From NCBI GenBank assembly GCA_937138295.1, contig CAKZOX010000155.1:1-64000 (forward strand): a DNA stretch of 64,000 nucleotides, read 5' to 3'. Source of the DNA: an uncultured Campylobacteraceae bacterium (GTDB taxonomy: Bacteria; Campylobacterota; Campylobacteria; Campylobacterales; Arcobacteraceae). Positions 1-64,000 of the stretch are shown piece by piece. Each line of letters starts with the position of its first letter. Position 1 is the first letter of the stretch. Both the position numbers and the translations under genes were made by a program. Under the pieces are notes generated by a model that was not told the origin of the DNA, ran no database searches, and saw only the letters and a list, made by a program, of their open reading frames with translations.

Positions 1-231
1 GCTTTTGCTAGGGAACTAAAAGAAAGAGGAGTTGCTACTGCTTTACATTATATTCCTTTACATCTTTTGTCTTATTACAAAACAAAATATTCAATTAAAA
101 TTACAGCATATCCAAATGCTTTAAATAACTATCAACAAATTTTATCTTTACCTATTTATGATAGTCTAACAGATGATGAAGTAAATTACGTATGTGACCA
201 AATCATTGATGTAGCATCTCAATGGGTTTAA
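1..231 (+). CDS. DegT/DnrJ/EryC1-type aminotransferase, C-terminal end (partial)
   Basis: The reading frame is open from base 1 and stops at 229-231, giving the last 76 residues of a protein whose start lies outside the window. The stretch with HYIPLH, then SLPIYDSLTDDEV and a final helix, matches the C-terminus of PLP-dependent DegT/DnrJ/EryC1/StrS sugar aminotransferases such as PseC or WecE. These enzymes make amino sugars for LPS, capsule or flagellin glycans. The catalytic lysine is not in this fragment, so the exact sugar cannot be named. It lies 30 bp upstream of lpxK on the same strand, which fits a surface-glycan setting. Confidence 0.8.
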   Translation, partial: AFARELKERGVATALHYIPLHLLSYYKTKYSIKITAYPNALNNYQQILSLPIYDSLTDDEVNYVCDQIIDVASQWV

Positions 232-261
232 TATATGGGTTTAAAATAGGTAAATTAAACT

Positions 262-1221
262 TTGAATAAAAAACTACACTTATGGATAGAAGAATATCTC
301 TTCTTTCCAACACCTTTTCAGCAACTTATATCATTTTTAGTTTTTCCTTTAACTTTTATTTATATGTTAATTATTTTTATAAAAAGAGCTAAAGCCAAAG
401 AGATAGATTTTGGTATACCTGTAATTTCAATAGGAAATATTATAGTAGGTGGAAGTGGTAAAACTCCTGTTACTATAAAACTTGCTAAAGATTATGATGA
501 TGCTTGTATCGTTTTAAGGGGTTATGGTAGAAAATCTAAAGGTTTATATGTAATTTCTAACAAAGGTAAGATATTAGAAGATATAAGTATTAGTGGAGAT
601 GAAGCTATGCTTTTAGCTAAATCTTTACCAAAAGCTACTGTTATAGTTAGTGAAGATAGAAGAAAAGCTATTGTTAAAGCAAAAGAGTTAGGTTGTAAAA
701 TCGTATTTTTAGATGATGGTTTTTCTAAATATGACATCAAAAAATTCAATATACTTTTAAGACCAAAAAAAGAGCCTACAAATATTTATTGTTTACCAAG
801 TGGTGGATATAGAGAGCCAAAGGGTTTTTATATGCATGCTGATATTGAATTAAAAGAGGGAAGTGATTTTGAGAGAATTATTACCTTTAAACAAAAAAAC
901 AAAGAAATTAAAGACTTACCACAAAAATTAATTTTATTAACAGCTATTTCAAAGCCAACTAGGCTTTTAGAATTTTTACCAAACGATACTATTTTAGAAA
1001 GTTTTCCTGATCATTATGATTTTAGTGATGAAGATATAAAAAGTTTAAAAGAAAAATATAAAGACTTTACCTTTGTGACAACAGGAAAAGATTTAGTAAA
1101 ACTTGACAAATATGATTTGAAAAATATTATATTAATGGATTTAGATATTAAGTTTAGTGATAAAGTAGAATTTTATATTTTAGATGACTATTTAAATGAT
1201 TTTGAGAGTTTTAAAAAGTAA
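262..1221 (+). CDS. lpxK: Tetraacyldisaccharide 4'-kinase LpxK
   Basis: LpxK phosphorylates the 4' position of the lipid A disaccharide precursor at the inner membrane, using ATP. The protein has 319 residues, near the usual family length. An N-terminal hydrophobic segment (about residues 20-40) anchors it, and the P-loop GGSGKT sits at about residues 63-68 after the typical ISIGNI strand. A later FLDDGF motif also fits the family. The start is a TTG codon at 262; no ATG lies in a better place. It probably shares a transcript with the aminotransferase upstream. A hairpin at 1218-1238 closes the unit. Confidence 0.93.
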   Translation: MNKKLHLWIEEYLFFPTPFQQLISFLVFPLTFIYMLIIFIKRAKAKEIDFGIPVISIGNIIVGGSGKTPVTIKLAKDYDDACIVLRGYGRKSKGLYVISNKGKILEDISISGDEAMLLAKSLPKATVIVSEDRRKAIVKAKELGCKIVFLDDGFSKYDIKKFNILLRPKKEPTNIYCLPSGGYREPKGFYMHADIELKEGSDFERIITFKQKNKEIKDLPQKLILLTAISKPTRLLEFLPNDTILESFPDHYDFSDEDIKSLKEKYKDFTFVTTGKDLVKLDKYDLKNIILMDLDIKFSDKVEFYILDDYLNDFESFKK

Positions 1222-1238
1222 AAATCTAAGATTTTTAC
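1218..1238. terminator. Bidirectional hairpin between lpxK and the convergent ligase gene
   Basis: The 9-bp arms GTAAAAATC and GATTTTTAC are perfectly complementary around a TAA loop. The hairpin overlaps both convergent gene ends. The A/T-rich arms give short T runs in either direction, so it may stop transcription from both sides. Confidence 0.6.
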
Positions 1239-2416
1239 TCTTCAATCATATGACTAACAAATTTACTCATATTATCTAAAATTTTTCCACCTCTTCTAAA
1301 ACCTAAACCACATCCCTCGTAAGCAAAAAATACTCCTGCTTGGTATGAGTTACCGTTTTCATCTGTAGGTAGTTCTACATATTCTTGATAGATAGCTTTA
1401 TGTCCTTCATAATCTCCATCTGTTTGTACGTCTATACTTCCATCTTCATTTATTATTTTTGTATTTGCACCTTCTCTACCAAAACATCTTTTTTCAACTT
1501 GTTTTTTTCCTTCTAGAGGCTCAAAAGAAGTTTCTAAAAGTAGGGGATGATTTGGATATAAGTCCCATAATATTTTCATAAAACCTTTAGATTGAAACAT
1601 TAAAGTATAAGCAGGATTGAAAATAATTGCTTTTTTCTCTTTTATAATTTCTGTTAAAATTAAAGCTAATTCATTTTCATCAATTGCAATATCTTCCCAA
1701 GGAATTAGTTTAAACCAAAATTCAAATAATTCATCTTCTTTAAATATTCCTTCATCACTAAATTGAACATTATTAATATATTCAAAATCAGTATTAAAAC
1801 CTGCTTCATTAGCTATACTTTGAAGTAGTTTAGTTGTGTTTATATCTTCTGATGAACTTGAAATTGATGAAAATAGTATTTTCCAACCAAGTTTTGAATA
1901 GTATTCATCAAATTTTTCAATTTCACTATCTAAAGTTATTATTCTTTTAAAATTATCTTTTAAAGCTTCATATAGATTGTTAAATTGACTTGCATTATCC
2001 ATTCCATTTGCTTTTAATAATGCCCATTGAATAATACACGTTTCAAAAAGTGAAGTTGGTGTATCTGAATTAAATTCTATAAGTTTTATAGGTTTTCCAT
2101 CAATACCACCTGCTAAATCAAATCTAGAATATAAATGCCAATGAACATCATTTTCCCATGACTCTTTGATAACTTCTACAAGATTAAAAGGAATATTTAA
2201 ATCATGGAATAGGTCATTTTCTATTACATAATCACCAGCTTCACAAAACATATCATAAAGTTCGTTTACAGCTTCATAGTAATTGTTTGCTTCTTCTTCT
2301 GAAATAACTACAATTTCATCACTTATATATGAACTATCATCACTATCTGTATGCCATGTAAAACCAATTGAATCTAAATATTCATTAGTTAAAGGTTGAA
2401 GTTTTTCTAATCTCAT
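1235..2416 (-). CDS. Glutathionylspermidine synthase family ATP-grasp ligase (YgiC/YjfC-like)
   Basis: This 393-residue protein belongs to the ATP-grasp family of the synthetase half of glutathionylspermidine synthase, which forms an amide between a C-terminal glycine carboxylate and an amine. Supporting signs are the N-terminal RLEKLQPL segment, the AGGIDGKPIKLIEFNSDTPT stretch, typical of the substrate and ATP-binding core, and late segments KRCFGREGAN and AYEGCGLGFRRGG. No amidase domain is fused, as in E. coli YgiC/YjfC, whose substrate is not glutathione as far as I know. It starts 6 bp after the UPF0323 lipoprotein gene, so the two form an operon and may act together. Confidence 0.85.
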   Translation of the reverse strand: MRLEKLQPLTNEYLDSIGFTWHTDSDDSSYISDEIVVISEEEANNYYEAVNELYDMFCEAGDYVIENDLFHDLNIPFNLVEVIKESWENDVHWHLYSRFDLAGGIDGKPIKLIEFNSDTPTSLFETCIIQWALLKANGMDNASQFNNLYEALKDNFKRIITLDSEIEKFDEYYSKLGWKILFSSISSSSEDINTTKLLQSIANEAGFNTDFEYINNVQFSDEGIFKEDELFEFWFKLIPWEDIAIDENELALILTEIIKEKKAIIFNPAYTLMFQSKGFMKILWDLYPNHPLLLETSFEPLEGKKQVEKRCFGREGANTKIINEDGSIDVQTDGDYEGHKAIYQEYVELPTDENGNSYQAGVFFAYEGCGLGFRRGGKILDNMSKFVSHMIEE

Positions 2417-2422
2417 ATTTGT

Positions 2423-3076
2423 TTATCCTCCAAAACTTGAACTTCTAGAACCAAAACTTGAAGAAGATTTTGATGTAGAAGAGCTTCCAAAAAATCCACT
2501 CTTTTTAGAAGATGAAGATGTTTTAGAAGTTGAAGCAGCTTTTGTAAATGAACTTTGACTTCTTGAATAAGTCTGAGGTGATTTATATTGGGCTTTTCTT
2601 TGATTTTGATAATTTTGATTATTAAATAATTTGTTACCTAACCAAGAACCAATCATAGCCCCTGCAATTGATGACAATAAAACTCCACCAAGTCCCATTC
2701 CTCCATCTGTTAATTGAGCATCTGGATTTGTTAATGGAGATGTTCCATTATCAATTTTCTTCTCTTCTTCTTTTACTAGTGCATCAATTTCAGCTTGAGA
2801 TAAAATTCTTTCACTACCATCTGGTTTTCTTAATACAATTGTTGTTTTAGACGCAGGAAATTCATCTGCAATTGTATATCCACCTTGTGGTAATTGTTCA
2901 ATAACTACAAAAGCACCTTGGGCTTGTGAAGCTTGTGTAAATGCATTTGATTGACCTTGTTGTTGACCATTCATACCTTTATCTTCACAACCTGTAAGAC
3001 CAAGAACTAACACAGCTCCTAATCCACCAACCATAGTGTAATTTGATATTTTTTTAAAATGTTTATTTTTGTTCAA
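2423..3076 (-). CDS. UPF0323 family lipoprotein ending in Gly-Gly
   Basis: The 217-residue protein has a signal peptide with a clear lipobox LTGC (Cys about residue 30), so it should be a lipid-anchored envelope protein. A Gln-rich stretch follows, then a glycine-rich hydrophobic segment (about 125-150, GGMGLGGVLLSSIAGAMIGS), and a Ser/Lys-rich low-complexity tail ending in FGG. It matches the UPF0323 lipoproteins found in Campylobacter and Helicobacter, whose function is unknown. The gene is directly upstream of the ATP-grasp ligase on the same strand. The free Gly-Gly carboxyl end resembles the kind of group that such a ligase uses. Confidence 0.85.
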   Translation of the reverse strand: MNKNKHFKKISNYTMVGGLGAVLVLGLTGCEDKGMNGQQQGQSNAFTQASQAQGAFVVIEQLPQGGYTIADEFPASKTTIVLRKPDGSERILSQAEIDALVKEEEKKIDNGTSPLTNPDAQLTDGGMGLGGVLLSSIAGAMIGSWLGNKLFNNQNYQNQRKAQYKSPQTYSRSQSSFTKAASTSKTSSSSKKSGFFGSSSTSKSSSSFGSRSSSFGG

Positions 3077-3136
3077 AGTAGTTTTCCTTTAATTAAAAGT
3101 TCCATTAATTTTTTAGATATGTTACTAAAAATTGCC

Positions 3137-3757
3137 TTATAAATATAATTTTATCAGCCTATTATGTACTACAACTTTTTTAAATCCAAAAAGTTCTTTT
3201 ATTACATCAAATGTTTTGTTTTGATACATAAATACATGAGTTGGATCATTTTTATAATACCAAGTTGAAAAATCTTTTTTATTTTCATCAAATACATCTG
3301 TCATTAGATATAAAGCACCATTAGGTTTTAACATTGAAACTAAAAGTTCAAACTCTTTTTTAGGATTATAAAAATGTTCTATAACCTCAGAACTAGTAAT
3401 ATAATCATATTTCATATCTAATAACTCTTTGTCATCCTTGTAAAAAATATCATATCCTAAACAGTTATAGTTGTTGTCTTCTAAAACTTTTATAATAGCA
3501 CTATTTGTACCACAGCCGAAGTCTAAACCAATAGAGTTTTTTGGTATTTCTTTTAAAACAGCATTAGTAATAGGAGATAAAAAATCTTGATATCTAATAT
3601 CATTCGCATCATTTTTATGTTGGTCGTAGATCTTTTTTTCATCTTGTCCAATTAAATATAGATTTGAGTCTTTAAAATATGCAAGACAGTTGTCACATCG
3701 ATAATGACTATCTTTAAATATTAATGTAGATTTTGAGTTACATAAAGGGCATTTCAT
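3137..3757 (-). CDS. Class I SAM-dependent methyltransferase with N-terminal zinc ribbon
   Basis: The first 25 residues carry two CxxC pairs (CPLC and CDNC) that look like a zinc ribbon. The SAM-binding motif I is GLDFGCGTNS near residue 95, followed by a typical SSEVIEHFYNP motif and a MLKPNGALYLMTD strand. The overall length of 206 residues fits the Methyltransf_11/23 type often found with a CxxC N-terminus in glycan or small-molecule loci. The substrate cannot be told from the sequence. It stands alone on the minus strand, divergent from the hybrid kinase at 3843. Confidence 0.75.
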   Translation of the reverse strand: MKCPLCNSKSTLIFKDSHYRCDNCLAYFKDSNLYLIGQDEKKIYDQHKNDANDIRYQDFLSPITNAVLKEIPKNSIGLDFGCGTNSAIIKVLEDNNYNCLGYDIFYKDDKELLDMKYDYITSSEVIEHFYNPKKEFELLVSMLKPNGALYLMTDVFDENKKDFSTWYYKNDPTHVFMYQNKTFDVIKELFGFKKVVVHNRLIKLYL

Positions 3758-3842
3758 GAATTTATATTAGCGTAATATTCCTAAGTAGTAATACATATAT
3801 TATTAAGTAGAATATAAGATTATATTAATTAACAGGTAAATC

Positions 3843-6800
3843 ATGAAATTAAAACAAAACAGTATATATCTTATAGGTATTTTAGTTGTACTTTTGTCAA
3901 TAGTTTTTTATAACTATTTATCAAATAATCATAAAAACTTAGTTTTAAAAGAATTAAAAATAGATGCTCAAAAAGAGTTTCAGAGTTTCAACAGTTCATT
4001 AAATGTTAGTTTAGAAGAGTATGAAACTATTTTAAGTTCAATACTATCTAATAAATTTTTTAATGAGTACTTAGATGAAAAAAATAAAGATTATCAAATC
4101 TTTTCAAATGATGAAAATTTCTTTTATAAACAAGAGCTTTTAGAAGACCTATTTTTAACTCTAGCAAAAAATAATAGAGATTTATTTCAACTTAGATATT
4201 TAGATAAGTTTGGAAAAGAAGTTATTAGAGTTGACAAAAAATCTAAAGAAGTTCAATTAGTTAAAGAATTACAAAATAAATCAAATAGATATTATTTTGT
4301 TGATACTAAAAGAACTAAAGCTAATACATTTTGGTATTCATATCTTGATTTGAATGTTGAATATGGGAAAATTGAAGTTCCCTATAAACCTACTTTACGT
4401 ATTGGAACTCCTGTTTATACAAATGGACAATTTGATGGAATTTTAATTGTTAATATAAATATGGAAAATACTTTAGCCGAGTTGTTAGAGGAAAAAACAT
4501 TTAAAAAAATAATTTTAGATAAAGACAATCATATTTTAATGTCAAATGACAAAACAATTCCCCAATGGAGTAAATACTTAAAAACTCCAAAATATGTTCA
4601 ACAAGAATATGAAACATTACTTTTTATAGAAAATATTGACCTTGAAAATAAAGATGAATTAAAATTAGAAATTTTATATGATAATAAAAAGTTAGCAAAA
4701 ATAACTAATGATTATGAAAACTCTATATTAATTAATTTTATAATTGTAAATATATTTGTTTTATTTATATTACTGTTCTTACTTAAAAATACATATTTAA
4801 AAAATGCAATTGATAAAGCAATTAGAAATAAAAATGAGTTAGCAGATAAAATTAACTCTTTTGTAATCATGTCAAAGACAGATTTAAAAGGTAATATAAC
4901 TTATGTTACTGATGAATTTTGTAGATTAACTGAATACTCTAGAGAAGAATTATTAGGAAGAAATCATCGTATTATAAAAGATTCTAAGATTGAAAATGAA
5001 GTATATAAAAATCTATGGGATACTATAAAAGAAGGTAAAGACTTCCATGGAAATCTTAGTATCATAACAAAAAATAGAAAAAGAAGATATTGGGATATAA
5101 ATATATATCCTGAAAAAGATGAAAATAATGAAATCACTGGCTACATAGCTTATAGAAAAGATAATACTTCTGAAATTATTTTAGAAGAACACAATAAAAT
5201 ACTAGCTAAAAGAGTTCAAGAGAAAACTAGTGAATTAGAAAATACAATCAAACAGTTAAATATTACTAATGAACAATTAGCTAACTTAAATGAAGAATTA
5301 TCTTGTTCTGATGAGGAATTAAGAGCTCAACAAGAAGAACTAATAGAAAATCAAGACAAAATTTTAGAATTAAGTAACACGAAAGAACAATTCTTATCAA
5401 ATATGAGTCATGAAATTAGAACACCTCTAAATGGTATTGTAGGTATTACAGATATTTTATTGGCAGATAAAGAATGCCCTGAAAAAATAAAAGAGAGATT
5501 AAATATCATAAAATCTTCTTCTAGAATACTTAGAAATGTAGTTAATGATATTTTAGATTTTACTGCTTTAAAAAGTGGAAAAATAAATATATTTGAAAAT
5601 AATTTTAGTTTAAAGCAGCTTATTTCAAATGTAGATAGTTTAATGAGACCACAAATTGAAAGTAAAGGTTTAAAGTTTATAGTTGACTATGATAAAAATA
5701 TTAGCCCTGTTTTACTTGGTGATGAATTTAGAATTAATCAAATTATTATGAATTTACTTTCAAATTCAGCAAAATTTACTAATGATGGCTTTGTAAAATT
5801 ATCAGTTTCACAAGCAAGAAAAGGTATCGACACGGAAAAGATTAAGATTTCTGTTATTGATTCAGGAATTGGAATGGATGAAGATATAAAGAAAAATATT
5901 TTTACAGCATTTACTCAAAATGATAAATCTAATACAAGTAAATTTAGAGGTACAGGTTTAGGTTTAAGTATTACAAAGCAACTTGTAGAATTGATGAATG
6001 GAAATATATGGTTTGAGTCAAATCTAAATAAAGGAACAATGATGTTCTTTAATCTTGATTTAAAAGTTTCTAAATCAAAAAATAGCATTACTGAACAAAC
6101 TAGTAATAAATTACTAAAGCTAAAAAATACTCATAAAGCTCTTTTAGTAGAAGATGATGAAATAAATCAAGTGGTAGCTAAAACTTTATTGGAAAATATA
6201 GGCTTTCAAATAACAATTGCTAACAATGGTTTAGAAGCCGTAGAGTTTTGTAAAGTTAACAGTTTTGACATAATATTTATGGATATTCAAATGCCTGTTA
6301 TGAATGGTTATGATGCTACATTGAAAATAAAAGAATTTGATACTAAAACACCAATTGTTGCTTTAAGTGCAGGAGCATTAGCAGAAGATATACATAGATC
6401 CCATGAAGTTGGTATGGAAATGCATATAACAAAACCAATAGTTACTAGAGATATAAATAGTGTAATAAAGAGATATTTTCAAATAAAAGATGAAAAGAAA
6501 GAAAATGTCAACCCTAATAAAAAATTTAAATCAGTTACATTAGCAAGTGATTTACCTAAAGAATATAAAACTTTTGATTTAAAGAGATTAAATGAAACTT
6601 TAGGCGATGAAGATATGGTAATTGATTTATTGAAATTATTCGCAAATAAATATACAAACTATGAAAATGAACTAAAAATGATTGAGGATAATGATGATGC
6701 TTTAGAAAAATATGTTCATAAATTAAAAGGTGCAAGTGGTAATTTAAAGGTAAACAACATATTTGAATTGTGTCAAAGTTATTTAAATGACAAAGAAGAT

Positions 6801-6872
6801 AAAGAGTATCTTATAAATAAAATTAAAGATAGTTTAGCAAAAACGATAGAAGAAATAAATACTTTATCATAA
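3843..6872 (+). CDS. Hybrid sensor histidine kinase (periplasmic sensor-PAS-HisKA-HATPase-REC-Hpt)
   Basis: This 1009-residue membrane kinase has a first transmembrane segment at about residues 7-25, a periplasmic sensor region that looks like a Cache domain up to about 290, and a second membrane segment near 295-318. A PAS domain follows (about 337-440), then a coiled coil. The H-box MSHEIRTPLNG puts the phosphorylated histidine at about H523. The ATPase domain shows NQIIMNLLSNSAKFT, DSGIGMD and GTGLGLSI. A receiver domain has FMDIQMP with Asp about 814, and a C-terminal Hpt domain has HKLKGASGN with His about 959. It thus carries a full phosphorelay except the final regulator. An ATG start with AGGT upstream fits. 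Confidence 0.93.
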   Translation: MKLKQNSIYLIGILVVLLSIVFYNYLSNNHKNLVLKELKIDAQKEFQSFNSSLNVSLEEYETILSSILSNKFFNEYLDEKNKDYQIFSNDENFFYKQELLEDLFLTLAKNNRDLFQLRYLDKFGKEVIRVDKKSKEVQLVKELQNKSNRYYFVDTKRTKANTFWYSYLDLNVEYGKIEVPYKPTLRIGTPVYTNGQFDGILIVNINMENTLAELLEEKTFKKIILDKDNHILMSNDKTIPQWSKYLKTPKYVQQEYETLLFIENIDLENKDELKLEILYDNKKLAKITNDYENSILINFIIVNIFVLFILLFLLKNTYLKNAIDKAIRNKNELADKINSFVIMSKTDLKGNITYVTDEFCRLTEYSREELLGRNHRIIKDSKIENEVYKNLWDTIKEGKDFHGNLSIITKNRKRRYWDINIYPEKDENNEITGYIAYRKDNTSEIILEEHNKILAKRVQEKTSELENTIKQLNITNEQLANLNEELSCSDEELRAQQEELIENQDKILELSNTKEQFLSNMSHEIRTPLNGIVGITDILLADKECPEKIKERLNIIKSSSRILRNVVNDILDFTALKSGKINIFENNFSLKQLISNVDSLMRPQIESKGLKFIVDYDKNISPVLLGDEFRINQIIMNLLSNSAKFTNDGFVKLSVSQARKGIDTEKIKISVIDSGIGMDEDIKKNIFTAFTQNDKSNTSKFRGTGLGLSITKQLVELMNGNIWFESNLNKGTMMFFNLDLKVSKSKNSITEQTSNKLLKLKNTHKALLVEDDEINQVVAKTLLENIGFQITIANNGLEAVEFCKVNSFDIIFMDIQMPVMNGYDATLKIKEFDTKTPIVALSAGALAEDIHRSHEVGMEMHITKPIVTRDINSVIKRYFQIKDEKKENVNPNKKFKSVTLASDLPKEYKTFDLKRLNETLGDEDMVIDLLKLFANKYTNYENELKMIEDNDDALEKYVHKLKGASGNLKVNNIFELCQSYLNDKEDKEYLINKIKDSLAKTIEEINTLS

Positions 6873-7169
6873 ATCTAGTATTACATTTCTAACATCATGA
6901 AAAGCTGTGATAATACCTTTGTGATTATCACAGTTTATTTTTTTATATTTTAAGTGTTCATATAATTCTTTATTTGAAACACTTTTCTTACAAAACCTTA
7001 TTAATCTACAAAGTTTTTTTACATAGATATATCCACTGTATAACCCTCTATAATAGGCTATATCTTCTTCTTTTTCGTTATGATGGTTTATAACAATTTC
7101 TATGCATCTATCTTTACAATAATTTGAAATAAATGTTAAATGATGATTTTGTAAATATTTAAATTTCAT
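6867..7169 (-). CDS. Small Cys/His-rich protein of unknown function, possibly leaderless mRNA
   Basis: I do not recognise this protein. It has about 100 residues with no membrane segment, is basic, and holds scattered Cys and His residues (CKDRC, CRLIRFC, NCDNH) that might bind a metal. The frame could begin at 7175 (ATG TTT ATG) but the -10 box TATAAT at 7176-7181 abuts that first ATG. The transcript would then begin near the second ATG at 7169, which I chose. No Shine-Dalgarno sequence is present. Its end overlaps the end of the convergent hybrid kinase by 6 bp. The dedicated promoter argues that it is a real gene. Confidence 0.55.
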   Translation of the reverse strand: MKFKYLQNHHLTFISNYCKDRCIEIVINHHNEKEEDIAYYRGLYSGYIYVKKLCRLIRFCKKSVSNKELYEHLKYKKINCDNHKGIITAFHDVRNVILDL

Positions 7170-7175
7170 AAACAT

Positions 7176-7205
7176 ATTATATTACATTTTGTGATTAAAA
7201 ATCAA
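7176..7205 (-). promoter_or_regulatory. Promoter for the 102-residue unknown gene
   Basis: On the minus strand a -35 TTGATT (7205-7200) and a -10 TATAAT (7181-7176) are 18 bp apart. The transcription start is predicted at about 7169, on an ATG. A direct repeat of ATTACATTTTG (plus strand 7181-7191 and 7210-7220) overlaps and flanks it and could bind a regulator. Confidence 0.5.
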
Positions 7206-7238
7206 TATAATTACATTTTGAAATATAATTTATTTGAA

Positions 7239-9875
7239 TTATTTGATATTTAGTTTTTCTTCTATATCTTCACAGATGATATTTAATTTTTCTTTCAAAC
7301 CATCTATTTTATTTCTATCTAAAGTTTTTTCTAAATCAAGAGATAATTCACTTAATTCAGAAGCCCCAGCACTAGCACTTAAACCTTTTAAAGAGTGTGC
7401 TGTTCTTTTTAGTTCTTCATCATTTAAGCTATTGAAGTCCATAGTTTTATATTTTAATAATCCCTTTACTAACTCTAAATAAGCAGGTTCTATACCCATA
7501 ACTAAATTAAGTCCATAATCTACATCTAAATATTTAAACTCAGGTATCTGTGAGCTAATATTAGATTTTTCTTCTTCTTTTTCTTCAATATTTTCATGTA
7601 TATTTGAAAACTTATTTATAGTTTCTAACAATTTTTTAAAGTCAATTGGTTTGTTTAAATGGGCATTCATGCCAACTGCTTTTGTTTTTTCAATATCTTC
7701 TTTCATTGCATTTGCTGTAAGGGCAATTATAGGAATATCTATATTTAGTTTTCTTATTTGTTTAGTGGCTTCATAACCATCTAATATAGGCATTTGAATA
7801 TCCATTAAAATAGCATCGTAATCATCTTGATTAGCTTTGAATTTTTCAACAGCTTCTAAACCATTATTAGCAATATCAATTTTTATTCCCTTTGATGTTA
7901 ATATTTCTGTAATAACTTCTTGATTAACTAAATTATCTTCAGCTAATAACACATAAATACCTTCAAGTGATTTTTCTAAGTTGATGTTTGTTTTAATAGT
8001 TGATTTTTTATCTATTTTTTCAAGTTCAATTTCAAAGATAAATTTACTACCAATATTTTCTTCACTTTCACACCATATTTTACCATTCATCATTTCAACA
8101 AGTTGTTTACAAATAGAAAGACCTAGACCTGTTCCTCCATATTTTTTTGTAGTTGAACTATCTGCTTGTTCAAATGAATCAAATAATTTATCTTGGAGTT
8201 CTTTTGGTATACCAATTCCTGAATCAATAACTTCAAATCTCAAATGATTTTTATCAACTTTAAAAACTTTTAATTTAATTTCACCTTGATGGGTGAATTT
8301 TATGGCATTTCCAATTAGATTCATAAGAATTTGATTTATTCTTAAAGCATCTCCATAGTAACTTCTACCTAAAGAATGGTCATAATCAACATTAATATCT
8401 AAGTTTTTCTCCATGGCATTTATTTCAACCATATTTATTACATTTTGAATTACTTCAAATAAATCAAAATCTTCTTTTACTATTTCTAATTTACCAGCTT
8501 CAATTTTACTAATATCCAAAATATCGTTGATTATTTCTAACAAATTGTTTGCTGATAAATTAATCTTTTTAAGATAATTTTCTTGTTTTTTTGTTAGTTC
8601 AGTTTCTAGGGCTAATTTTGACATTCCTATAATACCTGTCATAGGTGTTCTTATTTCATGGGACATGTTAGCTAAAAAAGAGGATTTTGTCTTAGTTGCA
8701 TCTAGTGCTTTTTCTTTAGCTTTTTCTAATTCCTTTTGAGCTTTTTTGATTTCTGTTATATCTTGTATTAATGCTGTAAAAATAGTTTTACTCTCTAAAT
8801 CAATTTTACCAATTCTAAGGGAAGCTAAAAATTTTGAACCATCTTTTCTTTGTGCGTATAACTCAGCTGTTCTTCCAATAGCTTTTGCAATTCCAGTTCT
8901 CATATAGTTTTCAATATATTCATCATGTTTTTCATGGTGGGGAGAGGGTACTAAAATATTTACATTTTGACCAATAGCTTCTTCTTTTGTGTAGCCAAAA
9001 AGATCACTTGCTGCTTTATTAAAAGTCTCAATAATACCTTTATCATTTATTGTAACTATACCATCTAAAGAGCTTTCAATAATATTTGATAAAAACTTTT
9101 CAGATTCAATAATTTTAACTGTTTTTTCCTCTACTAAGTTTTCAAGATTATTTTTATAATTACTTAGCTTTTCTTGGGATTCATTTATTTCATTTAAAAT
9201 TCTTCTAGCAAGTAATAAAGATATAATTAATAGTAAAGCAAAAATGGAAAACCCAGCAATTTGCAAATAATTTTTGAAATCAATAGATATATTGCTTAAA
9301 ATAGTTGAAAATCTTGTTTCAAACTTCTCAAGTTCTTCATTAAGCAAAAACAGTTCATTTGAATAATTATTTAAAATATCTTTTTGTTTTTGAGTTAAAT
9401 TCTTATTATTACTTATAATATTGTGGATATCTTCACCAATTAATTTAATTTTTGTATTTAAATTATCACCTTTTTCCCAAATAATAATAGCATCTTTAAA
9501 AAAGTCTATATTTTTGAAATAATCAAATAACCAAATCATATTTTTAATATCTTGTGGAGTATTTTTACCTTCACTAAAACCTTCATAGGCTTCTTTAATA
9601 TCAATAGCAGGATTTTGTAAAGCTAATCTTGCTTTTTTTACACCTAAAGGTATTTTAATTTGTGTTAAAAAATTTATGTAATCTGTTTCATTTTGATTGA
9701 TTATATATCTGCTTAAATAATACACAGAGTTTTTTTGACCCTTTGAATATAATCCTTCTGCTCTAATATATGATTTCAATCCATCTTGAAGTTTTGCTTG
9801 AAAATTCATAAAAATAATTAATATACTAGGAACAATAATTAAAATAGATATTATGATTAAAACTTTCTTTTTCAA
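7239..9875 (-). CDS. Hybrid sensor histidine kinase (periplasmic sensor-PAS-HisKA-HATPase-REC-Hpt)
   Basis: The 878-residue kinase has membrane segments near residues 5-25 and 205-225 around an all-helical-looking periplasmic region. A PAS domain with DGIVTINDKG and FGYTKEEAIGQ follows at about 255-380. The H-box MSHEIRTPMTG gives His about 406, and the ATPase domain shows NQILMNLIGNAIKFT, DSGIGIP and GTGLGLSI. The receiver domain has ILMDIQMP with Asp about 692, and the Hpt domain has HSLKGLSASAG with His about 827. The layout repeats that of the kinase at 3843, in the opposite direction, suggesting related relays. No output regulator is fused. The start ATG has AGGAG upstream. Confidence 0.93.
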   Translation of the reverse strand: MKKKVLIIISILIIVPSILIIFMNFQAKLQDGLKSYIRAEGLYSKGQKNSVYYLSRYIINQNETDYINFLTQIKIPLGVKKARLALQNPAIDIKEAYEGFSEGKNTPQDIKNMIWLFDYFKNIDFFKDAIIIWEKGDNLNTKIKLIGEDIHNIISNNKNLTQKQKDILNNYSNELFLLNEELEKFETRFSTILSNISIDFKNYLQIAGFSIFALLLIISLLLARRILNEINESQEKLSNYKNNLENLVEEKTVKIIESEKFLSNIIESSLDGIVTINDKGIIETFNKAASDLFGYTKEEAIGQNVNILVPSPHHEKHDEYIENYMRTGIAKAIGRTAELYAQRKDGSKFLASLRIGKIDLESKTIFTALIQDITEIKKAQKELEKAKEKALDATKTKSSFLANMSHEIRTPMTGIIGMSKLALETELTKKQENYLKKINLSANNLLEIINDILDISKIEAGKLEIVKEDFDLFEVIQNVINMVEINAMEKNLDINVDYDHSLGRSYYGDALRINQILMNLIGNAIKFTHQGEIKLKVFKVDKNHLRFEVIDSGIGIPKELQDKLFDSFEQADSSTTKKYGGTGLGLSICKQLVEMMNGKIWCESEENIGSKFIFEIELEKIDKKSTIKTNINLEKSLEGIYVLLAEDNLVNQEVITEILTSKGIKIDIANNGLEAVEKFKANQDDYDAILMDIQMPILDGYEATKQIRKLNIDIPIIALTANAMKEDIEKTKAVGMNAHLNKPIDFKKLLETINKFSNIHENIEEKEEEKSNISSQIPEFKYLDVDYGLNLVMGIEPAYLELVKGLLKYKTMDFNSLNDEELKRTAHSLKGLSASAGASELSELSLDLEKTLDRNKIDGLKEKLNIICEDIEEKLNIK

Positions 9876-10024
9876 CTCAACTTCTCCTAAATATGATTAC
9901 ACTAAAATGTTTTTTAATACATTGTAACATTAACAACCATTAACTTAGTTTATAAAATAATTTTTTTGAAGTTTATATTTACAAATAATGCTACACTAAA
10001 ATAACATTCAAATAAGGCACACAT
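9876..10024. promoter_or_regulatory. Divergent promoter region between two sensor kinases
   Basis: This 149-bp gap separates two divergent kinase genes. An 11-bp direct repeat TACACTAAAAT occurs at 9898-9908 and 9992-10002; the second copy contains a plausible -10 (TACACT) for the rightward gene, followed by AAGG before the ATG at 10025. No RNA gene or clear terminator is seen. Confidence 0.35.
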
Positions 10025-12975
<2,951 letters not shown>

Positions 12976-12979
<4 letters not shown>

Positions 12980-13635
12980 ATTACAAGTGAATATCCTAAA
13001 CCATATTCACTTTTAATCAACTCTTTCCCTTCTATAATATTGACTTTCAATTTTATTTTTCTAATATGTTTTTCAACAGACCTTGAATCATAAGGTGCAT
13101 CAATGAGTTGATTTAATTCTTCTTTTTTTATGTTTCTATTTTTATTTTCATGTAAATAAGAAAAAATTTTTAATTCAACAGGTGTAAAAGATATTTTTTG
13201 CCCTTGTAATAAAAAGATATTTTTTTCTTTATCATAGGTCAAGATTGAGGTGTTAGTAGTGTTATTATTTTTATTTATAAGATTTAATCTAGCATTTATT
13301 CTTGCTAAAAGTTCATCAGGATGAATAGGTTTAACCATATAATCATCGCTACCTAAATTTAAAGCTTTTATTCTACTATCTACACCAATATTTGCAGAAA
13401 CTACTATAATACGAGTATCATTTTGTTTTCTTATTTCTTTGCAAACTTCAAAACCTGAAAAGTCAGGTAAATTTAGGTCTAAAATTACTAAATCAACCTT
13501 ATTAACTTTCATTAAACTTAAACCATCTGTAGAAGTCTCTGCATATAGAACTTTAAAATTATGACTTTCAAGAAAAAATATAATAGCTTCAGCAAATTCT
13601 AAATCATCCTCAATCAATAGTAAAGTTTTTGACAT
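12976..13635 (-). CDS. OmpR/PhoB-family response regulator
   Basis: The 219-residue protein has a receiver domain with acidic pocket E9-D10-D11, phosphorylated Asp at D53 (LVILDLNLP) and the conserved Lys in DDYMVKPIHPDEL. A C-terminal winged-helix DNA-binding domain follows (about 125-218, with FTPVELKIFSYLHENKN and an ending GYSLVI). It should bind DNA and control transcription when phosphorylated. It lies between two kinases: its end overlaps the large kinase at 10025 by 4 bp, and it is divergent from the small kinase at 13707. Either could be its partner. Confidence 0.93.
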
Positions 13636-13706
13636 TTATTTAAGTTCCCTTTTTAGTCTCATTTGAATGTTATTATTTTATCAGAAAAGTTATTAAAGGT
13701 AATAAT

Positions 13707-14501
13707 ATGAGTGTTACAAATAAATTATTTTCAGATGATTACAAAGATATTGAAGATTTAGTTAATACAAATAAACTTCTAAAATCTCAAATTGAACTAC
13801 AAGATAAAGAAAAGTTAGTGGCGCTAGAAGCTATGCTATGTAATGTCGCTCATCAATGGAGACAACCTTTATCTGTAATAACTACTTGTGCATCAGGACT
13901 TTTATATTTAAGTAAAGAAGGTCATGAAATTGATAAAGAATTTTTGGAAGAAAGTTTAGTAAATATTATTCAAACTTCAAAATACTTATCTGAAACAATT
14001 GATACCTTTAGTAATAGTATTAAATCAAAAAAAGATTTTCAACCTGTAAATATCTATAATGCTTTAAAAAGAGCAATTCAAATATCAATAACTAATCTTA
14101 AACAAAATTCAATAAATATTGAACTTAATTATAAGATTGATGAGAATTTAACTTTAGATTTAAGAGTAGGGGAAATTGAACAAGTTATTATTAACTTAAT
14201 AAATAATTCAAAAGATGCATTTTTAGATAGAAATATTCAAAATCCATGGATTAAAATTGATTCAATCACAAAAGATAATTCTTTAATAATTACAATTGAA
14301 GACAATGCAGGTGGTATTTCTGAAGAAATAATATCTAAAATTTATGCTCCATATTTTACAACCAAACATGAATCAGTAGGAACAGGTTTAGGTTTATCTA
14401 TGGCATATTCAATTATTTCAAATTCAATGAATGGCGAAATAAAAGCTGTTAATACTGTAAATGGTGCTTTATTTTTAATAAATATACCATTTGAAAATTA
14501 A
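13707..14501 (+). CDS. Small cytoplasmic sensor histidine kinase
   Basis: This 264-residue kinase has no membrane segment and no recognisable sensor domain, only a short N-terminal coiled coil before the H-box. His49 lies in CNVAHQWRQPLSVIT. The ATPase domain follows with QVIINLINNSKDAF, EDNAGGIS and GTGLGLSM, and it ends at IPFEN. The HQWRQPL H-box is the same type as in three other kinases here. It is followed after 23 bp by a stand-alone receiver protein, so the two form a pair. The kinase probably takes its signal from another protein. A GGTAATAATATG start context fits. Confidence 0.88.
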   Translation: MSVTNKLFSDDYKDIEDLVNTNKLLKSQIELQDKEKLVALEAMLCNVAHQWRQPLSVITTCASGLLYLSKEGHEIDKEFLEESLVNIIQTSKYLSETIDTFSNSIKSKKDFQPVNIYNALKRAIQISITNLKQNSINIELNYKIDENLTLDLRVGEIEQVIINLINNSKDAFLDRNIQNPWIKIDSITKDNSLIITIEDNAGGISEEIISKIYAPYFTTKHESVGTGLGLSMAYSIISNSMNGEIKAVNTVNGALFLINIPFEN

Positions 14502-14524
14502 AAAGTATCAAAAAAGGATAAATC

Positions 14525-14920
14525 ATGAAAAAAGAAGATATATTAAATGATAAAATCATTTTTATAGTTGATGACGAATTAGATAGTGCTGAATCTTTAG
14601 AGTTTTTATTAAGTGAATATTATAAAAACATCTACACATATAAAAATGGATTAGAGGCGTATACAGCTATAGTAAAAGATGACATAATCCCTGATTTAAT
14701 AATATCAGATGTTCATATGCCAATGTTAGATGGTGCTGAAATGGTTAATAAATTAAAAATTTCAAAATATGATATTCCTATTGTTTTTATTACAGCTCAT
14801 TTAGATGCAGTAACACTAAAGAAAACAATTGAAACTGATCCATTAAGACTAATATATAAACCAATAACACACGTAGATATATTTGTAAATGAGATTAATT
14901 CTATAGTTTTAGGGGAATAA
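14525..14920 (+). CDS. Single-domain response regulator receiver protein
   Basis: The 131 residues are one receiver domain: the acidic pair D16-D17, phosphorylated Asp at D62 (IISDVHMPMLDG), the conserved Thr in FITAH and Lys in YKPIT. No output domain is present, so it may act by protein contact or pass phosphate on, for example to an Hpt domain. The ATG has AAGGAT upstream and follows the small kinase by 23 bp. The gene ends just before the hairpin at 14922-14951, which mainly serves transcripts coming from the other side. Confidence 0.88.
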   Translation: MKKEDILNDKIIFIVDDELDSAESLEFLLSEYYKNIYTYKNGLEAYTAIVKDDIIPDLIISDVHMPMLDGAEMVNKLKISKYDIPIVFITAHLDAVTLKKTIETDPLRLIYKPITHVDIFVNEINSIVLGE

Positions 14921-14951
14921 AAAAAGCCAAAACGCAAGCGTCTTGACTTTT
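14919..14951 (-). terminator. Rho-independent terminator for the minus-strand candidate RNA
   Basis: A 14-bp stem with two mismatches (arms 14922-14935 and 14938-14951, AA loop) is followed on the minus strand by seven T residues (14925-14919). On the plus strand there is no matching T run, so the site works best for leftward transcription. Confidence 0.75.
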
Positions 14952-15034
14952 GTGGAGTGTGATAAACAAAACCTTTTGTCTATCGGTTTTACTAATAAGT
15001 AAAACTTAATTACATTAATTTGTCTTTAACAATA

Positions 15035-15058
15035 TTAAGCATCAAATTCCTTCGTCAT
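15035..15058 (-). CDS. Seven-codon ORF (MTKEFDA) with very strong ribosome site
   Basis: The ORF is ATG ACG AAG GAA TTT GAT GCT TAA. GGAGG lies 5 bases upstream within ACGGAGGTG, which is almost fully complementary to the 3' end of 16S rRNA. Such a strong site is rare among the genes of this window. The peptide is not recognised. It may be translated as a leader peptide within the candidate RNA. Confidence 0.45.
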   Translation of the reverse strand: MTKEFDA

Positions 15059-15089
15059 TAACACCTCCGTATATTGTTTCTACATCACT

Positions 15090-15117
15090 ATTATAACAAT
15101 TTTTGAATTTAAAACAA
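15090..15117 (-). promoter_or_regulatory. Promoter of the candidate small RNA
   Basis: On the minus strand TTGTTT (15117-15112) and a perfect TATAAT (15095-15090) are 16 bp apart, predicting a start at about 15083. It lies just downstream of the permease gene stop at 15137, so it is not needed for that gene. Confidence 0.65.
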
Positions 15118-15136
15118 ACTTAAATTGAATAATATT

Positions 15137-16177
15137 TCATGAATTTCTCTTTTTTTGCTTAGAAATATCAGACATAAGTAGTGCAATCCACTTTGTTTGA
15201 TGATTTGAATTGAAAGCAATTTTTAAAGTCATAGTAATAGGAACAGCTAAAAACATTCCTACAATTCCTAATAACCATCCCCATAAAATAAGAGAAAAGA
15301 AAATTACTAAAGGTGATAAACCTAGTTCCTTACCCATAAGTTTTGGTTCTAAAATATTAGATATTGAAATATTGATAATAAAATACAATACCATGATATA
15401 TGCAGTTGTTTGTATATCAAGTTCTATTAAAGATAACAATATAGCAGGAATAGCAGCTACTAATGACCCAATTACAGGAACAAAATTGAATAATACAGCA
15501 ATAAATCCCCATAAAATAGGGTAGTCAACACCAAATAATATAAGCATAAAACCAATTAAAACACCCGTTAGTAAACTCGTAAAAGATTTTACAATAAAGT
15601 ATTTTTTGATATTGTGAGAAAATAACTCAAAGTGTTCAAAACTTTTTTGGTTTTTACCAAACAGCATTTTTAATTTTGTTTGAGAAGATTTTGTTTCTGC
15701 TAATATAAATGCAACTCCGATGATTACAAGTAAGAATTTACTTAAAAAACTTCCAATACTTCCAATAAGTGTAGTAGTAACACCGAAGAAAGATCCAACA
15801 TTTAATGTATCAAATATAGCGTCTTTATCTATTTGATAGCCATATTGTCCTGCTAAAGCAATTGTTGATATGATTAGTTTATTTAATTTTTCTTGATATG
15901 CATCAATATTTGATAAAAAATCTTGTAATGATAAGTTGATAATATAAACTGTAAACAAAGTAGCACCAATAAAAATGGATAAAACAACTATATAAGCAAA
16001 AAATCGAGGAAAGCCTTTATTTTGCAATAAATTTAATACAGTAGAGAATATTGAACTAATAAAAATAGCTAAAAATAGAATAATAACTATTTCACTAGCT
16101 ACTTTAATACCTGCTAATAATACTATCGTACAGGCTATATAAAAGAAATAATTTCTTAAATCAACTCTTGGGTGCAT
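15137..16177 (-). CDS. AI-2E family transporter (PerM/YdiK-like permease)
   Basis: The 346-residue protein has seven to eight hydrophobic segments in the order typical of the AI-2E/PerM family: two near the N-terminus, one at about 60-80, then a long soluble-looking insert and a C-terminal cluster (about 150-330) with GVDYPILWGFIAVLFNFVPVIGS and EPKLMGKELGLSP. Members export small molecules or exchange ions; the substrate here is unknown, and the AI-2 label should not be taken literally. It starts 10 bp after the ABC exporter gene and is probably co-transcribed with it. Confidence 0.88.
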   Translation of the reverse strand: MHPRVDLRNYFFYIACTIVLLAGIKVASEIVIILFLAIFISSIFSTVLNLLQNKGFPRFFAYIVVLSIFIGATLFTVYIINLSLQDFLSNIDAYQEKLNKLIISTIALAGQYGYQIDKDAIFDTLNVGSFFGVTTTLIGSIGSFLSKFLLVIIGVAFILAETKSSQTKLKMLFGKNQKSFEHFELFSHNIKKYFIVKSFTSLLTGVLIGFMLILFGVDYPILWGFIAVLFNFVPVIGSLVAAIPAILLSLIELDIQTTAYIMVLYFIINISISNILEPKLMGKELGLSPLVIFFSLILWGWLLGIVGMFLAVPITMTLKIAFNSNHQTKWIALLMSDISKQKKRNS

Positions 16178-16187
16178 ATATTAAACC

Positions 16188-17960
16188 TTATATTAATTGT
16201 TTTTTTACGAACTCTAAATAATGACCTTCTTCATCTTCAAGTTCGTCGTGTGTACCTTTTTGGACAATTTGTCCTTCATCTAAAACATAAATCATACTAG
16301 CATTTTTAACAGTACTTAATCTATGAGCTATTGTAATAACTGTTTTATCTTCTAAAAAACTTTCTAACTGAGTAAAAAGTTTTGCTTCTGTATGAACATC
16401 AAGGGCAGATGTTGATTCATCAAATATAACAACGCTAGGATTTGCAATAATCATTCTAGCAATTGAAAGTCTTTGTCTTTGTCCACCACTTAATCTAATA
16501 CCATGTTTTCCCACTATTGTATCTAATTTTTCTGGCATTTTCATAACAGTTTCTTCAAGTTGTGCTATTTTTAAGGCTTTGTATATTTCTTCATCACTAA
16601 TATTATTATTTCCCATAGTGATATTAAATCGCAAAGTATCATTAAATAATATTGGCATTTGAAGAACTAAAAAGATATTTTCTCTTAGGGTTTTTTTATC
16701 AATATTATCTATACTTACTTTATTGTAGAAAATACTTCCATTATCTTTTTCATAAAAACCAGAAATTACTTGAGCTAAAGTAGTTTTACCACTACCACTT
16801 GCTCCTATTAAAGCTACTTTTTCTTTATGATTAATTTTTAAATTTATATCTTTTAAGATTTGTTTTTCTTTGTTATATGAGAAATTTAAATTTTTAACTT
16901 CAATATCTAAGTGATTATTATCTAATGCTAATAATTCTTCACCATTGTTTTCTACTTTTAAGTCAAATATTTTGTTTATTCTGTTTATAGCAGCACTTGC
17001 ACTTGCATATGAGTATTGTATAGTTAAAATATCTTGAACAGGAGTCATAATAAACCATATATATCCAAACATAGCAAACATCATACCAATAGATAAATCA
17101 CTGTAAACAACCAATAATAAACCACTAGCTCTAAAAATTTCAAAAGCAAATAAAAATATAGTAAATGAAAATCTTTCATAAGCAGTACTTTTATATTTGT
17201 ATTCATTTGAAGTAGTTTTTATAGTTTCTGCTTTATTAATTGCTTTATCAAAAAAGTATTTTTCTTTATTTGAAGCTTTAATTTGACCAAATAAGTCTAA
17301 AGTTTGAGATATGTTGTCTTGAAATCCTTCAACTGCTTTGTTTTCTTCTTTTTTTAATACACCAGTTTTTTTCGAGATTTTTTTAGATAAGAGCATTATT
17401 AAGGGCTGTATAAACAAAATCATAAGACCTAAAATAGGATCAATAGTGATAATTACTATGGCAACAGCTAATAAAGTTAATACAGATGCTATAAATTTAC
17501 TAGCAACAGATACAATAAAATTATCTAAAGTATCAACATCTGTAACTAAGTTTGCAGCAATTGCCCCTGAACCTAAGCTTTCATATTCATTCATATTAAC
17601 TTTTTCAAGATGTCTCAAAAGTCTAACTCTAATATGATAAGTAATGTATTTAGATAGATATGTAAAAATTTTAGTTATGTAAACACCAGCTATGAAATAT
17701 ACCAATCTTAGGAAGATTACAGCAGCTGCTACAATAGCTATATAAAAAAATGCACTAGAGCTTCCAAAAAATGCATCAATCGTATTTACAGTGATACCTG
17801 GTTTTTCAAGTAAAACCTCATCAACTAAAACGGGTAAAAGTAAAGGTATAGGTACACTTACTAAAATGGCAAATAAAGTTATCATTTGCCCTAGTATTAG
17901 TTGTTTTTTATTCTGTAGTAATAGTTTTAATATATATTTAACAGAGATTTTTTCATTCAT
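16188..17960 (-). CDS. ABC exporter, fused membrane and ATPase domains (MsbA-like)
   Basis: The 590-residue half-transporter has an N-terminal membrane domain with six hydrophobic segments (about 15-330) and a C-terminal nucleotide-binding domain. Walker A is GASGSGKTT near residue 388, the signature is LSGGQRQRLSIARMI, Walker B is VVIFDESTSALD, and the switch histidine is in TIAHRLST. It would work as a homodimer exporting a lipid, peptide or drug; the substrate cannot be told. The gene sits 11 bp after a small lipoprotein gene and 10 bp before the AI-2E permease, so all three probably form one operon. Confidence 0.92.
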   Translation of the reverse strand: MNEKISVKYILKLLLQNKKQLILGQMITLFAILVSVPIPLLLPVLVDEVLLEKPGITVNTIDAFFGSSSAFFYIAIVAAAVIFLRLVYFIAGVYITKIFTYLSKYITYHIRVRLLRHLEKVNMNEYESLGSGAIAANLVTDVDTLDNFIVSVASKFIASVLTLLAVAIVIITIDPILGLMILFIQPLIMLLSKKISKKTGVLKKEENKAVEGFQDNISQTLDLFGQIKASNKEKYFFDKAINKAETIKTTSNEYKYKSTAYERFSFTIFLFAFEIFRASGLLLVVYSDLSIGMMFAMFGYIWFIMTPVQDILTIQYSYASASAAINRINKIFDLKVENNGEELLALDNNHLDIEVKNLNFSYNKEKQILKDINLKINHKEKVALIGASGSGKTTLAQVISGFYEKDNGSIFYNKVSIDNIDKKTLRENIFLVLQMPILFNDTLRFNITMGNNNISDEEIYKALKIAQLEETVMKMPEKLDTIVGKHGIRLSGGQRQRLSIARMIIANPSVVIFDESTSALDVHTEAKLFTQLESFLEDKTVITIAHRLSTVKNASMIYVLDEGQIVQKGTHDELEDEEGHYLEFVKKQLI

Positions 17961-17971
17961 TTAGGTTCAAA

Positions 17972-18295
17972 TTAGAATTTACTTTCTTTGATTTCAAGTT
18001 CTTCATCTGGTCCAATCATTTTTTCACAGATTTCAAGCTTCATACCATCATGAAACTCACAGTTTAGTCCACACTTAAATGTTGCAGTTTTAGTAATACC
18101 TAAAATATCAAGTTGTTTTTTTGATTCTTCTTTACAAATCTCTAATGTATCGAAAGTCATAGGACTTTTCATATTTCTTTTAGTGTTGTCTTTATCAGGA
18201 TAGATAAATGCTGTCCATTTTTCTTCTTGAGCACCCCCAAGGCATCCTGTGAATAAAACAGCAGCAGTAGAAACTAAGAATATATTTTTAACCAT
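17972..18295 (-). CDS. Small predicted lipoprotein of unknown function
   Basis: I do not recognise this family. I chose the start at 18295 (MVKNIF) because it gives a proper signal peptide with lipobox FTGC and has AAGAGAG upstream; a longer frame from 18358 would put 21 residues without that character ahead of it. The mature part is about 90 residues with six further cysteines, some in CGLNCEF, suggesting disulfide bonds in the periplasm. It is first in the operon with the ABC exporter and AI-2E permease. Confidence 0.7.
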   Translation of the reverse strand: MVKNIFLVSTAAVLFTGCLGGAQEEKWTAFIYPDKDNTKRNMKSPMTFDTLEICKEESKKQLDILGITKTATFKCGLNCEFHDGMKLEICEKMIGPDEELEIKESKF

Positions 18296-18420
18296 GTATC
18301 TCTCTTTAAATTTTTTGTTGAGTATAGTGTAAACTTTTTTATATATTGATAAAAACAATTCTTATACAATAGTGTGTTATACTTTTTAAATAATAATCAA
18401 ATTTATAAAGGCGTTTTTAA

Positions 18421-18645
18421 ATGAAAAAAATCTTTCTAGTTTTTGCAATACTTATCTCTTTATCTTATGCAAAAGAAGACTATTCAGAAATGAGCAATGA
18501 AGAACTAATTGCAATAATGGGATATATCAAAGATAAAAATAAAAAAGAATTCAAAAAAGAGTTAAAACAAAGAGTTCCTACAATGAACGAAAGAGAAAGA
18601 AAGTTCTATGAAAAAAATTTAAAAAACCAAAAGACAAATAAATGA
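18421..18645 (+). CDS. DUF1104 family small secreted protein
   Basis: The 74-residue protein has a cleavable signal peptide (about residues 1-17, ending SYA) followed by a charged helical domain with YSEMSNEELIAIMGYI and ERERKFYEKNL, the pattern of DUF1104 proteins known in Campylobacterota. The mature protein would be a small periplasmic factor. It overlaps the start of the OmpR-type regulator by 4 bp (ATGA) and so belongs to its operon. In related bacteria small periplasmic proteins sit beside two-component genes, so it may modulate the kinase or be part of its regulon. Confidence 0.8.
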   Translation: MKKIFLVFAILISLSYAKEDYSEMSNEELIAIMGYIKDKNKKEFKKELKQRVPTMNERERKFYEKNLKNQKTNK

Positions 18646-19310
18646 AAAATAAAATACTTTTACTAGAAGATGATTTAACTTTAAATGAAACTCTAAGTGA
18701 ATATCTAGAAGATAACAACTATGAAGTGGTTAGTTCTTATACAGGTCAAGAGGCTTTAGAAAAAGCTTATGAAGAGTATTTTGACTTATTTTTATTTGAT
18801 GTAAATGTACCTGATATAAATGGATTTGAATTACTAAAAAAACTAAGAGATGAAGGAAATGATACTTCTTGTATATTTATTACTTCATTAAACTCTATGG
18901 ATAACTTAGAAGAAGGCTTTAATAGTGGTTGTGATGATTATATTAGAAAGCCATTTGAACTTAAAGAGATGCTTATAAGAATTAATACCATTTTAAAAAG
19001 AGATTTAGCTACAAAAAAAGACACAATAAAACTAGCAAAAGATGTTGAATTTGATAGTAAAGCAAATGTTTTATTACAAAATGGAGTAGATGTTAGATTA
19101 AATCAAAAAGAGTTAAAACTTTTAAAACTATTTTTAAAACATCCAAATGAGTTATTAAATCATGAAAGAATTTATGAGTTTGTATGGGATTATGATGAAG
19201 AGTACAGTGATAACTCTTTACGAACATATTTAAAAAATTTAAGAAAATATTTGGGGAAAGAGAAAATTGTCAGTGTTAAAAGACTTGGATATAGATTTAA
19301 CCAAGAGTGA
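18642..19310 (+). CDS. OmpR-family response regulator
   Basis: The 222-residue regulator has a receiver domain (D10-D11 pocket, phosphorylated D53 in FLFDVNVPDINGFEL, Lys in DDYIRKPFELKEM) and a winged-helix DNA-binding domain (about 130-221, with LNQKELKLLKLFLKHP and SVKRLGYRF). Its first codon overlaps the DUF1104 gene and its end overlaps the kinase, so the three are translationally coupled. It should regulate genes in response to the kinase at 19267. Confidence 0.93.
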   Translation: MKNKILLLEDDLTLNETLSEYLEDNNYEVVSSYTGQEALEKAYEEYFDLFLFDVNVPDINGFELLKKLRDEGNDTSCIFITSLNSMDNLEEGFNSGCDDYIRKPFELKEMLIRINTILKRDLATKKDTIKLAKDVEFDSKANVLLQNGVDVRLNQKELKLLKLFLKHPNELLNHERIYEFVWDYDEEYSDNSLRTYLKNLRKYLGKEKIVSVKRLGYRFNQE

Positions 19311-20454
19311 AACTAGAACACTTTTAGGTTTTATTGCTTTATATTCTATACTTATTATTGTTATATTAAGTATTTCTTCATTTGTGTATTTTAATTCACA
19401 AAAAGATTTAATGCTACAAAAGAAAAGGCAAGTTCTTCAAGAATATGCCAATGACTTTATGTTTAGATTAAAAGATCTACATGTAAACTTTGACAAATAT
19501 CAATTTTATCCAAGGGATGAAAAATTTAATTCAGCAATATTTGATAGTGATAAAACTTTGATTTTTTCAACACTAAACTCACAAAATATAGAATTTGATG
19601 AAGTAGCTTATACATCAAATAATCAAATACACTTTATAAATCAACCTGAATCATACTATTTAGGTGCAAAATATATAGTAATTGAAATACCTGATGATGG
19701 TATTTGGAAAAGTGCTGTTTTAAAAGAAATAGGTATATATTCATTTTTTATGTTTATTTTTATGGTTATTGTTGGATATTTTATGTCAAAACTTTTTATA
19801 AAGCCTATGAAAGACTCTTTACATTTGTTAGATAGATTTATAAAAGACACTACACATGAATTAAATACACCTATAAGTGCTATTATGCAAAATATAGAGA
19901 TGATAGATAAAGATAATTTAGATGATAAAAGTATCAAAAAGATAAATCGTATTGAAATAGGTGCTAAAACTATTTCTAATATTTATGAAGACTTAACTTT
20001 TCTAACTTTAAAAAATAAATTAATATCTCAAAATGAAAACTTAAATCTTACTCATATTGTAAGTCAAAGGGCAGAGTACTTTAAATCTTTGGCTAATAGT
20101 AAGAAATTGTCAATAGCTCTTGATTTACAAGAAGAGGTATATTTAAAGTGTGATAATAAAAAGATATCAAAGCTAATTGATAATCTACTTTCTAATGCAA
20201 TAAAATACAATAAAGTAAATGGTTCAATTAAAATCAATTTAAAAAGCAACTATTTTGAAGTAATTGATACAGGAATTGGCATATCTAAAGAAAATCAAGA
20301 AAATTTATTTAAAAGATATACAAGATTCAATACAAGTGCCGGTGGATTTGGAATAGGGCTTAATATAGTATCTTTAATTGCTAAAGAGTATAATTTAAAA
20401 ATAGATGTTAGTTCTGAAATAAATAAAGGTACAAGGTTTAAAGTATCATGGTAA
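19267..20454 (+). CDS. Membrane sensor histidine kinase
   Basis: The kinase has two membrane segments (about residues 18-40 and 160-180) around a periplasmic sensor of about 115 residues. The H-box TTHELNTPISAI gives His about 197, and the ATPase domain ends with DTGIGIS and GFGIGLNI. The start is uncertain: the frame allows TTG at 19267 or TTG at 19285, and no ATG precedes the first membrane segment. Either choice overlaps the regulator gene. It partners the OmpR-type regulator upstream and overlaps the c-type cytochrome gene downstream by 7 bp. Confidence 0.88.
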   Translation: MSVLKDLDIDLTKSETRTLLGFIALYSILIIVILSISSFVYFNSQKDLMLQKKRQVLQEYANDFMFRLKDLHVNFDKYQFYPRDEKFNSAIFDSDKTLIFSTLNSQNIEFDEVAYTSNNQIHFINQPESYYLGAKYIVIEIPDDGIWKSAVLKEIGIYSFFMFIFMVIVGYFMSKLFIKPMKDSLHLLDRFIKDTTHELNTPISAIMQNIEMIDKDNLDDKSIKKINRIEIGAKTISNIYEDLTFLTLKNKLISQNENLNLTHIVSQRAEYFKSLANSKKLSIALDLQEEVYLKCDNKKISKLIDNLLSNAIKYNKVNGSIKINLKSNYFEVIDTGIGISKENQENLFKRYTRFNTSAGGFGIGLNIVSLIAKEYNLKIDVSSEINKGTRFKVSW

Positions 20455-20780
20455 AAAAACTATTAATAGCTGTTATTATATTTAATACATATTCATTTGC
20501 TTCAAGTTATGAAAAAAATTGTGTAGCATGCCATAATAATATGATAGTAAGTATAGATAAGTTTTTTTATAGATACTTATTAAAATATAGTAGTGAGAAA
20601 AATGTTAAATCTTCCCTTGCTGAATATCTAAAAAACCCCAATAAAGATAATACAATTATGCCTAATGCTTTTATAAAAAGATACGGTATAAAAGAAAAAA
20701 CTACATTAAATGATGATGAATTAATTGAAGCAATAAACGAATATTGGGACATTTATAAGGTATTTGGTAAACTTCAATAA
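20448..20780 (+). CDS. Small periplasmic c-type cytochrome
   Basis: The 110-residue protein has a signal peptide (about 1-18, ending FASS) and one heme c site, CVACH, at about residues 25-29. A candidate axial methionine lies in IMPNAFI. The length fits a monoheme class I cytochrome although the rest of the sequence is diverged. Its first codon overlaps the kinase gene, so it is the last gene of the operon DUF1104-regulator-kinase-cytochrome. It may be a redox partner or a sensing accessory for that kinase. Confidence 0.75.
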   Translation: MVKKLLIAVIIFNTYSFASSYEKNCVACHNNMIVSIDKFFYRYLLKYSSEKNVKSSLAEYLKNPNKDNTIMPNAFIKRYGIKEKTTLNDDELIEAINEYWDIYKVFGKLQ

Positions 20781-20860
20781 TCACAACTGCAAAGTTCCAC
20801 AATAGCTTCACAAATATATTTTAAACTTCACTTATAAAAAAAGAAAATCAGGAGTTTAAA

Positions 20861-21436
20861 ATGAAAACTTTCTTCAAAAAAATACTAATAGCATCATCGG
20901 TTTTAACATTAAGTTCAATAAGTTTATTTGCAAATTATGAAACTAATACAACTTTTGCAAAGGTTTCATATAGTGAGCCTATATATACATTTGTAAATAA
21001 AAAAGTTAAAGAGTGTTATGAAGTTCCTGTACAAAAAAGAGTTTATAGAAATGATAATTATAGACACAATAGTTCATATGATACAAACTCAATTGGAGTT
21101 GATACATTAATTGGAGCAACAATAGGTGTAGTAATAGGAAATCAAATAGGTAAAGGTAATGGAAAAACAGCTGCAAAAGTTGTAGGTGGAATATTAGGAG
21201 CTGCTGTTGCTAATAATTCTAGAGAATACAAAGATGATTATAGATCATATGATAGAAGAGCCGAACCTAGATATGAGACTGTATATGAAACAAAATGTGA
21301 GACAAGAAAAGGTCCTAAAAAGAAAAGAGTAATTACAGGTTATAAAAATTACTTTTCATTTAATGGAGAACAATATACAAAAATTAGTGATAGACCACTA
21401 AGAAAAGTTAGAATAGAACAAACTATCAGTTTTTAG
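20861..21436 (+). CDS. Glycine-zipper 2TM domain envelope protein
   Basis: The 191-residue protein has a signal peptide (about 1-25) and a glycine-zipper hydrophobic hairpin at about 85-125 (LIGATIGVVIGNQIG, then VVGGILGAAVANN), as in Rickettsia 17-kDa-antigen-like proteins. Tyr/Arg-rich segments with cysteines lie on both sides. Such proteins sit in the envelope, probably at the outer membrane; the role is unknown. AGGAG precedes the ATG. An 80-bp gap separates it from the cytochrome gene. Confidence 0.8.
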   Translation: MKTFFKKILIASSVLTLSSISLFANYETNTTFAKVSYSEPIYTFVNKKVKECYEVPVQKRVYRNDNYRHNSSYDTNSIGVDTLIGATIGVVIGNQIGKGNGKTAAKVVGGILGAAVANNSREYKDDYRSYDRRAEPRYETVYETKCETRKGPKKKRVITGYKNYFSFNGEQYTKISDRPLRKVRIEQTISF

Positions 21437-21463
21437 AAATCTATTTTAGATATAATCCCCTTT

Positions 21464-21805
21464 ATGAATAAACCTATACAGTCAAAAGAAGAACTTGAGG
21501 GGATAATATCAAATCTTCAAGAAAACAACTATATCAAAGCCCATGATGATTGTGAAGACTTATGGAGAAAATATAAAAATGATGATTCTACAAGAGAAGA
21601 GTCATATATACTTAAAGCTTTTGTAAATGGTATAGCTACATTAGAACTACTTAATATGAAAAGAATAACTCATAGTCAAAATGTATGGAAAACATTTAAG
21701 AAATATGAGTATTTAATAGAAGATTTAAACTCACTAAATAAAGAACAATACAAACAATTACAAAAAATAATATATAAAATTAAAGAAAAATCAAATGAAA
21801 TTTGA
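21464..21805 (+). CDS. DUF309 domain protein
   Basis: The 113-residue soluble protein contains the DUF309 signature: HDDCEDLWRKYK in an N-terminal helix followed by a second helical pair with LKAFVNGIATLELLNMKR. The function of DUF309 is unknown. Its end overlaps the start of bluB by 11 bp, so it is probably translated with the cobalamin genes. Confidence 0.75.
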   Translation: MNKPIQSKEELEGIISNLQENNYIKAHDDCEDLWRKYKNDDSTREESYILKAFVNGIATLELLNMKRITHSQNVWKTFKKYEYLIEDLNSLNKEQYKQLQKIIYKIKEKSNEI

Positions 21806-22433
21806 ACAAGACCATAGGGAAACTCTATTTTCAATTATAAAATCAAGAAGAGATGTTAGAGGAAATAGATTTATTGATAAAAAAATCCCAAAAGACATCT
21901 TAAATAAAATACTACTAAGTGCAAATCATGCTCCATCTGTTGGCTTTTCCCAACCATGGAGATTTGTAATAATAGAAAATAAAAAGACTAAAAACCAAAT
22001 TTTTAAAGACTTTAAAAAAGAAAACAACAAAGCAAAAAAGATTTTTAAAGATAGTAAGATTTATAGTAGTCTAAAACTAGAAGGAATTAAAGAAGCTGAT
22101 TTAAACATAGCTGTACTATATAAAAAACCTAAAAAAGATATCTTAGGACAAACTAGCCAAAGAAAAATGGGAGAGTACTCAACTGTATGTGCTATTCAAA
22201 ATATGTGGCTAACTGCAAGAAGTTTTAATATAGGAATGGGTTGGATTTCTATATTAAAACCCAAAAAAGTTAAAAAAATCATAGGACTTACAAAAACTCA
22301 AAGGGATGAATATAAATTAATTGGATATTTTTCTTTAGGATATGTTGATAAATTTTATGAAAAACCAGAGTTAGAAAAACTAAAATGGGAAAATAAAAAA
22401 TCTTTAAATGAGGTTATTCTAAATTGGGAATAA
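21795..22433 (+). CDS. bluB: 5,6-dimethylbenzimidazole synthase BluB
   Basis: BluB breaks down reduced FMN with oxygen to make 5,6-dimethylbenzimidazole, the lower base of cobalamin. The 212-residue protein shows the family marks SRRDVRG at about 17-23 and APSVGFSQPWRFVII near 48-62, plus the late GMGWISIL segment that sets BluB apart from other nitroreductase-fold enzymes. The reaction needs oxygen, which fits a microaerophile. It opens a run of overlapping genes ending with cbiB. Confidence 0.9.
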   Translation: MKFEQDHRETLFSIIKSRRDVRGNRFIDKKIPKDILNKILLSANHAPSVGFSQPWRFVIIENKKTKNQIFKDFKKENNKAKKIFKDSKIYSSLKLEGIKEADLNIAVLYKKPKKDILGQTSQRKMGEYSTVCAIQNMWLTARSFNIGMGWISILKPKKVKKIIGLTKTQRDEYKLIGYFSLGYVDKFYEKPELEKLKWENKKSLNEVILNWE

Positions 22434-23251
22434 AAACACCTTTAAACTTAGATGATATAAATAAAGCTTTAAAAGATACTATCACTTTTAAAAACATAAA
22501 AGAGTCTACACATGGAGCAACTGATACTGTTTATTTTTGTGATGACAAATATGTACTAAAAGTATATGAACAAAGTAGCAAAAAACAGTTAAGTGATGAA
22601 ATAAAACTTCATAATTACCTAAAAGCGTATGAAAATTTAAAGATATCAAAGCTTTATAGTTATGAAATTTTTCAAATCAAACAAAAGCCTTGTTTATTAT
22701 TTGAAAAAACAAAAGGTTCTGTAGTACAAAAAGTTAAAAAAACTCACTTAGAACAAATAGCTAAGTTTTTAAAACTTTTTCATAATAAAACAAAAGGTTT
22801 TACTAATGAAAATAAAAACATTTTTAATAAAGAAAACCTTTTAAACCTAATCAATAAAACATCATCAAAAGATTTATTAGATATTTATTCACAAATACAA
22901 ATAGAAGAAAATAATGATGGTTTAATTCATGGAGATTTGTTTATAGATAATGCTATATTTTTTGAAGATAAACTAAATGCAGTAATTGATTTTAATGAAG
23001 CTTGTGTTGGAGATTATAGATTTGATTTAGCAGTTGTTGTTATGTCTTGGTGTGATTTTAGAAAAGATAAATTTCTAGATGAGGTGAATTTTTTAATAGA
23101 AAACTATGGTAACTGTATAAATATAAATTCCCTATTAGAATATACAAAATATGCATGTTTATATTATATGACAACTAGAAAGCTCGTAAATAGGGACTTT
23201 AGTGATTTGATGGATAAATATATATTTTTAAAGGATAAATTATATGAATAA
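22424..23251 (+). CDS. APH-fold phosphotransferase in the cobalamin-tail operon
   Basis: The 275-residue protein has the aminoglycoside phosphotransferase/choline kinase fold: an N-lobe Lys in YVLKVYE, the catalytic loop LIHGDLFIDNAIF, and the metal-binding Asp in AVIDFNEAC. It starts with TTG at 22424, overlapping bluB by 10 bp, and overlaps the next gene by 8 bp. The substrate is not shown by sequence. Because its neighbours make and use aminopropanol phosphate, L-threonine or aminopropanol is a reasonable guess, as a stand-in for PduX. Other small alcohols remain possible. Confidence 0.78.
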   Translation: MGIKTPLNLDDINKALKDTITFKNIKESTHGATDTVYFCDDKYVLKVYEQSSKKQLSDEIKLHNYLKAYENLKISKLYSYEIFQIKQKPCLLFEKTKGSVVQKVKKTHLEQIAKFLKLFHNKTKGFTNENKNIFNKENLLNLINKTSSKDLLDIYSQIQIEENNDGLIHGDLFIDNAIFFEDKLNAVIDFNEACVGDYRFDLAVVVMSWCDFRKDKFLDEVNFLIENYGNCININSLLEYTKYACLYYMTTRKLVNRDFSDLMDKYIFLKDKLYE

Positions 23252-24260
23252 CTTCAAACATGGTGGAGATGTAAAAAGTTTTGCTTTAAAACTTAAATGT
23301 AAAGAAGAAGAGATTATTGATTTATCTTCAAATATAAATTTTATAAAACCAAAAATAGATATAGATTTAAATAAGTTAGATATTTCTAAATATCAAAACT
23401 ATGATGACTTTTATAAAAAACTAGCAAAGTTTTATAAAGTAAATAAAAATGAATTAGAAATTTTTAATGGTGGAAGTAGTGCTATTTTTTCATTTATTAG
23501 AAACTCAAAAAGTAAGGATGTTTATATATATTCACCAGCTTATTTAGAGTATAAAAAAGCTTGTAAAATTTATGATAAAAATGTCATTTTAATCAATAGA
23601 TTTTATAAAGACAAACAAAAAGAATATATAAAAAAAGGTTCAACAGTAATATTTGTAAATCCTTCGACACCTGATGGTAAATACTATAACTTAAATAAAA
23701 GTTTAAAATACTGGGAAAGAAAAGAGTGTGAAGTTTTAATTGATGAATCATTTATTGATTTTACAAACAAAACGTCTTGTATAAATGAAATAAAAAATTA
23801 TAAAAATCTATATATTCTAAAATCAATGACAAAGTTTTATTCTTGTGCTTCAATTAGATTTGGTGTAATTATTTCAAATAATGAAAACATAAAAGAAATA
23901 AAAGCAAAAGAACCATTATGGAAAATATCAATATATGATAGAACTTTTATAGAAAATATCATAAAAAACAAAGAGTTTATTAAACAAACTAAAATAGAAA
24001 CTAAAAAAGCAAAAAACTATCTAGAAAATATCATAAAAGAAAGTAAACATTTTATTAGCTACAAAAAAAGTGATGCAAACTTTTATTTAGTAGAGCTAAG
24101 AAGTATTACAGCTAAAAAGTTTCAAGATAAACTTGCTAAACACAAAATTATGATTAGAGATTGTTCAAATTTTGATTTTCTTAATAAATACCATGTAAGA
24201 ATAGCTGTGAAGTCCATAGAAGACTTAGAAAAATTTAAATTAGCTTGTGAAAGTATTTAA
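23244..24260 (+). CDS. Threonine-phosphate decarboxylase-like PLP enzyme (CobC/CobD family)
   Basis: The 338-residue protein is a fold-type I PLP enzyme related to histidinol-phosphate aminotransferase. It begins with the FKHGGD motif found in CobD-type threonine-phosphate decarboxylases, has LSSNIN near residue 30, and the PLP lysine is about K197 in SMTKFYSCASIRFG. CobD converts L-threonine phosphate to (R)-1-amino-2-propanol phosphate, the substrate of the next enzyme, CbiB. The gene position supports that role. A histidinol-phosphate aminotransferase role is less likely here. Confidence 0.82.
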   Translation: MNNFKHGGDVKSFALKLKCKEEEIIDLSSNINFIKPKIDIDLNKLDISKYQNYDDFYKKLAKFYKVNKNELEIFNGGSSAIFSFIRNSKSKDVYIYSPAYLEYKKACKIYDKNVILINRFYKDKQKEYIKKGSTVIFVNPSTPDGKYYNLNKSLKYWERKECEVLIDESFIDFTNKTSCINEIKNYKNLYILKSMTKFYSCASIRFGVIISNNENIKEIKAKEPLWKISIYDRTFIENIIKNKEFIKQTKIETKKAKNYLENIIKESKHFISYKKSDANFYLVELRSITAKKFQDKLAKHKIMIRDCSNFDFLNKYHVRIAVKSIEDLEKFKLACESI

Positions 24261-24265
24261 GTAGT

Positions 24266-25141
24266 ATGTTTTTTGATATAGCTTTATTTTCTTATATTAT
24301 AGATAGAGTTTTTGGAGAGTTTAGTTTTTTTAGACAACTCAAACATCCAATTATCTTTATGGGTGATTTTATTAAATGGTTTGAAAAAAGGTTTTATAAA
24401 AATAGTGTTTTTAGAGGTTTTTTACTTACAATTAGTTTATTAACGGCAGTTTTTATAGTTTGTTTTATTCTTGATTATTTTATTGATAACATTTATTTAC
24501 TTGCTTTAATATGCTCATTTAGTATTTCTTCAAAAATGCTTTATGATGCTGTGAAAGAAATAATCTCTAATCCAAGTAAAATAAAGTATTTAGTTTCAAG
24601 GGATACAGAAAATCTTTCTCATAGTGATATTAATAAAGCAGCTGTTGAAACCTATGCTGAAAACCTTAGTGATGGGGTTATTGCACCATTATTTTATTTA
24701 GTTTGTTTTGGAATTTATGGAGCTTTTTTATATAAAGCTGTAAATACATTAGATTCAATGGTAGGTTATAGAAATGAGAAATATGAAAAGTATGGAAAGT
24801 TTTCAGCTAGATTAGATGATGTTTTAAACTATATTCCTGCAAGAATAACAGCTATTTTAATTTCTATTTTATTTTTATCTAAAAAAGCTTTATTAAGTTT
24901 TTATTCATTTGGAAAACAACATAAAAGTATAAATGCAGGATTACCAATAAGTGCTATGGGTTTTTGTATAAATGCTAAATTAGGTGGAGATACAGTTTAT
25001 TTTGGGAAACTTACAAAAAAGCCTATTTTAAGTCAAGGTGAGGAAATAATCACATCAAATCATATTTTAAAAGCGATTGCCTTTAGAAATAGACTTGATA
25101 TATTGATTATACTTTCATTTGGTTATATTGTATTTTTATAA
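24266..25141 (+). CDS. cbiB: Adenosylcobinamide-phosphate synthase CbiB
   Basis: CbiB joins adenosylcobyric acid to aminopropanol or its phosphate at the membrane. The 291-residue protein has four or five hydrophobic segments and the family signatures DRVFGE near the start, KHPIIFMGDFIKWFE, VETYAENLSDGVIAPLFY, and NTLDSMVGYRNEKYEKYG. It is the last gene of the run bluB-kinase-PLP enzyme-cbiB; the hairpin at 25140-25167 follows. Confidence 0.93.
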   Translation: MFFDIALFSYIIDRVFGEFSFFRQLKHPIIFMGDFIKWFEKRFYKNSVFRGFLLTISLLTAVFIVCFILDYFIDNIYLLALICSFSISSKMLYDAVKEIISNPSKIKYLVSRDTENLSHSDINKAAVETYAENLSDGVIAPLFYLVCFGIYGAFLYKAVNTLDSMVGYRNEKYEKYGKFSARLDDVLNYIPARITAILISILFLSKKALLSFYSFGKQHKSINAGLPISAMGFCINAKLGGDTVYFGKLTKKPILSQGEEIITSNHILKAIAFRNRLDILIILSFGYIVFL

Positions 25142-25167
25142 AAGAGATTTTATCTAGGATCTCTTTT
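25140..25167. terminator. Bidirectional terminator between cbiB and the helicase gene
   Basis: The 9-bp arms AAAAGAGAT and ATCTCTTTT enclose a 10-nt loop and are followed by T on the plus strand; the A-rich left arm gives T residues on the minus strand. The site covers the stop codons of both convergent genes. Confidence 0.75.
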
Positions 25168-26427
25168 TGTTGTTTTTCTTTTCTTTTGTTTAGCTGGTTT
25201 TGTTTTTTTCTTTGGAGCTTCTTTTTTCTCATGAGTTTTCTTTCTAAATTCATGTGCTTTTACTTTAGGAATAACTTTTCTAGGTTGTTTTTCTTCTAAT
25301 TCAAAACCATCTATTACTTCCCTTGGAACTTCTATAATAAGTTCTTTTTCTATAGCTGCCATCATAGGATAATCTCTAACACAAAGAAGTGTTATAGCTT
25401 CACCTTCGTTTCCTGCCCGTCCTGTTCTTCCAATTCTATGAGTATAATCAGTAATACTTTGAGGTAATGCATAATTAACAACAACAGGAAGTTTTTCAAT
25501 ATCAATTCCCCTTGCAGCTATATCAGTTGCCACAAGTACTTTGATTTGGTTTTCTTTTAGTTTTCTAAGTGCTTTTGCCCTTGCTGTTTGTCTGATATCA
25601 CCGTGAATACATGCGGCTTTTAATCCATCTAACTCTAGGTGTTCTACAAGTAAATCAGCTTGTTTTTTTGTATTTACAAATACTAACACACTTTCAAAGT
25701 TTCTAGAGCCTATAAGATATGATAAAACTTCAGCTTTTTTCTTGTCATCCACTAAAATAATTTGTTGTTTGATTAAATCAACACTACTTCTTTGATCTAC
25801 AACTTCCACAACAGCAGGATTATCTAAAAATTCTTTAGCAAGTTTTTTTACATTTTGATTTAATGTTGCACTGAACATTAAAATTTGTCTTCTTGGATTT
25901 GCTTTAGAAAATATTTTTTCAATATCTTCTAAAAATCCCATAGCAAGCATTGTATCGACTTCATCTACAACTAATTTATTTACAGCTGTCATGTCAATTG
26001 TGTTGTTTCTTATATGCTCATTTAATCTACCTGGAGTAGCAACTACAATATCTACACCATTTTCAAATTTTCTGATTTGGTCACGTGCTGAAACACCTCC
26101 AAATACAACAGCTCTTTTGATGTTATCAAGATATTTACTATAATCATCAATTGCTTTAATAATTTGTTTAGCTAGTTCTCTAGTTGGAGTTAGAATTACA
26201 ACTTTTAAAGGATTTGCATTAACTGTTTTTTTAGATAATTCTTCAAGTATTGGAATTAAAAATGCAGCTGTTTTACCTGAACCACTTTGTGCAGTTCCTA
26301 GTATATCTTTTCCTTTTAAGGCGATTGGAATTACTTTTTGTTGTATTTCTGTTGGAGTCTCATAATCTAAATCAATAAGAGCATTTATGATGTTTTTGTT
26401 GATTTTTTCAGAATTAAAAGTTTTAAT
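25150..26427 (-). CDS. DEAD-box RNA helicase (RhlE-like), probable AUU start, DEVD motif II
   Basis: The open frame runs from a stop at 26446-26448 to 25150 and encodes a full helicase. It contains no ATG, GTG or TTG until an internal ATG at 25992, which lies past motif I. The best start is ATT at 26427 (KTFNSEK follows), with AGGA 7 bases upstream; that gives 425 residues. Motif I is AQSGSGKT (Lys about 52), then PTRELA, TPGR, motif II DEVD at 155-158 instead of DEAD, SAT, and HRIGRTGRAG. The tail is Lys-rich and basic, typical of RNA-binding ends. It would remodel RNA, for instance in ribosome assembly or cold adaptation. Confidence 0.85.
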   Translation of the reverse strand: MKTFNSEKINKNIINALIDLDYETPTEIQQKVIPIALKGKDILGTAQSGSGKTAAFLIPILEELSKKTVNANPLKVVILTPTRELAKQIIKAIDDYSKYLDNIKRAVVFGGVSARDQIRKFENGVDIVVATPGRLNEHIRNNTIDMTAVNKLVVDEVDTMLAMGFLEDIEKIFSKANPRRQILMFSATLNQNVKKLAKEFLDNPAVVEVVDQRSSVDLIKQQIILVDDKKKAEVLSYLIGSRNFESVLVFVNTKKQADLLVEHLELDGLKAACIHGDIRQTARAKALRKLKENQIKVLVATDIAARGIDIEKLPVVVNYALPQSITDYTHRIGRTGRAGNEGEAITLLCVRDYPMMAAIEKELIIEVPREVIDGFELEEKQPRKVIPKVKAHEFRKKTHEKKEAPKKKTKPAKQKKRKTTKRDPR

Positions 26428-26512
26428 GATGTATTCCTTATTTATTTAATATTCGTGATTATATCTAAATTATTATAAACATAATAAAACGTACATTTTA
26501 CACTACAAACAT

Positions 26513-26524
26513 ATCTAATTAGAT
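26513..26524. promoter_or_regulatory. Perfect 12-bp palindrome in a divergent promoter region
   Basis: ATCTAATTAGAT lies in the 136-bp gap between the helicase and the YbgA-like gene, about 40 bp before the latter's ATG. Its symmetry and position suggest an operator, but no regulator is identified. Confidence 0.35.
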
Positions 26525-26563
26525 GATAAGATTATGTAATTAGTGTGTTAAAAAGGATGTAAA

Positions 26564-27520
26564 ATGATTAAGATAGGAATTTCTTCATGTTTATTGGGAA
26601 ATGTAGTTAGATATGATGGTGCAAATGCAAAAGATAAATTTATAGCGAACAAATTAAGTGAATACTTTAGTTTTGTTCCTTTTTGCCCTGAACATCAAAT
26701 TTGGGGAACTCCAAGAACTACAATTAGACTAGTAGATAAACAAGATATAGGTATCAGAGTAGTTACTTCAAATGAAGGTGTAGATTTAACAGATGAGCTA
26801 GAAGCTGTATCTGAAGAAAATGCTAATGAAGTTGCAGAACATGATATTTCAGGATTTATTTTAAAATCAGGTTCTCCAACTTGTGGATTAGAAAGAGTGA
26901 AAGTTTATAAAGAAATAAATGCTCCTACAGAGAAAAAAGGTGTAGGAATGTTTGCAAAAAAACTTAAAGAAAAATACCCTTATTTACCAATTGAAGAAGA
27001 GGGTAGATTAGGTGATGCATGGTTAAGAGAAAACTTTTTAATGCAAGTTTATGCTTATGATGATGTACATAAATTAGTTGCTTCTAAACCCGCATTTAAA
27101 GACTTAGTGGAATTTCATACAAAATATAAATATTTAATTATGGCAAAAAGTGATACATCTTATAAAGTATTAGGAAATATAGTAGCAAATCATGAGAAAA
27201 AAGATATTGAAACTGTATTAGAAGAGTATAAGTTAGAATTTTTAATAGCAATAAATAAAAAAGGAAATGTTTCTAAAACATTTAATGTTTTACAACATAT
27301 TTTTGGATATTTCAAAAAACTAATTACTCCAGATGAAAAAGAAGAAATTTTAGAATCATTAAATGAGTATAAAGAGAAAATTATTCCTTTAATTGCTGTG
27401 ATTAAACTAATTAATATTTATGTTAAAAGATTTGATGTTGAGTATTTAAAAACGCAAAAGTTTTTAAATCCTTATCCAAAAGAATTAGCTTTAAGATCGG
27501 ATATCAAGGCATATAAATAA
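26564..27520 (+). CDS. YbgA-like protein (DUF523-DUF1722)
   Basis: The 318-residue protein has an N-terminal DUF523 domain (IGISSCLLGNVVRYDGANA, and a later SGSPTCGLERVKVY) and a C-terminal DUF1722 domain (about 190-310, with KYLIMAKSD and NVLQHIFGYFKK). In E. coli the DUF1722 protein YbgA lies next to photolyase, as here. The function is unknown. Its stop overlaps the photolyase start (TAATG), so the two are coupled. AAGGAT precedes the ATG. Confidence 0.9.
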   Translation: MIKIGISSCLLGNVVRYDGANAKDKFIANKLSEYFSFVPFCPEHQIWGTPRTTIRLVDKQDIGIRVVTSNEGVDLTDELEAVSEENANEVAEHDISGFILKSGSPTCGLERVKVYKEINAPTEKKGVGMFAKKLKEKYPYLPIEEEGRLGDAWLRENFLMQVYAYDDVHKLVASKPAFKDLVEFHTKYKYLIMAKSDTSYKVLGNIVANHEKKDIETVLEEYKLEFLIAINKKGNVSKTFNVLQHIFGYFKKLITPDEKEEILESLNEYKEKIIPLIAVIKLINIYVKRFDVEYLKTQKFLNPYPKELALRSDIKAYK

Positions 27521-28881
27521 TGAAGCAAATACTTTGGTTTAGAAGAGATTTAAGAATCAAAGATAATGCAATACTTGCAAATGCAAAAGATGAAGTATTG
27601 CCTATCTTTATTTTTGATACAGATATCTTAGATAAGTTAGACACTGATGATAAAAGAGTAACTTTTATCTATGAAAGTGTTAAAAACTTAAAAAATGACC
27701 TAAGGGCTTTAGGTTTAGATTTAGAAGTTTTTTATGGTAAACCAAAAAGTATTTTTACGAATTTAGCCAAAGAAGGATTTGATGAAGTTTTAGTATCAGC
27801 TGATTTTGATGACTATGCAAAAAATAGAGATAATGAAATTGAAAAGATTATTCCATTAAAAAGATTTTATGATAGTTTTTTAATTGAACCTAATGATGGA
27901 CTTAAAGCAGATGGTACACCGTACAAAGTTTTTACACCATTTTATAAAAACTTAAAGTATATCTGGCAATCAGATGCTTTAAATGAATATGATTCAATCT
28001 CAAATATAAAAAATCTAAAATTAGCTGATTATAAATTTAATGATATTTTATCTTTAGATTCTATGGGTTTTTCAAAGGCTTTATTGCCTGATTTTTTAAA
28101 TAAAACTGCTTATGAAATATTAGATGAATTTAAAGACAAAATAAAAAACTACACAAAAGGTAGAGATTATTTTTATTTAGATAATACTTCAAGTTTAGGT
28201 GTACATTTTAGATTTGGTTTAATTAGCCCTAAAATAGCATTTAATATTGTTAAAAAATTTTATGTTACAGATGATGAAAAAGAGTTTTTTATAAGAGAGC
28301 TATTTTGGAGAGAATTTTATAATTATATTTTATATCATTTTCCAAAAAGTGAATTTGAAAACCTTAATGGCATAAATGTAAATTGGAATAACAATGAAGA
28401 AGATTTTAAAGCTTGGTGTGAGGGAAAAACAGGTGTCGCTTTAATAGATGCTGCTATGAAAAAGTTCAATGAAACAGGAACTATGCATAATAGATTAAGA
28501 ATGATTGTTTCATCTTATCTAACAAAAAATTTACTAATTGATTGGAAATGGGGAGAAAAATATTTTGCTTCAAAATTATTGGATTATGAAGCTAGCTCAA
28601 ACATAGGTTCGTGGCAATGGGCTGCTAGTACAGGAGCTGATAGTGTTCCATATTTTAGAGTATTTAATCCATATTTACAATCAAAAAAATTTGATAAAGA
28701 TGGAATATTTATTAAATCTGTTATTAAAGAATTGAAAGATGTTGATTCAAAACTATTTCATGTAGAAAATGCTCTACAAGAAGATATGTTTGTAGAATAC
28801 CCAAAACAAAGAGTTACTATAGATTTTTCTAGAAAAAGAGCTATTGAAGAATTTAAAAGAGCAAATAATGAAAAAAATTGA
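27520..28881 (+). CDS. phrB: Deoxyribodipyrimidine photo-lyase
   Basis: Photolyase uses blue light and FADH- to split cyclobutane pyrimidine dimers. The 453-residue protein starts with the antenna-domain signature ILWFRRDLRIKDN and has the FAD-binding C-terminal half, with FIRELFWREFYNYILYHFP, TGTMHNRLRMIVSSYLTKN and SNIGSWQWAASTGADSVPYFR. Length is normal for a class I CPD photolyase. It sits between the YbgA-like gene and an FAD oxidoreductase, with overlaps on both sides. Confidence 0.95.
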   Translation: MKQILWFRRDLRIKDNAILANAKDEVLPIFIFDTDILDKLDTDDKRVTFIYESVKNLKNDLRALGLDLEVFYGKPKSIFTNLAKEGFDEVLVSADFDDYAKNRDNEIEKIIPLKRFYDSFLIEPNDGLKADGTPYKVFTPFYKNLKYIWQSDALNEYDSISNIKNLKLADYKFNDILSLDSMGFSKALLPDFLNKTAYEILDEFKDKIKNYTKGRDYFYLDNTSSLGVHFRFGLISPKIAFNIVKKFYVTDDEKEFFIRELFWREFYNYILYHFPKSEFENLNGINVNWNNNEEDFKAWCEGKTGVALIDAAMKKFNETGTMHNRLRMIVSSYLTKNLLIDWKWGEKYFASKLLDYEASSNIGSWQWAASTGADSVPYFRVFNPYLQSKKFDKDGIFIKSVIKELKDVDSKLFHVENALQEDMFVEYPKQRVTIDFSRKRAIEEFKRANNEKN

Positions 28882-30295
28882 TGTTGCAGTTGTAGGAAGT
28901 GGAATAGGGGGAAGCCTATTTGCTAAATTAAACAAAAATAAAAATCTTAAATTATTTGAAAAAGATAGTAATCTTGGTGGATGTGCTAGTACTTTTAAAA
29001 GATATGGACATCACTTTAACGCAGGGGCCACTACTTTTGTGGGATATGAAAATAATCATGTATTAAAAGAAATTTTTGATGAAGTGGATTTTGTACCAAA
29101 TATTTCAAAAAGTGATGTAGCTTTTAGAACTATTCAAAATGGTCAAATTGTTGATAGAATAAAAGACTTTGATTTGTTTTTAGAAAATTTGAATAAAGTT
29201 TATTTTCATGAAAATAACTATAAGTTTTGGAAAAAAATAAAAGAAATTGATGAAAAATTTTGGCAATTAAAAAATGTATACTTTTCAAAATACAGTTTAA
29301 AATCATATCTAAATACATCATATTTTATTTTTGAATTATTAAAAACCTTTGGAACAGATCTATTAAAAAGTGCAGATGGTTTTATCAATAGTGAATTACC
29401 AAATATTTCAAAAGAGTATAAAACCTTCATAAATGCTCAACTTCTTATAACTCTGCAAACAACATCTGAAAATGCTACATTATTATCTATGTCATTGGGA
29501 TTGGCATATCCATTTCATGATGTTTTTTATGCAAATAAAGGAATGGGTAATATTTTTGATGAAATGTTAAAAGATGTTGATGTTCATAAAAAAGAAGAAA
29601 TCTTAAAGATTATTAGAAGAACTGATGGTTATGAACTTATTAGTTCAAAGGATAGTTATTTTGCTAAAAATATTGTATTAAATTCTACAATATTTGATTC
29701 AAAAAAGCTTTTTGATGATAAAAACATAGTTAAATACTATGATAATTATGATTTTAGTGATCAAAGTGCTTTTGTAATATATTTAGTAATAAATTCTAAC
29801 AAAGAGTTTCTAAATCACTATCAAATTTTATTAGATGAAAATATCACTAATTGTATATCAAACTCCTTTTTTATATCTGTAGCAAAAAAAGATGATGAAA
29901 AACTTGCTAAAAATGGTTTAAGTGTTACTGTTTCGACACACACTAAAGCAAAATATTGGAATGATTTAAAAAAGAATGATGTTCAAGAATATGAAAAACA
30001 AAAAGAGATAACTCAAAATGAAATCTTAAATGAGTTAAAAAATAGTTTAGATTTAAAAGATGATGAAATAACTCTGAGTTTTAGTGGAACTTCAAGTAGT
30101 TTTAATAACTATATTAATAGAATTAATTGTGGTGGAAAAGCAATAAACTTTTCTACAGTAACTCAACTTCCAAGTGCTAAAACTCCGTTTGAAGGTTTAT
30201 ATAACGTTGGCGATACTGTTTTTGCAGGTCAAGGTTGGCCAGGTGTTGCATTGGGTGTAAAAGTATTACATAGGGACTTTAATGGTAAGTGTTGA
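28868..30295 (+). CDS. FAD-dependent oxidoreductase of the phytoene desaturase/amine oxidase type
   Basis: The protein begins with a dinucleotide-binding motif VAVVGSGIGGS and the FAD-family segment LGGCASTFKRYGHHFNAGAT. The C-terminal FAD motif is NVGDTVFAGQGWPGVALGVKV. I chose ATG 28868 because it puts the Rossmann motif at the N-terminus; an upstream ATG at 28844 would add eight unlikely residues. The substrate is unknown: carotenoid-type desaturation or isomerisation is one option, but no phytoene synthase is in view. It overlaps photolyase and the LytS-type kinase, tying it to the light-repair group. Confidence 0.82.
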   Translation: MKKIDVAVVGSGIGGSLFAKLNKNKNLKLFEKDSNLGGCASTFKRYGHHFNAGATTFVGYENNHVLKEIFDEVDFVPNISKSDVAFRTIQNGQIVDRIKDFDLFLENLNKVYFHENNYKFWKKIKEIDEKFWQLKNVYFSKYSLKSYLNTSYFIFELLKTFGTDLLKSADGFINSELPNISKEYKTFINAQLLITLQTTSENATLLSMSLGLAYPFHDVFYANKGMGNIFDEMLKDVDVHKKEEILKIIRRTDGYELISSKDSYFAKNIVLNSTIFDSKKLFDDKNIVKYYDNYDFSDQSAFVIYLVINSNKEFLNHYQILLDENITNCISNSFFISVAKKDDEKLAKNGLSVTVSTHTKAKYWNDLKKNDVQEYEKQKEITQNEILNELKNSLDLKDDEITLSFSGTSSSFNNYINRINCGGKAINFSTVTQLPSAKTPFEGLYNVGDTVFAGQGWPGVALGVKVLHRDFNGKC

Positions 30296-31289
30296 ATTAA
30301 AAATCTCATTTAGAGATTGGTTATATATTATATTAATTGGCGCATCTTTTGGATTTTTGATTTCAATATTCTTTTATTTTTTATCTACAGAATTACAACA
30401 AATTGAAACTATTTATTTTTCTGTTTTTACAGCAGTTAGTGTCTCTTTGTTCGCATTTTTTCTAATAAATTTATCTAATAATTATATACTGCCCCATGTA
30501 GATAAAAAGTTTTGGTATCTAATTAGTTTTGTTTTTTCTTTTTGTTCTGGAAGTTTAGGCTTTTCTTTTTCATATCTTTTGTTTTCAGTTTTTGAAGGAA
30601 TTACAGTAATTGGAATTTTAAATCCATATTGGATATATATTTCTATCACTATTGGTTTTTTAACTTTTTTAATTGGACTAATTTTACATCAATTTATTTC
30701 TATGAAACATAAAAATGAATCTATTAAATCAGATGTTTTAGAGTCAAAAATCAAAGCACTTGAAAATGAATTAAATCCTCATTTCTTGTTTAATGCCTTA
30801 AATTCTGTATCAGAACTTATTTATGTTGACCAAGCAAAAGCAGAAAAAGCAGTTTTAGATATATCAAATTTTCTTAGAAATGCAATCTATAAAAGTAGTT
30901 TAATTACACTTGAAAATGAAATTAGTATGTTAAAAACTTATGTAAATATTGAAAACATAAGATTTTCAGATAAAATAAAACTAAATATTGATGTTCATAC
31001 AAAACATTACTATTTAATGATTCCCAAATTTTCGATACAATTACTTGTCGAAAATGCCATTAAACATGGTTATTTAGGTGATGATTTAATTATTGATATA
31101 AAATTTAACGAAGATGATTATTCTATTGAAGTTACAAATAATGGAAAAGTTTCAGATAAATTAAAATATGGAACAGGTTTAAATAATCTAGCAAATAGAT
31201 TAAAGTTCCAAAATGTTGGAACATTAAAATATAAAACATTAGAAGATAAAATGATGTTTATAATCAAACTACACAAGGATAAAAATTGA
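30282..31289 (+). CDS. LytS-type membrane sensor histidine kinase
   Basis: The 335-residue kinase has four hydrophobic segments in its N-terminal half (about residues 12-150) and no separate soluble sensor. The His_kinase domain has the LytS/YehU motif LNPHFLFNALNSVSELI with the phosphorylated His, and the ATPase part has VENAIKHGYLGD and GTGLNNLANRL. It starts in the end of the oxidoreductase gene (14-bp overlap). The TTG start of the LytTR regulator overlaps its TGA stop. The sensed signal is unknown; its place in this gene group suggests light, oxygen or membrane state. Confidence 0.9.
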   Translation: MVSVELKISFRDWLYIILIGASFGFLISIFFYFLSTELQQIETIYFSVFTAVSVSLFAFFLINLSNNYILPHVDKKFWYLISFVFSFCSGSLGFSFSYLLFSVFEGITVIGILNPYWIYISITIGFLTFLIGLILHQFISMKHKNESIKSDVLESKIKALENELNPHFLFNALNSVSELIYVDQAKAEKAVLDISNFLRNAIYKSSLITLENEISMLKTYVNIENIRFSDKIKLNIDVHTKHYYLMIPKFSIQLLVENAIKHGYLGDDLIIDIKFNEDDYSIEVTNNGKVSDKLKYGTGLNNLANRLKFQNVGTLKYKTLEDKMMFIIKLHKDKN

Positions 31290-31993
31290 AAATATTAATA
31301 GTAGATGATGAAAAATTAGCAATAAGTAGGTTAACAAGACTACTTAATGACTTAGGATATGATGATATTACATCATTTGATAATCCAGTTGATGCTGTAA
31401 AAGAAGTAACAAAAACAAGTTATGATGTAGCATTTCTAGATATATCTATGCCTGCTATGAGTGGAATTGAGTTAGCTGATACTATATTAAGTCTAAAAAA
31501 CAACATCTTTGTTGTATTTCAAACTGCTTATGAAGAGTATGCATTAGAAGCTTATAAAGCAGGAGGTCTAGCTTACTTATTAAAACCTGTAAATACAGAT
31601 GAATTACAAAAAGTGATGACTAAAGTAATTGAATACAGTAAACAAAGTTTAGATTCAAAAAAAATAGTTGGAAAAAGAGGGGATAAACTTTATTTAATTG
31701 ATATAGATGATATATATTATATTAAAGCTGACCTTGATGAAGTTATTATAAAAATAAAAGAAACAGACGTTTATGTAAGAAGAAAAATTGGAGACTTAGA
31801 AACACTATTAAGTGGAAAAAACTTCTTCAGAGTTCATAGATCATATATCGTAAATGTAGATAAAATTAAATCTATGAAAAGTGTTGAACAATCTAAATTA
31901 CAAATAAGTTTTGATTCTATTTCTGATATTGTTACATCATCAAAAGATGGTGCTAAAGAATTCAGAGAATACATTGAGAAGAGAAGTTTATAA
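31286..31993 (+). CDS. LytTR-family response regulator
   Basis: The 235-residue protein has a receiver domain (D7-D8, phosphorylated D52 in FLDISMPAMSGIEL, Lys in LLKPVNTDEL) and a LytTR DNA-binding domain (about 130-232, with YYIKADLDEVIIK, RRKIGDLETLLSGKNFFRVHRSYIVN). The start is TTG at 31286, with AAGGAT upstream, overlapping the kinase stop. It pairs with the LytS-type kinase and may control the surrounding genes. Confidence 0.93.
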   Translation: MKILIVDDEKLAISRLTRLLNDLGYDDITSFDNPVDAVKEVTKTSYDVAFLDISMPAMSGIELADTILSLKNNIFVVFQTAYEEYALEAYKAGGLAYLLKPVNTDELQKVMTKVIEYSKQSLDSKKIVGKRGDKLYLIDIDDIYYIKADLDEVIIKIKETDVYVRRKIGDLETLLSGKNFFRVHRSYIVNVDKIKSMKSVEQSKLQISFDSISDIVTSSKDGAKEFREYIEKRSL

Positions 31994-32074
31994 ACTAACA
32001 TTTAAACTCTATTAAAAAACAGTCCTAATCCCTATAATGTTCGAGTATAAAATATTTTAGTGAGGATTGTTTTT

Positions 32075-32524
32075 ATGGTAACATTTATAAAAAAATCATT
32101 TATAAACTGTAGTATTGAACAACTATTCGATTTTCATTTAAACACACAAAATTTAACTAAAATTACTCCAAATGATATTAAGTTAAATTTATTAACACAC
32201 AACTTTACACCAAAACAATCTGCTACCTTAGAAATAATAAGCACTAAATATTTTATACCCACGTATTGGAAAATCGAAATAGAAAAACTAGATAGACCAA
32301 ACATTCTTGTAGACAAGGCATTGAAATCACCTTTCAAATCTTGGGTGCATGAACATAAGTTTGAAAATGTAGATGGTAAAACGCAACTGATAGATATTAT
32401 AAAATTTGAAATGCCATTTGGAATATTTGGTAAATTGTTAGCGCCATTAATAAAAAAAGATTTAGAGAAAATGTTTACTTTTAGACATACTCAAACAAAA
32501 GAAATTTTAGAAAGTAAGGATTAG
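32075..32524 (+). CDS. SRPBCC family protein
   Basis: The protein of about 149 residues has the START/SRPBCC pattern seen in a widespread group of small cyclase-like proteins: a start like FIKKSFINCSIEQLFDFH, KITPNDIKLNL, and the end FRHTQTKEIL. I chose ATG 32075, with GAGGA 8 bases upstream; an earlier GTG at 32060 lies before that ribosome site. Such proteins often sit beside photolyase or FAD oxidoreductases in light-response clusters. The ligand is unknown. Confidence 0.8.
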   Translation: MVTFIKKSFINCSIEQLFDFHLNTQNLTKITPNDIKLNLLTHNFTPKQSATLEIISTKYFIPTYWKIEIEKLDRPNILVDKALKSPFKSWVHEHKFENVDGKTQLIDIIKFEMPFGIFGKLLAPLIKKDLEKMFTFRHTQTKEILESKD

Positions 32525-32527
32525 CAA

Positions 32528-33469
32528 GTGAAAAATGCAATAGTTTTAATGAACATGGGTGGACCAAATAATTTAGATGAAGTAAAAGTTTTTCTAACTA
32601 ACATGTTTAACGATAAATACATTATCGGAGCTCCACAACCAATTAGAGCTATGATAGCTTGGCTTATTACCTCTAAAAGACTTGGAGAAGCACAAGAAAA
32701 CTACAGTTTATTAGGTGGAATGTCACCAATTGTAGGTCATACAAAAAGATTAGTTAGAAGATTAAATAGAGTTTTAGATGATGCAGATGTATTTCATGTT
32801 ATGAGATACACACCACCATTTGCAGATGAAGTGATGCCAAAATTAAAAGATTATGATAATATTTATGCAATACCAATGTATCCTCATTATTCTAAAACAA
32901 CTACAAGATCTTCAATTGAAGATGTAATGAAATATGCAAAAAAATTAAAAATAGACCACAAAATAAAAACATTAGACTCATTTTACGATAACGAAAGTTA
33001 TAATAAAGCCATCGTTGAAAGGATTGTTGAAGCCCTAAAAGGTGAAGATTCTAAAGATTTTGAATTGATATTCTCAGGACATGGATTACCTCAAAAGGTA
33101 GTTGATAAAGGTGACCCTTATCAAAAACATATTTTAGCAAACGTAGAAGCTGCAAAAAAAGAGTTAGCTAAACAAGGTATAGAATTTAAGAAAATCCATG
33201 TTGCTTATCAATCTAGATTAGGTCCACTAGAATGGTTAAGACCATATTTAGACGATAAATTAAAAGAAATAGATTCTAAAGTTGTAATTTATCCTATCTC
33301 ATTTACAGTTGATAACTCTGAAACAGAGTGTGAGCTTGATATAGAGTACAAAGAAGTTGCTGATGAATTAGGTATAAAAGATTACAGAGTAGCAAAAGCA
33401 CCTAATCATAATGAGCACTTTATGAATACAATTATAGAACTATACAACGATTTAAATAAAGAAAAATAA
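32528..33469 (+). CDS. hemH: Ferrochelatase
   Basis: HemH inserts Fe2+ into protoporphyrin IX, the last step of heme synthesis. The 313-residue protein shows the family start LMNMGGPNNLDEVKVFL and the catalytic histidine region LIFSGHGLPQKVV, followed by YQSRLGPLEWLRPY and the acidic segment near ETECELDIEYKE. The start is GTG at 32528, 3 bp after the SRPBCC gene, so the two are co-transcribed. It removes the photosensitiser protoporphyrin, which fits its grouping with photolyase. Confidence 0.95.
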   Translation: MKNAIVLMNMGGPNNLDEVKVFLTNMFNDKYIIGAPQPIRAMIAWLITSKRLGEAQENYSLLGGMSPIVGHTKRLVRRLNRVLDDADVFHVMRYTPPFADEVMPKLKDYDNIYAIPMYPHYSKTTTRSSIEDVMKYAKKLKIDHKIKTLDSFYDNESYNKAIVERIVEALKGEDSKDFELIFSGHGLPQKVVDKGDPYQKHILANVEAAKKELAKQGIEFKKIHVAYQSRLGPLEWLRPYLDDKLKEIDSKVVIYPISFTVDNSETECELDIEYKEVADELGIKDYRVAKAPNHNEHFMNTIIELYNDLNKEK

Positions 33470-33546
33470 CTTTTCTTTATCTTCTTACACAACTCAAAGT
33501 TACTTTCATATATAATACAATATAACATTAATATAAAGTATTATAT

Positions 33547-34908
33547 ATGAAAAACAATATCAAATTTTTCTCAATTATTAAAAATATATTTCTAAATAAA
33601 GTTTATTTAGGTATTTTGCTAGGTAGTATTGTTTCAATGCTTTTATTGAGCTTATTATATTTTAAATATATTGCTCCAAGTTTCTATACACAAATGATGT
33701 CAAATGTTACAGATGAAGCCAAAAGAATTGGTACACATATAAAATGGCATCAAACTGAAAATATAGATTTTAGAAAACTAGAAAAATTAAGAAGAGATTT
33801 TGACCTATACAAAATTAGACTATTCGATGAAAATGGATTTATAGTTCTATCAACAGTTGATACTGAAATAGGTAAGGAAACGACTTATAAGTACTTTAAA
33901 ACAATTTTACCAAAGGGTGACATATACTATAAAGTTGGTAGAAAAATACAAAATAATAAAGAAATAGATGTTGCAGAAATTTATGTACCTATAATGCTAG
34001 GAAATAAATTCAAAGGTGCAAGTGAAATTTATTTTAATATTACTGAACAAAAAAATGACTTTCAAAACTTATTAGATAAAACAACAAATATTCTAATTTT
34101 AGCTTTTGTTGTTTTTATTTCAATTTTGTTTATTGTTTTATTTTTCTCTAGTAAAAATAATTTGTTACAAAAAAATAAAGAATTAATGCTATTTGAACAA
34201 TCAAAATTAGCTTCTATGGGTGAAATGATAGGTAATATTGCCCATCAATGGAGACAACCATTATCAATGATATCAACAAGTATCACAGCACTTAAAGCAA
34301 AAAATGAAATGGGTATCATGGATAAAAAAGATTTAGATGATACAGTAAAACATGTTGTAAATTCAGTGAATTATCTTTCAACTACAATTGATGATTTTAG
34401 AAACTTTTTTGATAAAGATAAAAACATAACAAATGTAAATATCAAAGATTTAATTAACTCTACACATACTATTGTAAATGATAATCTTGTAAGCAATAAT
34501 ATAATTTTGTATAAAGATTTAAATGATATTCAAGTTGAAGTTTTAGAAAATGAATTAAAACAAGTTCTTATAAACATAATAAATAATGCAAAAGATGCTC
34601 TTTTAAGTGATAAAAATAGTGAACTAGATAAGAAAATAATTATAATCGATACAAAACAAAAAGACAATAAACTAGTAATTAATATTCAAGACAATGCAGG
34701 TGGAATTCCTGATAATATCTTCAATAAGATATTTGAACCATATTTTACAACTAAGCATAAATCAATAGGTACAGGTATTGGTTTGTATATGTGTAAGACT
34801 ATTATTGAGACTAATATGAAAGGTAGTATTAGTGTTGTTAATCAAGAGTTTGTAAAAGAGGGTAAAACATATAAAGGGGCTAAGTTTAGTATTCAAGTTA
34901 GTATATAA
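33547..34908 (+). CDS. Membrane sensor histidine kinase with periplasmic sensor
   Basis: The 453-residue kinase has membrane segments at about 20-42 and 180-205 with a periplasmic sensor of about 135 residues between them (single-Cache-like). The H-box NIAHQWRQPLSMIS gives His about 233. The ATPase domain has QVLINIINNAKDAL, QDNAGGIP and GTGIGLYM. No PAS, HAMP or receiver domain is seen. No response regulator is adjacent, so it is an orphan in this window. The ATG at 33547 has only a weak ribosome site. Confidence 0.9.
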   Translation: MKNNIKFFSIIKNIFLNKVYLGILLGSIVSMLLLSLLYFKYIAPSFYTQMMSNVTDEAKRIGTHIKWHQTENIDFRKLEKLRRDFDLYKIRLFDENGFIVLSTVDTEIGKETTYKYFKTILPKGDIYYKVGRKIQNNKEIDVAEIYVPIMLGNKFKGASEIYFNITEQKNDFQNLLDKTTNILILAFVVFISILFIVLFFSSKNNLLQKNKELMLFEQSKLASMGEMIGNIAHQWRQPLSMISTSITALKAKNEMGIMDKKDLDDTVKHVVNSVNYLSTTIDDFRNFFDKDKNITNVNIKDLINSTHTIVNDNLVSNNIILYKDLNDIQVEVLENELKQVLINIINNAKDALLSDKNSELDKKIIIIDTKQKDNKLVINIQDNAGGIPDNIFNKIFEPYFTTKHKSIGTGIGLYMCKTIIETNMKGSISVVNQEFVKEGKTYKGAKFSIQVSI

Positions 34909-34938
34909 CTGAATTATAAACATGCCCATTTATTCTTT

Positions 34939-37146
34939 TTAATTATAGTTTAATTCTATATTAAAACAAGCACCATCATACGTTTTATCATCATGTTTAA
35001 AAGTTAAATTTTCAGCAAAGATATTACCATCAAGTTGTTTTGTAATAATCTCAAAAGACATATATAAACCTAAACCTGTTCCTACAGATTCGTGTTTTGT
35101 AGTAAAGTAAGGCTCAAAAATTCTATCTATAATCTCTTTAGAAATACCACCGCCATTATCTTTTATTGAAATTAATAGTTTTTTATCATTTGTGCAAACA
35201 TCTATAAAAATAAATTTTTCTTTAATCTCAATTTCTTTTAATGCATCAGTTGCATTGTTTATTATATTTATAAGAACTTGCAAAAGTAAGTTTTCATAAG
35301 AATAAATAGTTTTATCTTCTATATTTTCAATTACAGTAATAAAGTTCTTGTCTAAGTTCGCTTTTACTAATTTAATAGCTTTATTGATAGTTTTACTTAC
35401 TAAGAAATTAGTTTTATCTATAGAATCAACTTTAAAGAAATTTCTAAAATCTTCAATAGTGTTTGATAAATATTGTGTTGTTGTATTAATTTGTTCTAAT
35501 TGATTAATTAATTCTTTTTTATCGATATCATGATTATATTCAATCATAAATTTTAATCCAGTTGAAGCGGTAGAAATAATACTTAAAGGTTGTCTCCATT
35601 GATGGGAAATATTACCAATCATTTCACCTAAAGCAGCTGTTTTTGATTGTTGAGAAATAATTTGTTCTTGTTTCTTTTGAAGAGTCACATCATGATAAAC
35701 TGCTACATAATATTCTATTTTATCATTAAAAGATATAGAATTTATAGTTGTAATTAATTCACTTGCTGTACCATCTGCATTTATATTTAATAAGTTTCCA
35801 CTCCATGAACCATTGCCATTAATTGAAGCCCACATATTTTCATAGTATTTTTGATCATGATATTGTGATTTTAATATCTTCGGATTTTTCCCTAACAATT
35901 GTTCTTTTTTATATCCTGACATATCCTCAAATGCTTTATTTACATTTATAATCTCTTTGTTTTTATCAGTTAATAAAATTCCATCACTTGTATTATCAAA
36001 AACAACGGCAGTTTCTTTTATACCTAATTCATACTCTTTAATTTTAGAAATATCTGAGTGAGTTCCCGTTAATCTTGATGGTGAACCTAACTCATCTCTT
36101 TCAATAATAATTCCTCTAGATAAAATCCATTTATATGAGCCATCTTTACATCTTAGTCTATGTTCAACAGCTAAAGTATCAATTCTACCTCTAATAAAAT
36201 TATCAACTTCAGCAATTACATAATCTATATCATCATTGTGAATTAAATTTTTCCAAGTATCAAATTTATCAGATAGTTCATTTTCTTCATATCCAATCAT
36301 TTTTTTCCATTGTTTTGAAAAGTAAACTTTATTCGATATGATATCCCAATCCCATAAACCATCACCTGTTCCTTCAAGGGCAAATTCCCAAGTTAACTTT
36401 GATTTTTTCAATGTATCTTGATGTTCTAGTACTCTTTGAGTCATTTCATTAAATTTTTGTGATAATACTTCAAATTCATAAGAACTTTTTTCATCAAGTT
36501 TTTTAATAGACTCTACATTTGAACTATTGTTTTCAATTGAGTTGATTACATTATCAAGTGGTCTAGTAAAAAATCTTTTTATTAAATTAACAGATATAAG
36601 CACAAGTAAGAAATATATAATAATTACAAATATAAGGTTATTTATGATGTAGTTTTTAATTCTATCAGATACATAAGTTTCTGAAATATACATCTTTAAA
36701 AAACCTACTTTCTCATTTTTAATAAATAAATCAGTACTGATATGATTTCTTGATTTTTCGAAGAAATTTATTCTTTTCATTCTTTCATCATTTATTGAAA
36801 TAATTTCATTTGAAACATTTACATAACCGCTATTATATGAACTTTCTCCAAGTATTTTTCCTGTATTAAAGTCGTTTAAAACAATAGCTTTAATATATTT
36901 GTTGTGTTGAATATTCGTTTTTAATAACTTCTCATATTCTGTAACTTCATATGCATCTATATAATGTGTAATACTATCTTTAAGCTCAATTAAATTAATT
37001 TTAGATTGTTGCTGTAAGTTGTTTTCATATGACGCTTTTATATTTAAAATATAATATAAACTTTGTATAACTATTGCTATAGTTATGATTGTAATTATCA
37101 TAAAGTTTAGTTTTACACTTAATGAATTTAGATTAATACTCTTCAC
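34939..37146 (-). CDS. Membrane sensor histidine kinase with two PAS domains, paired with a binding protein
   Basis: The 735-residue kinase has membrane segments at about 12-32 and 165-188 around a periplasmic region, then a HAMP-like segment. Two PAS domains follow (about 250-375, with GDGLWDWDIISNKVYFS, and 380-490, with TSDGILLTDKNKEIINVNKAFE). The H-box NISHQWRQPLSIIS gives His about 515, and the ATPase part has KDNGGGIS and GTGLGLYM. Its start touches the stop of the periplasmic binding protein gene, so the two should act together in the manner of LuxP-LuxQ or TorT-TorS. No response regulator is adjacent. Confidence 0.92.
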   Translation of the reverse strand: MKSINLNSLSVKLNFMIITIITIAIVIQSLYYILNIKASYENNLQQQSKINLIELKDSITHYIDAYEVTEYEKLLKTNIQHNKYIKAIVLNDFNTGKILGESSYNSGYVNVSNEIISINDERMKRINFFEKSRNHISTDLFIKNEKVGFLKMYISETYVSDRIKNYIINNLIFVIIIYFLLVLISVNLIKRFFTRPLDNVINSIENNSSNVESIKKLDEKSSYEFEVLSQKFNEMTQRVLEHQDTLKKSKLTWEFALEGTGDGLWDWDIISNKVYFSKQWKKMIGYEENELSDKFDTWKNLIHNDDIDYVIAEVDNFIRGRIDTLAVEHRLRCKDGSYKWILSRGIIIERDELGSPSRLTGTHSDISKIKEYELGIKETAVVFDNTSDGILLTDKNKEIINVNKAFEDMSGYKKEQLLGKNPKILKSQYHDQKYYENMWASINGNGSWSGNLLNINADGTASELITTINSISFNDKIEYYVAVYHDVTLQKKQEQIISQQSKTAALGEMIGNISHQWRQPLSIISTASTGLKFMIEYNHDIDKKELINQLEQINTTTQYLSNTIEDFRNFFKVDSIDKTNFLVSKTINKAIKLVKANLDKNFITVIENIEDKTIYSYENLLLQVLINIINNATDALKEIEIKEKFIFIDVCTNDKKLLISIKDNGGGISKEIIDRIFEPYFTTKHESVGTGLGLYMSFEIITKQLDGNIFAENLTFKHDDKTYDGACFNIELNYN

Positions 37147-38093
37147 TATTTAATTCCTAGAACATTTAATTTTATTGATGGTAACTTTTCTTCAATATTT
37201 TCTTTAGAAATTGCAAGTATTTCTAAGCTAACATTTTTTTGAACTTCATCGCCTTTTAAATGATTATTTAATTGATTAACTGCATTTTTTCCCATTAAAT
37301 AAGGTTGTTGCATAGCTGAACCTACTAATTCATCATTTGGAATCATTTCTAAAAACTCTGGTTCAGCATCAAAACATATTAACAGTACTTCATTTTCCTT
37401 CTTAAATTCTTTTATAGCTTTTAAAGCCCCTTTATATTTATCAGAACCTTGTAGCCATAAAGCTTTTAAATCAGGATAATATTCTAAAAAATATTTTGCA
37501 TGTTTATAAGTTTCTTCCAAAGAAAAATCTTCTTGTTGTTTTATTCCAGCTGTAGAAATTCCATTTTCAGTTAAAGCTTTTACAAAACCTTTAGTCCTTA
37601 GTTTTCCATTTTCTCTTTTCTGTGGAATTGCTATAATTCCAACACTTCCATCATCTATTTTCTTTTCTTTCATACTTTTAGCTAAAATCAAACCTAAATT
37701 ATATGCTCCATCAAAATTGTTTGAAGATATATAAGAAACATATTCTCCCCCATCTGTTCCTATGTCTGATATTACAGTTGGAATATTTTGTTTATTAGCA
37801 AGATTTAAAATAAAGTTTGCGCTTGAAGAGCTTATTGGTGAGATTATTAAGCCATCATACTCTTTGTTTAATATGGTAGACATATTTTGTATTTCATTTT
37901 TTCTTAAATTTTTAGAATTATAAATATCAACCTTAAATCCTAATTTTTTCCCTTCATCTTCTATACCACTTGACATAATTTTCCAAAAGGGAATAGAGTA
38001 GTCTGAAACTAAATATGCTATTTTTTTATCATTTGAAAAAACAGTTGTAGATAAAACAAACAATATAATAGTAGAAAAAAGAATTTTAGACAT
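37146..38093 (-). CDS. Periplasmic sugar-type binding protein (Peripla_BP_4-like)
   Basis: The 315-residue protein has a signal peptide (about 1-20, ending VFS) and the two-lobed binding-protein pattern: IAYLVSDYSIPFWKIMSSGIEDEG, EYDGLIISPISSSSAN, IPTVISDIGTDGG, and ALWLQGSDKYKGALKAI. This is the family of ribose-binding protein, LuxP and TorT. No ABC transporter genes are nearby. The kinase gene begins at its last base, so a signal-sensing role is far more likely than uptake. The ligand is unknown. Confidence 0.88.
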   Translation of the reverse strand: MSKILFSTIILFVLSTTVFSNDKKIAYLVSDYSIPFWKIMSSGIEDEGKKLGFKVDIYNSKNLRKNEIQNMSTILNKEYDGLIISPISSSSANFILNLANKQNIPTVISDIGTDGGEYVSYISSNNFDGAYNLGLILAKSMKEKKIDDGSVGIIAIPQKRENGKLRTKGFVKALTENGISTAGIKQQEDFSLEETYKHAKYFLEYYPDLKALWLQGSDKYKGALKAIKEFKKENEVLLICFDAEPEFLEMIPNDELVGSAMQQPYLMGKNAVNQLNNHLKGDEVQKNVSLEILAISKENIEEKLPSIKLNVLGIK

Positions 38094-38183
38094 AGTGTGA
38101 ATCCTTGAGTTATAATGTATATTATATCATAAAAATTATTACTATACAATTTATACATAATTATGAATATATTAAATTTAAGA

Positions 38184-38189
38184 TATAAT
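38184..38189 (+). promoter_or_regulatory. -10 box of the tyrA promoter
   Basis: A perfect TATAAT lies 25 bp upstream of the TTG start of tyrA, with AAGG at 38204-38207 as ribosome site. No good -35 box was found, which is common in Campylobacterota. Confidence 0.45.
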
Positions 38190-38214
38190 CTCAAAAAATC
38201 TAAAAGGTAATTAA

Positions 38215-39045
38215 TTGAATATTGGTATTGTAGGTTTAGGATTGATGGGTGGATCATTAGCAAAGGCCGTAAAAAAATATGGTATTGCTAAAAATGTATA
38301 TGGATATGCAAGAAGTGATAAGTCAAAAAAAGAGATTAGTGAACTTAATCTTGTTGATGAACTAGTAGATATTAAACAATTAAAAGAAAAATGTGATGTA
38401 ATTATTTTAGCAATACCTGTTGATAATATTATTGCTTTTTTACCAGAACTTTTAGATATAAAAGATGAAACTACAATTATGGATTTAGGTTCTACAAAAG
38501 AGTTTATAGTTAAGAATATTCCTGCAAGTATAAGAACTAATTTTATAGCAGCTCATCCTATGTGTGGAAGTGAAAAATTTGGTCCAAAAGCTGCAATGGA
38601 TAATTTATATGAAGGTAAAACTGTAGTATTGTGTGATTTAGAAGAAAATGAAGAGTTACATAAAAATAGGGCAATTAAAATATTCCAAGATATTGGAATG
38701 AGACTTGTATTTATGAATTCACGTGAACATGATATTCATGCTTGCTATATGTCGCATTTACCACATGCAATATCTTATTCTTTAGCAAATACAGTAATGG
38801 GTCATGAAGATCCAAGGTCTATTATTGCATTAGCAGCTGGTGGATTTAAAGACATGAGTAGAATAGCAAAATCAAGCCCTGATATGTGGACTGATATTTT
38901 TAGACAAAATAAAGACAATCTTTTAGATTCTATAGATTTATTTGATGAACAAATGAAAAAAGTAAGAATTATGGTTGAAAATGAAAATTATGAAGAATTG
39001 AAAGAGTGGATGTATAAAGCCAACTCTTTACATGAAATTCTTTAA
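38215..39045 (+). CDS. tyrA: Prephenate dehydrogenase
   Basis: TyrA converts prephenate to 4-hydroxyphenylpyruvate in tyrosine synthesis, using NAD+. The 276-residue protein starts with the NAD-binding motif IGIVGLGLMGGSLAKA and has the catalytic region AAHPMCGSEKFGP and the later SHLPHAISYSLAN with GFKDMSRIAKSSPDMW. The start is TTG at 38215, immediately before the Rossmann fold, with AAGG upstream. Its end overlaps the convergent folP by 4 bp. Confidence 0.95.
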   Translation: MNIGIVGLGLMGGSLAKAVKKYGIAKNVYGYARSDKSKKEISELNLVDELVDIKQLKEKCDVIILAIPVDNIIAFLPELLDIKDETTIMDLGSTKEFIVKNIPASIRTNFIAAHPMCGSEKFGPKAAMDNLYEGKTVVLCDLEENEELHKNRAIKIFQDIGMRLVFMNSREHDIHACYMSHLPHAISYSLANTVMGHEDPRSIIALAAGGFKDMSRIAKSSPDMWTDIFRQNKDNLLDSIDLFDEQMKKVRIMVENENYEELKEWMYKANSLHEIL

Positions 39046-39839
39046 TTTAAATTATTAATAGCTTCAAACACTGTAATAGCTTGTTTGTGCTCTTTAACAT
39101 CATGACATCTAATAATAGATGCTTTATTTTCTATAGCTTTTAAATGAATAGCTAAACTTCCAGGTAGTCTTTCTTCTATACTACTTGGATAAATCTTATC
39201 AATCAATGATTTTCTACTTGCCCCAATTAATAATTCACATCCGTGATGTTTGAAGTATTCAAGGTTTCTTAGTAATTCTAAATTGTGTTTTAGTGTTTTA
39301 CCAAATCCTATTCCAACATCTAAAGTTATATCTTTTACACCAAAATCTTTTGCTTTTAAAATTTGTTTAGCAAAATAGTTATCTATATCTTCTACAACAT
39401 TTTCATAAGTAGGATTATCTTGCATAGTTTTAGGGTCATTTTGCATATGCATTATTACAGCACTTGCATTGTATTTTGCAGTTACTTTACAAACTTCATC
39501 ATTTGTAAGTCCTGTAATATCATTTACAATAGTAAAACCTCTGTTTAAAACATAGTCAATTACTTTTGGGGCGTAAGAATCAATAGAAAAAGCAACTTTT
39601 TCAAAATATTTATTATCATAAATCGTATTTGCAATATCTTTTATTCTTCTAAGTTCTTCATCTTCACTTACAGGAATACTTCCAGGTTTACTAGAAACAG
39701 CACCAATATCAATAATATCAGCACCATCTTCAATCATTTGTTCAATTTTTTTAGATGCTTGAGATATGTCAAATCTACTTCCTTGATAAAAAGAATCAGA
39801 ATTTGCATTTAGTACACCCATGATTTTTGTATTAGTCAT
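39042..39839 (-). CDS. folP: Dihydropteroate synthase
   Basis: FolP joins p-aminobenzoate to the dihydropterin pyrophosphate in folate synthesis. The 265-residue protein has the first signature MGVLNANSDSFYQGS, then DIIDIGAVSSKPGS, IVNDITGL, the LDVGIGFGKTLKHN segment, and IGASRKSLI. It is the last gene of the operon rppH-lysC-hobA-holB-folP, an order seen in other Campylobacterota. Confidence 0.94.
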   Translation of the reverse strand: MTNTKIMGVLNANSDSFYQGSRFDISQASKKIEQMIEDGADIIDIGAVSSKPGSIPVSEDEELRRIKDIANTIYDNKYFEKVAFSIDSYAPKVIDYVLNRGFTIVNDITGLTNDEVCKVTAKYNASAVIMHMQNDPKTMQDNPTYENVVEDIDNYFAKQILKAKDFGVKDITLDVGIGFGKTLKHNLELLRNLEYFKHHGCELLIGASRKSLIDKIYPSSIEERLPGSLAIHLKAIENKASIIRCHDVKEHKQAITVFEAINNLN

Positions 39840-39848
39840 TGTTGAACC

Positions 39849-40466
39849 TTATAATTTAAATTGATGTAACGATAAAAGTAGAGTAGTTAAAATATTTATT
39901 GGTTTAGAGTTTAATTCTAATAGTTTTAAAGACCTATCAAAAAAATCTAGTTGTTTTGCATTTAGTCTTATTTTTTGTTTTTTTAAAGTAAATAAAATAG
40001 TTTCAACTATTTGTTTAGCTTCTGATTTAGATATTCTTTGATTGTCTTTTAAAAATTTGTATATATCTTTTAAATCTAATCTATGAAAATCCATTTCCAT
40101 AGATCTATCAAAGTTGTTTTTTCTAAGATTTTTATATGAAATTCTAGAATAAATTGTTGGTAATATAGATGATTTTGAAGTAGTTAATATTATAAATACA
40201 ATATTTTTAGGTGGTTCTTCAAAAAGTTTTAAAAGAGAATTTTGTGCTTCAGTTCTAAAAGTAGTTCCACATAAAAATAGATACTTTACATTGTTTGAAG
40301 ATATATAAGCCTCTTTTATTGCTTCATTTGCTTGAGCAATTAAAAACTCATCTTTCTCTTCATTTTTTATTATTCTTACATCATGTATAGAATAAAACTT
40401 AATAAGTTCATCAAGTTTTTTTTGAATATCATCAACTATAAGTATAGTAGAGTTTTCTATTTTCAT
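39849..40466 (-). CDS. holB: DNA polymerase III delta' subunit, short form
   Basis: The 205-residue protein has the clamp-loader segment YLFLCGTTFRTEAQNSLLKLFEEPPKNIVFIILT followed by SILPTIYSRI, typical of HolB. It is much shorter than the E. coli protein, and no Walker A site is visible at the N-terminus, as in other Campylobacterota delta' proteins. It therefore should not bind ATP itself, which is normal for delta'. It lies between hobA and folP with short gaps. Confidence 0.85.
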   Translation of the reverse strand: MKIENSTILIVDDIQKKLDELIKFYSIHDVRIIKNEEKDEFLIAQANEAIKEAYISSNNVKYLFLCGTTFRTEAQNSLLKLFEEPPKNIVFIILTTSKSSILPTIYSRISYKNLRKNNFDRSMEMDFHRLDLKDIYKFLKDNQRISKSEAKQIVETILFTLKKQKIRLNAKQLDFFDRSLKLLELNSKPINILTTLLLSLHQFKL

Positions 40467-40474
40467 CTTTCTTC

Positions 40475-41026
40475 TTAATTATGTACACTAGTTTCTGCAA
40501 ATAAAACAGCACTTAATGTTTTATTGTATAGCCTAAACATTTGTAAAAGTTTCATATCTAAAGCTTCATCACTTGAAGATAAATTAAAAGCATTTGTAGA
40601 TTCTTCATCAAATAGCCATAAGAAAGAGTTTTTAGATACTTTTGGAATAGTAGCTCTTGCGTCTTGACTTCTTCCTATATACCAAAAACTATAACCATTT
40701 GGAAAGGATATATTTAACATATCTCTAATCTCAGCTATATCCTCATCACTATTTACTTTGTCAAAATTATTCATAAATGATTCAATATTATAAAATGGTA
40801 AAAAAGGTCTACCTAATTTTTTTGAATTAATGTTGTTTATAATGTATTCTAAAAACCATTTTCTATCATTGTCAGTAATAATAAGAACAGAATGATTTTT
40901 ATCTAATAACTTATGAATATTTTTAGAAACTAAAGGAGTCCATTCAAACTTCTTTTCTTCCAACCAAGGAGAGATAAGCTTATCTTCCCTGATTGTTTCA
41001 ACAGTCCAGTTTAAAAACTCTTGCAC
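40475..41026 (-). CDS. hobA: DnaA-binding replication factor HobA
   Basis: HobA binds DnaA and promotes assembly of the initiation complex at oriC in Campylobacterota; it is the functional relative of E. coli DiaA. The 183-residue protein shows the family pattern: start FLNWTVETIREDK, SPWLEEKKFEWTPLVS, and SVLIITDNDRKWF. It lies 2 bp after lysC and 8 bp before holB. It is one of the strongest lineage markers in the window. Confidence 0.92.
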   Translation of the reverse strand: MQEFLNWTVETIREDKLISPWLEEKKFEWTPLVSKNIHKLLDKNHSVLIITDNDRKWFLEYIINNINSKKLGRPFLPFYNIESFMNNFDKVNSDEDIAEIRDMLNISFPNGYSFWYIGRSQDARATIPKVSKNSFLWLFDEESTNAFNLSSSDEALDMKLLQMFRLYNKTLSAVLFAETSVHN

Positions 41027-41028
41027 TC

Positions 41029-42240
41029 TTATTGATCCAATTCATATGCATCGTGTAAGGCTCTAACAGCTAACTCTGCATATTTTTCTTCAATAATCAT
41101 AGAGATTTTAATTTCAGAAGTTGAAATGATTCTGATGTTAATGTTTTCACTTCCTAAAGCTGTAAATGCTTTAGAAGCAACACCTGTATGAGATTTCATA
41201 CCAACACCAACTATAGAAACTTTACAAATCTTGTCGTTGTAATCAATGTTTTCAGTATCTGCTTTAAATCTGTCCATTACAACTTTACAAGTTTCCCAAT
41301 CAGTAGTAGGAATAGTAAAGTCTAAGTCAGTTTTACCATCAACACCAACAGTTTGAACTATCATGTCTACATTGATGTTTGCATCAGCAAGTGCTGTGAA
41401 AATAGCTGAAGCAATACCTGGTCTATCAGTTACTCCATACATTCCTACTCTTACTTGACTTCTATCTAAAGCTATTCCGCTAACGATTGGTTTTTCCATA
41501 ATTTTCTCTTCCTTTGTAATTAAAGTACCTTCAACATCAGGAGTGAAGCTACTTCTTGATACTAAATTAACATTCAATTTTTTTGCCATTTCTACTGATC
41601 TGTTTTGTAATACTTTAGCTCCTAAACTAGCTAACTCTAACATCTCATCATAAGAAATTGCTTCAAGCTTTTTTGCTTTTGGTTCTATTCTTGGATCTGT
41701 AGTGTAGATTCCATCAACATCAGTATAAATTTCACATAAATCAGCTTCAATAGCTCCAGCAATAGCAACGGCAGTTAAATCACTTCCACCTCTACCTAAA
41801 GTTGAAACTCTTCCTGTATCTTGTGAAATTCCTTGGAAACCAGCAACAATAATAATATTACCCTCGCTAATAGCTTCTTTCATACCATCTGTATTGATAG
41901 CTTCAATTCTAGCCTTTGTATGTGCATTGTCTGTAACAATACCAGCTTGTCTACCACTCATTGAAGTTGCTTGGTATCCTTGTGAATTTAAAGCAATTGA
42001 AAGTAATGCTGAAGTAACTCTTTCTCCTGAACTTAATAACATATCAAGTTCATCATTTTTAGGAGTTTTTGTAAAACTTTCTGCATATTCAATTAATTTA
42101 TTAGTTTCACCACTCATAGCTGAAACAACGGCAATAATATCATCACCTTGATTTCTAAATTTTTTAATTATTTCAGCAACATTTTGAATTCTTTCAAGTG
42201 TACCGACACTTGTACCACCGAATTTTAATACTCTTAACAT
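41029..42240 (-). CDS. lysC: Aspartate kinase
   Basis: LysC phosphorylates aspartate, the first step to lysine, threonine and methionine. The 403-residue protein starts LKFGGTSVGTLERIQNVA and shows TLGRGGSDLTAVAIA and the acidic EIYTDVDGIYTTDPR. Two ACT domains at the C-terminus (about 265-400) imply feedback control by end products. It follows rppH by 16 bp in the replication/folate operon. Confidence 0.95.
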   Translation of the reverse strand: MLRVLKFGGTSVGTLERIQNVAEIIKKFRNQGDDIIAVVSAMSGETNKLIEYAESFTKTPKNDELDMLLSSGERVTSALLSIALNSQGYQATSMSGRQAGIVTDNAHTKARIEAINTDGMKEAISEGNIIIVAGFQGISQDTGRVSTLGRGGSDLTAVAIAGAIEADLCEIYTDVDGIYTTDPRIEPKAKKLEAISYDEMLELASLGAKVLQNRSVEMAKKLNVNLVSRSSFTPDVEGTLITKEEKIMEKPIVSGIALDRSQVRVGMYGVTDRPGIASAIFTALADANINVDMIVQTVGVDGKTDLDFTIPTTDWETCKVVMDRFKADTENIDYNDKICKVSIVGVGMKSHTGVASKAFTALGSENINIRIISTSEIKISMIIEEKYAELAVRALHDAYELDQ

Positions 42241-42256
42241 TTGTTAAATTGATCCT

Positions 42257-42754
42257 TTAAATATAGCCTTCACTTTTAAAATATTTCAGTACCTGCTTGT
42301 AAACAGTTCTTTTAAAAAAAGTAATATAATCATAAATATTTGCTGTTGGAACAAACTTAAATTCACTGAATTCAGGGATTTCAGTTTCTATGTTTACTTT
42401 TGCACCTTTTTTTAATTTAACTAAAAAATATTTTTGTATCTGTCCATCATAAGGTTGCATCTTTTTAGCAATAGCAGGGGGAAACTCATAAGATACCCAT
42501 TTTGGATATTCTGCGATTATTTCAATCTCTTTTGTACCAATCTCTTCTTCAAGCTCTCTAAATAAGGCTTGTTTTGGTGTTTCACCTTCATCAATTCCAC
42601 CTTGTGGGAATTGCCATGCATTATCTACATCTGTTCTGCATGCAATAAATATCTCACATTTGTGTGGATAACTAGAAGAAAGTACAATTGCAGCTACATT
42701 TGGTCTATAGTTTTTTTTGCTATTTTGATTTATCTTATCATTTTTATCATTCAT
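42257..42754 (-). CDS. rppH: RNA pyrophosphohydrolase RppH
   Basis: RppH removes pyrophosphate from the 5' end of mRNA and so starts decay. The 165-residue Nudix protein begins after a short polar N-terminus with YRPNVAAIVLSS, has the Nudix box GGIDEGETPKQALFRELEEEIG and QFPQGG just before. The -10 box TATAAT at 42790-42785 on the minus strand lies 31 bp upstream of the ATG. It heads the operon. Confidence 0.93.
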   Translation of the reverse strand: MNDKNDKINQNSKKNYRPNVAAIVLSSSYPHKCEIFIACRTDVDNAWQFPQGGIDEGETPKQALFRELEEEIGTKEIEIIAEYPKWVSYEFPPAIAKKMQPYDGQIQKYFLVKLKKGAKVNIETEIPEFSEFKFVPTANIYDYITFFKRTVYKQVLKYFKSEGYI

Positions 42755-42769
42755 AAATAAAATTTCCCT

Positions 42770-42790
42770 TATAATTAGCCAAAGATTATA
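42770..42790. promoter_or_regulatory. Overlapping divergent -10 boxes for rppH and hemW
   Basis: TATAAT at 42770-42775 points right, 35 bp before the hemW TTG start. TATAAT on the minus strand at 42790-42785 points left toward rppH. The two boxes are 9 bp apart, so the two promoters likely compete. Confidence 0.5.
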
Positions 42791-42809
42791 TTGAAAATAG
42801 GATTAAAAA

Positions 42810-43880
42810 TTGCTTTTATACATTCACATACCTTTTTGTGACAGTAAGTGCTTTTATTGTGCTTTTAACTCTTACACAGATAAGTTTCATTTAAAAAATG
42901 AGTACATGAAATCACTTAACAAACAACTTGAGTATGAATTAGAAAACTATGTTAAACCCAATGGTTTAACCTTTGAAACAGTATTTATAGGAGGTGGAAC
43001 GCCATCAACTATAAAAAGTGAAATGTATAATGAAATTTTTAATACATTTAAACCATACCTGCAACACAATGCAGAGATAACAACTGAAGCAAATCCCAAT
43101 TCAGCTAACTTAGAATGGCTAAAAGGTATGAAGTCTTTAGGGGTAAATAGAGTTAGTTTTGGAGTACAAAGCTTCAATGATGAGAAACTAAAAAAATTAG
43201 GAAGATCCCATAAATCAAAAAGTGCAAAAGAAGCTATTAAAAATGCTTCAAATGTAGGTTTTGAAAATGGTATTAATTGTGACATTATATATGGTGTTGC
43301 TGGTGATGATTTAGATCTTATAAAAAGTGATTTATCTACAGCATTTTCATTACCTATTACACACTTAAGTGCTTATTCACTAACAATAGAAGAAGGTACA
43401 AAGTTTTTTGATAATCCAAAAATGAAAATAGACGATGAAGAATTATCTTATGAAGTATTTGAGTTTATTGAAGAAAATGGATTTAAACAATATGAAATAT
43501 CAAATTTCTCTAAATCAAAAGATTATGAATCAACTCATAACTATGGTTATTGGGAACATAAAGAATATTTAGGAGTTGGTAGTGGAGCGGTTGGTTATTG
43601 GAACAATAACAGAAGATATCCCACTAAAGTAATTGAGGACTATGTTGACAATCCTTTTGATATTGAACTTGAAGAGATTGATGAAAATGATATAAAAGTT
43701 GAAAAAATACTATTAGGTTTTAGATGCTCAAATGGTGTTCAATTAGATTTATTTACAAATGAAGAGTTAAAGAAAGTCAATATCTTAGTTGATGAAGACA
43801 AATTAGAAATTAAACAAAATAGATTGTATAATAAAAACTTTTTATTAGCTGATGAATTAGCTTTATATATAATTGATTAA
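42810..43880 (+). CDS. hemW: HemW-like radical SAM protein
   Basis: The 356-residue protein starts LLYIHIPFCDSKCFYCAFNSY, in which CxxxCxxC binds the 4Fe-4S cluster with SAM. The VFIGGGTPSTI and TTEANPNSAN motifs fit HemW/HemN. The C-terminal domain is of HemW type. HemW binds heme and serves as a heme chaperone rather than a coproporphyrinogen oxidase, as far as known. The start is TTG at 42810 with AGGA 7 bases upstream. Confidence 0.92.
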   Translation: MLLYIHIPFCDSKCFYCAFNSYTDKFHLKNEYMKSLNKQLEYELENYVKPNGLTFETVFIGGGTPSTIKSEMYNEIFNTFKPYLQHNAEITTEANPNSANLEWLKGMKSLGVNRVSFGVQSFNDEKLKKLGRSHKSKSAKEAIKNASNVGFENGINCDIIYGVAGDDLDLIKSDLSTAFSLPITHLSAYSLTIEEGTKFFDNPKMKIDDEELSYEVFEFIEENGFKQYEISNFSKSKDYESTHNYGYWEHKEYLGVGSGAVGYWNNNRRYPTKVIEDYVDNPFDIELEEIDENDIKVEKILLGFRCSNGVQLDLFTNEELKKVNILVDEDKLEIKQNRLYNKNFLLADELALYIID

Positions 43881-43913
43881 ATAAAATATTAAAAAAGAGA
43901 TAAAAGAAAATAT

Positions 43914-44741
43914 ATGACAATAAAACAAACGGTAAAAAAATATACAAGTCTTTTAAGAGAAGTAACTCATATACCTGCAAAAGAAGTAGAAATACTTATT
44001 ATGCATATATTAGATAAAAATATAATATGGTTACATATGAATTATGATAAAGAGTTTGATAAAGTAAAAGATTTAGAAAAACTTGTGAAAAAAAGAGCTA
44101 CAAATTATCCTATGGAATATATTACAGGAAAAGCTACATTTTATGGTGAAAACTTCTTAGTAAAAGAGGGTGTTTTAATTCCAAGACCTGAAACAGAGAT
44201 TTTAGTTGATAATGCTATTGAGATTCTAAATAAAGAGAATCAAAAACTAAAAGTTCTAGAAATAGGTACAGGAAGTGGAATAATATCAGTTATGCTTGCT
44301 AAATTAATTGAAAATATAGAAATCATTGCAGTTGATATAAATGATAAAGCACTTGATTTAGCAAAGCAAAACGCACTAAAACATGGAGTTGAAGATAAAA
44401 TCACTTTTGTAAAGAGTGATTTATATGAAAACATCAATGATAGTGATATTTTTATGACTATTTCAAATCCACCTTATATAGCTGACGATTATAAATTACC
44501 AACAAACGTAAAGTATGAACCTTCAAATGCATTATTTGGTGGAAAAGTAGGTGATGAATTGTTAAAAAGAATTATAGATGATACATATTCAAAGAAAATC
44601 AAATATTTACTTTGTGAAATGGGTTATGATCAGAAAAAGCCTTTAGAAGAGTACTTTAAAGATTTTAGTGTAAAATCTCATAGTTTTTACAAAGACTACG
44701 AAGATTTCGATAGGGGATTTACCCTTGAATTCAAATTTTAA
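43914..44741 (+). CDS. prmC: Release factor glutamine methyltransferase PrmC
   Basis: PrmC methylates the glutamine of the GGQ motif in release factors RF1 and RF2. The 275-residue protein has the helical N-terminal domain with YPMEYITGKATFYG and then LIPRPETEILVDNA, SAM motif VLEIGTGSGII, and the catalytic NPPYI. It lies 33 bp after hemW and 12 bp before the M3 peptidase on the same strand. Confidence 0.95.
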   Translation: MTIKQTVKKYTSLLREVTHIPAKEVEILIMHILDKNIIWLHMNYDKEFDKVKDLEKLVKKRATNYPMEYITGKATFYGENFLVKEGVLIPRPETEILVDNAIEILNKENQKLKVLEIGTGSGIISVMLAKLIENIEIIAVDINDKALDLAKQNALKHGVEDKITFVKSDLYENINDSDIFMTISNPPYIADDYKLPTNVKYEPSNALFGGKVGDELLKRIIDDTYSKKIKYLLCEMGYDQKKPLEEYFKDFSVKSHSFYKDYEDFDRGFTLEFKF

Positions 44742-44753
44742 GAAAGGAAAGTA

Positions 44754-46718
44754 ATGTTTAAAGAATTTAACATAGAAAATTTAGAAAATACAAAAAACGA
44801 TTTAGAAAAACTTTTAGATGAGTGTAAAGAAGAAATTATACAACTTTTAGAAATAGAGAATAAAACATATAAAAATTTTGTTCATCCATTTCAAGAAATA
44901 GGGGAGAGGATTTCAGATTTTATTACTCCTGTATTTCATATTGATTCTGTAAAGAACTCAGAAATAACAACAAAAGTATATGAAGAGTGCTTACCAGTTT
45001 TATCAAAATATGAAACTTTTGTATCTCAGAATGATAATATTTATTTAGCTTTAAAAGATATACAGTCTAATGAAAAAAGTACTTTAAGTATTATACAAAA
45101 TAAAGTACTTGAAAATGAGATTAGAGATTTTAAATTATCAGGATCTCACTTAGATAAAGAAAATAAGAAAAGATTAGAAGAGATAAATTTAAAACTTAAT
45201 GAGTTATCACATAAGTTTTCAGTGAACCTTTTAAATGCTACAAATGATTTTGAAATGATTTGTGAAGATTTTGAAGATGTAAAAGAATTACCAAAATCAG
45301 ATTTAGAATTAGCAAGTTTTGAAGAAGATGGAAAAACTAAATATAAGTTTACACTTCAAATGCCTTCTTATATAGCTTATATCACTTACGGAACTAATAG
45401 AGCTAAAAGAGAAGAGATATACAAAGCATATTGTACTAGAGCACCTCAAAACAGTGATATCATCTTAGAAATATTAAATCTAAAAGATGAAAAAGTTAAA
45501 ATTTTAGGTTTTGATAATTACTCACAATACTCTTTAGCTACAAAAATGGCAAATACAGAAGATGAAGTAGTTAATTTCTTAGAGGAAATGGCGTTAAAAG
45601 CTAAAGATAAAGCAAAAGAAGAACTTGAAGAAATAAAAGCTTTAGCTTTTGAAGATGGTATTACAGATTTTAATTCTTATGATATGAGTTATTACTCTGA
45701 AAAACTAAAAAAAGCAAAATATGACTTAGATCAAGAATATTTCAGACCATATTTCGAGCAAAAATCAGTTTTAAATGGTTTCTTTGACTTTTTAAATCAA
45801 ATGTTCAATATTGAGTTTAAATTAACAAGTGCAAAAGCCTGGGATGATAAAGTAGATGTTTATGATATTTACGAAGATGGTAAAATTATTGCTAGAATTT
45901 ATATTGATTTAGAAGCTAGAAAAGAAAAAAGAGGTGGTGCTTGGATGAATAATTGGCATTCACACTACAATATGGGCGATAAATCTTCACTTCCTACTGC
46001 TTACATAGTTTGTAATTTCCCTCAATCAACTGAAAAAACTCCAAGTTTACTTAGACACGATGATGTTGTTACACTATTCCATGAAATGGGTCATGCACTG
46101 CACCATTTATTAAGTAAAGTTGATGAACCTTTTGTAAGTGGTATTTCAGGTGTTGCTTGGGACACAGTTGAGTTTCCATCACAATTTTTAGAATACTTCT
46201 CTTATGATAAAGAAGTATTAAAACTTTTTGCAAAACATTATGAAACAAAAGAGACATTAAGTGATGAAGCAATTGATAAAATCATCAAAGCTAAAAATTT
46301 CCAATCATCATTAGCAACAGTTAGACAAATAGAATTTGCACTGTTTGATTTTAAACTACATCAAAAGTTATACAAAAATGATAAAGATGTGCAAAATTTA
46401 CTTGATGAAATTAGAAAAGAATTTTCACCTATGATTCCACCATCATATAATAAGTTCCAAAATGGTTTCTCACACATTTTTGCAGGTGGATATGCAGCTG
46501 GATATTACTCATATAAGTGGGCTGAAGTACTTAGTGCTGATGCTTTCTACATGTTTATAGATTCAGGAAATATATTCAATAAAAAGTTAGGAATGAAGTA
46601 TAGAGATGTTGTATTATCTCAAGGTGGTTCAAGAAATATGGATGAATTATTCTTTGAGTTTGCAAATAGAAAGCCAAGTGTAGATTCTTTATTAAAAATT
46701 GATGGAATTATTAGCTAA
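44754..46718 (+). CDS. M3 family oligopeptidase (OpdA/PrlC-like)
   Basis: The 654-residue zinc peptidase has the HEMGH motif at H443-H447 with the downstream Glu region VEFPSQFLEY, and the late substrate segment FSHIFAGGYAAGYYSYKW of oligopeptidase A. It has no signal peptide, so it acts in the cytoplasm, where such enzymes degrade signal peptides and other short peptides. It follows prmC by 12 bp with AAGGAAAG before the ATG. Confidence 0.93.
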   Translation: MFKEFNIENLENTKNDLEKLLDECKEEIIQLLEIENKTYKNFVHPFQEIGERISDFITPVFHIDSVKNSEITTKVYEECLPVLSKYETFVSQNDNIYLALKDIQSNEKSTLSIIQNKVLENEIRDFKLSGSHLDKENKKRLEEINLKLNELSHKFSVNLLNATNDFEMICEDFEDVKELPKSDLELASFEEDGKTKYKFTLQMPSYIAYITYGTNRAKREEIYKAYCTRAPQNSDIILEILNLKDEKVKILGFDNYSQYSLATKMANTEDEVVNFLEEMALKAKDKAKEELEEIKALAFEDGITDFNSYDMSYYSEKLKKAKYDLDQEYFRPYFEQKSVLNGFFDFLNQMFNIEFKLTSAKAWDDKVDVYDIYEDGKIIARIYIDLEARKEKRGGAWMNNWHSHYNMGDKSSLPTAYIVCNFPQSTEKTPSLLRHDDVVTLFHEMGHALHHLLSKVDEPFVSGISGVAWDTVEFPSQFLEYFSYDKEVLKLFAKHYETKETLSDEAIDKIIKAKNFQSSLATVRQIEFALFDFKLHQKLYKNDKDVQNLLDEIRKEFSPMIPPSYNKFQNGFSHIFAGGYAAGYYSYKWAEVLSADAFYMFIDSGNIFNKKLGMKYRDVVLSQGGSRNMDELFFEFANRKPSVDSLLKIDGIIS

Positions 46719-46775
46719 ATTTTGCCATAATTCTTATCTACAATTTATAATATTTATACAAGGATTTTTTTTACC

Positions 46776-47456
46776 ATGTCAAACGCAGAAACTATAGCAA
46801 AATTAAATGAAGCTTTAAGTAAATTAATTAAAGCATATGAAGAACTACAAGAAGAAAATAACGGTTTAAACAAAACTATTGAGAACTTAGAAAATAAAAT
46901 AGAAAGTTTAGAAAGTAATGTTGAAGAATTAGAAAATGATAAGGATAATTTACAAACAGAACTTAGTGAATTAAACCAAAACAAAAAAGAAGATGGTTCG
47001 AGTATAACTAATATGCTAGGTAAAATCGAAAACTTATTAGGTAGAAAGTCACATGTGACATCATCTAATGAGTCATCAAATAGTATAAATAACAATATAA
47101 ACAACAATGCAGAATCAAAGAATAAAGAAGAAGAGGGTGCAAATAACCAAAATAGCACCTCTTCAACCTTATTAAATGCAGTGGATAATATCACATCAAA
47201 AGACAATAATAAAGAAAAAGATGAAGATGTAACTGTAAGTCCTACAACTTCTTTGGATGATATAAGACTACCAAAGGATGATAATAGTAGTTTTGGAAAC
47301 TCTAATAGTTATGGTTCATTAAGTAATTCATCTAATAGTTTTAATTCAAGTTTTCCAGATATAAATAAATCTGACAAAACAGATGAAGATAAAGATGATT
47401 CCAAGCTTGACCTAAATAGAATGGCTTCATTACTTAATGGAATGAATAAAAAATAG
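46776..47456 (+). CDS. Coiled-coil protein with Asn/Ser/Asp-rich tail, unknown function
   Basis: I do not recognise a named family. Residues 1-70 form a clear coiled coil with Leu/Ile heptads (LSKLIKAYEELQEENNGLNK and similar), followed by MLGKIENLLG. Residues 90-226 are low complexity, rich in Asn, Ser, Asp, Glu and Lys, with the short ending LDLNRMASLLNGMNKK. There is no signal peptide or membrane segment. AAGGAT precedes the ATG. It lies close to the dif-like site and xerH. Confidence 0.8.
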   Translation: MSNAETIAKLNEALSKLIKAYEELQEENNGLNKTIENLENKIESLESNVEELENDKDNLQTELSELNQNKKEDGSSITNMLGKIENLLGRKSHVTSSNESSNSINNNINNNAESKNKEEEGANNQNSTSSTLLNAVDNITSKDNNKEKDEDVTVSPTTSLDDIRLPKDDNSSFGNSNSYGSLSNSSNSFNSSFPDINKSDKTDEDKDDSKLDLNRMASLLNGMNKK

Positions 47457-47466
47457 AGTTGCTAAT

Positions 47467-47736
47467 TTGATTACACAACTAAATAAAGAGACTTTGTATA
47501 ACACTTTTGATGCTAATGATTTTAGCTCATTAAGTACAGTTATAGATAGTATGGCACCATCTATGGTTGAGTACTATCTAGCTTCTTTGTGTGAAAATGA
47601 AGAGATATATTTAAACAAAAGAAATATACAAGAATCCTTCTCTATAGGGGAATATCATTTATACAGAGATTACAATGAAGATATTTACTTAGAGTTTGAT
47701 GATGAAGCCGATGATGCCACAGATTCTTTTTGGTAA
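47467..47736 (+). CDS. Small acidic protein of unknown function
   Basis: The 89-residue soluble protein begins at TTG 47467, just 10 bp after the coiled-coil gene, and has no recognised domain. It is strongly acidic, with an ending rich in Asp and Glu (LEFDDEADDATDSFW). Its compact fold pattern (MVEYYLASLCENEE, then IGEYHLYRDYNED) and tight spacing suggest a real co-expressed gene. It is the last gene before the dif-like site. Confidence 0.7.
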   Translation: MITQLNKETLYNTFDANDFSSLSTVIDSMAPSMVEYYLASLCENEEIYLNKRNIQESFSIGEYHLYRDYNEDIYLEFDDEADDATDSFW

Positions 47737-47795
47737 TAAGTTAAAATATAGTAGTGTAAATTATACTTAATAGGTTCAAAAGCAATAATATATTA

Positions 47796-47823
47796 TAGTT
47801 TGGAAATTATAGTTTCCAATACT
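47796..47823 (+). other. dif-like Xer recombination site
   Basis: Two 11-bp arms, TAGTTTGGAAA and TTTCCAATACT, flank a 6-bp centre TTATAG. The inner 7 bp (TTGGAAA/TTTCCAA) are perfectly inverted. This 11-6-11 layout, 35 bp upstream of a Xer recombinase gene, matches the difH arrangement of Campylobacterota. An 8-bp direct repeat TTCAAAAG lies on each side (47775-47782 and 47839-47846). Confidence 0.75.
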
Positions 47824-47857
47824 AATATATTAAATTGTTTCAAAAGGTTATAATATA

Positions 47858-48910
47858 ATGAAATATGATATTGATTGTGAGAATGAATTTAATAAAAGCT
47901 TTTTATTCTGGTTGTCAAGATTTGTTAGAAATAAGATTACATCTCTTTCTAATAGAAATGTAAAAGATAAAGATAGATTAGCTCAGATTATTCATCAACT
48001 AGTTATAGGCTTTGATAATATTGATGATTTTAAATTACTCATAAAAGAAGTTAGGAATATTGGAATAAATTCAATACATGTATATTTTATACCTTTAGAA
48101 AAGCTATTTAAATTTTTACAGACTTTTGGTGCAAAATCTTTAAAAGAAATAGATGAAGAACTACTAAGTGATTTTTTAGCTAGTCAAACTAGTAGTTTAA
48201 GTGATGCTACAAAGAAAAACTATAGAATTGCCCTAATTTCATTTTTTGGATATATTGATAAGCAAAACGAAGATGAAAAAGGAAATAAATATAGATTTGG
48301 AATAGAACTTAAAAACTGGGGAGGACTTGCAGGAAAAAGTGGTACTAAACTGCCCTCTTTCATGAAAAAAGATGAAGTAAGTAAGTTTTTAGAAGCTATT
48401 GAGAAATATGAGTTTGATATAAAAATTGCTGCTAGAAATAGACTAATATTAAAAACAATACTTTATACAGGTATTAGAGTTTCAGAAGCTATAAATATTA
48501 AAATGAAAGACTTTACAAAAGATGAAGATATGTTTGTGTATCAAATCAGAGGTAAAGGTAATAAACCTAGAATTGTAATGATTAAAGCATCAAATATACA
48601 AAAAGATTTAAATGAATGGCTAGATTATAGAGTTTGTAATGATGATTATTTATTTTGTAATCAAAAAGGAAATGTTCTAACTCAAGCATATATTAGTAGA
48701 ATAGTTGAAAAAATTCTTTTAAGTGTTGGAATTAGAAAAGAAAAAAATGGTGCTCATATGTTAAGGCATACTTTTGCAACTCTTTTATATCAAAATAGTA
48801 AAGATTTAGTTTTAGTTCAAGAAAGTTTAGGGCATGCGGATATAAATACATCAAGAATTTATACGCACTTTGACAAAGATAGGTTAAAAAAGACTACAGA
48901 TATTTTTTAG
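47858..48910 (+). CDS. xerH: Tyrosine recombinase XerH
   Basis: XerH resolves chromosome dimers at dif and acts alone in Campylobacterota. The 350-residue protein has an N-terminal core-binding domain and the catalytic set R207 (TGIRVSEA), H300 and R303 (HMLRHTFAT), H326 (LGHADIN) and nucleophile Y335 (SRIYTHFD). The ATG has AAAAGG upstream. The dif-like site is immediately upstream. The gene ends within a hairpin facing cheB. Confidence 0.92.
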   Translation: MKYDIDCENEFNKSFLFWLSRFVRNKITSLSNRNVKDKDRLAQIIHQLVIGFDNIDDFKLLIKEVRNIGINSIHVYFIPLEKLFKFLQTFGAKSLKEIDEELLSDFLASQTSSLSDATKKNYRIALISFFGYIDKQNEDEKGNKYRFGIELKNWGGLAGKSGTKLPSFMKKDEVSKFLEAIEKYEFDIKIAARNRLILKTILYTGIRVSEAINIKMKDFTKDEDMFVYQIRGKGNKPRIVMIKASNIQKDLNEWLDYRVCNDDYLFCNQKGNVLTQAYISRIVEKILLSVGIRKEKNGAHMLRHTFATLLYQNSKDLVLVQESLGHADINTSRIYTHFDKDRLKKTTDIF

Positions 48911-48918
48911 AATATCTG
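48897..48918. terminator. Hairpin between convergent xerH and cheB
   Basis: CAGATATT and AATATCTG are perfect 8-bp arms around a TTTTAG loop. It spans the xerH stop and ends just before the cheB stop. There is no T run on either side, so termination would be weak; the position between convergent genes is the main support. Confidence 0.4.
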
Positions 48919-48923
48919 CCCTA

Positions 48924-50003
48924 TTATTTCCTTCTACCTTTTGAGTATTCAATCATATATTTAGGTATTTCATCAAGATGAACAATATCCTTAACAGCCC
49001 CTATTTCAACGGCTTTTTTAGGCATTCCATATACTACACATGAAGCTTCATTTTGAGCAACTGTATAAGCACCATTATCAAATAAATCTTTCATTGCAAT
49101 CATTCCATCATCACCCATACCAGTCATCATAATTGCCATAACAGAACCACCCACACTATTATTTACAGATCTAAACAATACATCAACACTTGGTTTATGT
49201 TGGGAAACTTTTGAAACATCTAAAAGCTTAGTTTTATATACACCTGCATGTTTTTCAATAGTTAAGTGCATATTTCCAGGTGCTAAATAAGCATGCCCTC
49301 TTTCTAATATCATTCCATCTTTAGCTTCACATACATTTACTTCTGAATTGTCATTTAATCTATGTGCAAAAGAGTTTGAAAAACCATATGGTATATGCTG
49401 AGTCATTACAATTGGAGGTAAATCTCCAGGAAGTTTCTTAAATATTTTTAATAGTGATTCAACTCCACCTGTTGATGAACCAATTGCTATTAATTTATCT
49501 GAACCAAATCTTGCAGGATTAGAAGGTATTACTTCATCAGGATGAACTTTTCTTTGAATATCATCTAAGTTTTTTGTAATTTTTACTTCTTTTAATGGTT
49601 TTGGTTTTTTTAATGTATATCTTTTCAATAAAAATGTTAAATTAAGTAGTGTATCTTTAATTCTTGATTCAAAATTAATCATAGATTCACCAACACTAGG
49701 TTTAGGTATAAATCCTACAGCACCATCATCGAAAATATCATTACCCCTAACACTTTCACCAGAAATTACAACTGCAGGCATTGGATGTAGTCTCATAAGA
49801 TTTCTTAGGAAAGTTACACCATCCATTTTAGGCATATTTATATCTATAGTTACTAAATCAGGTTCATATTGTTTGATTTTTTCCCTAGCTTCATAGGCAT
49901 CACTAGCTGTTTGAATTACTTCAAATTCATCGATATTATTTATCATATCTTTGATTACTCTTCTAATTGATGCTGAATCGTCGATTACTAGTACTGTATA
50001 CAT
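48924..50003 (-). CDS. cheB: Chemotaxis methylesterase/response regulator CheB
   Basis: CheB removes methyl groups from chemoreceptors when phosphorylated. The 359-residue protein has an N-terminal receiver domain (D8-D9, phosphorylated D54 in TIDINMPKMDG) and a C-terminal methylesterase domain with the Ser in IGSSTGGVESL, His in VMTQHIPYGFS, and the late MTGMGDDGM. The receiver domain is present, unlike the CheB of Campylobacter jejuni. It is the last gene of the che operon. Confidence 0.95.
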   Translation of the reverse strand: MYTVLVIDDSASIRRVIKDMINNIDEFEVIQTASDAYEAREKIKQYEPDLVTIDINMPKMDGVTFLRNLMRLHPMPAVVISGESVRGNDIFDDGAVGFIPKPSVGESMINFESRIKDTLLNLTFLLKRYTLKKPKPLKEVKITKNLDDIQRKVHPDEVIPSNPARFGSDKLIAIGSSTGGVESLLKIFKKLPGDLPPIVMTQHIPYGFSNSFAHRLNDNSEVNVCEAKDGMILERGHAYLAPGNMHLTIEKHAGVYKTKLLDVSKVSQHKPSVDVLFRSVNNSVGGSVMAIMMTGMGDDGMIAMKDLFDNGAYTVAQNEASCVVYGMPKKAVEIGAVKDIVHLDEIPKYMIEYSKGRRK

Positions 50004-50015
50004 CTCGTTCCTATT

Positions 50016-50702
50016 TTAGAATAATTCTATTTCCATTTGAGGTTCAACAATAATATTCTTGTTGTCATCAAAAAGATCAATACCATTTGCGTATTCTTTA
50101 ATAACTGGAGCTTTTTGAATCTCTTTTTGTAAGCTTGATTCTTCTTGAGCAATTTTATTATCAGTTTCACTTTTTTGAGTAACTTTAATAAAAGTATTAA
50201 ATTCTTCAGCTAATAAAATAAGCCTACCATGTTCACCTCTTGTATGCTCACTAATAACTCTAAATCCTTCAGAATTACAGAAATCTTTTGCGAATTCTAC
50301 ATTTCTAAAACCAATTGAATTAGTATTAGAAGAATAATTTAGCTGCATAATATCGGCTCCACCAGATATTTTTGCAACTAAAGTATTTTTAGAACATCCT
50401 AATTTATACATTTCATTTAGCATGGCCTCAACAGAATATAATCCATATTTCATATCATCATTTGAATTATCAGTTTTAGGCAGTAAGAAGTGATTCATAC
50501 CTTTAATTTTTGTCTTTTCATCATAGAACATAATTGCAACACAAGAGCCTAAAAGTGTTTTAAATGCAATATTAGTATCATCTCTACCAACTGCAAATTC
50601 ACCACCAATAACAGTGTGAGTTAAATATCCCTTTGTCTTTTGAGTAAATCTTGCAGATGAAGCTTTTTCAATACTTCCATCTTTATGACCTATAACTATC
50701 AA
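50016..50702 (-). CDS. cheD: Chemoreceptor glutamine deamidase CheD
   Basis: CheD deamidates glutamines on chemoreceptors. The 228-residue protein has the catalytic Cys in TLLGSCVAIMFYD and the His in GMNHFLLPKT, then VAKISGGADIMQ. A C-terminal extension of about 60 residues, acidic and ending VEPQMEIELF, goes beyond the catalytic domain and may be a docking tail. It overlaps cheR by 4 bp. Confidence 0.93.
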   Translation of the reverse strand: MIVIGHKDGSIEKASSARFTQKTKGYLTHTVIGGEFAVGRDDTNIAFKTLLGSCVAIMFYDEKTKIKGMNHFLLPKTDNSNDDMKYGLYSVEAMLNEMYKLGCSKNTLVAKISGGADIMQLNYSSNTNSIGFRNVEFAKDFCNSEGFRVISEHTRGEHGRLILLAEEFNTFIKVTQKSETDNKIAQEESSLQKEIQKAPVIKEYANGIDLFDDNKNIIVEPQMEIELF

Positions 50703-51547
50703 AATATTTCCTTTTCTTTAACAAAAATATTCTGCCCTATTCTTTTGCAATAATTTATTAAATCTTGTGGATTTTCTGAGTGTCCTAAATAAAGTGTCCC
50801 ACCAATTTTTAGATGTGTAAAAAGTTTTTTTAATATTTTATTTTGATCTTCTGTTGAAAAATAAATAAGAACATTTCTACAAAAAACCACATCAAACTCT
50901 TCTTTTTTAAATGGATAATGTGGATCATTTAAATTCATTACTTGAAAAGTAATCATTCTTTTAATTTCATCTTTAACTTTAATTAATACTTCTTCACCAA
51001 CTAGATTTTTTTGGACTCTTCTTTTAAAAAACTCTTGGGGTTTAATCCAATTTGGGAACTCTTTAGAAGATTTTGAGAATTTGTAAATTCCATTTGCAGC
51101 ATATTCTAAAACATTAGTATCAATATCAGATGCAATAATTGAAGCTTTTATATTTCCATGGTAATCATTATTCGCTTGAGCGACAGTCATTGCCATTGAA
51201 TATGGTTCTTCTCCAGTTGAAGATGCAGAACAATACATATGTATAGATTTATTATTATCAATAAAGTCTTTTAAAACTCTATCTTTTAAATCATCAAAAT
51301 GGAATGTTTCTCTAAAAAAGTGAGTTTTATTTGTAGTAAAAGTATTTATAAATTCAGTAACATAAGCATTACCTGATTCAACCATATCAAGTAAATCATT
51401 TATATCACCGTTATACTTTGTATTTCTAAATAGTTTATCAATTCTATTAGAAATCATTATATCTTTGTTGTCAGTTAAAGTAATTCCTGTAAGTCCATAT
51501 AGAATTTTTTTAATTCTATTATGAACTTTTTGTTTATCATAAGACAT
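50699..51547 (-). CDS. cheR: Chemotaxis methyltransferase CheR
   Basis: CheR methylates glutamates on chemoreceptors using SAM. The 282-residue protein has the N-terminal helical domain, the segment TTNKTHFFRETFHF, the SAM site MYCSASSTGEEPYSMAM, and DVVFCRNVLIYF. No C-terminal pentapeptide-binding extension or TPR is seen. It lies 12 bp after cheA. Confidence 0.95.
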   Translation of the reverse strand: MSYDKQKVHNRIKKILYGLTGITLTDNKDIMISNRIDKLFRNTKYNGDINDLLDMVESGNAYVTEFINTFTTNKTHFFRETFHFDDLKDRVLKDFIDNNKSIHMYCSASSTGEEPYSMAMTVAQANNDYHGNIKASIIASDIDTNVLEYAANGIYKFSKSSKEFPNWIKPQEFFKRRVQKNLVGEEVLIKVKDEIKRMITFQVMNLNDPHYPFKKEEFDVVFCRNVLIYFSTEDQNKILKKLFTHLKIGGTLYLGHSENPQDLINYCKRIGQNIFVKEKEIF

Positions 51548-51559
51548 GTTAGTTGTTAA

Positions 51560-53713
51560 TTAAGATGCTTTCTTAGCATCACTAATTATTTTTTCTAGAT
51601 TAATTTGTGCATTTATAATTCCCACAACATCTAAAATAAGTCCAATTGAACCATCACCTCTAACAGTTGCAGCTCCAATTCCTTCTACAGATCTAAAGTT
51701 TTTGTCTAAAGGTTTTACAACAACTTGATGCTGATTTAAGAATTCATCAATAGATAATGCAACTTTTGTATTTCCTGATTTAACAACAATTAACATACCG
51801 TCTTCAAGTTTTTCAAAACTCTTTTCGATACCGAATAATTGATGTAATCTTACAACTGGAATAAATTCTTCTCTTAACATTAATAAATCTTGAGAACCAT
51901 CACCGATTTTTTTAATCATATCTGCACTAGGCTGAAGAGATTCAACAATTGAACTTAATGGTAATATATATTTATTAGCACCAACTTTTATATCAAGACC
52001 ATCTAAAATAGCTAGAGTAAGTGGTAACATAATTGTAATTACCGTACCTTGTCCAATTTCAGTATTTAGTCTAATTATTCCACCTAATTTTTGTATATTA
52101 GTTCTTACAACGTCCATACCAACACCTCTACCTGAGATATCAGTAATTTGATCTGCAGTTGAAACACCAGCACCAAATACTAGCATTGCTTTATCATCAT
52201 TAGTCATTGAATTATATTGATTTTCATCAATTTGTCCTAAATCTAAAGCTTTTAAAGCAACTTTTTCTCCATCTATTCCCTTACCATCATCTTCAATAGT
52301 AATAATCATTTGACCATTTGCTTGTTCAGCTGATATTGTAATAGAACCTGTTTCTGATTTTCCGTTTTGTTTTCTTACTTCAGGAAGTTCAATACCATGG
52401 TCTAAAGAATTTCTAATAATATGCATTAATGGATCTGTTAAACCCTCAATCATTGCTTTATCAATTTCAACAGCGTCACCATAGTGTTTGAATTCAACTT
52501 TTTTAGATAACTTTTTAGAAATATCCCTAACAACTTTAGGGAATTTAGAGTAAATAGACTCCATAGGTACCATTCTGATACTCATAATAGAATCTTGCAT
52601 ATCTCTAATGTGTCTTTCTAAAAGTTCCAATCTTTCTAAAACAGAGTTTCTAGTTTTAGTCTCTTCAATTGTTGAAGAAAACTGCGTTAACATAGCATTT
52701 GTAATTACTAAATCACCAACATTATTCATAAGTAAATCAATTTTATCAAGATTTACTCTAATATTATTGTTTGTAGAAGAAGTTTTCTTTTCTTCTTTAA
52801 CAGCTCTAGTAGGTCTAGCTTTAGGCGCTGTTGTATTTGATGCTTGATTGTTAGAAGAAGCCTTAGGTACTGCATTTTGAGTTGTTTGTTCTGTTTTAGT
52901 AGCAACTGGTTCAGCATTTGTAGTAGTTTGTACTTCTTTTGTATCTTCTACATTATTTGATTCTGGTTCTTCAGATGCTACTTCAGGGGTCATAGGCATC
53001 ATATCATCAAAGAATCCAAAGTTTTCTTGCGAATCATCGATATTAGCATTATGAACATCACTATCTATAAGGTTTTCAAGTTCATCATCATAGAATCCAT
53101 AAGCTCTATGCTCATCTTCATTGCTATTATCTATATCATCATCAGCAAAAATACCATATACTGGAGTTGAATCTATTTGATTGTTTAGATCATCATCAAA
53201 AAATCCAAAGTCATCATGAACTTCATCTTCAATAACTAAATCTTCTTGTATTGTATTTTCTGCACTAGATGTTTCTTTTGCAGGTGTTTCAGCTTGTAAA
53301 TGTGCTGGAACTTTACCATCAATAAATTCTCTAATATCTGTTAAAATACTTGTAGTTTGCTCTGTAAAAGACTCTCTTGTAATATCTCCAGATACCTCAG
53401 AATCTAATACTTCTTTCATAATATCTAGTGCATCAATTAGAGTTTCGGCCATTTGAGGAATATAAGTAATTTGATGATTTCTTAATTTATCCATTAAGTT
53501 TTCAACATCATGTGTTAATTCAGCAAAGTAAGAAAGCTCCACTGAAGCTCCACTTCCTTTTAAAGTATGAACATCTCTAAATAACTGATTCATTTCATCA
53601 TCAGTAAGATCTCCATTTGCTTCTGCTTCAAGTAGAATATTATCTGCTGAATCAAAAAGTTCAGCAGCTTCCTCTAAAAACATTTCCCTATATTTAGAAA
53701 TATCAAATGACAT
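51560..53713 (-). CDS. cheA: Chemotaxis histidine kinase CheA without receiver domain, repeated linker motif
   Basis: The 717-residue kinase has a P1 Hpt domain with H49 in FRDVHTLKGSG, a long acidic linker (about 140-325), a P3 dimerisation helix pair, a P4 ATPase (HIIRNSLDHGIE, DDGKGID, GRGVGMDVV) and a P5 CheW-like domain at the end. It has no C-terminal receiver, unlike CheA of Campylobacter and Helicobacter. No P2 domain is visible in the linker. Instead a short aromatic-acidic motif occurs at about residues 169, 186, 205 and 232 (FGFFDD, YGIFADD, YGFYDD, FGFFDD). Confidence 0.93.
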   Translation of the reverse strand: MSFDISKYREMFLEEAAELFDSADNILLEAEANGDLTDDEMNQLFRDVHTLKGSGASVELSYFAELTHDVENLMDKLRNHQITYIPQMAETLIDALDIMKEVLDSEVSGDITRESFTEQTTSILTDIREFIDGKVPAHLQAETPAKETSSAENTIQEDLVIEDEVHDDFGFFDDDLNNQIDSTPVYGIFADDDIDNSNEDEHRAYGFYDDELENLIDSDVHNANIDDSQENFGFFDDMMPMTPEVASEEPESNNVEDTKEVQTTTNAEPVATKTEQTTQNAVPKASSNNQASNTTAPKARPTRAVKEEKKTSSTNNNIRVNLDKIDLLMNNVGDLVITNAMLTQFSSTIEETKTRNSVLERLELLERHIRDMQDSIMSIRMVPMESIYSKFPKVVRDISKKLSKKVEFKHYGDAVEIDKAMIEGLTDPLMHIIRNSLDHGIELPEVRKQNGKSETGSITISAEQANGQMIITIEDDGKGIDGEKVALKALDLGQIDENQYNSMTNDDKAMLVFGAGVSTADQITDISGRGVGMDVVRTNIQKLGGIIRLNTEIGQGTVITIMLPLTLAILDGLDIKVGANKYILPLSSIVESLQPSADMIKKIGDGSQDLLMLREEFIPVVRLHQLFGIEKSFEKLEDGMLIVVKSGNTKVALSIDEFLNQHQVVVKPLDKNFRSVEGIGAATVRGDGSIGLILDVVGIINAQINLEKIISDAKKAS

Positions 53714-53748
53714 GATAAACTCCTAGTGTTTTATGTGTTTATTTTGTT

Positions 53749-54117
53749 TTATCTACTTAAAACAATATTTACTGCTTTTAACAGTTGATCTGGAACGAAA
53801 GGTTTTACAATCCAACCAGTTGCCCCTGCAGCTTTACCTTTTGTTTTCATTTCATCACTTCTCTCAGTTGTTAAAACTAAGATAGGTTTTTTAGAATAAG
53901 CTGGTAATTTTCTTAACTCTGTTATTAATGTTAATCCATCCATATTAGGCATGTTTACATCAGTAATAATTAAATCATAACTAGCAGCCTTTGCTTTTGC
54001 TAAACCATCAACACCATCAATAGCTTCAGTTACATCTGTGTAGCCACCTTCATTTAATGCGTAGTTTAGCATGTCTCTTAACATTGTAGAGTCATCAACA
54101 ATTAAAAGCTTTGCCAT
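53749..54117 (-). CDS. cheY: Chemotaxis response regulator CheY
   Basis: The 122-residue single receiver has D8-D9, the phosphorylated D53 in IITDVNMPNMDG, the Thr in LVLTTE and the Lys in GWIVKPFVPDQL. The GATGWIVKPF segment is typical of motor-binding CheY in this lineage. It is the first gene of the che operon, 35 bp before cheA. AAGGGG precedes the ATG. Confidence 0.92.
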   Translation of the reverse strand: MAKLLIVDDSTMLRDMLNYALNEGGYTDVTEAIDGVDGLAKAKAASYDLIITDVNMPNMDGLTLITELRKLPAYSKKPILVLTTERSDEMKTKGKAAGATGWIVKPFVPDQLLKAVNIVLSR

Positions 54118-54191
54118 ATTTAAACCCCTTGTTTATAAAAAAATAATTTGTTACACATAATATCATTTTGTTAATAAATATTATATTAATG

Positions 54192-56363
54192 TTATGAAGT
54201 TAGACCTGATAATTCAATTCTATCTTTTTTAACTTTAAGTACTTTAATATCAATTTCTTGACCAACACTTAGTACATCTTCTACTTTGTTAACTCTTTTT
54301 GAAGAAATTTTAGAAATATGTAATAATCCTTCACCACCTTTAGGTAATGAAACAAAGGCACCAAAGTCAACAATTCTTTCAACTTTACCTTTTAATTCTT
54401 CTTCTACTGTATAAAGTTTTTCAAAATTTACTTCTTTTGATTCTCTATTTGAATTATTAGAAATTGATTTAATATGCTCACAAGCATCTAAAACTTTTTG
54501 TTTATCTTTACCACTAACTTTTACATTTCCTGAATCTCTATCTAAGTCAATAGAAACAGAGAATTTTTCAATAATTTCTTTAATAGTTGAACCAGCTTTA
54601 CCAATTACTGCTAATACCCTTGAAGGATCAATACTAAACTGCTCAATTAATGGTAATGCATCACTTGGAACTATATCAGTTGCTGCTTCTTCCATTAATC
54701 CTAAGATATGAGTTCTACCCTCTTTTGCTTGCTGTAAAGCTTCTTTTAATACAGATAACTCGATTCCACCAAGTTTAATATCCATTTGCATTGCAGTAAT
54801 ACCATCTTTAGTACCAGCTACTTTAAAATCCATATCACCATCATGGTCTTCTAATCCCATAATATCAGTTAAAATACAGTGTTTACCATCTTCAACAACC
54901 ATACCCATTGCAACTCCAGCAACTAAACCTGAAACAGGAACACCTGCTGCTTTTAAAGCTAATGAACCACCACAAACTGTAGCCATAGATGAAGATCCAT
55001 TTGACTCTAAGATTTCTGAAACTAATCTAACCGTATCATTATAATCGTTATCAATAGTAGCTTCTAATGCTTTTTTAGCAAGATTTCCATGTCCTAATTC
55101 TCTTCTTCCTACACCAAACATAGGTTTAGCTTCACCTACAGAAAAACCTGGAAAGTTATAATGAACCATAAAGTTTTCCATTGAAGTTCCTCTATCTGTT
55201 AAAACTTCATACATTTGACCATCTTTAGCACCTGCTAGAGTACCCACAACTAAAGCTTGAGTTTCACCTCTTGTAAATAAACAAGATGAATGTGCTGATG
55301 GTAAAATATTAGTTTCAATAGAAATTGGTCTAACATCTTTTAAACCTCTTCCATCTGCTCTAACTGAATCATTAACAATCATAGCTCTAACTTGTTCTTT
55401 TTTGATAATACTTACAGCATCATAAATTGTAGAGAATTCAATTTCATATTCTGTACAATGGTCATCTTCAGCAATTACTTTAGCTAAATCTTTTAATTGA
55501 GTAGCTCTTTCACTTTTAGCTAAACTTTTTAATGCCTCTTTAATATCTTCAGAATATTTTTCTCTTACATAAGTGATAACAGATTCATCAATTTCAAATT
55601 CAACTAATTCTATTTGAGCCATTTCTTTACAAGCAGATTCAAATCCATTTTCATAAGCTTCATTAGTTTGTTTTAAAGATTCTTGTGCAAAAGCGATCGC
55701 TTCAACTAAAGCTTCTTCATCAAATTCATTTGCATTGTGAACTTTTGTAAATGCTTCAATATCAACTTCAACCATATCTTCAGTTGCAATTGACTTCATT
55801 TCAATCATAAGAAGTTCTTCTTTAGATCCAGCAATAAATAAATCTAAAGTAGAATTCATCATTTGTTCAGTTGTTGGGTTAGTTACATACTCACCATCAA
55901 TTTTACCAACTCTAACACCACTTACAGATTTTTTAATTGGAAGATTTGAAGTAAATAATGCTGCATTTGCTGCATTTAAGGCTAAAACTTGTAAATCAAC
56001 ATCTTTATCAGCACTTAAAACCATCACAGTTACAGTTGTAGGATAAACATATCCTTTAGGAAATAAAGGTCTGATACTTCTATCAATAATTCTAGATGTT
56101 AAAGTTTCAAATTCACTTGGCTTTGCTTCTCTTTTAATAAAACCACCTGGTAATTTTGCTGCTGCATAAGTTTTTTCTACGTATTGAACAGTTAATGGAG
56201 TAAAGTCCTCAGAAACTGGATTATCAAATTCACTTACTACTGTTGCTAATATTACAGCATTACCCTGTTTTGCTAAAACAGAACCATTTGCTTGTTTTGC
56301 TACTTTATTAAATTCAAACGATTCAATTTTTTCATTTAATTCAAATTCACATGTTGTTGACAT
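54192..56363 (-). CDS. pnp: Polyribonucleotide nucleotidyltransferase (PNPase)
   Basis: PNPase degrades RNA from the 3' end using phosphate. The protein of about 723 residues has two RNase PH cores (first with KLPGGFIKREAKPSEFETLTSR, second with RGETQALVVGTLAG and NFPGFSVGEAKPMFGVGRRE), an internal helical domain, a KH domain (AVIGKAGSTIKEI) and an S1 domain at the end (GAFVSLPKGGEGLLHIS). I chose ATG 56363 (MSTTCEF), since it fits the first core domain; a longer frame from 56399 adds 12 residues that overlap the gene upstream. Confidence 0.95.
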   Translation of the reverse strand: MSTTCEFELNEKIESFEFNKVAKQANGSVLAKQGNAVILATVVSEFDNPVSEDFTPLTVQYVEKTYAAAKLPGGFIKREAKPSEFETLTSRIIDRSIRPLFPKGYVYPTTVTVMVLSADKDVDLQVLALNAANAALFTSNLPIKKSVSGVRVGKIDGEYVTNPTTEQMMNSTLDLFIAGSKEELLMIEMKSIATEDMVEVDIEAFTKVHNANEFDEEALVEAIAFAQESLKQTNEAYENGFESACKEMAQIELVEFEIDESVITYVREKYSEDIKEALKSLAKSERATQLKDLAKVIAEDDHCTEYEIEFSTIYDAVSIIKKEQVRAMIVNDSVRADGRGLKDVRPISIETNILPSAHSSCLFTRGETQALVVGTLAGAKDGQMYEVLTDRGTSMENFMVHYNFPGFSVGEAKPMFGVGRRELGHGNLAKKALEATIDNDYNDTVRLVSEILESNGSSSMATVCGGSLALKAAGVPVSGLVAGVAMGMVVEDGKHCILTDIMGLEDHDGDMDFKVAGTKDGITAMQMDIKLGGIELSVLKEALQQAKEGRTHILGLMEEAATDIVPSDALPLIEQFSIDPSRVLAVIGKAGSTIKEIIEKFSVSIDLDRDSGNVKVSGKDKQKVLDACEHIKSISNNSNRESKEVNFEKLYTVEEELKGKVERIVDFGAFVSLPKGGEGLLHISKISSKRVNKVEDVLSVGQEIDIKVLKVKKDRIELSGLTS

Positions 56364-56370
56364 ATTTGTT

Positions 56371-57030
56371 TTATCCTTTTTTAATTTCAATATCTTCAAT
56401 TTTTACTTCCTCTAATATATCATAATAAAAATTAATAGCTATAAAGTGGTCTATTTTTTTAACATAATATAAATCATCTGCAATAGATTCTATTGCAGGA
56501 ATTGAAGTAGATGGAAGAATAGGCGTTGCAACTGTAACTGACTTTGCTTTTAAGTTTACAGCTGTTTTAATACAAGCCATCATAGTTAATCCAGTATTTA
56601 TACCCTCATCAACTATTAATACATTTTTATCTTTTAAATCAATAATATTTTGACCATCCCTTAAAAGATGCATATTTTCTAAAATATCATTTTCATAAAC
56701 TTCTTTTGATTCAGCATAAATATAATCCAAATCAATTTCAAAAGCTTTTACAAGTTCTTCATGAATAACTACTTCTTCATGCTCTGTTACAATTGCAATT
56801 TCACATTCATCATTCAAAGGAGCATTGATAACTCCAGTTAATAAAATATCTAAAGGTGCGTTTAATGTATCAGCAATAATTTTTGCAATATGATATCCAC
56901 CTAAAGAACTAGAAATAATAATCCACTCTTCAAGCTTCATTCTTCTAATAGGAAGAATATCTAAAAGTCTGTAAGCAGCTACTTCTCTGTTTTTAAAAAA
57001 TATATTACTTTTTGATGGTTCTTCAGTCAT
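56371..57030 (-). CDS. Phosphoribosyltransferase-fold protein
   Basis: The 219-residue protein has the type I PRTase pattern with a PRPP loop-like VLIVDEGINTGLTM near residue 140, instead of the usual VDDxxxTG. The N-terminal half has SSLGGYHIAKIIA, the region that normally holds the pyrophosphate loop. It resembles the putative phosphoribosyltransferases that are not purine salvage enzymes. The substrate is unknown. It lies between lptD and pnp with short gaps. Confidence 0.75.
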   Translation of the reverse strand: MTEEPSKSNIFFKNREVAAYRLLDILPIRRMKLEEWIIISSSLGGYHIAKIIADTLNAPLDILLTGVINAPLNDECEIAIVTEHEEVVIHEELVKAFEIDLDYIYAESKEVYENDILENMHLLRDGQNIIDLKDKNVLIVDEGINTGLTMMACIKTAVNLKAKSVTVATPILPSTSIPAIESIADDLYYVKKIDHFIAINFYYDILEEVKIEDIEIKKG

Positions 57031-57041
57031 TTATAATCCTA

Positions 57042-59156
57042 TTATTGAGAAACATATTTTTGTTTAACACCACCAAGTGGTTTTAATTGAAGTTGGAAAT
57101 ATATTATATTTTGTTCAATTGCATCTGTTGTATTTGTTGATGTAGTTGTAGGGATGTACTCTTTTTCTAACTTAACATCAAAACTCCAACAATTTTCATT
57201 TATTACAAAATTAATACCCTCTTTACTTTTCATATCTTCTTTTAAATTATAATTTGTGTAATAACCAAGTTTATATTTTTTGTTAAATTTATAAGCAATA
57301 GATGCTTTATATGATTCTAAATCTTCTTTACCTGAATTTTCAGTATCTTTTGAATTATAGTAATTAAAATTCATTTCAAAATCATTTATTGTGTAGTTTA
57401 CAGTTAAGCTATTTTCTATAAATTTATCATCTTGGAAATTGTAAGTCACTTTATCAGATATAAAACCATTTTCAAAATTAATTTTTGTATAGTTTACTAA
57501 ATTATCAAATGTAGCTTCATCTAAGCTATTATAGATAATTGATTGAGATAATGAGTGATTTACAATTTCTTTTAAATCATCTCTATCAAATAAAGATTGA
57601 TTTAATTTTAAAGTAATATTTTTATCTGTTTGAGTCACAGGAAATGAAGATAGTTCATTTTCTAAAGCTGACCCATCTGTAGTAGTAACTTTATATAAAT
57701 CACCACTTTTATGGGTTAACTTTGGATAAAAATATGAAGCATCAAAAGATACTGTATGTAAATAGTTCTCATAGGGTTTAACTAAATTTGTTCCAATTCC
57801 AACTGTAGTTTCATTTTGAATTAAACCACCATCTTCAATATTTAAAGTACTATTATCATATACATACTTACTAAAAATTGTATTATTTCTAACAGTGAAA
57901 TATAGATAATCATCAAATATATTTTTAGAATAAGTTACAGGAATTGACATATCATAGATAGTTGCTTTAATTCCCTCATCTCTTTCATAGTTTTTGAACT
58001 GTAAATCATAACTATAAGTTAAGTTATCTAAAAAAGTTTCATTAACATATTTATGAACTTGTAATTGAGGTAACTCTTGTAATGTATCATCATTAGAAGA
58101 TTTACTTGTATCGATATAATATTTACCATATAAACCATAGTAGTAATTATTTGTATTGAAGAAATAGTTTAATTTTGACTCTATCTTTTGATCTGTTGAA
58201 ACAGTTTCTTCATCTCTTTCAAGGGTAATGTACTCTACATCATTTAAAGAGTTTATATCTAAATATAAACCATCTTGATAATCTCCAGATGAGAATAATT
58301 TTGTTCTAGTGTAGTTTAAATTCCAACCAAAATGCTTATCATTTTTTAAGTTGTTTTTATCTAAATAAGAACTTTTTTCTTTAAAAATACCCGTTTGAAA
58401 ATTTAAAAATGAGTAAGGTGAATCTGCATGTCTATAATAAACATAAATACCAGCACCTCTAGTTGTTCTTATTTGAGGAACAAATTCTAAATCATAGTTA
58501 TCTGCAGGGGCAAAATAAATTGGTTGAGAATAAAATAAACCTTCATTTTCAGAATATCCAACTGAAGGATAAAGTAAACCAGTTCTTCTAGTTGTATCAG
58601 TAGAAAAACCTAAATATGGTGTGTAAATTATAGGAATATCTTTGATATAAAGTCTAGTATTATAAGTATTTAACCACTTGTCTTCAGTGTTATAATCAGC
58701 ACTTGAAGACTTGATTGACCAAAATGGCTCTAAACAGTTACAAGATGAAATTGTAGTAGCATTTAAATCTACAATATTTTCTTTTTTGTTAGTAACATTT
58801 GCATTTAGCCAAATATTAGTACTTTTATCAAATAACACAGTGGGATTTTGATAGATATCATTTGTTTTGATATTTAATTTTGCATATTCAGATTGAGTTT
58901 GCAAAGTATTGTTTTTAACAATCATTACATTATCAAAAAGCTCTATTTCATTCTTTTCTTTATTGTATATGATTTTATCAGCAACTAAGTAATAATCACT
59001 TGAATAAGCGACAACCTCTCCTGTTGCTGTAATTATATTAGTTTTAGTATCAATATTATTAGCTAAAATTTGGAATTCTTGATTCTGCTCTTTTTTAGTA
59101 TTTGCATTTAATATTGTTGCAGCTAATAAAAGAGACGAGATAGTATATTTAAGCAT
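57042..59156 (-). CDS. lptD: LPS-assembly protein LptD
   Basis: LptD is the outer-membrane barrel that inserts LPS into the outer leaflet. The 704-residue protein has a signal peptide (about 1-19, ending NAN), an OstA/LptA-like domain at about 25-140 (EVVAYSSDYYLVADKIIY and similar), the short IPIIYTPYLGFSTDTTRRTGLLYPS segment that marks the start of the barrel, and a long beta-rich barrel with many Tyr and Asn. It has few cysteines (one pair CNC near 156), so the E. coli disulfide pattern does not apply. It overlaps the RDD gene by 8 bp. Confidence 0.92.
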   Translation of the reverse strand: MLKYTISSLLLAATILNANTKKEQNQEFQILANNIDTKTNIITATGEVVAYSSDYYLVADKIIYNKEKNEIELFDNVMIVKNNTLQTQSEYAKLNIKTNDIYQNPTVLFDKSTNIWLNANVTNKKENIVDLNATTISSCNCLEPFWSIKSSSADYNTEDKWLNTYNTRLYIKDIPIIYTPYLGFSTDTTRRTGLLYPSVGYSENEGLFYSQPIYFAPADNYDLEFVPQIRTTRGAGIYVYYRHADSPYSFLNFQTGIFKEKSSYLDKNNLKNDKHFGWNLNYTRTKLFSSGDYQDGLYLDINSLNDVEYITLERDEETVSTDQKIESKLNYFFNTNNYYYGLYGKYYIDTSKSSNDDTLQELPQLQVHKYVNETFLDNLTYSYDLQFKNYERDEGIKATIYDMSIPVTYSKNIFDDYLYFTVRNNTIFSKYVYDNSTLNIEDGGLIQNETTVGIGTNLVKPYENYLHTVSFDASYFYPKLTHKSGDLYKVTTTDGSALENELSSFPVTQTDKNITLKLNQSLFDRDDLKEIVNHSLSQSIIYNSLDEATFDNLVNYTKINFENGFISDKVTYNFQDDKFIENSLTVNYTINDFEMNFNYYNSKDTENSGKEDLESYKASIAYKFNKKYKLGYYTNYNLKEDMKSKEGINFVINENCWSFDVKLEKEYIPTTTSTNTTDAIEQNIIYFQLQLKPLGGVKQKYVSQ

Positions 59157-59583
59157 TAACTACCAACGTCTTTCCAGCAAAATCATGGAATGTTTTTCTA
59201 CCTTCGTTGAAAAACCCTATTGCAAATCCAATATAAAAGAACATTTCTGAAACAATTCTTCCAACTGATCTAAATAATGCAGATACAATTGAAACTCTAC
59301 CCCAGTTTTCACTATCAATAACTCTTATTTTCATAATCATTTTACCAACAGTTTGACCATAGTACCAGACAAAAACTGCTTGATAAGCAAATTTCAATAA
59401 TAATAAAGGCATTACTAATTCTACTTTCATTAAGTACATCATACTGTTAGTATCTGTACTAGCATTAGTTAATGCATCCCAAAATATCACTATAATTATA
59501 AAAGTTACAATTAAATCATCAATTACAAAAGCAAGTGCTCTTTTACTATGACTTGCTAATTGTAAATCATTATCATTTGACAT
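59149..59583 (-). CDS. RDD family membrane protein
   Basis: The 144-residue protein has the RDD pattern: an N-terminal HSKRALAFVIDDLIVTFIIIVIFW with the conserved Arg and Asp pair, a second membrane segment near 55-75, and GQTVGKMIMKIRVID, then a segment ending FHDFAGKTLVV. RDD proteins have varied or unknown roles in transport. It lies between purD and lptD, overlapping lptD by 8 bp. Confidence 0.85.
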   Translation of the reverse strand: MSNDNDLQLASHSKRALAFVIDDLIVTFIIIVIFWDALTNASTDTNSMMYLMKVELVMPLLLLKFAYQAVFVWYYGQTVGKMIMKIRVIDSENWGRVSIVSALFRSVGRIVSEMFFYIGFAIGFFNEGRKTFHDFAGKTLVVNA

Positions 59584-59587
59584 GAAA

Positions 59588-60853
59588 CTACCTTAATGCT
59601 TGGTATGCTATATCAGATCTACATTTTTTACCAGCAAAATGAACTTGTCCACAAAGTGCATAAGCTCTATCTCTTGCTTCTTTAATAGATTTACCAAAAC
59701 CTACACAAACTAAAACTCTTCCACCTGTTGCCATTAGTTTATCATCATCTAATGTAACACCTGCAAAAGAAATATGAGAATTAGCAGCTAAATCTTCATC
59801 GTTGATTTCATCAACAATAATTTCAGCAGGTGGTGTTGAAGAATATGGATAATCTTTAGACGCCATTACAACACCTACTCCAAATTCTTCTTTGATTTTT
59901 ATATCTAATTTATCAAGTTGTTTAGTTGCACCTTTATAGAAAAGTTCACTAACAGGAGTCTCTAATAATGGCATTAAAATTTCACACTCAGGATCACCAA
60001 ATCTTACATTATATTCTAAAATAATTGGTTCACCTTTTACAACCATAACACCGATAAATAACACACCTTCAAAAGGTGCACCTTCTTTTTTCATTCCTTC
60101 TAAAGTAGGCTTAATTACTCTATCTTCTACTTTTTGATAAATGTCATCATTTACTAAAGGAGTTGGAGCATATGCACCCATACCACCTGTGTTTGGTCCT
60201 GTATCTCCATCCCCTACTCTTTTGTGGTCTTGTGCTGCTGGTAATACTTTATAGTTATCACCATCACAAATAGCAAAAATTGACAATTCATAACCATCTA
60301 AAAACTCTTCAACTACAATAGAAGTTCCAGCATCACCAAATGAAGAACCACTTAACATATCAGATGCAGCTTGTTTTGCTTCATCTTTACTTTGAGCAAT
60401 AATTACACCTTTACCTGCACATAAACCATCTGCTTTAACTACAATAGGTTCACTCATAGTATCAATAAAACCATGAGCCTCTTTTTCATTTGTAGTTTCT
60501 ATAAACGCTGCTGTTGGTATATTGTATTTCTTTAAAATGTTTTTCATGTAAACTTTAGAACCTTCAAGTTGTGCAGCTGCTGCACTTGGTCCGAAAATTG
60601 TTAAACCATGTTCTTTAAAAATATCAACAACACCATCTACTAATGGAGCTTCAGGACCTACAATAGTCAAGTCAATAGAATTATCTTTAGCCCAAACAGC
60701 TAGTTCATTGTAATCTTTAATATTAATATTTGTACCTAATTTATTTGTAGCACCATTTCCAGGCATAAAAAATAGATCGTGAGCATTTTCTTTCGATATT
60801 GCTAAACCAATAGAGTACTCTCTACCACCACTTCCAAGTATTAATATATTCAC
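59588..60853 (-). CDS. purD: Phosphoribosylamine-glycine ligase PurD
   Basis: PurD makes glycinamide ribonucleotide in purine synthesis. I chose GTG 60853, with AAAGGAAT upstream, because it puts [15 protein letters not shown] at the N-terminus as in other PurD proteins; a frame from 60937 would add 28 residues and run into the upstream RNA gene. The protein has about 421 residues and shows [52 protein letters not shown] (ATP-grasp core) and [11 protein letters not shown]. Confidence 0.95.
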
Positions 60854-60875
60854 TGTAATTCCTTTAAAATCATTA

Positions 60876-61074
60876 TAATAATATATCTCCAAATAGCCGT
60901 TAACCATCAAAATGGCCCTAAAAGCCAATAACATCATATAAGAGGAATATATTAGGAGCTAAAACGCGATGAAAAGCTGCACACAATGTTCACTACATTA
61001 CATGAAAAAATAAATTATCGGACCCTCAACAATGGAAATCCCGAACTATTCAGATAATATTCAAGATTTTATCT
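60876..61074 (-). ncRNA. ssrS: 6S-RNA-like structured RNA gene upstream of purD
   Basis: The 256-bp gap between hemD and purD is too long for a simple leader, and it folds into a rod on the minus strand. The distant ends pair: 61061-61053 with 60881-60888 (AATATTATCT/AGATATATT, one bulge), AATAG/CTATT next, CCATT/GATGG, GGTCC/GGGCC, CGATAA/TTATTG, and CATGTAA/TTATATG, leaving internal bulges and an apical part near the centre. That shape, the length of about 190 nt, its own promoter, and the place before purD fit 6S RNA, which binds RNA polymerase with the housekeeping sigma factor. From memory 6S RNA lies near purD in Helicobacter too. Pairing was found by eye. Confidence 0.6.
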
Positions 61075-61080
61075 AAATAA

Positions 61081-61109
61081 CCTATAATAAAAGATTAAAA
61101 AAGTGCCAA
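61081..61109 (-). promoter_or_regulatory. Promoter of the 6S-like RNA
   Basis: TTGGCA (61109-61104) and TATAGG (61086-61081) are 17 bp apart on the minus strand, giving a predicted start near 61074. The -35 box directly abuts the hemD stop. Confidence 0.5.
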
Positions 61110-61751
61110 TTATTGGATAGATTTAGCCAGTTTAATACAAGCTTCAATTGAAGTTTCTTCACTTACAAAATATTTTGTATTTTCATGAAACTCTTTAGCA
61201 GTAGTTTTTCCTATAGCAATTGCTATAAAACTTTTGTTCCATTTAAAGTTTTTTAAAAAACAATTGTAACTTGAAGGAGAAGTGAATATAAATATTGAAT
61301 TCTCTTTAAAATTATAATTCTCCATAGATTTTTTACAAACAGTTTCATAAACTACTTTCTCTTGAATATCAATATTATTATTTTTTAATATTTCAACTAG
61401 TTTTGAAACAGTTTTTTTAGCTCTTAGATATAGAACTCTTTTATCTTTTAAAAGAGGAATAAGTTCTTGGGCAAAATCATTACCATGTGACTTTAGACCT
61501 GTAAAAACTAAATTACTATTTAATTTTTCTAATTCATTTGCAGTTTTTTTTGCAATAGCATATGAAGGAATATTTTTCCAATCATTATTAAAACTATCTA
61601 CAGCATAAATAGCATTTTTAGATGTGAATATTAGTGCATCATATAGTGAAAAATCTATATTTTGATTAATATAAGATATATCAAAAACTTCAATATTTTC
61701 AATATCTTCATAAGATTTATTACTTAGAAGATATATTTTTTGCATTGTCAT
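61110..61751 (-). CDS. hemD: Uroporphyrinogen-III synthase
   Basis: HemD closes and flips hydroxymethylbilane to uroporphyrinogen III. The family is poorly conserved, but the 213-residue protein has its pattern: IYLLSNKSYEDIENIEVFDISY, then YDALIFTSKNAIYAVDSF, a middle KRVLYLRAKKTVSKLVEIL and the late SIFIFTSPSSYNCFLKNF with FIAIAIGKTTAKEF. It overlaps the end of the SulP gene by 32 bp; an ATG at 61745 is an alternative start. Confidence 0.85.
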   Translation of the reverse strand: MTMQKIYLLSNKSYEDIENIEVFDISYINQNIDFSLYDALIFTSKNAIYAVDSFNNDWKNIPSYAIAKKTANELEKLNSNLVFTGLKSHGNDFAQELIPLLKDKRVLYLRAKKTVSKLVEILKNNNIDIQEKVVYETVCKKSMENYNFKENSIFIFTSPSSYNCFLKNFKWNKSFIAIAIGKTTAKEFHENTKYFVSEETSIEACIKLAKSIQ

Positions 61752-63309
61752 AATTTTTTTCTTGAACTCTATTTACAGCATCATCTATGTTATTGTAAAT
61801 TTTTACATTTGGAAAGTTCACTTTATTTTGAATATTTTGTAATTTTCTTTTATGTCTATATTTCATAACTAAAATTACTTTTATATTTCTCTCGTGAAGT
61901 TTTTCAATAATCTCTTGAAGAGTTAAAAGTGCTGATAAATCTAAAAATGTAACCTTTTTACAATCAAAAATCACATATTTTCTAGTAGCTATATTATCTA
62001 GTTTTTCTTCAAGCATAGAAATTGTTCCAAAGAATAATGAACCATCAATTCTAATAACTTCAATATCTATGTTATCAATTTCAATATCAAATGTAGAACT
62101 CTTAGGTTTTGTTTTGATTCTAGTATTTTTAGATAACTGATATACAGCTAAAATTGAAGCGATTGTAATACCCGCACCAACAGCCATTATTAAATCAACA
62201 AATACAGTTAATAATAAAACTGTCATCATAATAACAAGTTCATTTTTATTGATTTTACCGATTATTTTAAAAAATCTATAGTCTAATATTTCTAATCCAA
62301 CTTTTACTAAAATACCAGCTAAAACAGGTAGAGGAATATGTTGTGCAAATGGAGCTAAAACTAATACAATAAGCAAAAGGGTAATTGAATGAACAATACC
62401 TGATATCATATTTGTTCCACCGCTATTTATGTTTATAACCGTTCTCATTGTAGCACCAGCACCAGGAATTGCCCCAAAGAATGAACAAACAGCATTACCA
62501 ATACCTTGACCATAAAGCTCTTTATTTGAGTTATGTTTTGTCTTTGTAATTGAATCAGCGACTAATGAAGTTAGAAGTGAATCAATTGAACCTAATAATG
62601 CTAATGTAATTGATAACATTATAATAGTATCAGCTTGCATTAAATCAAAAGAAAAAGGAAGATTAAAATCAGGAAATCCCATAGGAATTTCACCTATAGT
62701 TTTCACGTCATATTGTGCATAATATGAGAAAAGTGTAACCGCAACTAATGCAATTAAAGCACTAGGTACGATTTTTGAAACTTTTTTAGGTGTAAAAAAC
62801 ATTATTGCTAATGTAATTGAAGCAATAGTAAATGCCTGAATATTGGCCATAGAAATAGTTTCAGGTATTTTAGAAAGTGTAAATAATATTTTTCCATAGC
62901 TCTCAACACCTAAAAATGGGTTGATTTGAAGAATGATAATAATAATACCAACACCACTCATAAAACCTGAAATCACAGGATAAGGAATATACTTTATCCA
63001 TCTACCCAAGTTTACCATAGCAAATGATATTTGAATAAGACCTGCGAGAAATATTACGAACATTACTGAGTTAATATCGCCAGGAAAAGCTACAAATGCT
63101 GAAGCTGTTACTACAGTCATAGGACCTGTTGGACCAGATATTTGGGTTTTTGTACCTCCAAATACAGCTGCAAAAAAACCTAATATAATAGCACCATAAA
63201 GTCCTGCTATTGCTCCAGCACCACTTGCAACACCAAATGCAAGTGCTAGTGGTAAAGCAACAACAGCTGCAGTAATACCTGCAAAAATGTTGTTTTTAAT
63301 ATCACTCAT
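61720..63309 (-). CDS. SulP family anion transporter with STAS domain
   Basis: SulP proteins carry sulfate, bicarbonate or dicarboxylates. The protein has about 529 residues, with 10 or more hydrophobic segments in a 7+7 inverted fold: AGITAAVVALPLALAFGVASGAGA at the start and GTKTQISGPTGPMTVVTA in the early part. A cytoplasmic STAS domain follows (about 405-510, with YVIFDCKKVTFLDLSALLTL). ATG 63309 has AAGG eight bases upstream; a TTG one codon earlier is possible. The ion is not known. It overlaps hemD, and der is 15 bp upstream. Confidence 0.92.
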   Translation of the reverse strand: MSDIKNNIFAGITAAVVALPLALAFGVASGAGAIAGLYGAIILGFFAAVFGGTKTQISGPTGPMTVVTASAFVAFPGDINSVMFVIFLAGLIQISFAMVNLGRWIKYIPYPVISGFMSGVGIIIIILQINPFLGVESYGKILFTLSKIPETISMANIQAFTIASITLAIMFFTPKKVSKIVPSALIALVAVTLFSYYAQYDVKTIGEIPMGFPDFNLPFSFDLMQADTIIMLSITLALLGSIDSLLTSLVADSITKTKHNSNKELYGQGIGNAVCSFFGAIPGAGATMRTVININSGGTNMISGIVHSITLLLIVLVLAPFAQHIPLPVLAGILVKVGLEILDYRFFKIIGKINKNELVIMMTVLLLTVFVDLIMAVGAGITIASILAVYQLSKNTRIKTKPKSSTFDIEIDNIDIEVIRIDGSLFFGTISMLEEKLDNIATRKYVIFDCKKVTFLDLSALLTLQEIIEKLHERNIKVILVMKYRHKRKLQNIQNKVNFPNVKIYNNIDDAVNRVQEKNYDNAKNISSK

Positions 63310-63324
63310 CAAAAAGCCTTGAGT

Positions 63325-64000
63325 TTAAATTTTATCTAATTCCTCTTCATCAACTAGATTATCTCTTTTTCCTCTAGAAATAATATGTATAGGAGTACCT
63401 TCAAAGTTAAAGTTTTCCCTTAGATAATTTATTAAATATCTTTTGTAAGAGAAATGCAATAAATTAGGTTTATTCATAATTAAGGCAATTCTAGGAGGTT
63501 TATTTTGAAATTGAGTTGCATAATATATTCTTAAATAAGCACCATTTGGACTTGGTAATGCATGTCTTATAGTTGCTTCCTCAATTACTTTATTTAATTT
63601 AGAAGTTGGAATTCTTTGAGTATAGTTTTCAAACACTTCAAAGATTTTGTTTTTTAGCCTATCAATACTTCTTCCTGTTTTTGCAGATGTAGCAATAATA
63701 GGTGCAAAATATAAAAATCTAAATCTTCTTCTAATTTCTTCTTCAAACTTATCAAAAGTATCTTGATTTTCATCCCATTTATTTAAAACAATAATAGTTG
63801 CTAGTCCAAACTCATCAACAAGTCCAGCAATTTTTTCATCAAGTTCTGTTAAAGTATCAGATGCATCAAGAACAAGTAATGCTACATTTGCTTTTGCAAG
63901 CATATTTCTAGTTCTCATTAAAGCATATTTTTCAATACCCTCAATTTTACCTTTTCTTCTAAGACCTGCTGTGTCAACAAAAGTTACCATTTTATCATTT
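63325..64000 (-). CDS. der: GTPase Der, C-terminal part (partial)
   Basis: Der (EngA) is a double GTPase needed for 50S ribosome assembly. The frame is open to base 64000, so the first G domain and the start of the second lie outside. What is seen is the second G domain from the G3 motif VDTAGLRRKGK through the G4 motif LNKWD and SAKTGRSID, then the KH-like domain with ALPSPNGAYLRIYYATQFQNKPPRIALIMNKP. It ends with a short charged tail. Confidence 0.95.
   Translation of the reverse strand, partial: NDKMVTFVDTAGLRRKGKIEGIEKYALMRTRNMLAKANVALLVLDASDTLTELDEKIAGLVDEFGLATIIVLNKWDENQDTFDKFEEEIRRRFRFLYFAPIIATSAKTGRSIDRLKNKIFEVFENYTQRIPTSKLNKVIEEATIRHALPSPNGAYLRIYYATQFQNKPPRIALIMNKPNLLHFSYKRYLINYLRENFNFEGTPIHIISRGKRDNLVDEEELDKI

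Follow-up and report, generated by a model that had tools for sequence, protein, structure and literature searches.

Dual-function sRNAs such as SgrS, RNAIII, SR1 and similar molecules encode peptides that are functional and conserved. The RNA described here is, like them, a small RNA with an open-reading frame (ORF), but its peptide is not conserved. The closest documented principle is found in the upstream ORF (uORF) attenuator of DUF1127 in S. meliloti, in which a short ORF's ribosome-binding site and its own codons fold together and are opened by ribosome occupancy; a role in gauging how readily ribosomes are available has been proposed for this uORF (Kothe et al., 2025, PMC12218461). The DUF1127 element is a cis-acting leader of a gene and is presumed to be Rho-dependent, whereas the present RNA stands alone, ends at an intrinsic terminator, carries a shorter ORF, and occurs in a different phylum. 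A second relative in principle is STAB-SD (Agaisse and Lereclus, 1996, cited in PMC3997798). It shares with our RNA a strong Shine-Dalgarno sequence (SD) near the 5' end and ribosome binding that is independent of any useful protein. However, STAB-SD elements lie in mRNA 5' UTRs, are not occluded, and do not need a start codon, while the RNA considered here is an independent small RNA.

Results

The unit spans positions 15124-14917 on the minus strand of the window, by which we mean the whole 64,000-nucleotide stretch of DNA that was analysed, and would yield an RNA of about 165 nt. Read from 5' to 3', it consists of an extended -10 promoter, a hairpin (P1) that holds an SD and a mini-ORF, two further hairpins (P2 and P3), and a terminator. 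On one side lies an AI-2E-family permease gene (15137-16177, minus strand), and on the other a convergent response-regulator gene (14525-14920, plus strand), whose 3' end is overlapped by the T-run of the terminator. The minus-strand fold has a free energy of -41.5 kcal/mol, 3.7 standard deviations better than shuffles (z = -3.7), and two terminator-like sites, the unit's own included, occur in 3 kb where 0.6 are expected. The original prediction had placed here a TATAAT box, an MTKEFDA ORF, GGAGG, two hairpins, and a terminator stem with its T-run, and each is found at the position given. Its inventory of hairpins was accurate for P2, P3 and the terminator, but missed P1, the 5' hairpin that encloses the SD and the ORF.

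With blastn, homologues turned up in a number of genomes from this bacterial family, in some of them twice; four of the matches (L010, L011, L012 and L016) were judged to be chance. A covariance model built on 12 sequences (R1) picked out 63 full-length matches, spread over 54 of the 104 genomes searched from the same family, with bimodal scores and with two copies in nine genomes. Named carriers include Poseidonibacter lekithochrous and P. ostreae, and the window's own genome has one copy. When the model was rebuilt on all 63 full-length copies (R2), it recovered the same set and a few weak matches. Three of these, all from one genus (L134, L135 and L138), are genuine remote members by inspection, with promoter, SD, seven-codon ORF and terminator, and their addition brings the total to 66 copies in 57 of the 104 genomes. 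Two others, L136 and L137, resemble the 5' end of a protein-coding gene and were set aside as chance. Nearly half of the 104 Arcobacter-family genomes lack the RNA. Inspection by eye of about 560 bases at the groEL locus revealed no remnant in 11 genomes that have no match, and the RNA-bearing control G063 shows the RNA there. In an order-wide draw of 399 genomes, covariance-model matches fell inside the same family and none outside it. In two genomes (G122 and G034) the second copies, L103 and L106, have a degenerate P1 but retain the SD, the start codon and seven codons (MTRRTFT).

The RNA matches no family in Rfam 15 at gathering or permissive thresholds; the best sub-threshold scores are 15-18 bits, against cut-offs of 36-128. 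A plasmid or phage origin was set aside, given that a plasmid search gave no match to the unit and that viral contigs gave none to the strict seven-codon pattern. An earlier survey of intergenic regions covered Arcobacter sp. L, a member of the same bacterial group, and it states that most of the novel regions from Arcobacter were rare, were limited to Arcobacter, and received no name (Stav et al., 2019, PMC6429828). In the main-text passages compared, nothing like the present RNA is described; the region may have been sighted earlier. The RNA is thus unclassified within the sources searched. The conservation in relatives, the covarying hairpins and the lack of an Rfam match strongly support the initial proposal of a small RNA of no known family. 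The outcome that this proposal had itself named as refuting, a lack of conservation among related genomes, did not arise. We are nearly certain that the unit is a real, new small-RNA family of the Arcobacter family.

Across the 66 copies the promoter takes the form TTTA(A)G-N4/5-TTTTAA upstream of a -10 or extended -10 element, TGnTATAAT. In the window, the upstream T-tracts (TTTAAG ... TTTTAA), of the periodic A/T type, lie at 15109-15124 and the extended -10 TG-T-TATAAT, conserved in most copies, at 15090-15098 (TATAAT, 15095-15090), all on the minus strand, with a predicted transcription start near 15083. The TTGTTT that had been read as a -35 element (15117-15112) overlaps the conserved T-tracts and is not itself conserved over the 66 copies. 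The intrinsic terminator occupies 14917-14951 on the minus strand, with its stem at 14951-14922 followed by the T-run; a terminator scan was positive in 62 of the 66 copies, and a terminator is visible by eye in the remaining four. Neighbours differ from genome to genome (names mostly read from sequence, with a Pfam scan for the window's neighbours only). A convergent groEL is common, with about 26 copies near that gene, and histidine kinases, response regulators and diguanylate-cyclase-like genes are frequent. The downstream gene varies in identity and is convergent in 42 of 63 cases. Because the location varies so widely and each copy brings a promoter and a terminator of its own, the comparison of sequences indicates a stand-alone gene and not a leader.

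Two local observations concern these surroundings. In three copies from one genus (L047, L048 and L051), a co-directional gene downstream of the RNA encodes a related protein of 252-256 aa with a signal-peptide-like start and a HELAHA motif; other copies of that genus lack this neighbour. At L146 (G088), near groEL, the sequence downstream of that gene holds a run of about nine C that may be phase-variable.

Hairpins P2 (14986-15005) and P3 (14961-14984), both on the minus strand, show two-sided compensatory changes within the family at 6 of 6 and 10 of 10 model pairs, respectively, with covariation at every pair of both hairpins. In a model-fitted alignment of the 63 copies, 91% of cells are standard pairs (37-51% in slid controls), two-sided change is seen at 18 of 24 pairs, and the covariation score is 0.36 (0.18 shuffled, at most 0.07 slid), figures that lean towards the structure because the alignment is fitted to it and the sequences are related. 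The slid controls preserve this relatedness, yet score far lower.

The most conserved bases of the RNA are the SD (GGAGGU) and the start codon, in and around the P1 loop. In the window the SD, GGAGGTG, lies at 15062-15068 (GGAGG, 15068-15064; minus strand) and is a 7-nt complement of the 16S rRNA 3'-end motif CACCUCC; GGAGG is near-invariant in the 66 copies. A valid start codon is present in 66 of 66, with 64 ATG and 2 TTG as counted; L077 was counted as a six-codon ATG ORF, and an in-frame TTG just upstream may be its start. The distance from the first G of the SD to the start codon is 10 in 62 of the 66. The window's mini-ORF, MTKEFDA followed by TAA, occupies 15035-15058 on the minus strand, and this copy is among the more divergent in the ORF. 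Start codon and ORF length are conserved and the peptide is not. Seven codons, the predicted length, are found in the window and in 43 of 66 copies but are not universal: 17 have 12 codons, and six have 6, 13 or 15. In the +2 frame of the same 66 copies, ORF lengths are scattered. The stop codon lies within the 3' strand of P1 or immediately beyond it, and since its position partly ties the length classes to the helix, we make no claim of independent selection on ORF length. Entropy at codon positions 1, 2 and 3 is 0.91, 1.18 and 0.96. With no excess at the third position, the peptide is not visibly under selection. Selection seems to act on ribosome binding and not on the encoded peptide, and it is probable that this initiation module is genuinely bound by ribosomes. 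The simplest partner of GGAGGUG is the 3' end of 16S rRNA.

P1 (15028-15078, minus strand) encloses the SD and the mini-ORF, its outer strands AACAATAT (15078-15071) and ATATTGTT (15035-15028) pairing with each other. In 63 copies it is 92% paired and for the most part conserved in sequence. When P1 is extended through the SD in a separate MAFFT alignment, 89% of cells are paired, compared with 46-61% in slid controls. Two-sided change occurs at 1 of 15 pairs, covariation is not clearly above shuffles, and RNAalifold returns no consensus structure on the plain P1 alignment; for these reasons, our case for closure of the SD by P1 is built on single-sequence folding, and P1 itself is supported by that folding together with its sequence conservation and its pairing relative to the slid controls. 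In these folds the SD has a mean open probability of 0.13 in the 63 copies; shuffling the loop alone raises this to 0.46. The predicted closing element is the pyrimidine tract at the end of the ORF, which varies (UUUUU, UCUUC, CCUUU) with the SD still closed. In L090, L093 and L097 the tract is UCUUC, not UUUUU, and in L108 and L109 the entire helix is rewritten, AGATTATAGGAGGT with ACCTTTTATAACT. Closure is weaker in the window copy (open probability 0.26-0.44) and involves other partners. Covering of the SD by the end of the ORF is a predicted feature that is conserved across copies. A P1-only model, used to ask whether the module also serves as a leader of mRNAs in other places, returned the known units and three weak matches (E 0.014-0.033), which lie inside coding sequence and look like chance. 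Judged by these matches, the P1 module never appears credibly outside the unit.

Profile searches for Hfq (PF17209) and CsrA (PF02599) were negative in all 104 family genomes and positive in control genomes, which removes two usual explanations. An Hfq-dependent sRNA was rejected on this count, as was a CsrA/RsmA sponge of the CsrB or RsmZ kind, which would carry several GGA loops, whereas the GGAGG here sits in a stem. A type I toxin resembling AapA was likewise rejected on ORF length, as the ORF has 6-15 codons in 66 of 66 copies and the hydrophobic toxin ORF of such systems, which comes with an antisense RNA, has about 20-30.

Discussion

A well-supported RNA family is hereby added to bacteria whose family yielded no Hfq and no CsrA in our searches. 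The best explanation overall, to which we would assign not quite an even chance, is that this free-standing small RNA gene begins, at the 5' end of its transcript, with a module for ribosome binding that is gated. As regards mechanism and targets, we infer the following. The 30S subunit would vie with the P1 fold for the SD. Free ribosomes would open P1 and translate or occupy the 7-12 codon ORF; otherwise P1 would remain shut. This switch could set how stable the RNA is, by shielding its 5' end from RNase J-type decay, and/or the access of a partner, by exposure of the 3' strand of P1 and the linker (UAUUGUUAAA...). The RNA may thereby report translation capacity, or ribosome availability, and it would be the act of translation that counts and not the peptide. 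We advance this full gated switch as a tentative model, clearly short of even confidence. That an SD-closing hairpin, in competition with the 30S subunit on an ORF for a meaningless peptide, gates a trans-acting activity without Hfq or CsrA and so makes the RNA a reporter of ribosomes is more speculative, and we consider it rather unlikely. The family offers a clean case of apparent selection on ribosome binding over the encoded peptide, and with it a direct way to ask if a small RNA can be controlled in trans through the translation of a mini-ORF that encodes nothing of use.

A sponge for ribosomes, one of the roles originally suggested, comes closest in spirit to the gated module, since what is conserved at the core is a site for initiation, and the 3' end of 16S rRNA is the one partner in evidence for it. 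The conserved occlusion of the SD, as predicted, argues for a gated site over a simple sponge.

The gated module has to be weighed against a trans-acting sRNA or sponge that works by base pairing, with its seed in the conserved P1 region (GGAGGUGnnAAUGACGAAGG) and a start codon that is incidental. The RNA would mimic the start region of an mRNA and in that way soak up another sRNA or bind targets rich in pyrimidines. The peak of conservation in and around the P1 loop is consistent with such a role, as are the nine genomes with two copies. The absence of Hfq is no obstacle, given that Campylobacterota have sRNAs that act without it. However, the start codon and its spacing from the SD are kept even where neighbouring loop bases are changed or deleted, ATG changes only to TTG, and 16S rRNA is the simplest candidate for a CACCUCC partner. 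We judge this alternative to be rather unlikely.

Alternatively, the 5' end could be a stability module only, in which the strong SD, a bound 30S subunit and the hairpin shield a structural or sRNA body (P2-P3) from RNase J-type 5' decay, with no sensing. A strong SD near the 5' end is what STAB-SD has, and a ribosome-associated RNase J is described for H. pylori, of the same phylum (both points from PMC3997798). Yet STAB-SD needs neither a start codon nor a short ORF and should not be occluded, and here predicted occlusion is conserved. Protection of this kind can be viewed as a simpler variant of the gated mechanism; as a full account of the RNA, we find it distinctly improbable.

The remaining explanations fare less well than these. 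A dual-function RNA or short-peptide gene, in which the peptide itself acts, had been among the first suggestions; every copy has the ORF and MTKxxHF is common in some genera, but residues change freely, with peptides that span MTKEFDA and MTGILHW to MTMISLFTVVNN and no third-position bias, which makes this very unlikely. A leader of some gene downstream, or a transcription attenuator left orphaned, also proposed at the outset, would account for the leader-like order of short ORF, hairpins and terminator, but it is largely refuted already and of very low probability, as the downstream gene is not constant and mostly convergent, the ORF has no run of regulatory codons, and its peptide is not conserved. 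The frequent groEL neighbourhood and an SD predicted to pair with a U-tract prompted the idea of a fourU-like RNA thermometer, which is scarcely credible: the SD opens in silico with a probability of 0.08 at 10 C, 0.13 at 37 C, 0.15 at 42 C and 0.21 at 50 C, it has no gene whose expression it could govern, and groEL lies on the opposite strand.

Elsewhere in the window, a purD RNA motif (RF01069; 60887-60996, minus strand) is the sole Rfam match at the gathering threshold. On the plus strand, a perfect in-frame AGT triplet repeat of 14.3 copies (11321-11363) encodes a serine run inside a 984-aa sensor-kinase-like ORF (10025-12979), where a change in repeat length would alter the protein without a frameshift.
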